The notes under the pieces were generated by a model. The model searched no databases and was not told where the DNA came from. It worked only from the letters and a program-made list of their open reading frames with translations. The translations under genes and the position numbers were made by a program. Below are positions 1-24,649 of a stretch of 24,649 nt of DNA, piece by piece. This DNA comes from a virus. Positions within the stretch are counted from its first letter, which is position 1, and every line of letters starts with the position of its first letter. The stretch is taken from the IMG/VR virus record IMGVR_UViG_3300050116_000045, positions 1 through 24,649 of that record. One strand, 5' to 3'.

Positions 1-130
1 CGTGCAACACGTCAGCTTCTGTGCGGTCCATGGTTATCGTATGCTTTCCGGGCCGCACTGGTAGTTCGATGAACGCGTCCGGGTTCTCCTCATCGAGGTA
101 AAACCGTTTTACGAATGTTTTCAAAGTCAT
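1..130 (-). CDS. Partial CDS, unknown protein (N-terminal 43 residues)
   Basis: The start codon lies at 130-128, preceded on the minus strand by a GGAG ribosome-binding site eight bases upstream. The reading frame stays open to the window edge. The visible protein begins MTLKTFVKRFYLDEENPDAF and continues with an acidic and basic mixture that has no membrane segment or motif I recognise. It is the last visible gene of the leftward operon and lies 17 bases downstream of the HTH gene, one of the few non-overlapping junctions in this arm. Function unknown. Confidence 0.6.
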   Translation of the reverse strand, partial: MTLKTFVKRFYLDEENPDAFIELPVRPGKHTITMDRTEADVLH

Positions 131-147
131 GTTTGCGATCTCCTGAA

Positions 148-609
148 TTAATCGAACAGTTTAAGAACTTCAGACCAAACCTTGATCACGTCTTGCGTGG
201 CCTTCTTCATCTTGGCGTCGCGTGGACAGGTGTCCAGCGATGCGTACCGCGCCTCCTGCGCGGCCAGCTCCGCTCGCTGGTACCATCCGTGACGCTCCAA
301 TTTCGCCACCAAGGCCGGGCTAGTGGCCTTGGCTTTATAGGTTTTTCCATCTAAACCAACACGTTGCGCAGGTGCGTTGGGCAACGCAGCTCGCTTTCTG
401 GCAGTTCGCGCGGTATATTCGCTGACCCCCACATCCTTGGCAATCGCCCGGTTCGACTTGTGGGGGCTCGCTTCGAGGGCCTTGAGCACCCGAGGCAGCA
501 AAGGGGCGTTGCAGTCGCACCCGGCGCTGCCGAGCGCTCCGCAGGCGGAGCACTCACGTACGCGGCCCTCCGCTGGTGCGCTGATCTCAACCAGCATCGA
601 GCGTTTCAT
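148..609 (-). CDS. HTH protein with cysteine cluster
   Basis: This 153-residue protein has a Cys-rich patch near residues 20-34 (CSACGALGSAGCDC), a possible zinc-binding knuckle. A helix-turn-helix-like segment follows at about residues 52-72 (SNRAIAKDVGVSEYTARTAR). The C-terminal half is charged and contains the phrase GLDGKTY, which I know from small phage and ParB-associated HTH proteins. The start has a good ribosome-binding site (AAGGTGA) and overlaps the stop of the preceding 31-codon gene as ATGA. The likely role is sequence-specific DNA binding, perhaps regulation of this operon or of replication. The HTH is seen in the sequence; the target is unknown. Confidence 0.75.
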   Translation of the reverse strand: MKRSMLVEISAPAEGRVRECSACGALGSAGCDCNAPLLPRVLKALEASPHKSNRAIAKDVGVSEYTARTARKRAALPNAPAQRVGLDGKTYKAKATSPALVAKLERHGWYQRAELAAQEARYASLDTCPRDAKMKKATQDVIKVWSEVLKLFD

Positions 610-701
610 ATCTTCACCTTTGCCGCCTCGAATTTCTTCGGGGCGTCGCGGTCCGGCTTCGGCCGGAACTCGACGTGCGTGCTCCAGACTTGGTATCTCA
701 T
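606..701 (-). CDS. 31-residue basic protein, unknown
   Basis: This short reading frame begins with an ATG at 701-699 that overlaps the stop of the preceding gene as ATGA. It ends in a TGA that itself overlaps the start of the HTH gene as ATGA. It encodes MRYQVWSTHVEFRPKPDRDA plus a lysine-rich tail. The exact overlap at both ends is the main evidence that it is translated. It could alternatively be a leader that only couples translation to the HTH gene. No family recognised. Confidence 0.5.
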   Translation of the reverse strand: MRYQVWSTHVEFRPKPDRDAPKKFEAAKVKI

Positions 702-979
702 GACTGTGTTGCCTCGTACCGTGTGCGGTAGTAGTTGTGCCGGGCCTTGATGATGCTGTCAGGGCTGCGCTTCGGGTATCGGCGACCCGGCCACGACATG
801 ATAGCGAAGGCCGTTCGCTCTGCGCGCTTGATCCTGTTAATTCCGAGGCACAGCGGTTTCTTGCCCGAGTAGATCACGCGACCGCGGTCGCGGAACGCTC
901 GCAGGTCCGTGTATCGCTTCGCGAGCCAGATCTCACGGTCGGGGTAGTCGGCGCCCGGAAAGAATGTTGGTTCGTTCAC
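698..979 (-). CDS. Small basic protein, unknown
   Basis: This 93-residue protein is rich in Arg, Lys and Tyr, with no membrane segment. The start is a GTG at 979-977 overlapping the preceding stop (GTGA), and the stop overlaps the next start (ATGA). The sequence reads as a compact folded basic protein (for example LAKRYTDLRAFRDRGRVIYS), which would fit nucleic-acid binding, but I recognise no domain. It is one of the accessory genes at the distal end of the leftward operon. Confidence 0.65.
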   Translation of the reverse strand: MNEPTFFPGADYPDREIWLAKRYTDLRAFRDRGRVIYSGKKPLCLGINRIKRAERTAFAIMSWPGRRYPKRSPDSIIKARHNYYRTRYEATQS

Positions 980-1146
980 TCTGCTTGTCTCCTGAGTAAT
1001 GCGTTTTGTAGTTCCTGCACCGTCGCCTTGGATCGCTTAATCTCATCCAACTCCGCTTCCAGCTCCGCGATACGCATCTCGCGCTTGAGTAGGAGCGTGC
1101 GCAGCCAGCGCTCGGTGACCTGTGTCATAGCTAAGCGGAAGCTCAT
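976..1146 (-). CDS. Small coiled-coil protein
   Basis: This 56-residue protein consists almost entirely of a predicted amphipathic helix with heptad spacing (KREMRIAELEAELDEIKRSK), so a dimeric coiled coil is likely. I chose the ATG at 1146-1144 because it overlaps the preceding stop as ATGA, the pattern of the whole operon. The frame is open further upstream, but that part lies over the gene at 1143-1292, which has its own good start. Function unknown; small coiled-coil proteins in phage early operons often bind a host protein, but that is only a suggestion. Confidence 0.6.
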   Translation of the reverse strand: MSFRLAMTQVTERWLRTLLLKREMRIAELEAELDEIKRSKATVQELQNALLRRQAE

Positions 1147-1292
1147 GACAGCACCAGCCACGCGTCGTCCACGTGATCCGCGCAGTAGCTGGTGTGCGAC
1201 GTGCAGCGGGCACTGACTTTCGCGTAATGGGCGATGTGATACCCAGCCAACGTGATCCCTGCCACGGCGCACAAGATAAGGAAAGTCTTCAT
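1143..1292 (-). CDS. Small membrane or secreted protein
   Basis: This 49-residue protein starts with a hydrophobic segment (MKTFLILCAVAGITLAGYHI), a signal anchor or signal peptide, followed by a short polar tail with two cysteines. The ribosome-binding site GGAGAG lies upstream within the end of the previous gene. The stop overlaps the coiled-coil gene start as ATGA. It is not a clear lipoprotein, since the residues before the cysteine do not fit a lipobox. It was read directly from the minus strand. Confidence 0.55.
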   Translation of the reverse strand: MKTFLILCAVAGITLAGYHIAHYAKVSARCTSHTSYCADHVDDAWLVLS

Positions 1293-1298
1293 ACGCTT

Positions 1299-1409
1299 TC
1301 AATCTCTCCAAATAAAGAAACATACGATCCCGCTAGCGATCCCAAGTCCCGGGTAGATGCACGCACCAACTAGCCCCACGCCAATACTACACAAAATTCT
1401 CGTCATCAT
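1299..1409 (-). CDS. 36-residue membrane protein
   Basis: This tiny gene starts at the first of two adjacent ATG codons (1409-1407), overlapping the preceding stop as ATGA. It encodes a mostly hydrophobic peptide (ILCSIGVGLVGACIYPGLGI and a further hydrophobic run ending in FFIWRD), predicted to span the membrane once or twice as a hairpin. It is followed after six bases by another small membrane gene, so the two may act together at the host membrane. No family recognised. Confidence 0.5.
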   Translation of the reverse strand: MMTRILCSIGVGLVGACIYPGLGIASGIVCFFIWRD

Positions 1410-1651
1410 GACTGCACCGCCTTGGCGATGGCGGCGCGGGCAACGGCGCGCAGCGCGGTTGCACTCTTAGCCTTGAGTGGCAACGCGGGCGCTGATTCTG
1501 CAATGGCTCGCAGCGCAGCCAGCAAGTTGCACACCGTGCAGTTCTGCGGATCGTAATGCGAGGCGTTCCCTTGGTGCGCTATGCAGTACTTGGTGTCCGT
1601 GGTGCGCGTGAATTCGCCGACTGGGGTTTGAACTTTTAACGTGGTCTTCAT
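1406..1651 (-). CDS. Small Cys-containing protein, unknown
   Basis: This 81-residue protein begins MKTTLKVQTPVGEFTRTTDT, contains a possible zinc knuckle (a YCIAH segment, then NCTVC) and ends in an alanine- and lysine-rich helix. I placed the start at 1651 because GAGGAG lies about ten bases upstream. The frame is open back to 1831, but that extension has no ribosome-binding site and covers a strong inverted repeat, so I treat it as leader. The stop overlaps the next start as ATGA. Confidence 0.6.
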   Translation of the reverse strand: MKTTLKVQTPVGEFTRTTDTKYCIAHQGNASHYDPQNCTVCNLLAALRAIAESAPALPLKAKSATALRAVARAAIAKAVQS

Positions 1652-1727
1652 GTGAATCAGGCTCCTCGTTTCAGTGACCTCACTATGCCTGAGCCCGCGC
1701 CCGAAATCAAGACCTACGTCACAGATC

Positions 1728-1800
1728 GCGCGCCCGGCCTGCCTCATTGCGGAGACATCTGGCGTGGTAGCCTTGGGTCCATTACCCGGGCCGGGCGCGC
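1728..1800 (-). repeat. 12-bp GC-rich inverted repeat in an operon leader
   Basis: GCGCGCCCGGCC at 1728-1739 is the exact reverse complement of GGCCGGGCGCGC at 1789-1800, with 49 bases between. It lies in the 1652-1820 gap, the longest non-coding stretch of the leftward operon, just upstream of the gene at 1406-1651. As RNA it could form a very stable long-range stem, possibly an attenuator or processing site. There is no U-run after it in the direction of transcription, so it is not a standard terminator. Confidence 0.45.
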
Positions 1801-1820
1801 AAAACCTTATTTTACAATAA

Positions 1821-2084
1821 TCAGTGCCCATCCACTGCGGAGGCTGCCGTAGCAGCGTCCGCCCCCTTCTGTGCGGCCTTGGTCGCTTGCAGGGCCTTGG
1901 CGGCCCGGTGCTCGGTCAGCATCTTGAGCGCGTTCTGGGCGGCCCGTAGCAGGTCGAATGTGCCGATCAGGGATGGCGTGAACTGGTTGAGCCCGCTGCT
2001 CATCGAGTTGCCGTTGATCGGGGTCGTCTCGAACGATTGCCGAATCCCCATGTACACGACCATCTCTTCGTCGCTGGCTGACAT
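1821..2084 (-). CDS. Small alanine-rich protein, unknown
   Basis: This 87-residue protein starts with an acidic segment (MSASDEEMVVYMGIRQSFET) and ends with an Ala/Lys-rich predicted helix. The ATG at 2084-2082 is one base after the preceding TGA, so translation is probably coupled. A longer frame to 2150 exists but would lie inside the upstream gene. No domain recognised and no membrane segment. It may be a structural or host-interaction protein; the sequence does not say which. Confidence 0.6.
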   Translation of the reverse strand: MSASDEEMVVYMGIRQSFETTPINGNSMSSGLNQFTPSLIGTFDLLRAAQNALKMLTEHRAAKALQATKAAQKGADAATAASAVDGH

Positions 2085-2085
2085 C

Positions 2086-2367
2086 TCAATTATCCCACGG
2101 GTAGTTGGTGCCGCCGACGTCCGTAGGGAACAACTCGAACACTTCATCATCGGTCGTCCATGCCGGGGTCTCTTGGGTAATGTCCCAGCGACCCTCGAGG
2201 GTCTCGAGGCTCGTTAGTGTGATCACGAACCGTTCGCCAACAGCCTCGGCAAACGACCCCATCTCGTCACGCAGCTCGATCACATACTTCAGACCAAGTA
2301 GCGCGACAAGCGAGGTGCTCGATGCCATGAACAGTGCCAGAAATGGTAAACCTTCAGCTAACGTCAT
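2086..2367 (-). CDS. Membrane-anchored small protein
   Basis: This 93-residue protein has one N-terminal membrane segment at about residues 7-28 (LPFLALFMASSTSLVALLGL), then a soluble acidic domain ending in WDN. The ribosome-binding site GAGGTGAG is well placed before the ATG. The amphipathic helix right after the membrane segment contains AEAVGERFVITL; similar wording (AELFVITLARASR) opens the sigma-like protein at 2889-3707, which may be chance. Function unknown. Confidence 0.65.
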   Translation of the reverse strand: MTLAEGLPFLALFMASSTSLVALLGLKYVIELRDEMGSFAEAVGERFVITLTSLETLEGRWDITQETPAWTTDDEVFELFPTDVGGTNYPWDN

Positions 2368-2497
2368 AACTCACCTCGTTTGAAAATGGTGCCAGCGCGT
2401 ACGCGCTCGGCGATGTCAATCTTGCAGTGTCTGCAACACGTCCGCCGCCGTTAGGGTGTCGGTGCGCGGGCTGGCCGAAGATAGTTTGTGCGGTCAT
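2354..2497 (-). pseudogene. Truncated copy of the hexapeptide-repeat gene 5' end
   Basis: This 47-residue frame starts at 2497 and overlaps the stop of the full hexapeptide gene as ATGA. Its first 27 residues (for example TIFGQPAHRHPNG and VADTAR) match the N-terminus of that gene almost exactly. It then departs into unrelated sequence and stops at 2354, overlapping the next gene by 14 bases. No hexapeptide repeats follow. It is best read as the remains of a tandem gene duplication that lost its beta-helix, perhaps by deletion between repeats. It may still be translated. Confidence 0.6.
2424..2487. repeat. 64-bp direct repeat, copy A
   Basis: These 64 bases match 2819-2882 in the same orientation at 60 positions, with the four differences grouped in the middle. 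The copy covers the N-terminal codons of the truncated hexapeptide-gene copy. Confidence 0.85.
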
Positions 2498-2892
2498 GCT
2501 TGCCTCGCAAAGTACGGCTCTAAAATCGTGTCAGCTGTCTCGACCCACGCGTCGCCGCAGACCCGCGCGTCGCCGCTGACCATCGCGTTGCCGCAGACCG
2601 CCGCGTAGCCGCTGACCCACGCGTTGCCGGAGACCTGCGCGTCGCCGTAGACCCACGCGTCGCCGGAGACCCACGCGTTGCCGTAGACCTGCGCGTTGCC
2701 GTAAACCCACGCGTCGCCGCTGACCCACGCGTTGCCGTAAACCCACGCGTCGCCGAAGACCCACGCGTTGCCGTAGACCAGCGCGTTAGGGCCGACGTAG
2801 GCCGTTGGTTCAACCCGCGCAGTGTCTGCAACAAGGCCGCTCCCGTTAGGGTGTCGGTGCGCGGGCTGGCCGAAGATAGTTTCGATTTTCAT
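2494..2892 (-). CDS. Hexapeptide-repeat left-handed beta-helix protein
   Basis: This 132-residue protein has about 13 hexapeptides of the form V-x-G-[D/N]-A-[W/Q] between residues 33 and 118 (VYGNAW, VFGDAW, VSGDAW and so on). That is the pattern of a left-handed parallel beta-helix of four to five coils. Trp occupies many of the outward positions, giving a regular aromatic face. A short capping region precedes the repeats (TIFGQPAHRHPNG) and a capping tail follows. Known relatives include bacterial hexapeptide acyltransferases, but no catalytic histidine insertion is visible, so this is more likely a structural or ligand-binding solenoid. Its start overlaps the sigma-like gene (ATGA). Confidence 0.8.
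   Translation of the reverse strand: MKIETIFGQPAHRHPNGSGLVADTARVEPTAYVGPNALVYGNAWVFGDAWVYGNAWVSGDAWVYGNAQVYGNAWVSGDAWVYGDAQVSGNAWVSGYAAVCGNAMVSGDARVCGDAWVETADTILEPYFARQA
2540..2790. repeat. 18-bp tandem repeats encoding hexapeptides
   Basis: The DNA under the beta-helix gene consists of about thirteen imperfect 18-bp units (plus-strand form close to GCCGTAGACCCACGCGTC). Units differ mainly at the positions giving Tyr/Ser/Phe and Asp/Asn. The high similarity between units suggests recent expansion or continuing homogenisation by slippage. Confidence 0.8.
2819..2882. repeat. 64-bp direct repeat, copy B
   Basis: This is the partner of the repeat at 2424-2487 and lies in the 5' coding part of the intact hexapeptide gene. 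The pair marks a duplication of that gene start. Confidence 0.85.
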
Positions 2893-3707
2893 AATCGCGC
2901 CTCATTGGTGCCGAGATGATCATGAAGCAGTCCGTCCCGCACTTGTTGTGCTATATCTATTTTTCTTGCTTCTGTTTCCATCACCGCCTGCTTCACCGCA
3001 GGCTCGGTGATCGGCATCCGTACCGTCTTGCTGGTGCCGGGCATGAACCCATCGTACCAGCGGCAGCGCCAGCACGGCGGGCACTCTTTGCCGGAGGGTG
3101 GCGGGAAGTCCAGTCGCTCGATCTCTTTGTCTATCCAAGATAGCCCTCGATTTTCTTCCGCTAATTTTGCGTCGGGGGCGCCAATGTTGTCACTGTTGTA
3201 TGCCGGGTGCCCGGCACGTATCGTACGGCGGAACTCAGTGTTGTCCGGCATCAGATCCCGCAGCCTACTGATTCGTTTTAAATGTTGGTTAACTGCTTGT
3301 GGGCTAATCCCTAGGCGTTCAGCAATCTCATATCCCATATATCCGAAGGACGTGAGCACCGCGATCTTCTTCGCTCGCTTATCCATGCCAGCCACCAGTA
3401 TCGCCGCCGCCTCGTGCGCCTCGGCGCGCGCGAGCGTGTCGTTCGGTGCCGGGATGTCCGTGATCAGCTCCACAGCTTCGCGGCGCTCGCCCCTCATCCA
3501 TTTCTTCTTCGCGTCTCGAATAGCGCCCACGAACCAATCGTCCAGCGGCACCGCCGGGTTGTATGTCGAACGGTTTTCCCAGCACCACAAAATAGCGGTC
3601 GCGAGAACATCGTCGCGGTCCATACGTTCAAGATCACGCAGGTACCGGCGCGTGCGCCTCGAGGCGCGCGCTAGTGTGATCACGAACAGTTCGGCGACAG
3701 AAGTCAT
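2889..3707 (-). CDS. RNA polymerase sigma factor-like protein
   Basis: The 272 residues read as a small sigma-70-family layout. Residues 20-75 resemble region 2 (for example DVLATAILWCWENRSTYNP, then a WFVGAIRDAKKKW helix). Residues 115-150 form a clear region-4 HTH (YEIAERLGISPQAVNQHLKR). The C-terminal third is not sigma-like and contains a possible zinc knuckle, CPPCWRCRW. If it acts as a sigma factor it would direct host RNA polymerase to phage promoters; a region-4-like DNA-binding regulator is the alternative. The start overlaps the preceding stop as ATGA and the stop overlaps the hexapeptide gene. Confidence 0.65.
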   Translation of the reverse strand: MTSVAELFVITLARASRRTRRYLRDLERMDRDDVLATAILWCWENRSTYNPAVPLDDWFVGAIRDAKKKWMRGERREAVELITDIPAPNDTLARAEAHEAAAILVAGMDKRAKKIAVLTSFGYMGYEIAERLGISPQAVNQHLKRISRLRDLMPDNTEFRRTIRAGHPAYNSDNIGAPDAKLAEENRGLSWIDKEIERLDFPPPSGKECPPCWRCRWYDGFMPGTSKTVRMPITEPAVKQAVMETEARKIDIAQQVRDGLLHDHLGTNEARL

Positions 3708-3874
3708 TCGGTTCCTATATACTTCGCGAGCAGCGTCCGCGAACGTTTAATCTCCTCGAGCAGTTCGTTCTCTACCCGCTTCGCTTCGTCGCGCGCGATC
3801 TCCAGCATCACGTCTCCCCACACATGCCTAATGGCGACACCTACAACAATTCCCAGTAACATCATGAGTATCAT
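3704..3874 (-). CDS. Small membrane protein with charged helix
   Basis: This 56-residue protein has an N-terminal membrane segment (MILMMLLGIVVGVAIRHVWG) followed by a charged, heptad-like helix ending at LLAKYIGTE. Both ends overlap neighbours as ATGA. It sits between the helicase and the sigma-like gene. A membrane-tethered coiled coil is the best description; no family is recognised. Confidence 0.6.
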   Translation of the reverse strand: MILMMLLGIVVGVAIRHVWGDVMLEIARDEAKRVENELLEEIKRSRTLLAKYIGTE

Positions 3875-5580
3875 GACAGGTCCTCGTTGACTCGTTTAAA
3901 CCTAAATTTCATTCCGTGGTTGCTACGTATCGCGTGCACCAGCTTGAATCCGGCGCTGATCTTACCTCGTTCGCCTCGCAACCAATACCCGACTTTGATC
4001 GAACTGTGCGGCTCGCTACATCCGCTCTGCAGCAGGAGAGCGGTCAATTCACCATGCGAGTCAGCAACGCCTCCAGCCAAGCCAGCGATGTCAATCGCAG
4101 TGAACTCACGCTCACCAAAATGTGAAACCAGCTTCTCAAACGTCGCTCCAAGGCTTCCAGTTTCATCGTCAGTCTCGCTTTGTGTTTCGCACGGATCGGG
4201 GAGTCCAAGCCACAGCAACGGGTCACGCACCATGCGTGACCACCGCTCGAAGCTTGGGAGCGGTACCGGGAGCCCATGCACCGTGGGCGCCGCGTGGTAG
4301 GCCTTGATGATCGTGAGCGCGTGCACCAGCAGCTGCGCGCGGTGCTCCATCACGTACCCGCCCGGGTTCTCGATCTTGAACCGGCGCTCTTTCATTCGCT
4401 CGGTGTTCGCGTCCAGTCGGACCACGAGACACCGTCGCGCGAGATCCGATACAGGGGTGACGTTATTCCCCGATGCGGACACCACAACTCGATTAGGCAC
4501 GGCATGTGTTTCTGAGACACCCAGCTTGCGGTCCTTCCAAATCTCAGATGTAAGGAACGCACACAGCTCAGGCGCCCGAGCCTTGTGCCCTGTAGGTACG
4601 TTATCAAACGCGATGCTGCGATCCCCGGCCAGTAGCGAGGCGAATAGTGTCTTACGAAGCTCGTCACCATTTTGCACCCATGGTCGAAGTGCCGGCACGG
4701 TGCCGTGTACGATTATCGAAGCCATCCCGCTAAGCAGACTCTTACCCGTGCCAGCATTCGGCGCTGAGTACCAAAACATGGGACAACGGTCTAACGCGAG
4801 CCTCGATGCTTCGGTGAGGATGTGCGCAAGGAACGCGGATTCACTCGCCGGAGTTTCCCACGGGAACTGATCGAAAATACTCCGCAGCCCGTCAAGAGCA
4901 AATCGAGCGTCATCTTTCGTAGGTTCCGCTGGAATTGCGGGGTACTCACAAGATGGGATATAAAGTCCTCGGCTAAACGCGTCGTATCCTGCTTGGTCAC
5001 AAATACTCCCGTCGGACCGGACGAACGGCGCCCGAGCGATAGCGGCAAGCGGTTTAAGTTTCGGCCAGTCTCCCTGATCCATCCACACGCCTACCAGCTC
5101 ATCAGGGCACGAGCAACGGACCCACGCGTTCTCGGCTCGAGCGCGCTTATCGAACCGGTAGAACTCGCACTCACTCATCGCGTGCGTGCGCGACCATCCC
5201 TTGGTTACGCGCGCTATCACCAACTGATCGGCGGCGCGCTTTACGCCGTCAACAATATCAGTGTCGTGCGCTCGTGAGAGTCGTACGAGCGATGTGGCCT
5301 GCGTGAACACTGTCGGCTCCATCAACAGGTTTAGCTGCTCGACATTCGTGTCGAGCGCGGCATCGCTCACTCGAATGAAACGTTGACCGGGCTGAATGAG
5401 TTGGGCAATGTCACCTTGCGCTCCTTCGCCACTGTCATTGTCCGGCGTTTCAGTAGCATTCGCGTCGCCCACTGGGCTGTTATCAACCGGTTGGAAAACG
5501 GCTGGGTCGCTCGTTTTTCCCCATCCCTTCTCGCGCGCTAGTTTTAGCACGTGACGCCAATCTGCTCTTGGCTGCATCAT
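3871..5580 (-). CDS. Replicative helicase-type ATPase
   Basis: This protein has 569 residues from the ATG at 5580, chosen because it overlaps the primase stop as ATGA (nine more codons are open upstream). The Walker A motif NAGTGKS is at about residues 275-281 and Walker B SIAFDNV at about 322-328. A polar strand with SASGNNVTPVSDLARR at about 365-380 resembles the sensor and arginine-finger region of SF3/D5-like helicases. The first 25 residues (ending VLKLAREKGW) match the last helix of a PriCT-2 domain, whose other part closes the primase gene. Together they look like one primase-helicase cut into two polypeptides. Expected role: unwinding at the replication fork. Confidence 0.75.
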   Translation of the reverse strand: MMQPRADWRHVLKLAREKGWGKTSDPAVFQPVDNSPVGDANATETPDNDSGEGAQGDIAQLIQPGQRFIRVSDAALDTNVEQLNLLMEPTVFTQATSLVRLSRAHDTDIVDGVKRAADQLVIARVTKGWSRTHAMSECEFYRFDKRARAENAWVRCSCPDELVGVWMDQGDWPKLKPLAAIARAPFVRSDGSICDQAGYDAFSRGLYIPSCEYPAIPAEPTKDDARFALDGLRSIFDQFPWETPASESAFLAHILTEASRLALDRCPMFWYSAPNAGTGKSLLSGMASIIVHGTVPALRPWVQNGDELRKTLFASLLAGDRSIAFDNVPTGHKARAPELCAFLTSEIWKDRKLGVSETHAVPNRVVVSASGNNVTPVSDLARRCLVVRLDANTERMKERRFKIENPGGYVMEHRAQLLVHALTIIKAYHAAPTVHGLPVPLPSFERWSRMVRDPLLWLGLPDPCETQSETDDETGSLGATFEKLVSHFGEREFTAIDIAGLAGGVADSHGELTALLLQSGCSEPHSSIKVGYWLRGERGKISAGFKLVHAIRSNHGMKFRFKRVNEDLS

Positions 5581-6506
5581 GACGTATGCGCCTTCCACCA
5601 GTTCCACGCGGATTCGTGATCGAAGTTAGGCGCCTTCCGACTAAAATCCATCCACAGCTGGGCCACCGGCTTACCACAGTCCTTGATTGAGATGAGCGAG
5701 ATACCTATTTCGGACCAAAGATCATTGTCCCCGGCGTGTGGCGCTAGAAACTTCAGCGCTTCTATGAGCTGTAGCCAATCGGAGTCGCTGATCGTGCTTA
5801 ACGGAGTATCGCTCGACGCCTGCCCACCCGATGTCACTACCGCAGTTGGCTTGGCGGTCGAAGGACTCGTCGCAAAACGAGACGTCAGCTCCGACCACAT
5901 CCGGTTCAGCTGTTCCAAAGTCACCGTCGGTAGATGGTTGGGAAGGTCTGGCGTCCAGCGGTAGCGCGAGCCACTGGAATGAGATCCAGCAGCAACAAAT
6001 TGTTGTCCATCTAGAAGGCACTCAATTCTCCCGTGTTGGGTTTCAATAATACGCTTGCGCCCGCCCTCGGGCAGTATAAATGGTATGAGCAGCTTGCCGC
6101 TGTTGTCGCGTCCGCGCGCACACACCGGCGCTGGAGGATGGCAGTTCAAAAATTCTCGTCCCACCAAAGCCGCTATGTCTTGCGCTACTGTTCGATCATC
6201 GATGTCAATGTCAATCGCTGCGACGCCACTTATAACGCCGGTTCTGACGCAGATATTAAGCCGCGGGTCCTTGCGCCATTGTGCCAGCTCGTTGGGCAGC
6301 AGCTCGCGCTTCTGCCAGTCCTTCAGCCCGTACGCGAACCCGAGCGGATCATACGCGCTCGGCACCTTGCCGAACGTTTTGATCTTCGAGCCTTGTCCCG
6401 GCTCAGCGTCGGCCTGCACGCACGGGAGCAGGTTCGCTCCGAGCCCCAGCTCTACGTCAAAACACCACCAATCTTGGGGTGTTGCTCCTCGTGGATGCTC
6501 GCTCAT
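5577..6506 (-). CDS. Bifunctional DNA primase/polymerase (prim-pol) with PriCT-2
   Basis: In this 309-residue protein, residues 12-190 show the archaeo-eukaryotic primase fold of the prim-pol family. The metal-binding acidic motif is AIDIDIDD at about 97-104, and GSHSSGSRYRW at about 174-184 is the conserved histidine motif. From about residue 245 a PriCT-2 domain follows (for example FLAPHAGDNDLWSEIG and LWMDFSRKAPNF). This domain stops early: its usual final helix is found at the start of the helicase gene. The start overlaps a small CxxC gene and the stop overlaps the helicase start, both as ATGA. Likely role: primer synthesis for phage replication. Confidence 0.8.
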   Translation of the reverse strand: MSEHPRGATPQDWWCFDVELGLGANLLPCVQADAEPGQGSKIKTFGKVPSAYDPLGFAYGLKDWQKRELLPNELAQWRKDPRLNICVRTGVISGVAAIDIDIDDRTVAQDIAALVGREFLNCHPPAPVCARGRDNSGKLLIPFILPEGGRKRIIETQHGRIECLLDGQQFVAAGSHSSGSRYRWTPDLPNHLPTVTLEQLNRMWSELTSRFATSPSTAKPTAVVTSGGQASSDTPLSTISDSDWLQLIEALKFLAPHAGDNDLWSEIGISLISIKDCGKPVAQLWMDFSRKAPNFDHESAWNWWKAHTS

Positions 6507-6643
6507 TTATGCCAGCTTGGATCGCGCATCATCACATGCGCTACGAGCGCACCGCGGCGTACAGCCCACTGGCACCGGCGGCAATCAGTCATCGGGAACT
6601 TATGCTCTCTGGGCTGGCTCTCGAACACAAACGGGATAGTCAT
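6503..6643 (-). CDS. 46-residue CxxC protein
   Basis: This short gene was read directly from the minus strand and overlaps both neighbours as ATGA. The protein contains MTDCRRCQWAVRR, a single CxxC knuckle, in a basic context. I know similar phrases (DCRxCxW) from small phage proteins with two CxxC pairs, but the second pair is missing here. It lies immediately before the primase gene and may be a replication accessory factor. Function unknown. Confidence 0.5.
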   Translation of the reverse strand: MTIPFVFESQPREHKFPMTDCRRCQWAVRRGALVAHVMMRDPSWHK

Positions 6644-6906
6644 GTCTCGTCCTCGATTGGGTAATCTGTGTCTCTGACCTGATACGACTCGTCATCGCAC
6701 TCGAAGTTGAGGCTATAAGGTGCGCTCGGCTCGCACAATGGGCAGTAGCGTGCATCGCTCTCGGGCAGTGACTCGAGCGCGTGCCCGCACCACATGCACA
6801 GTGGGCCAGTGTGGGGCAACCGTTTCAGCGTCCCCACTCCTTCACGCTCAGCTTGTCGTAGAACCTCATGGTGCCACCCGAGCCGGGGTCGGGCCGCATG
6901 AGGCAA
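6640..6906 (-). CDS. Zinc-ribbon-like small protein (start uncertain)
   Basis: The body of the protein carries two CxxC pairs (CMWCGH and YCPLC about 18 residues apart), a likely zinc ribbon, followed by an acidic C-terminal tail. The ATG at 6906 gives 88 residues with a weak AAGGG upstream but overlaps the preceding gene by 41 bases. A GTG at 6837 gives 65 residues. A third option is a frameshift from the small frame at 6825-6869, which overlaps the preceding stop in the ATGA style of this operon. The zinc-ribbon part is well supported; the N-terminus is not. Confidence 0.55.
   Translation of the reverse strand: MPHAARPRLGWHHEVLRQAEREGVGTLKRLPHTGPLCMWCGHALESLPESDARYCPLCEPSAPYSLNFECDDESYQVRDTDYPIEDET
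6825..6869 (-). other. 14-codon leader frame before the zinc-ribbon gene
   Basis: The frame MRFYDKLSVKEWGR starts with the ATGA overlap seen throughout the operon and then stops. A single -1 shift at its TGGGGA run would join it to GTLKRLPHTG, the start of the zinc-ribbon protein, giving a smooth fused N-terminus. It may be the true 5' end broken by a one-base deletion, a sequencing error in the G run, or a translated leader. Confidence 0.35.
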
Positions 6907-7360
6907 TCCCTTGTTCCATCAGTACGCGCATTTGATTGTAGAATTCGACCGCTTCAGGCTCGGCGGTCCTCAACATGCGATCGATAAACGCCTTACGGAC
7001 CGCCTCAGTATTTTCGCCGCGCGCAACGGCCGCTGCCGTGTCGTTACGCTGCTCTGCCCACGCGATACCGAATCGCGGGTAGAGGATGGCAGCCTCGTCC
7101 ATCGCGTGCACGAAGCGGAACCCGTACGGCGACGCGCAGTCCCCCCAATGCTTCCACGCCGCCCACTCTGCGAGCTTTTGAGGGCTGGCGGTCTGCGCAA
7201 CCGCGCCCGTGCTCAGCAGCACGAGCACGACGGTGGCGAGCGTGCGACTCAGAGTGCTCATGACAGCCACCCTAAGGGCCTCGAGGCGCTTGCGTGCTCT
7301 CCATTGACGCGTGGTGATCCCTTCCTGCGCGAGCAGCCATTTGGGCGGGCGATTATGCAT
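6866..7360 (-). CDS. Membrane-anchored or secreted protein, first gene of leftward operon
   Basis: This 164-residue protein has a basic N-terminus (about 33 residues, rich in Arg and Trp), then a hydrophobic segment at about 38-55 (LATVVLVLLSTGAVAQ) that ends in an AVA-Q signal-peptidase-like site. A soluble helical domain with two Cys follows. The start at 7360 has a strong AAGGTGAG ribosome-binding site. A second ATG at 7261 would give a classical signal peptide and a 131-residue exported protein; both could be used. It is the promoter-proximal gene of the left arm. No family recognised. Confidence 0.6.
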   Translation of the reverse strand: MHNRPPKWLLAQEGITTRQWRARKRLEALRVAVMSTLSRTLATVVLVLLSTGAVAQTASPQKLAEWAAWKHWGDCASPYGFRFVHAMDEAAILYPRFGIAWAEQRNDTAAAVARGENTEAVRKAFIDRMLRTAEPEAVEFYNQMRVLMEQGIASCGPTPARVAP

Positions 7361-7377
7361 GGTCTCACCTTGGTTGA

Positions 7378-7393
7378 TGTGGGGTACCCCACA
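7378..7393. promoter_or_regulatory. 16-bp perfect palindrome, operator candidate
   Basis: TGTGGGGTACCCCACA is perfectly symmetric and lies between the leftward promoter candidate and the ribosome-binding site of the first leftward gene. That is where a repressor could block early transcription. The binding protein is unknown. Confidence 0.45.
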
Positions 7394-7399
7394 CCAATA

Positions 7400-7428
7400 G
7401 GACTACCAGACCCTCGATCTGGTGTCAA
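7400..7428 (-). promoter_or_regulatory. Leftward sigma-70-like promoter candidate
   Basis: On the minus strand a perfect -35 (TTGACA, 7428-7423) is followed after 17 bases by a weak -10 (TAGTCC, 7405-7400). The spacer and its edges contain a dyad, ACCAGA at 7405-7410 with TCTGGT at 7418-7423, which could be a second operator. The position, 40 bases upstream of the first leftward gene, fits; the poor -10 lowers confidence. Confidence 0.35.
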
Positions 7429-7581
7429 GTGGTGGAGCGAGTCGCAGCGTGGTGCCGAGTTGACCTACAAGTTCAAATAGTAGGTCACTTAGGATAGTGG
7501 ACCTGTACCGGGCTGCTGTGCGGTTTGGACGCGGATATTGGCCCGGTTTCAGGTCCTTAAAAATGGGGTAAATGGGTCAAA

Positions 7582-7596
7582 TGAGAATGATTCTCA
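7582..7596. promoter_or_regulatory. Fur-box-like site, left arm
   Basis: TGAGAATGATTCTCA is a perfect 7-1-7 dyad. It differs from the core Fur consensus TGATAATNATTATCA only by one symmetric T-to-G/A-to-C change, a variant I know from proteobacterial iron-regulated promoters. Binding by host Fur is inference. Confidence 0.5.
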
Positions 7597-7735
7597 AGTG
7601 GTGATGGTGTAGATGTCCCCCACCCAACTTTGACCTAAATGGCAGATTTAATACCAATGTAATACCAGTGTGCGCTGCGTGCCCGCACGCCACTTACCCG
7701 CGTATAGGCTGGGGTACATCTACACCATCACCACT

Positions 7736-7750
7736 TGAGAATCATTCTCA
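7736..7750. promoter_or_regulatory. Fur-box-like site, right arm
   Basis: TGAGAATCATTCTCA is the mirror copy of the site at 7582-7596, lying in the other arm of the inverted repeat, 154 bp away centre to centre. Confidence 0.5.
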
Positions 7751-7809
7751 TTTGGGGTCTTTGACCCCCGTTCTTGGTCCTCGGGCCTGTCCAGTCGCTC
7801 ATGCAATAT

Positions 7810-7825
7810 GCAACCATTTGGTTGC
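7810..7825. repeat. Short dyad GCAACCA/TGGTTGC
   Basis: This is a perfect 7-bp inverted repeat with a two-base centre in the intergenic region between the divergent arms. An operator is possible; no T-run follows, so it is not a terminator. Confidence 0.35.
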
Positions 7826-7865
7826 GCTTTGGCCTGCGTTAGCCTGATGCCTGACACGCTCCTGA

Positions 7866-7897
7866 GGTGTGCGAACCGCGGGCTCGGTCCGCACACC
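7866..7897. repeat. GC-rich hairpin in the central intergenic region
   Basis: GGTGTGCG (7866-7873) pairs with CGCACACC (7890-7897). After one mismatch, ACCG pairs with CGGT around a six-base loop. It is very stable as RNA but lacks a U tract on either strand. The surrounding stretch 7755-8086 has no gene I can support. Confidence 0.45.
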
Positions 7898-8086
7898 ACT
7901 CCCATGTCCTTGATTCCATTAGGCTTGTGCTCGGCTCGCGGGCGCGCATCCCCAACGCCGGGATGCTGACATAATCTCGAAACCCCCATAGCGATCCAAT
8001 GGTCACTGTCACCCCTCGATCGACACCGAGGTCCAAAAACCCGTTACACCGACCCCATCAAAAACCGTAAGATCATCTACACATCT

Positions 8087-8112
8087 TCACCCTTAATTTA
8101 TTTTCAGGGTGA
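8087..8112. promoter_or_regulatory. Operator-like dyad at the rightward promoter
   Basis: TCACCCT (8087-8093) and AGGGTGA (8106-8112) are perfect inverted repeats around a 12-base AT-rich spacer. They lie directly upstream of the -35 element of the rightward promoter candidate. The layout fits a dimeric regulator site. Confidence 0.4.
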
Positions 8113-8114
8113 CG

Positions 8115-8145
8115 TTGATAAACACCCCGAAATTTCCCATATAAC
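8115..8145 (+). promoter_or_regulatory. Rightward promoter candidate
   Basis: A -35-like TTGATA (8115-8120) is followed by TATAAC (8140-8145) with a 19-base spacer (18 if ATATAA is used). It lies about 45 bases before the first rightward gene. Both hexamers are good but the spacing is a little long. Confidence 0.4.
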
Positions 8146-8188
8146 ATTGGGGAGAGCCCCGATTTCAAATTTCAAAACGGCGGGTCTT

Positions 8189-8557
8189 ATGAACTGGGTT
8201 CAAGAAGAGCGGTCTCGGATGGTTTACGCGCGCGGGATCAAAGCCGACCAGCTTGCGGCGGACATCTCCACTGACCGCAACGCTCGCGAACCCGAGCTGC
8301 GAGATCGCCTTCGCAAGTACGGGCTCAGTGTCCCTGACTATCGCGCGTTGCTTCTTGAAGCAGCCGGCAAGTGCGCGGGCTGCGGCGAACCTTGCGACGA
8401 CTTCGTGGTAGACCATTGCCATCGCACCGGTAAGGTTCGAGGATTAGTTCATGCAGGCTGTAACTCAACTTTAGGTTTCGCTGCCGATAGCCCAGAGCGC
8501 CTCCGAGCGCTTGCGGACTATCTGGAACGTCACCAAGCCACCACAAAGGAATCTTAA
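8189..8557 (+). CDS. Endonuclease VII-type HNH nuclease
   Basis: This 122-residue protein has the recombination endonuclease VII signature in its second half. A first zinc pair CAGCGEPC at about 64-71 is followed by the catalytic DHCHRTGKVRGL and a second zinc-side CN in AGCNSTLGF. The family cuts branched DNA, as T4 gp49 does, and also includes free-standing mobile nucleases. As the first gene of the right arm it could be a genuine Holliday-junction resolvase. I chose the ATG at 8189; a TTG at 8147 overlaps the promoter and is less likely. The Shine-Dalgarno is weak. Confidence 0.8.
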   Translation: MNWVQEERSRMVYARGIKADQLAADISTDRNAREPELRDRLRKYGLSVPDYRALLLEAAGKCAGCGEPCDDFVVDHCHRTGKVRGLVHAGCNSTLGFAADSPERLRALADYLERHQATTKES

Positions 8558-8560
8558 ACC

Positions 8561-8737
8561 ATGTCCATCCTGTCGTTCCTGTTCACCGCGCACTCAGTCT
8601 TCGGTGCGGTCGCCGGTTCCGTCGCCACCGTCTCGAGCCAGAAGGTGTACGCCTACGTCGCCGCCAAGACAGCCGCCGCCAAGGTCGCCGTCGCCGCAGC
8701 CGCCGCGAAGGTAGAAGCCGAAGTCAAGAAGGCCTAA
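8561..8737 (+). CDS. 58-residue alanine/lysine-rich protein
   Basis: The start at 8561 has a strong AAAGGA ribosome-binding site ten bases upstream. The N-terminal part is moderately hydrophobic (MSILSFLFTAHSVFGAVAGS). The C-terminal part is an Ala/Lys/Val helix (AAKVAVAAAAAKVEAEVKKA). It could be a membrane-associated helix or a coiled coil. The codon choice (mostly G/C at third positions) matches the virion-type genes to the right. Function unknown. Confidence 0.6.
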   Translation: MSILSFLFTAHSVFGAVAGSVATVSSQKVYAYVAAKTAAAKVAVAAAAAKVEAEVKKA

Positions 8738-8742
8738 CGGCC

Positions 8743-8997
8743 GTGTCCACAGGTGAGACACTTTCCCCGATCCCGAAACCGATCACCCTCCCTCTCGGGG
8801 GAGGCTTCATGATGTACTCGAGAGAACACATGACCACCCTCTACAAGTGCACGCACGGGGAGCTGGGCCGGATGCTCAGCCGCAAGATGGCGCCGTTGCC
8901 GATCCGCACCGACGGGCAGATCCTGTGGTTTGTAGACGAAGCTTTAAATTTTCAAGCTCAAGTGATGAGGACATTAGAACGCTGGCGTAGACGCTAG
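8743..8997 (+). CDS. Small protein, possibly excisionase/MerR-like fold
   Basis: This protein has 84 residues from GTG at 8743. The centre (YSREHMTTLYKCTHGELGRM) and the following PIRTDGQILWFVDEAL suggest a winged-helix arrangement like small excisionase-type DNA binders, but similarity is weak. An ATG at 8809 lies behind a very strong GGGGGAGG site and would give a 62-residue product that retains this domain. Either start may be used. It ends in a basic RWRRR tail. Confidence 0.55.
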   Translation: MSTGETLSPIPKPITLPLGGGFMMYSREHMTTLYKCTHGELGRMLSRKMAPLPIRTDGQILWFVDEALNFQAQVMRTLERWRRR

Positions 8998-9012
8998 TGG
9001 GGACGTGAAGGT

Positions 9013-9228
9013 ATGAAGGAGCACGAGAAGGAATGCCTGTACGCGCACACTGAGGTGGGCCCGTACCTGCGCTACCCTGCGTACCTGAACGTCAGCCGCG
9101 CCGCGAGCGGCGTGGTCGAGATCACGGTACGGACACAGGACGCGCTCGGGACCGGGATGATCCGGCTCTCGCCGGACCAGTGGAAAGTTTTCAAGCTACA
9201 GATCGCCGATCCGCTGGATCAGTCATGA
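9013..9228 (+). CDS. Small beta-rich protein, unknown
   Basis: This 71-residue protein begins MKEHEKECLYAHTEVGPYLR. It alternates hydrophobic and polar residues as in a small beta barrel and contains a phrase typical of regulators of gene products (RLSPDQWKVFK). GAAGG precedes the start. The stop overlaps the next gene as ATGA. No family recognised. Confidence 0.6.
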   Translation: MKEHEKECLYAHTEVGPYLRYPAYLNVSRAASGVVEITVRTQDALGTGMIRLSPDQWKVFKLQIADPLDQS

Positions 9229-9524
9229 GCTGGGCCGGCACGTACTCACACAACCTACTCTACTCGCTTGATGTCTCCGGCGCTGTGGCATTCTTCAACC
9301 AGACGGACATCACGATCTCGGCGATGTGCCGGGTGGTGCAGGGCGCGGACACTCAGCAGTCGGTGTGGCAGATGAGGCTCGCGTCGCTCAAGCTCTACCG
9401 GTGGCAGATCGCAGTCCTGCGATGGCTCGCCCCATTGTTGGATAAAGTGCAGCCCGCTCATTGCGAATTAGCACGTCAAGCGGATGTTGCACGCGCTAAC
9501 CGCGTCCTTGCGTTGCTCTCGTGA
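9225..9524 (+). CDS. 99-residue protein, unknown
   Basis: The ATG at 9225 overlaps the preceding stop as ATGA. The protein looks helical with a moderately hydrophobic Trp-containing centre (YRWQIAVLRWLAPLLDK). Its stop overlaps the GTG of the following HNH gene. The HNH gene therefore sits at a coupled junction that once probably led straight to the gene at 9901. Function unknown. Confidence 0.6.
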   Translation: MSWAGTYSHNLLYSLDVSGAVAFFNQTDITISAMCRVVQGADTQQSVWQMRLASLKLYRWQIAVLRWLAPLLDKVQPAHCELARQADVARANRVLALLS

Positions 9525-9901
9525 GCACTGAGAAGAAGCGCGCGTATCAGCGTAAATGGAGAACAGCGAATCCTGAGAAGTGGCGCGGGTATTCTCGCAA
9601 GTGGCTCGCAGCGAATCCAGAGAAGAGACGTAAGTGGGTCGAGGCTAACCCAGAGAAGCTACGTGCGATTAGTTACAAAGCTAAACGCTACCCTACGCCA
9701 ACGCGACCCGCGCCAGCAAACTGCGAGTGCTGCGGGAAAATGCAGAAGAAGAAGGCGTTGGGACTTGATCACGATCATACGACAGGTGAGTTTCGCGGTT
9801 GGCTTTGTAGCAACTGCAACGCTGGTATAGGTTTGTTGGGCGATAATCGCGCTGGCATTACTTGTGCTGGGAATTATTTCAACAGAGCGGAACTAACCTA
9901 A
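9521..9901 (+). CDS. Endonuclease VII-type HNH nuclease (mobile)
   Basis: This 126-residue protein starts with GTG at 9521 (GTGA overlap). Its N-terminal tail contains three NPEK repeats in a basic, aromatic setting, a DNA-gripping tail typical of free-standing phage HNH nucleases. The catalytic domain shows CECCGKMQKK, LDHDHTTGEFRGWLC and CNAGIGLLGD. It is closely similar to the domain at 11859-12320, so the two are paralogues. The stop overlaps the next start as TAATG. Likely a homing-type or junction-cutting nuclease rather than a virion part. Confidence 0.8.
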   Translation: MSTEKKRAYQRKWRTANPEKWRGYSRKWLAANPEKRRKWVEANPEKLRAISYKAKRYPTPTRPAPANCECCGKMQKKKALGLDHDHTTGEFRGWLCSNCNAGIGLLGDNRAGITCAGNYFNRAELT

Positions 9902-10353
9902 TGTCCAGTTACAAGTGCTCGAGCTGCGGCTCGCTGATATTCAATGGGTCGCTCCATGGATGCTACGACGTCTCTAATCGTCGGCAGCCGAACGATGCCG
10001 CGCGTGTACCGGTCGGTTCCATTGTGCCGATGGGGAACAGCGACATGAACTATCCGGGTTTCCTCCCTGCCGCGCAGGCCGTGTTGGGTCAGGGCCCGTC
10101 TGGCTCGACCGCGAACGCGAACGAGGAAGACGCGCTGCAGGCCGCTGCTGTCGGTGTCGCGCTCGGGCGCTACCCGCAGCCGGGCGGCAACTCCCTCAGC
10201 TCAGGCGCGAACCTGACATACGAGCCGTACCCGAGCGAGACCGTGGCCGAGGCCGCCTCGCAGACGTACAACGGCATCTCGAAAGGGATCCCGATCGCGT
10301 ACACGACCGAGTCAGGGTTCGTCACCGGGCAGGCTCCGGGCGGGCTGTTTTGA
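9901..10353 (+). CDS. Virion-type protein with N-terminal CxxC
   Basis: This 150-residue protein starts with a small cysteine cluster (MSSYKCSSCG and a later GC), then is rich in Gly, Ala, Pro, Ser and Tyr. That composition is shared with the other small proteins of this arm. It contains a Pro/Gly-rich middle and ends VTGQAPGGLF. The start overlaps the HNH stop (TAATG). A structural role, such as head decoration or spike component, is inferred only from composition and location. Confidence 0.65.
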   Translation: MSSYKCSSCGSLIFNGSLHGCYDVSNRRQPNDAARVPVGSIVPMGNSDMNYPGFLPAAQAVLGQGPSGSTANANEEDALQAAAVGVALGRYPQPGGNSLSSGANLTYEPYPSETVAEAASQTYNGISKGIPIAYTTESGFVTGQAPGGLF

Positions 10354-10454
10354 CCCAACAAACGGCAGTAGAGCGTAAGGCTTATAATGCTAAAGCCGTG
10401 GAATGGTATCACGTGAATAGTGTCGCTTTCAGCGTCACCAAGGACTCACTATGA
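10350..10454 (+). CDS. 34-residue frame, possible remnant of an HNH gene
   Basis: A TTG at 10350 overlaps the preceding stop (TTGA), and the frame ends in a TGA that overlaps the next start (ATGA at 10451). The peptide begins TQQTAVERKAYNAKAVEWYH, which resembles the basic aromatic N-terminal tail of endonuclease VII-type genes (compare KKRAYQRKW nearby). It may be what remains after loss of the nuclease domain, or simply a coupling leader. It contains a TATAAT with no -35. Confidence 0.35.
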   Translation: MTQQTAVERKAYNAKAVEWYHVNSVAFSVTKDSL

Positions 10455-11407
10455 CAATCGGATTCACCAACGGTTGCCCGGGCGGTAACTCGAACAGTTC
10501 ATACACTGCGAGTACCGGCGTCGGCTCTGTCGCTGCAAACACGGTCGTCGCGTTCGCGGCGGTCTTCGGATCAGCGGCCACGATCAACCCTGTCACAGGT
10601 TTCACAGACAGTGGCGGCAACACTTACAGTGTCCCGATCTTTGTCGGGATGGACTTGAACGGGTTCGGGCTCTGGTACGCGTTCGCGGCCGGGGCCACCA
10701 CCGGGACCGGGGTATCTGTCACAGTTACCACGGCCTCAAGTTCCCCAGCGATCACGATCGTGGCCGCTGGATACAACATTTCCTCGAGCCCGGGAGCGGT
10801 CGCGAGCAGCGGCACGCTCGCTACCGGGAACGGGACCGGCGTACAGAGCGCCGCGTGCGGCTCGACGGGTTTCGCTGAAGTGGTCATTGGGTTAATCTCA
10901 GGTCCACCGAGCCTCAGCACAAGGTTCAGCTCGGGTATCGGGTTCACGATAGCGTCATCGTTCACGAGCGCAGGCGTTAACGCGGCGCTGATTCTGGAAC
11001 ACCAGATCGTCAGTACCACGGGCACCTATGCCGCGCCTGCGCTCATGAGCCCGCCGGGCAACTGGGCAGCGTTCGCGGTCGCGCTACCTGACAACACTCA
11101 GCCCGCACGCTCGAGCCAGACCGCTCCCCCGGCGCTGATCGGCGCGAGCGGCGGACCGATCCCGATACCGGGGCTCCCGCCCAACATGTCGGTGTTGGCC
11201 GCGATGTCGGCGGGACTTCTGCCGGGGAACGTGGTCGTCACGGGCGGATCAATTATCGCGGGTCTCGCGGCACAGACACTTATGCACCAGCTCTCAAGTA
11301 TTGGCATCGTAGCGCATCGCCCCGATATAACTACTCCACAAGAGAAAATCGCCTCTACCGCGGCGAATCAGTTACAGTTTGGCACACCACCCGTCTTCGG
11401 CGGCTAG
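10451..11407 (+). CDS. Beta-sandwich virion protein
   Basis: This 318-residue protein is rich in Gly, Ser, Thr, Ala and Val. Residues 1-215 read as beta strands with the phrases DSGGNTYSVPIF and GLWYAFAAGATTG, which I know from Ig-like or lectin-like sandwich domains in bacterial surface and phage proteins. Residues 220-290 are Pro/Gly-rich, with a short hydrophobic helix region (IIAGLAAQTLMHQLSSIGI). AAGGA precedes the start. A spike, fibre or head-decoration role is inferred. Confidence 0.65.
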   Translation: MTIGFTNGCPGGNSNSSYTASTGVGSVAANTVVAFAAVFGSAATINPVTGFTDSGGNTYSVPIFVGMDLNGFGLWYAFAAGATTGTGVSVTVTTASSSPAITIVAAGYNISSSPGAVASSGTLATGNGTGVQSAACGSTGFAEVVIGLISGPPSLSTRFSSGIGFTIASSFTSAGVNAALILEHQIVSTTGTYAAPALMSPPGNWAAFAVALPDNTQPARSSQTAPPALIGASGGPIPIPGLPPNMSVLAAMSAGLLPGNVVVTGGSIIAGLAAQTLMHQLSSIGIVAHRPDITTPQEKIASTAANQLQFGTPPVFGG

Positions 11408-11415
11408 GATTTACA

Positions 11416-11829
11416 TTGGCAAAGAACATCACAAACGCGCAGCTCATTTTCCCGGCCGGGGTCACGCTCGCTCAGGCGCTCTCGCAGGGCTGGGTCAACA
11501 TGAACACGGTCGTGCTGAGCGGGTTCGCGCCCGCTGGCGGACTCGCGCTCGCTCAGGGTGGTCTCGACGCTTCAGAGGGTCCCGGCACCACATCACCACC
11601 GCCCGGCGCGCTTGCGGGCCCCGGTGGCGGCGCGGCGGCGTTCGGTCAGTTCGCGGTTCCCGGTGACGCCGCGGGCGGTCCCGGTCTTAGCGGCAACCCC
11701 GGTGCCACGGCCACGATCGTGTCCGGCAACATGACGATCGCGCAGCTGATGTCGTGCGGTGCGATCGAGATGGGGGACTTTATGAACACGTACACTTTTG
11801 CGGCAATTCCAGTACAAGGCGGGGACTAG
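11416..11829 (+). CDS. Gly/Ala-rich virion protein with internal repeat
   Basis: This 137-residue protein uses a TTG start behind TAGGAT. The N-terminal NAQLIFPAGVTLAQALSQGW and the C-terminal TIAQLMSCGAIEMG look like two copies of one short beta-helix-like unit, separated by a Pro/Gly/Ala linker of about 65 residues. The linker gives the gene its very high G+C content. Function unknown; probably a virion component. Confidence 0.6.
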   Translation: MAKNITNAQLIFPAGVTLAQALSQGWVNMNTVVLSGFAPAGGLALAQGGLDASEGPGTTSPPPGALAGPGGGAAAFGQFAVPGDAAGGPGLSGNPGATATIVSGNMTIAQLMSCGAIEMGDFMNTYTFAAIPVQGGD

Positions 11830-11858
11830 CGCCCAAGTTATTGATTTTACTGAGGTGA

Positions 11859-12743
11859 GTGGTGGAAGAAGCTAAAAGACTTAAGCGAAAAGCCTATCAA
11901 CGGGTCTACCAACGGGAATGGCGTAAGTCTCACCCTTTAAGCGTTGAAGAAAGAGCCGCTAACTGCGCGTACATGAAGGAGTGGCGACGCCAACGCCTCC
12001 TGTCTGCCGACCACGGAACGCAGCAAAGGATAATGGAGCGCCGGTCCAAGATGGCTTGGAAAAAGCGCAATCCAGAAGCGGCGCGCATAGAAAAGTGGCG
12101 CAAGAGAGCTGGCGGCGCCACAATGCCAACACGCCCGCGCCCTTCCAACTGTGAATGTTGCGGGCGTGAGAGCGTACTCATGAGGTTTGACCATGACCAC
12201 GATACGAAACAGTTTCGTGGTTGGTTGTGTCATCAGTGCAACGCAGGTATCGGTTTACTCGGGGACGGGTTTATTGGACTGCTACGCGCTATTGATTATT
12301 TGAACAGGGCGTACGAAGACATGTCACTTGCACTCGATCGTAACTATCTAGGCTCACAGAACAACAACGGATTCTTCTCGAGCGGTGTGGCGAACGCGTA
12401 CCCGTTTGTGTCCGGCAACAATAACCAGCCCGGCATCCCGGCCCAGACTCCTGCGCTCGTGCAGGAAGCTGACGGCGCGCGGCTGCAGGGCACGCCCGCC
12501 CTGCAGCAGTTTCAGGCCCCGAACGCGGTGACCCCGGCAACCCCGGGCGGCGGCGCGAACCCGGCCGCTGGCGCAAGTTCGCAGAATTTCATACAGCAGG
12601 GCGTGAGTCCTGTCGGTGTTGGTTCCGCGCCGACGGACAACACGCTCGAGGACGCAGGCATCAGCGGTGTTGGAACGCCGCTCATGGGCATGGCGAACGG
12701 GCTTCAGGAGCATTACGTCGCTGTCCACACGCTGGGTGTGTAA
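11859..12743 (+). CDS. HNH endonuclease fused in frame to a virion-type protein
   Basis: This 294-residue frame starts with GTG behind TGAGGTGAG. Residues 1-154 are an endonuclease VII-type nuclease: a basic tail (KAYQRVYQREWRKSH), a zinc pair NCECCGR, the core RFDHDHDTKQFRGWLC and CNAGIGLLGD, and an ending IDYLNRAYED. Without a stop the frame continues at Met155 (12321) into a 140-residue Gly/Pro/Asn-rich protein (NYLGSQNNNGFFSSG onward) like the other virion genes here. The second part has its own ATG but no strong ribosome-binding site. A fusion, or an internal start, are both possible. Confidence 0.7.
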   Translation: MVEEAKRLKRKAYQRVYQREWRKSHPLSVEERAANCAYMKEWRRQRLLSADHGTQQRIMERRSKMAWKKRNPEAARIEKWRKRAGGATMPTRPRPSNCECCGRESVLMRFDHDHDTKQFRGWLCHQCNAGIGLLGDGFIGLLRAIDYLNRAYEDMSLALDRNYLGSQNNNGFFSSGVANAYPFVSGNNNQPGIPAQTPALVQEADGARLQGTPALQQFQAPNAVTPATPGGGANPAAGASSQNFIQQGVSPVGVGSAPTDNTLEDAGISGVGTPLMGMANGLQEHYVAVHTLGV

Positions 12744-13133
12744 GTGACCGGCAGCGTCCTTGATAATCATCAGTTACTTTCCCCGAACTGGAACGGGGTC
12801 GCGGGCGCGCAGCTGAACCCGATCTTCGTGAATGGCGCGCGCCCACCGGTGCTACCCCAGAACCAGCCCTACTACCAGAGTCAGCCTCAGGCGGGGTACG
12901 GTGGGGATATCTGGGGAGCGTACGGCGGAGGAGTCACTCCGATCGGTAACGGCGTCACCGGGCCAACGGGCTGGGATAAGCCGGTAGCGAACACGCTCGC
13001 GGATACCGAGACAGCGACGAACTACGTGCCAGCACTCCCGAACCAGAACATACTCTCGCAGGAGTCAACCGGCGCTATGTCGGCGTCCAAGTTCGATGAC
13101 ACGCTGCCCACGGGCGGCAATAACCAAGGGTGA
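12744..13133 (+). CDS. Gly/Pro/Asn-rich virion-type protein
   Basis: This 129-residue protein starts with a GTG directly after the TAA of the fused gene. It is rich in Asn, Pro, Gly and Gln (for example PVLPQNQPYYQSQPQAGYGG), low in charge, and without a membrane segment. Composition resembles the second half of the preceding fusion. The stop lies just before the membrane-anchored JAMM gene. Likely an exposed, flexible virion protein; function unknown. Confidence 0.6.
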   Translation: MTGSVLDNHQLLSPNWNGVAGAQLNPIFVNGARPPVLPQNQPYYQSQPQAGYGGDIWGAYGGGVTPIGNGVTGPTGWDKPVANTLADTETATNYVPALPNQNILSQESTGAMSASKFDDTLPTGGNNQG

Positions 13134-13138
13134 GCACA

Positions 13139-13849
13139 ATGGCGGATATTCACATCGAGACATGGAAGCCTAAGAAACAGCGCGGCGGCACGTTCAATGT
13201 TTCTGGTTGGGTGGTAGCGGCGCTCCTGTGCGCGGCGCTCTCGAGCGCAGCGATGAACATCTACCAGTACCGGCATCATGTGATGGTATTGCAGATCACG
13301 TTGCCTACCACCACGCGCGAGCGCCCACCGGCGCAGAACCCTCCGATTCACACGCAGCAGGTTGTACAGACTAATGCGCCCGTCGCGCAGTCACCGACCA
13401 CGTTCGCAACTATGAATGAGGCCGCGATCTTCGCGCTGCAGAACGCGTACCTCAACTCACACTACTACGAAGTGGGCGGAGTGATCACGCGGGTCGGTGA
13501 CAAGTTCGCGGTCGGCGCTCCGCGCACCGACTGGAGCGGCGACAGCGTTGATATTGACGATGACCCGGCCGACTACCACGGCATCATTGTCGCCAGTTAT
13601 CACACGCACCCGTGCAATTCGACCTCGCACGTGCCGGCAGTATTTAGCCCGACGGACTTGCGCTCGGATCGCAGTTTAGGTCATCCCGGGTACATGGCGA
13701 ACCTGTGCACGGGCATCGTGACGATGTATGACCCATTGGCTGATGTCGTGCCGGCAGCCACACGAATCATCGGATGGTCCGGTCACGTGGTCGGCCAGTT
13801 TCATGTCGACGGTGTCGCGCTTGACGCAGACGCCCAAGAGTTAGAATAG
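13139..13849 (+). CDS. Membrane-anchored JAMM/DUF4329-like protein
   Basis: This protein has 236 residues from the ATG at 13139, which has AAGGG at good distance (a GTG at 13130 adds three residues). A single membrane segment at about 22-42 (WVVAALLCAALSSAAM) is followed by a Pro/Gln linker and a C-terminal domain. That domain has the metalloprotease-like pattern E111, then SYHTHP with H155 and H157, then FSPTD with S170 and D173. This matches the JAMM zinc motif and the DUF4329 family known from toxin and phage proteins. The HxHP-to-Ser spacing is longer than in classical JAMM. Possible role: cleavage of an envelope or virion substrate. Confidence 0.65.
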   Translation: MADIHIETWKPKKQRGGTFNVSGWVVAALLCAALSSAAMNIYQYRHHVMVLQITLPTTTRERPPAQNPPIHTQQVVQTNAPVAQSPTTFATMNEAAIFALQNAYLNSHYYEVGGVITRVGDKFAVGAPRTDWSGDSVDIDDDPADYHGIIVASYHTHPCNSTSHVPAVFSPTDLRSDRSLGHPGYMANLCTGIVTMYDPLADVVPAATRIIGWSGHVVGQFHVDGVALDADAQELE

Positions 13850-13888
13850 CTGGCGCAAGCCAGATAATCCGCCGCACTTGTGCGTCGG
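13850..13888 (+). terminator. Two consecutive hairpins after the JAMM gene
   Basis: CTGGC-GCAA-GCCAG (13850-13863) is a perfect 5-bp stem with a stable GNRA tetraloop, touching the stop codon. A second stem follows at 13869-13888 (CGCAC/GTGCG plus three outer pairs across one mismatch), then GGTTTCGTT. The short T tract makes a weak terminator or an RNA processing/stability element possible. Confidence 0.4.
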
Positions 13889-13926
13889 GGTTTCGTTCGT
13901 AGCGCGCGAGCGCGAGGTTATTTAAT

Positions 13927-14406
13927 ATGACATTTTTAGGCGTCTTCCAAGACGGATACTACAACGCACTGGCGACTCTCGCTAGCGCGCAGATGAACAC
14001 CACCGCGCAGAGCAACGCTACGATTCTGTCGGCGTCGCTGCTGGCGTCGGCGGTCTCGAACTATATCGTGTCCACGACCGCGACCGCGCTGACGACCGAC
14101 TCGGCCGTCAACATTATCGCGCAGCTGCAGCAGGCAGTGGCGGTAGCGTACAAGGCCCAGATCGCGAGCTTCGGCGCGCAGGTTCAGCCGCCCCTCGGCG
14201 CACCGAACCTGTTCAATATCGGGTTCTACGTGCAGATCGGTAACACGGCCGCCGCGTTGACCCTGACCGCTGGCGCGGGCGTGACGTTCGTCGGCTCCGC
14301 TGTGGTTCCCACCGTCGGCTATCGCGGCTGGGTTGTAACGATCACCGGCCCGACCACGGTCACCTTCACCACGACCGGTGCGGTAACGACTTCCTTCATC
14401 GCGTAA
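13927..14406 (+). CDS. Ala/Thr-rich virion-type protein
   Basis: This 159-residue protein begins MTFLGVFQDGYYNALATLAS. The N-terminal half is an Ala-rich helix (TILSASLLASAVSNYIV). The C-terminal half is made of Thr/Val beta strands (TITGPTTVTFTTTGAV), suggesting a helical attachment part and a beta domain. GAGGT is placed upstream of the ATG. Gene position and composition suggest a virion component. No recognised family. Confidence 0.6.
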   Translation: MTFLGVFQDGYYNALATLASAQMNTTAQSNATILSASLLASAVSNYIVSTTATALTTDSAVNIIAQLQQAVAVAYKAQIASFGAQVQPPLGAPNLFNIGFYVQIGNTAAALTLTAGAGVTFVGSAVVPTVGYRGWVVTITGPTTVTFTTTGAVTTSFIA

Positions 14407-14439
14407 CGCGATCTCCAACTTTTTACAGGAAATTTTCAC

Positions 14440-14745
14440 ATGGCTAAAACAGACAACGAAGGCGGCATCCGTCGCACAGAGAAAGTGGACGGCAAGTCCG
14501 AGGAGTACGTTCGCGGTCGTCGGGCCGGCGTGCAGGGAACCTACGGCGCTTCGCGCTCGAAGGATTCGCTGGCCCCGGTCGGTACGCTCGCGGCCGAAAA
14601 GACCGTGTATCCCGGTGAGGCCTCAAGCGAAGGCGGCGGTGAAGACAGTCTCGGCTCGGCTGCTGCGGCTCTTTATGGCAACTCCATCAAGAACGGCGGC
14701 GGGCGTGAAGACGCGGTCGGCGACAAGGCCCTGAAGGACCGCTAG
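14440..14745 (+). CDS. Gly/Glu-rich hydrophilic protein
   Basis: This 101-residue, highly charged, probably disordered protein (for example NEGGIRRTEKVDGKSEEYVR) has no hydrophobic core. ACAGGAA precedes the start. The stop TAG shares one base with the GTG of the next gene. The length, charge and place among virion genes would fit a scaffold-like or DNA-associated internal protein, but this is only a suggestion. Confidence 0.55.
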   Translation: MAKTDNEGGIRRTEKVDGKSEEYVRGRRAGVQGTYGASRSKDSLAPVGTLAAEKTVYPGEASSEGGGEDSLGSAAAALYGNSIKNGGGREDAVGDKALKDR

Positions 14746-14975
14746 TGCCCTCTGTTTCCCCCGCCCAAGCTCGGTTGATGCAAGCCGTTAAAAATGGCTG
14801 GCACAAGCCGGGCGGCGGGGGACCATCTGTGGCCGTAGCTAAGGAATTTGTAGCAGCAGATCAGGCAAAAAAGAAGGGTGGTCGTACGCGCGAACAGCGC
14901 GCCGATCGCAGGCGGTCCACCTCACAATGGGCCGAAGCGCGCAAGCGCAGCACATATTCAGAACCGGACACCTAA
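14745..14975 (+). CDS. Small conserved-type phage protein (Q-x-RLMQAV motif)
   Basis: This protein has 76 residues from GTG, with AAGGA seven bases upstream. The opening VSPAQARLMQAVKNG and the following PSVAVAKEFVAADQ match a pattern I know from small phage proteins near head genes (S-x-x-Q-x-x-F/L-M-x-A with P-x-S-V-x-x-E/D-F). The tail is strongly basic. Likely a virion-associated or DNA-binding internal protein; function not established. Confidence 0.6.
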   Translation: MPSVSPAQARLMQAVKNGWHKPGGGGPSVAVAKEFVAADQAKKKGGRTREQRADRRRSTSQWAEARKRSTYSEPDT

Positions 14976-14976
14976 C

Positions 14977-15249
14977 ATGATAGGCGACGCAGCCGCACGC
15001 GGTAAGCGCAAGAGCACGACAAAAGAAGACTCCTCGCAGATCAAACGCGGGAAGCGCTACATTACCAACACCCCCTCGGCCAGTGATGGTGGAGGGGACA
15101 CGGCGACCAAGTCCACGGCCTGCAAAGCGGCCAAGGGCATGAAGTCGGGAACCGGTACCAAAGACAAACAGAACCCGGGTCACCAGCGGAGCCGTCAGCT
15201 CTCGACGTTGGATCTGTGGTGCCTCGGCAAACAGGACTGCTATAAATGA
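14977..15249 (+). CDS. Basic hydrophilic protein, unknown
   Basis: This protein has 90 residues starting at ATG 14977, just after the preceding stop. It is very rich in Lys, Thr, Ser and Gly (for example RGKRKSTTKEDSSQIKRGKR), probably disordered. A C-terminal Leu/Trp/Cys segment (LSTLDLWCLGKQDCYK) may be a docking or encapsidation tail. The stop overlaps the next start as ATGA. An internal, DNA-binding virion protein is a reasonable guess. Confidence 0.55.
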   Translation: MIGDAAARGKRKSTTKEDSSQIKRGKRYITNTPSASDGGGDTATKSTACKAAKGMKSGTGTKDKQNPGHQRSRQLSTLDLWCLGKQDCYK

Positions 15250-15566
15250 GCATCGACGTAACTTTTCAGCCGCTGAGACCTTCGTTCGCGATAGTGTCTG
15301 GCACGCCTTTAAACGATGTCGGAGCACAGCAGGGCTGTGTCGAATCATTTCGCGTAGTGAATACGACCGCCGCGAGTGCGGCTACGCGTTTCTCGTGGGG
15401 TCCAACCGCCGCCGGCACGGCCGTGCCCGCAGCCCCGGGCCCGAACAACATGTACCTGTTGCCTAACGAGGCGCTGTACGTAAAACTACCGTGCGGAAGT
15501 TTCTTTAACGTCGCCGCGGCAGGCACGATTGAAGTGACGCCGGGAGTAGGAGGGGTCGGTGGCTAA
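15246..15566 (+). CDS. Small beta-rich virion protein
   Basis: This 106-residue protein starts at the ATGA overlap. It has alternating hydrophobic patterns and Gly/Pro turns (for example VTFQPLRPSFAIVSGTPLND; later NMYLLPNEALYVKLPCG), suggesting a single beta sandwich. It may be a head-decoration or stabilising protein. The end overlaps the next gene by eight bases. No family recognised. Confidence 0.6.
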   Translation: MSIDVTFQPLRPSFAIVSGTPLNDVGAQQGCVESFRVVNTTAASAATRFSWGPTAAGTAVPAAPGPNNMYLLPNEALYVKLPCGSFFNVAAAGTIEVTPGVGGVGG

Positions 15567-15786
15567 GTTAAACGCCGCGGCGCGGAAGAAGCTTCCCGCA
15601 AAGAGCTTCGCCGGCCCGGATCGCTCGTACCCGATCGAGGACGCGAGTCATGCCCGCAACGCGCTCGCGCGCGCAAGCGGTAAACCGGTAGAGGCGCGCG
15701 TTCGCGCGGCCGTACACCGAAAATTTCCCGGCATCGGGAAATCGCGCGGTGAGCGCGCGGACAAGTTCATGCGCACAGGAAAATAG
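15559..15786 (+). CDS. Small basic phage protein with YPIED-HARNALAR motif
   Basis: This 75-residue protein starts with GTG behind TAGGAGGGG. The centre SYPIEDASHARNALARASGK followed by RVRAAVHRKFPGI is a pattern I know from small phage and bacterial proteins annotated as domain of unknown function, often found near head-maturation genes. It is Lys/Arg-rich. Precise function is not known; here it sits in the virion gene train. Confidence 0.65.
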   Translation: MAKLNAAARKKLPAKSFAGPDRSYPIEDASHARNALARASGKPVEARVRAAVHRKFPGIGKSRGERADKFMRTGK

Positions 15787-15788
15787 GA

Positions 15789-16154
15789 ATGGCATCTAAT
15801 ACAAAACCAATCGGTCCACTGATCGGGGCGCTGTTCGACAGCGTTACGCCTAAGGGACAGGACAAGCTTCGCGCGAAGCGCTCCATGGGCGAGAAGTCCG
15901 TGACCGAGCCGAACCAGCAGCACGGCGAGCTAGCATCCGCGATGGAACCGAAACCGCTGAGCGACCGCGCGCAGATCAAAGAGCACGCCCGCAGCGAGAA
16001 AACGAACGCGACCAAGGACTGGGTGGCCGGGCGCATTAGCACCAAGCAGCACAGCGCCGTACACAAGCGCGCTAACCATGTGCTCGCGAGCAAAGAGCCT
16101 CGCGCGTTCAAGGGGATGAACGGCGAGAAATCTATGAAGCTGGGACGTCGGTAA
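15789..16154 (+). CDS. Basic hydrophilic protein, unknown
   Basis: This 121-residue, Lys/Arg/Ser-rich protein has almost no hydrophobic stretch after the first 20 residues. It has helical, charged segments (IKEHARSEKTNATKDWVAG; TKQHSAVHKRANHVLASK). AGGA lies upstream of the ATG. It may be an internal virion or DNA-binding protein. The gene is followed directly by the relic segment at 16156-16355. Confidence 0.55.
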   Translation: MASNTKPIGPLIGALFDSVTPKGQDKLRAKRSMGEKSVTEPNQQHGELASAMEPKPLSDRAQIKEHARSEKTNATKDWVAGRISTKQHSAVHKRANHVLASKEPRAFKGMNGEKSMKLGRR

Positions 16155-16155
16155 A

Positions 16156-16233
16156 ATGGTCATCGTGCAGTCTATACGCGTCGGGGTTTGTCTGGTTCAA
16201 AATGTTCGTGTCAATAAACAGTGGCTTTACTGA
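16156..16233 (+). CDS. 25-codon frame before the HTH relic
   Basis: The ATG at 16156 follows the preceding TAA by one base, and the TGA shares a base with the ATG of the HTH frame (TGATG). The peptide (VIVQSIRVGVCLVQNVRVNK and a short tail) has no recognised motif. It may be further debris of an endonuclease gene or a coupling leader. Confidence 0.25.
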   Translation: MVIVQSIRVGVCLVQNVRVNKQWLY

Positions 16234-16355
16234 TGCGCGACCTGAGCGCCGCTAAAGTTTCACAGAAAGAAATGGGAAAGTGGTTTGGGGTGGACCAGTC
16301 CGCGGTTTCTAATGCATTAAGTGGGCGTAATTGGCGCCACTTAGTAGGAGGGTAG
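16233..16355 (+). pseudogene. HTH remnant of an HNH homing endonuclease
   Basis: The 40-codon frame encodes VSQKEMGKWFGVDQSAVSNA followed by LSGRNWRHL. This is the C-terminal DNA-binding HTH known from HNH_3-type phage homing endonucleases (S-Q-x-E-I-A-x-x-F-G-V-x-Q-S-x-V-S then S-G-R-x-W-R-H). The nuclease domain is absent, so this looks like the tail of a decayed mobile gene, though a free-standing small HTH regulator cannot be excluded. TAGGAGGG at its end lies eight bases before the next open frame. Confidence 0.6.
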
Positions 16356-16440
16356 TCCTGTAAGCGTTCGCGGAAATAGATACCTTGCGGGAGAACCAAT
16401 TCTCCCGTACCAGAACGTAACGATCTACCCGAACACGGAC

Positions 16441-16854
16441 GTGTTCTTCGATTTCTCGTTCGTCGACCACACGATGACTCCGGTCGTACCGATTACGATA
16501 AGCATAGAGATCGACAACATCACCGCTGCGTCGGTGCTGGTCGGACCTACCCTGCTAAACGCGGCCGGCAACATCAGCGACGGTTCGGTCGCGAACCCGT
16601 TCACGTACCCGGCGTTCGCCAGCTCGATGTACTTGCAGGTAGCAGGAATTATTTTCAATCTGTTCGCGTCCGCGACGTTCCCTTTCAATAACAGCATCGG
16701 GTCCGGGTATCCGTACGCGGGAACCAACAAGCTGCAGGTCTCGATGGTGTTTACGGCAACGGACACGATCACAGGACAGCCGTTCACTACTACTACCATC
16801 ATCGCGATACTCGAGTTGGTAAATCTCTCGACCGCGACCGGGGCCTACCCGTAG
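16441..16854 (+). CDS. Beta-rich virion-type protein (true start unclear)
   Basis: From the first canonical start (GTG 16441) the protein has 137 residues, rich in Ile, Thr, Asn and Ala, with an immunoglobulin-like strand pattern (VVPITISIEIDNITAASVLV). However, the frame is open back to 16348 and encodes convincing sequence there (SVRGNRYLAGEPILPYQN). A strong AGGAGG site stands eight bases before the in-frame codon GTA at 16360, while GTG 16441 has none. The original start may have been altered when the endonuclease relic inserted or decayed. Confidence 0.55.
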   Translation: MFFDFSFVDHTMTPVVPITISIEIDNITAASVLVGPTLLNAAGNISDGSVANPFTYPAFASSMYLQVAGIIFNLFASATFPFNNSIGSGYPYAGTNKLQVSMVFTATDTITGQPFTTTTIIAILELVNLSTATGAYP

Positions 16855-16857
16855 TTT

Positions 16858-16930
16858 TGGCCTGTAGCTCAGTCGGTAGAGCGCGTTACTGTTAATGACG
16901 ATGTCGAAGGTTCGATCCCTTCCGGGCCAG
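16858..16930 (+). tRNA. tRNA-Asn (anticodon GTT)
   Basis: The full cloverleaf can be read. The acceptor TGGCCTG pairs with CGGGCCA (one G-U), the D arm is GCTC/GAGC, and the anticodon stem CGTTA/TGACG carries loop CTGTTAA (anticodon GTT). The variable loop has five bases, the T arm is GAAGG/CCTTC with loop TTCGATC, and the discriminator is G. There are 73 bases and no encoded CCA. It lies three bases after a stop codon and 26 before the first GroES-like gene, inside the late gene train. Confidence 0.9.
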
Positions 16931-16956
16931 TACAATTTTCTACCCCAAGGTGAGAC

Positions 16957-17244
16957 ATGGGCAAATTTGAATTCAGACAGCGCCTGCTGGACGATCTGAT
17001 TGTCGTCAAGCTGGGCGACGAGACTAAAAGCGCGATCGAGCACGTGGATTGGAAGCGCACCCTGCGCGGCCGTGTCGTCGCGATGGGTCCGGGCAAGATG
17101 CTCCCGTACGGCGAGCGAGCGCCCATGATGTGCAAGGTCGGTGACTACGTTACCTTCGGCGCCACCGCGGGCATGGACACTGTCTACGACGGCGTCGCGG
17201 TGCGCATGATGAAGGACGTCGACGTCGACGCGGTGCTGGAATGA
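16957..17244 (+). CDS. GroES-like co-chaperonin, copy 1
   Basis: This 95-residue protein is the length of GroES (97 in E. coli). Landmarks align along the chain: LLDDLIVVK near the start, ETKSA at about residues 22-26, GRVVAMGPGK, then CKVGDYVTFG and a final MMKDVDVDAVLE strand. The mobile loop that docks to GroEL is short and lacks the usual G-G-I-V-L tripeptide region (IEHVDW instead). It probably caps host or phage GroEL during folding of virion proteins. AAGGTGAG precedes the start; the stop overlaps copy 2 as ATGA. Confidence 0.8.
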   Translation: MGKFEFRQRLLDDLIVVKLGDETKSAIEHVDWKRTLRGRVVAMGPGKMLPYGERAPMMCKVGDYVTFGATAGMDTVYDGVAVRMMKDVDVDAVLE

Positions 17245-17711
17245 TTCTCACGCCAGAACTGGAAGACGTGTCGCGCCGCTGCCGCCTGCTAGGGGACCGC
17301 GTGCTGATCAAGCCGCTGTCCTACGTTCACCCGATCCTGCTGACCCCCGGCATCGAAGTGCAGAAGGGCGTCATCATCGGCGTGGGATACGGCCGCCGCC
17401 AGCGCAAGCTCGTAGGGTTCAAGCAGAAGTCAGACTACACCGGGTACACGCAATACTTCGAGGATGGCGCGGAGACTGGGCGGATCACGCCGATGCAGGT
17501 AAGCGTTGGGGACGTGATCGAGTTTTCTTTCCGCGGCGTCCAGATTTTCGATTTTGATCGGCTCGGGTTCCCCGGCATCGGGGACCTGATCGTGGTCAGA
17601 CAGGGCTCGATCTACAGCGTCGACCCGGACGAGTCCCTGAACGAGTGCTTGTTGTGGCAAGCATCGGCAGGACACGATCGGGACGGTAACTGGATGAGCG
17701 GACGTGACTGA
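17241..17711 (+). CDS. GroES-like co-chaperonin, copy 2 (extended)
   Basis: This 156-residue protein opens with a GroES-type strand LLGDRVLIKPL. It is followed by a candidate mobile loop (VHPILLTPGIEVQKG), then GVIIGVGYG, a 40-residue insertion with many charged and aromatic residues, and VSVGDVIEFSFRG in the place of the GroES VGDxVxF strand. GDLIVVRQGSIYSV would be the last strand. The C-terminal 30 residues are extra. The gene is coupled to copy 1 by ATGA and overlaps terS by eight bases. A heteroheptamer with copy 1 is possible. Confidence 0.65.
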   Translation: MILTPELEDVSRRCRLLGDRVLIKPLSYVHPILLTPGIEVQKGVIIGVGYGRRQRKLVGFKQKSDYTGYTQYFEDGAETGRITPMQVSVGDVIEFSFRGVQIFDFDRLGFPGIGDLIVVRQGSIYSVDPDESLNECLLWQASAGHDRDGNWMSGRD

Positions 17712-18672
17712 GGAAGCGCCGAAGAACAAGTGGCCGAGATGTGATCCGAAGACGGTCGCGCCGATCAATAAAGATGGGCACCCGGATTTTAGGAACCACA
17801 TGCCGACCCGGTTCGTCTCCAAGGAGGAGGCGGAGCACCGCGGGTGGAAACTGTTCTACACGGGCGAGTTGTGCCGGTGGGGTCACCGGGCCCCACGGTA
17901 CGTGAACAACATTTCCGCGTGCGTGGACTGCATCAGGGTACGTAACAAACAGCTCCCGATAGGACTGTCCAGCGAACGCTTGACAGCGCCCACGAAAGCA
18001 GTCACCTCGCGCACCGCGACCGTGTCAACTGAGCCAGACTCGCTCGACAAGTTGTTCCTCACCGAGTACGTGAAGACCAAGAGCTTCGCCGAGGCCGCAA
18101 AAGCGTGCGGCCGGACCGAACCAGAGTTTCTTGGCCGTCTAAGTTGGAACAAAATTTTTCGTGACGCAGTGAATCAGCTCGAGTCCGACAACGGACTCGC
18201 TCGCACTCCGTCTATGCTTGAAGATTTCGAGTGGACAGATGACAAACGCGCGGTGCTGCTGCGCACGTACATTGATAAAGGCGACAAATTGCAGGCCATG
18301 CGCGCGATCGGCGTCTCCAACTACCATTTCGAGAAGGAAATGGAGGTTAACGCCGAGTTTCGTGACGAAGTTGGTCAGGCCGAGGAGCTAGCGCACCGCC
18401 AACTCGACGGAGAAGCGGTCAACCGGGCACTGGCCGGCGATTCTCGGCTCCTGCAGCGTGTGCTGTCGGCGAAAATGCCTGATCAGTACGGCGACAAGAT
18501 CAAAATGGACCTGAACGTCGCCAACAAGGCGACGGATGACCAACTTTCAGTGCGAATTGCGCAAGGTTTCGCGAAACTCGAGCGTTTGGGGTTCAAAATT
18601 CCCGTTCCAGAGCTGCCCGTCGACGCGGAATTCACCCCGGTCGAGTCGGGCGACAATTCGGACCTCGCGTGA
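17704..18672 (+). CDS. terS: Terminase small subunit with N-terminal zinc module
   Basis: This 322-residue protein is longer than the usual 150-200. Residues 200-310 carry the terminase small-subunit pattern (ERLGF tail, DGEAVNRALAGDSRLLQRVL and KMPDQYGDK), preceded by an HTH-like AMRAIGVSNYHFEKEME. Residues 38-80 form a separate module, GELCRWGHRAPRYVNNISAC with VDC, a probable zinc site (C57, H61, C73, C76). A similar module opens the HNH nuclease at 21925. The start GTG overlaps the co-chaperonin gene; the stop overlaps terL (GTGA). Role: DNA recognition for packaging. Confidence 0.7.
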   Translation: MTEEAPKNKWPRCDPKTVAPINKDGHPDFRNHMPTRFVSKEEAEHRGWKLFYTGELCRWGHRAPRYVNNISACVDCIRVRNKQLPIGLSSERLTAPTKAVTSRTATVSTEPDSLDKLFLTEYVKTKSFAEAAKACGRTEPEFLGRLSWNKIFRDAVNQLESDNGLARTPSMLEDFEWTDDKRAVLLRTYIDKGDKLQAMRAIGVSNYHFEKEMEVNAEFRDEVGQAEELAHRQLDGEAVNRALAGDSRLLQRVLSAKMPDQYGDKIKMDLNVANKATDDQLSVRIAQGFAKLERLGFKIPVPELPVDAEFTPVESGDNSDLA

Positions 18673-20513
18673 CCAGCGAAATACGCTCCCCGACCCAGAA
18701 CCTGCAGTTCATGGGCCGGAAAGACAAGCTGAAGTTGCTTGAGGCGATCGAATCGAAGCTGCGCAACATCGAGCGCAACCAGATTTCCATGTGGTTCAAC
18801 ACCCCGGAGGTGAGGGCCGCGTACTCGAAGCAGATGAAATTCTTCAGGCTCGGCAAAGAGTACACCGAGCGGGGACTGTTCGGGGGCAACCGCACGGGTA
18901 AGGCACAGCCGGTTAATGAGCCGGTACTAACACCAACGGGTTGGCGCGAGATAGGCAGCGTCCGTGTTGGTGATCAGGTTATCGGCTCTGCGGGGGCGCC
19001 GGTAACAGTAACGGGCGTCTTTCCTCAAGGGCGAAAAGCCGTCTATAAAGTGACCGCCCGAGATGGATCCGTAACTCGCTGTTGCCCGGAGCACCTATGG
19101 TCGGTACGCTCGACGCACAAAGGCAAGCACTCTGAATACAGAGTACTTACCGCGAAAGAGATTAAAGAATCTATAGAGCGCGGGCGACGATGGATACTTC
19201 CGAGGCGCCCCTTAGTAGAATTTACGCAGCGCTATCAACTACCGGTTGATCCCTACCTATTAGGCGTGCTTATAGGCGACGGCAGCTGCGCAGCAACAGG
19301 CACCGTTTTTCTTTCTTCTGCTGACGATCATATAGTTCAGCGGTGCAAAGAACTCGCCTCGGATTATGGATGTGAATTAGTTTTTCGGTCAAAGTATGAC
19401 TATCAGTTTGTAACGGAGCGCCGCGCCCCCGGGGGCGGGTGGCACAATATTTTAGGGTCTTTGGTTGCGGGCCTTGGACTAGATTGCAAGAGCGCGGATA
19501 AGCGGATACCAAAAGAGTATCTGATGAGTGAGAGCCGCGCTAGATGGGAACTGCTACGCGGTCTTATGGATACAGACGGTGCAGTTAACAGGCCTAGCAA
19601 AACGGGATGGGGGGGATCCCGTAGCTATAGCTCTGTTAGTAGAGGCCTGTGTGAAGATGTGACGGCGCTAGCGCGAAGTTTAGGATTAAACGCGAGCATA
19701 AACCAGAAGCGCGGAAAATATAAAGGCGCGCTGCACTTGTCTTGGCGGGTAGAGATATACAACTCCCCAGAGTCGTTATTTAGTCTTCCGCGCAAGAAAG
19801 AGCGTGAACGCTGGCGAGACATGGCGACACGCGGTATAGCCATAGAGTCGATAATAGAAGATGGGTTCGCCGACTGCGTATGCATTAAAGTAGACGCGCC
19901 TGATTCATTATACATGGCACGAGACTTTATTTTAACGCACAACACGCACTGCGGCGCGTACGAGGACACTCTGCACCTGACCGGACAGTACCCGGCGTGG
20001 TGGGAGGGTCGCAGGTTCGCGCACCCGATCGATATGTGGGCCGCGACCGATACCGCGAAGAACACGCGCGACATTTTGCAGGCGAAGTTCTGCGGCGCGC
20101 CCGGGAACGCTATGGCGATGGGCACCGGAATGATTCCCGGCGACCTGATCCTCCGCACGACCGTCAAGCACGGGCTCGCGGACGCGTACGAGACGATCTT
20201 CGTTCGGCACGTGCCGACCGGCGGCGTCTCTACGCTACAGCTGAAATCGTATGACCAAGGTCGTGTCGCTTTCCAAGGCACACGTCAGCACCTGATCCAT
20301 CTAGACGAGGAACCGGCGCTGGACGTTTATGTGGAGTGCCTGCTCCGTCTCATGAGCACGAGTCCGGGCGAAGAGACGGGGCTATTGATTTTGACCGAGA
20401 CTCCGTTGCTCGGAATCAGTGACCTCATGATAGAGTTTATGCCAGAGCTTAAACCCGAGCCCGACTCGGTGCCGACCGAGACATGGGCCCCGGAGGACAC
20501 CGTTGAAGGCTAG
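18669..20513 (+). CDS. terL: Terminase large subunit, ATPase half, with intein in Walker A
   Basis: The 614-residue precursor starts with GTG. Extein residues 1-78 end in the P-loop GGNRTGK. The intein (347 residues) follows, then T-H-C continues the Walker A. Walker B is LIHLDEEP and the coupling motif is LTETPLLG. After splicing the ATPase has 267 residues. It stops at TAG (20511-20513) exactly where a normal large terminase would continue into the nuclease domain, which is encoded by the next, +1-shifted gene. Drives DNA translocation into the capsid at the portal; splicing is required because the intein interrupts the ATP site. Confidence 0.85.
   Translation: MTSEIRSPTQNLQFMGRKDKLKLLEAIESKLRNIERNQISMWFNTPEVRAAYSKQMKFFRLGKEYTERGLFGGNRTGKAQPVNEPVLTPTGWREIGSVRVGDQVIGSAGAPVTVTGVFPQGRKAVYKVTARDGSVTRCCPEHLWSVRSTHKGKHSEYRVLTAKEIKESIERGRRWILPRRPLVEFTQRYQLPVDPYLLGVLIGDGSCAATGTVFLSSADDHIVQRCKELASDYGCELVFRSKYDYQFVTERRAPGGGWHNILGSLVAGLGLDCKSADKRIPKEYLMSESRARWELLRGLMDTDGAVNRPSKTGWGGSRSYSSVSRGLCEDVTALARSLGLNASINQKRGKYKGALHLSWRVEIYNSPESLFSLPRKKERERWRDMATRGIAIESIIEDGFADCVCIKVDAPDSLYMARDFILTHNTHCGAYEDTLHLTGQYPAWWEGRRFAHPIDMWAATDTAKNTRDILQAKFCGAPGNAMAMGTGMIPGDLILRTTVKHGLADAYETIFVRHVPTGGVSTLQLKSYDQGRVAFQGTRQHLIHLDEEPALDVYVECLLRLMSTSPGEETGLLILTETPLLGISDLMIEFMPELKPEPDSVPTETWAPEDTVEG
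18903..19943 (+). mobile_element. Class 3-type intein with LAGLIDADG endonuclease
   Basis: The 347-residue intein sits between K and T of the terminase P-loop. It begins with Ala (AQPVNEPVLTPTGW) instead of Cys/Ser, and ends in ILTHN followed by Thr. The class 3 triad is visible: Trp two residues after the block B His (EHLW), Cys in block F (DCVCIKV), and Thr before the terminal His-Asn. Two LAGLIDADG motifs, LLGVLIGDGS and LLRGLMDTDGAV, keep their acidic residues, so the homing endonuclease may be active. The segment is visibly richer in A+T than the extein. Confidence 0.85.
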
Positions 20514-21246
20514 CGTGTTTCTAGACATGAGTGATGTCCCGCACATCACCGAGGCGGAGCAAGCCAAGATTTTGGCGAGCACTCCCCCGTGGCAGCGTCA
20601 GGCGCGTAAGTCAGGTATCCCGGGTCACGGTGTCGGCGCGATCTACCCGATCCCCGAGGCCGCGATGCTTGTCGAGCCGTACGAGATACCGAAGCACTGG
20701 CCCCGGTCGTACGGAATGGATCCGGGTTGGAACTGCACCGCGGTGATCTGGTTCGCGTGGGACATCGACAACGGCGGCGCGGTGGCGTACGACGAGTATT
20801 ACAGGGGTCAAGCAGACCCGGCCGTGCATGTCGCGGCCATCAACGCGCGCGGGCGCTGGATCCCGGGCGCGATCGACCCAGCCGCTCAGGCCGCGCGCGG
20901 CCACGCGGGCGAGCTGCTGCTGGACGTGTACCGCGAGCTTGGGCTGACCATCGAGAAGGCGGACAATGCCGTGGTCCCCGGCCTCCTGAGGTGCTGGGAC
21001 ATGCTCTCGACGCAGCAACTGCGCGTCTTCAGCACGCTGCGCAACTGGCGGAACGAGATCCGCCTGTACAAGCGCAACGAGAAGGGCGAGATCATCAAGA
21101 AAAACGATCACTTGATGGATGCCATGCGCTACAACGTCATGAGTGGCCGATCGATCGCCAAAGTGGCTCCCGATGCTGGCGACGGCAAGCAGTGGTTCGC
21201 GTGGAGCCCCGCGATGGCGAGCCCGGGTGGCGTGTGGAGCGGCTAA
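20503..21246 (+). CDS. Terminase large subunit, nuclease half
   Basis: The 247-residue product starts with TTG at 20503 behind GGAGG with a six-base spacer, overlapping the ATPase gene by 11 bases in the +1 frame. It begins KASVFLDMSDVPH, the strand that normally continues a large terminase after the ATPase. It contains the RNase H-type nuclease acids: YGMDPGWN, GAIDPAA and DHLMDAMRY. All three catalytic Asp positions are kept. ATPase plus nuclease (267 + 247) equal a normal terminase in length. Translation as a separate, coupled protein or by a +1 frameshift are both possible. Cuts concatemeric DNA during packaging. Confidence 0.85.
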   Translation: MKASVFLDMSDVPHITEAEQAKILASTPPWQRQARKSGIPGHGVGAIYPIPEAAMLVEPYEIPKHWPRSYGMDPGWNCTAVIWFAWDIDNGGAVAYDEYYRGQADPAVHVAAINARGRWIPGAIDPAAQAARGHAGELLLDVYRELGLTIEKADNAVVPGLLRCWDMLSTQQLRVFSTLRNWRNEIRLYKRNEKGEIIKKNDHLMDAMRYNVMSGRSIAKVAPDAGDGKQWFAWSPAMASPGGVWSG

Positions 21247-21449
21247 TACCGATTTCGGAAGTTAACGAGGAATTTCGGAGCGCCGGAATCCTGTTGTTCA
21301 TCGATACGGACAACGTCCTGAAGATATTCCCAGACACTCTCGCTAGCCGCCCGACTTGGAAAAAGTTGGAGTTGCTGGTAAGCGGGAGGCACGGTGAGAT
21401 GAAAAGATTTTTGATTGAGTCAACATTACGAGGTGAGGAAAAATTATGA
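21234..21449 (+). CDS. Small protein, unknown
   Basis: This 71-residue protein starts with GTG at 21234 and overlaps the terminase nuclease stop by 13 bases. It begins with the segment ERLIPISEVNEEFRSAG, then has a hydrophobic strand (ILLFIDTDNVLKIFP) and a basic helical end. The stop overlaps the next gene as ATGA. Codon use is more A+T-rich than its neighbours, which may indicate recent arrival. No family recognised. Confidence 0.55.
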   Translation: MERLIPISEVNEEFRSAGILLFIDTDNVLKIFPDTLASRPTWKKLELLVSGRHGEMKRFLIESTLRGEEKL

Positions 21450-21928
21450 GCATCGTACTGAAACTGCGCCATGTGGACGGAATTCGCTTACGTCAGCAGT
21501 CCGCGAACTCTATCCGTACGGTAAAGGATAACGGCGATGTCGTTAACGGCGGAAAGGAATGGAAGTTCGACGCGCTGGAGTGCCAGCAGGATGAGGACTC
21601 ACGCCGCGTCGGAAACGACGGCAAGAAAGAGAAGCTCGGGACGTATACCGTCACGATCGCCGCGGGATTGCGTAATCTCGTGATCGAGAAGTCTGGCAAA
21701 GTTGAGTCAATCGAACTCAGGAACCCGGCGCTGCGCAACCAGATGCGCACCCAGTGCCAGACGCTCGTGCCGGTCGAGAAAGACGGCAAGCCGACGACGA
21801 CCAAACAAGGCAAACCGATCATGGAATGGAAGAACAGCGGCCCCGCGCAGTACGTTCCCCCGAACTCTCCGCACGGCGTGTTCGTGGGCGATGGGCAGCG
21901 CGCGATCGCGGACGAGTGCCCCACATGA
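21446..21928 (+). CDS. 160-residue protein of packaging region, unknown
   Basis: The gene starts at an ATGA overlap (GAGGTGAGG upstream) and ends in one with the HNH gene. The protein is hydrophilic with a beta-rich middle (KLGTYTVTIAAGLRNLVIEK) and a Lys-rich loop. It ends in an Asp/Pro tail, and no signal or membrane segment is visible. Its place between terminase and portal suggests a role in head morphogenesis, but I recognise no domain. Confidence 0.6.
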   Translation: MSIVLKLRHVDGIRLRQQSANSIRTVKDNGDVVNGGKEWKFDALECQQDEDSRRVGNDGKKEKLGTYTVTIAAGLRNLVIEKSGKVESIELRNPALRNQMRTQCQTLVPVEKDGKPTTTKQGKPIMEWKNSGPAQYVPPNSPHGVFVGDGQRAIADECPT

Positions 21929-22356
21929 GATTTGCGCGCTCGGCGGCCCTAGCCGCCGGAGAACCAACGTATGAGTCAGGTCGCCCGTGTAAGCACGGGC
22001 ACGCGGCCCCGCGGTTTTCTAGTAATGGCTGGTGCGTCGAGTGCGCCCGTGGGCAGAGTAATACGTGGCACAAGCAACACCCGGGCGAGTATCGCCGCGC
22101 GCATCCCGCGCAGTACAAGGCGTATAAAGAAAAACGCCGTGCCGCCGAGAAAGCCCCGGTGTGGGCGTCACAGACGTGCATCGCCGCAGTGTACGGCATC
22201 ATGCGCCGCCTGCGGCAGGTTGGAGTGGATGTACATGTGGATCATGTTGTGCCTCTGAATGGAAAGACAATCTCCGGGTTACACGTGCGCGAGAATCTTC
22301 AAATAATCCCGGCGCGCGATAATGTTCGGAAGCAGCGGATCTTCGTACCCGCATGA
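21925..22356 (+). CDS. HNH endonuclease with N-terminal zinc module
   Basis: This 143-residue protein has a zinc module GRPCKHGHAAPRFSSNGWC with VEC (C22, H26, C37, C40) at its N-terminus. A basic, Tyr/His-rich linker follows, then a classical HNH core HVDHVVPLNGKTISGLH followed by ENLQIIPARDN. It is inserted at a coupled junction, ATGA on both sides, between a packaging gene and the portal. Likely a homing-type nuclease; nucleases of this family near terminase genes have also been implicated in packaging-linked cutting. Confidence 0.8.
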   Translation: MRFARSAALAAGEPTYESGRPCKHGHAAPRFSSNGWCVECARGQSNTWHKQHPGEYRRAHPAQYKAYKEKRRAAEKAPVWASQTCIAAVYGIMRRLRQVGVDVHVDHVVPLNGKTISGLHVRENLQIIPARDNVRKQRIFVPA

Positions 22357-24649
22357 GCACAAATTCCGGAGAGAATTGGGATCTCGTAGGTGATGTCCCC
22401 GGTGTAAAGGGATGGCCGTCGCCATTGCCCGGCTATACCGACATGCAGGACGAAGGCGGTATCATGAGCCGCGCCCGGAACTTCTACGACCGCTCGGTAG
22501 GTGCGTGGGAAGAGAACCGGCGCATGCACTCGGAAGATTTGAACTTCATCTACAACGCCGAGGCGATGGGTCAGTGGGACCCAGTAGTGATCCAGAACCG
22601 TCGCGGCAAGCCGTGTTACACGTTCAACCGCTGCATCGGGCCTGTCAATATCGTCGTCGCCGACATGAGACAGACCAGACCGGACGGCAAGGTTCGCCCC
22701 GCCAGTGACGGGGCCAGCGAACCGGTAGCTGAAATCTTCGGAGGCCTGTGCCGCTCGATCGAGCAGGCGAGCCGCGCCGACCAGATCTACAAGGAACAGT
22801 ACAAGTACGCAGTAGCTGGAGGTTTCGGCGCGTGGCGTGTCATGCCGACGTACATGGCCGACACAGGCGACGGCGCGTTTGACCAAGTCCTACGCCTGAT
22901 CAACATTGCGAACCCCCAGACCGTGCTCTGGGACCCGCAGACCGCGGACGCGTGCGGTGGCGACGCCAACCAATGCATGATCGCGGAGCGGATCAGCGAG
23001 GATGTGTACCACGCCCAGTACCGCGACAGCAACGGGCAGAGTTTGCAGTGGTCGCGCGATAGTTATGGCTGGTACACGGACAAAGAGATTCGGATCGCTG
23101 AATACTTTGAGCGTGTACCGTTCGACAGGCACATAGCGAAGATGACCGATGGCTCTGTCGTGGACTACGACGAGCAGTTGAGGAAGCAAGAAGACCACTT
23201 CGACGAGCACGGCGTCGGCACCGACGCCGACGGACCCAAAGCCGTACGAGTAGCTAAGTACAAGAACGGCAAGAAGATGGTTCGAAAGACCGTCGAATGG
23301 AAAGTGATGTGGGTCAAGATCGACGGATCAAATATCCTCGAAGGGCCCATACTGTATGACTGGAAGCGCATCCCTGTTATTCGCTGCCCGGGCCGGTACA
23401 TCAACATCGAAGGCCGCAAGAAATTCCAGTCGCTGATACGTCACGCCAAGGACGCGCAGCGCAGTTACAATTCCCGCGCCTCGGACATGATCGAGCGCAG
23501 CGCGCTTATCCCGAAAGCCCCGTACCTCGTCACTGAGACGATGATCAAAGGTTACGAGAACGAGTGGGCGCAAGCGAACGTCGCTAGCCGCCCATACTTG
23601 CCGTACAACGTGGACCCGAAGGCGCCCGAAGGCGGGATGCCGTTCAAGGTTGCACCCCTTGATCTGCCGCAGGGCGCGGTAGCGCTCGCGCAAATGGCGA
23701 TTCAAGACATTCAGTCCACTATCGGATACTACGACCCGGCGCTCGGCAACGCCGAAGACATGAATCGCGTTTCGGGCAAAGCGCTCGTGACGCACACAAA
23801 ACGCTCTGACCTTGGGAGCTACGAATTCGTCGATGGGTTCGGCGCGGCGCTTCAACTCACATGGGAGATCATGATCGACATGATCCCGTCCGTGTACGAT
23901 GCTCAGCGCGTTGAGCGCATCATCGGACGCGACGGCATGGAGAAGGAAGTTACCCTTAACCATCTGCAGAACGACGACAGCATCATCAATGACCTGAAGA
24001 AAGGTACGTACGGCGTTACTGTCACGATCGGCCCGAACTACCAGACCCAGCGCCAAGAGACTCTGGCTACCTTGATAGATGCCGCCGAGGCGATGCCGAT
24101 GGTCGCGCAGTTCTGCCCGGATCTTTTGGTCAAGAACATTGATTCTCCGGACGCGCTCGAGATGGCGCGCCGGCTGCGGATCCCGCTCATACAGAACGGT
24201 ACGATACAGCCGACCGAGGAAGAGAAGAAGCAGCTCCCGCAGCAGCCGAACCCGCAGCAGGTAATTCAGCAGTTGAACCAGCAACTCCTGAAATCAAAGG
24301 TCGACAAGATGACCGCGGACGCGACCGTTGCTGGCGTACACGCCAACAACGCGCCGCTGCAGCATCAGAAGCAGATCTACGAGACCGCCGGCAAGCACCT
24401 CGGAAACGTCAAACTCGCGCACGAGATCGGGGCCGACAAGCAGGCCGCCGCGACGGCGCAGCAGGCCGAGCAGCAAGCGATGCAGCAGGACGCGCAGGCG
24501 CACGCGCAGGGTCAGCAACAGGACGCGCAGGCGCACGCGCAGGGTCAGCAGCAGCAGACCCAGCAGCATGTCGCGGACCTGACCCAGCAGAATCAGGCGC
24601 ACGTCGCCGAGTTGCTGAAGCAGCGCTCGCAGCACGAGGCCGATACCGC
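22353..24649 (+). CDS. P22-type portal protein (3' end outside window)
   Basis: The frame starts at the ATGA overlap and is open for 765 codons to the window edge. Features of P22-like portals: an N-terminal helical segment (ARNFYDRSVGAWEENRRM), the phrase NRRGKPCYTFNR, the core with AVAGGFGAWRV, and YDWKRIPVIRCPGRYINIEG in the clip/stem region. ALGNAEDMNRVSGKAL lies toward the end. From about residue 635 a Gln/Ala-rich coiled-coil tail begins, comparable to the C-terminal barrel of P22 gp1. The dodecameric portal is the DNA gate and terminase docking site. Already longer than P22 gp1 (725). Confidence 0.85.
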   Translation, partial: MSTNSGENWDLVGDVPGVKGWPSPLPGYTDMQDEGGIMSRARNFYDRSVGAWEENRRMHSEDLNFIYNAEAMGQWDPVVIQNRRGKPCYTFNRCIGPVNIVVADMRQTRPDGKVRPASDGASEPVAEIFGGLCRSIEQASRADQIYKEQYKYAVAGGFGAWRVMPTYMADTGDGAFDQVLRLINIANPQTVLWDPQTADACGGDANQCMIAERISEDVYHAQYRDSNGQSLQWSRDSYGWYTDKEIRIAEYFERVPFDRHIAKMTDGSVVDYDEQLRKQEDHFDEHGVGTDADGPKAVRVAKYKNGKKMVRKTVEWKVMWVKIDGSNILEGPILYDWKRIPVIRCPGRYINIEGRKKFQSLIRHAKDAQRSYNSRASDMIERSALIPKAPYLVTETMIKGYENEWAQANVASRPYLPYNVDPKAPEGGMPFKVAPLDLPQGAVALAQMAIQDIQSTIGYYDPALGNAEDMNRVSGKALVTHTKRSDLGSYEFVDGFGAALQLTWEIMIDMIPSVYDAQRVERIIGRDGMEKEVTLNHLQNDDSIINDLKKGTYGVTVTIGPNYQTQRQETLATLIDAAEAMPMVAQFCPDLLVKNIDSPDALEMARRLRIPLIQNGTIQPTEEEKKQLPQQPNPQQVIQQLNQQLLKSKVDKMTADATVAGVHANNAPLQHQKQIYETAGKHLGNVKLAHEIGADKQAAATAQQAEQQAMQQDAQAHAQGQQQDAQAHAQGQQQQTQQHVADLTQQNQAHVAELLKQRSQHEADT
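24486..24551 (+). repeat. 33-bp tandem repeat in the portal tail
   Basis: Two tandem copies of a 33-bp unit (24486-24518 and 24519-24551) differ only at the last base and encode QDAQAHAQGQQ twice. The unit lies in the Gln/Ala-rich tail and could vary in copy number. Confidence 0.8.

Follow-up and report, generated by a model that had tools for sequence, protein, structure and literature searches.

Two genes for one phage terminase large subunit, with a break inside the ATPase domain

In the 24,649-nucleotide (nt) IMG/VR virus record IMGVR_UViG_3300050116_000045 (hereafter, the window, a single 24.6-kb record that may be a fragment), a reading frame with terminase ATPase motifs ends at a stop codon, and the nuclease follows in a separate gene. 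Is this a terminase gene damaged by an indel, one protein made from two frames, or a terminase large subunit (TerL) that consists of two polypeptides?

Two adjacent genes in the window

Gene 1 matches the Pfam families Terminase_6N and LAGLIDADG/Hom_end; gene 2, in the +1 frame relative to gene 1 and overlapping it by 11 nt, matches Terminase_6C (Table 1). The hallmarks of a terminase large subunit are distributed over the pair rather than carried by one polypeptide: Walker A, Walker B and motif III all lie in gene 1, assuming that its intein is excised, and gene 2 has the RNase H-like nuclease, with three acidic residues (D73, D125 and D206) that are invariant across our alignment. Without the intein the combined length is 614 − 347 + 247 = 514 aa, compared with approximately 472–525 aa in single-ORF relatives. 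A P22-type portal gene begins at 22353, near gene 2, with two small ORFs in between. Judged by homology to TerL, the pair should work like TerL in two-chain form. An earlier note on this DNA had described a TAG stop followed by a nuclease in the +1 frame with its own TTG start and a GGAGG six bases upstream, the full set of three acidic residues, a normal total length, and two separate genes of which one bears an intein; our coordinates, alignment and intein-free relatives confirm each of these points.

Table 1 Features of the two-gene terminase locus (window coordinates)
Feature	Position	Strand	Details
Gene 1, terminase ATPase-core chain with intein	18669..20513	+	614 aa; GTG start, TAG stop
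Walker A, GGNRTGK	18882..18902	+	T encoded 3′ of the intein, at 19944; from sequence
Intein with LAGLIDADG endonuclease	18903..19943	+	347 aa; first residue Ala, end THN, then Thr
Walker B, LIHLDEE	20292..20312	+	from sequence and alignment
Motif III (C motif), LTETP	20391..20405	+	from sequence and alignment
Gene 1 C-terminal end, EFMPELKPEPDSVPTETW...	20433..20510	+	from alignment
GGAGG, putative gene 2 ribosome-binding site	20492..20496	+	six bases before TTG 20503
Gene overlap (gene 2 TTG to gene 1 TAG)	20503..20513	+	11 nt
Gene 2: strand after the break, lid, linker, RNase H-like nuclease	20503..21246	+	247 aa; TTG start
Gene 2 residues 1–48: strand, lid-subdomain helices, linker	20503..20646	+	ATPase side of the domain boundary
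Nuclease domain	20647..21243	+	D73 (20719–20721), D125 (20875–20877), D206 (21118–21120)

The intein lies between GNRTGK and the T of Walker A, where intein-free relatives have an uninterrupted GNRTGKTHCG. This position is the classic site of P-loop inteins, and the mycobacteriophage TerL inteins at the ‘TerL1-a’ site likewise interrupt Walker A between its invariant Lys and Thr; the window differs from them in that the host protein of its intein is additionally split genetically (PMC5050341). Read by eye, the residues A1, EHLW, CIKVD and THN fit the pattern of a class 3 (WCT) intein (criteria from PMC5050341), and these motifs suggest that the gene 1 intein splices. Inserts of approximately 830–1000 bp at or near Walker A, likely also inteins, occur in five other loci of our sample (L032, L036, L110, L182 and L316), in split and fused terminases alike.

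The junction in relatives

Using the nuclease as a query on IMG/VR, we collected 80 relatives, 79 of which were usable. All 79 are split at the same point, with the ATPase frame stopping before, or just past, the start of the nuclease frame. The junctions themselves vary, with TAA, TAG and TGA stops, relative frames of 0, 1 and 2, and spacings from −35 to approximately +510 nt. A near-identical second IMG/VR contig (L002) differs from the window at 20 of 1294 bases, with one amino acid changed (pS 0.142 and pN 0.002 for the ATPase), and has the same TAG/TTG overlap. Where unsaturated, dN/dS values for the two genes are 0.11–0.14 and 0.20–0.23, and both genes are under purifying selection. The GenBank record MW202785 has two CDS annotated ‘large terminase protein’.

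An error in sequencing or assembly, or an indel that recently inactivated the gene, could in principle produce such a pair, and the sample contains an example: the locus L194, which we initially counted as split, is in fact a fused-type terminase whose ATPase is interrupted midway by a frameshift. For the window, however, comparison with close relatives, the check that the earlier note had proposed, reveals no private indel: every usable relative has two genes, isolate genomes are split too, and L002 combines an identical junction with substitutions that are mostly synonymous. Together with the selection data, these observations rule out an error or indel, the chance of which we consider negligible.

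Most junctions are overlaps or gaps of a few bases. Some split pairs in prophages of isolate genomes are joined by compact overlaps (ATGA in Sphingomonas melonis, Kushneria aurantia and Phenylobacterium deserti, GTGA in Acetobacter musti), and others lie 1–5 kb apart. In Bradyrhizobium sp. dw_78, a stretch of 5.3 kb with other ORFs separates the halves on a single 162-kb contig, and in a Rhizobiaceae MAG the distance is approximately 3.9 kb. Of 60 gene 2 starts, only 21 have a ribosome-binding-like site upstream (background 13%), and we therefore assume that overlapping pairs are translated by coupling and not by independent initiation.

These junctions bear on whether the two frames are joined into one product. 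Programmed +1 frameshifting at GGC-TAG-C would yield a single TerL polypeptide, and the nuclease frame is indeed open from 20434 up to the junction, with a +1 relation recurring among many relatives that have short overlaps. Yet frame, stop codon and spacing all vary, some nucleases follow in frame after a TAA, whole genes or, as in Bradyrhizobium, 5.3 kb separate some halves, no slippery site is conserved among the relatives, and gene 2 has a start codon of its own, preceded in the window by a GGAGG. We consider frameshifting highly improbable as the source of the protein, and a +1 shift in the window itself is disfavoured given this lack of conservation. Joining by an intron at the RNA level, or by a split intein at the protein level, has precedents in the cis intein of gene 1 and in known introns of TerL genes (PMC11878797). 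The TerL genes of Bastillevirinae have group I introns with endonuclease genes inside (PMC11878797) and resemble some of the split loci in that endonuclease genes occupy an interruption of the coding sequence; their RNA is spliced to one ORF, whereas split TerL comprises two ORFs in which an intron was not found. Indeed, neither the window nor 26 loci with long gaps yielded an intron family at the Rfam gathering thresholds, most junctions are too short for either element, and both halves come with separate start and stop codons, leaving this route with hardly any probability. Neither frameshifting nor an intron could plausibly join pairs that have genes or kilobases between the halves, or the compact ATGA and GTGA overlaps of the prophages; the varying junctions and the distant halves rule out both as a general explanation.

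Among the 79 close relatives, 13 have an ORF of approximately 400–520 bp between the terminase genes. In L033 and L077 this ORF matches endonuclease VII; in L009 it has no Pfam match and looks HNH-like by eye, as do others. Distant split loci have HNH, HNH_3+AP2, T5orf172 (GIY-YIG), Tad2-like and MotA/ExbB-like genes at the break, and the ORFs tested in close and distant relatives are mostly nucleases. In L266, the opening residues of an HNH ORF almost repeat the N-terminus of gene 2 (MPAITESRYLVQA), suggesting insertion at the gene 2 start. Such homing-endonuclease-type genes may have caused the split in some lineages, or may have come later into a gap that was already tolerated; the window itself has none at the break.

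Several neighbouring genes were noted in passing. In L316, the first residues of an HNH-type ORF (5194–5790) nearly duplicate the N-terminus of the nuclease gene next to it. A Tad2-like (Thoeris anti-defence) gene lies between the terminase genes of an Azospirillum prophage (L252, 3816–4406), and L121 has an ORF of similar text. Just 3′ of the nuclease gene of the window, an ORF at 21754–22356 (+) without a Pfam match resembles the HNH ORFs that separate the terminase genes of L009 and other loci (VDHVVPLNGKTISGLHVRENLQ). Elsewhere, the window has an ORF with an endonuclease VII domain (11859–12743, +), a tRNA gene (16858–16930, +) and two ORFs, 3871–5607 (−) and 5577–6506 (−), that overlap by 31 nt and correspond to separate regions of phrog_29234 (887 aa), one being a Prim-Pol protein and the other a downstream part; they are possibly a second split gene, here one of replication.

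The break within the ATPase fold

The alignment places the break in a loop. Fused relatives read FLP-loop-VVxATWDDVPHL, and the end of gene 1 after its FMP is kept within the clade of the window and is without counterpart in fused TerL. In an AlphaFold model of a fused relative (L107, pLDDT 91), the break falls at residues ~228–231, between H220–225 and E233–237; from its place in the fold, the strand 233–237 probably belongs to the ATPase core sheet. The solved ATPase domains of P74-26 and T4 align to this model up to residues 271–278, and the P22 nuclease domain begins at residue 271, so gene 2 encodes approximately 40–45 residues that belong to the ATPase domain, the lid helices among them. 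In D6E TerL the lid subdomain is followed by a linker at 230–241 (PMC5727402), and a single alignment to D6E, which may be a few positions off, assigns gene 2 residues 1–36 to the ATPase domain and 37–48 to the linker. The ATPase chain modelled alone has a pLDDT of 84.

The break is therefore inside the ATPase domain, and gene 2 comprises the strand after motif III, the lid, the linker and the nuclease; the mapping onto solved structures rules out a split exactly between two domains. That the TAG comes right after the last ATPase motif, as the earlier note had it, is correct for the sequence motif and incorrect for the end of the domain. Its description of the two engines as separate polypeptides is not quite right either, because part of the ATPase domain, lid included, is encoded by gene 2, and the two chains look interdependent. 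The same mapping weighs on the idea of two independent enzymes, an ATPase that translocates and a nuclease that cuts without a stable complex. The full set of catalytic motifs is present and the genes can be distant, with others between them, as such a division would allow; however, the ATPase chain lacks the lid and the strand after motif III, both of which are on the nuclease chain, an odd arrangement for autonomous enzymes that makes this idea improbable.

Comparison of the sequences thus establishes two conserved genes, divided at the same point within the ATPase domain and separable in relatives, whose products very probably must reassemble to work. We think it probable, with good confidence, that TerL is here made from two adjacent cistrons whose chains associate, and the product is likely an obligate two-chain terminase large subunit. 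We infer the association, the ring stoichiometry, the coupling in trans, the intein splicing and the origin of the fissions, as follows. Gene 1 would provide the ASCE ATPase core after intein splicing, and gene 2 the strand past the break, the lid subdomain, the linker and the nuclease. The cistrons are probably translationally coupled, and the chains would associate by completing the ATPase domain, such that heterodimers stand in for single TerL subunits in the portal-bound ring and the lid, through which ATP hydrolysis is coupled to DNA movement, is supplied in trans. The junction can receive homing-endonuclease-type genes and others, and these may also account for some of the fissions. It is possible, if rather unlikely, that what evolved recurrently is a two-subunit packaging motor in a stronger sense, with a separate ATPase-core ring and a lid–nuclease subunit whose stoichiometry may differ or which may be exchanged, and with lid coupling and cutting regulated by association of the second protein.

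Precedents and history of the split

Single-chain TerL of the Terminase_6 type (EBPR podovirus 1 gp39, Chlorobiaceae phage CV-1-33, P22 and D6E) is homologous to both halves and shares the ATPase motifs, lid, linker and nuclease acids with the window, which differs in having two polypeptides, the break being in the loop that leads into the strand after motif III. Other phage genes are known in pieces: Aeh1 nrdA is split by mobE, the T4 topoisomerase by mobA, and gene 43 of phages 25 and 44RR into 43A and 43B, and the products of the split Aeh1 nrdA (ribonucleotide reductase) and phage 25 gene 43 (DNA polymerase) function as complexes (PMC2988022). Like these enzymes (PMC2988022), the terminase of the window is a single gene in related phages, and split TerL is an essential phage enzyme encoded in two cistrons without splicing. 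In some relatives, but not in the window, genes of the homing-endonuclease type lie at the break. Unlike the enzymes known in pieces, split TerL is a packaging motor, its split recurs across many phages at one site, and most of its junctions are without an endonuclease. By analogy with the split T4-like ribonucleotide reductase and DNA polymerase, our best reading is that the two chains reassemble into one TerL subunit.

The two terminase proteins of the window match two separate PHROG families, 31467 (261 aa, the ATPase part) and 5653 (199 aa, the nuclease part), and the split halves are therefore probably already in PHROGs; phrog_31467 is labelled as of unknown function and its pairing with 5653 is unmarked there. 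A literature search, outside which most subscription journals fell, found no published account of such a TerL split. As far as we found, the halves were thus already recorded, in MW202785 and PHROGs, yet apparently uninterpreted.

We sampled 309 loci and classed 150 as split, including the frameshifted L194, and 140 as fused (290 classifiable); the sample was seeded with both kinds and is biased, and gives no estimate of frequency. The suggestion that few phages have separate genes does not hold in this Terminase_6-type family, in which the split arrangement is common rather than rare among the loci sampled. The trees imply 17 (nuclease), 15 (concatenated) and 9 (careful 48-row tree) changes between split and fused states. 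Holding all split rows as one clade, that is, a single origin of the split, was rejected by the AU test (p = 0.0004) on 48 rows chosen after an earlier tree had been viewed, a choice that leans the p-value towards rejection. The distant outgroup phages examined are fused, making fission from a fused ancestor likely; L106 and L107, which are fused and nested among split rows, may represent re-fusion, and parsimony cannot separate fission from fusion case by case. Within the lineage of the window the split is stable and shared by the whole clade, and in the TerL family it arose or was undone several times.

TerL, which drives DNA into the virus shell, is the hallmark gene of tailed phages, and taxonomy, annotation and models of the motor treat it as a single protein. 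Gene callers and marker-gene pipelines will count half-terminases, or miss them, in many phages. A break that recurs at one site, between the ATPase core and the lid, would provide natural two-piece motors in which the coupling role of the lid can be tested by mixing subunits.
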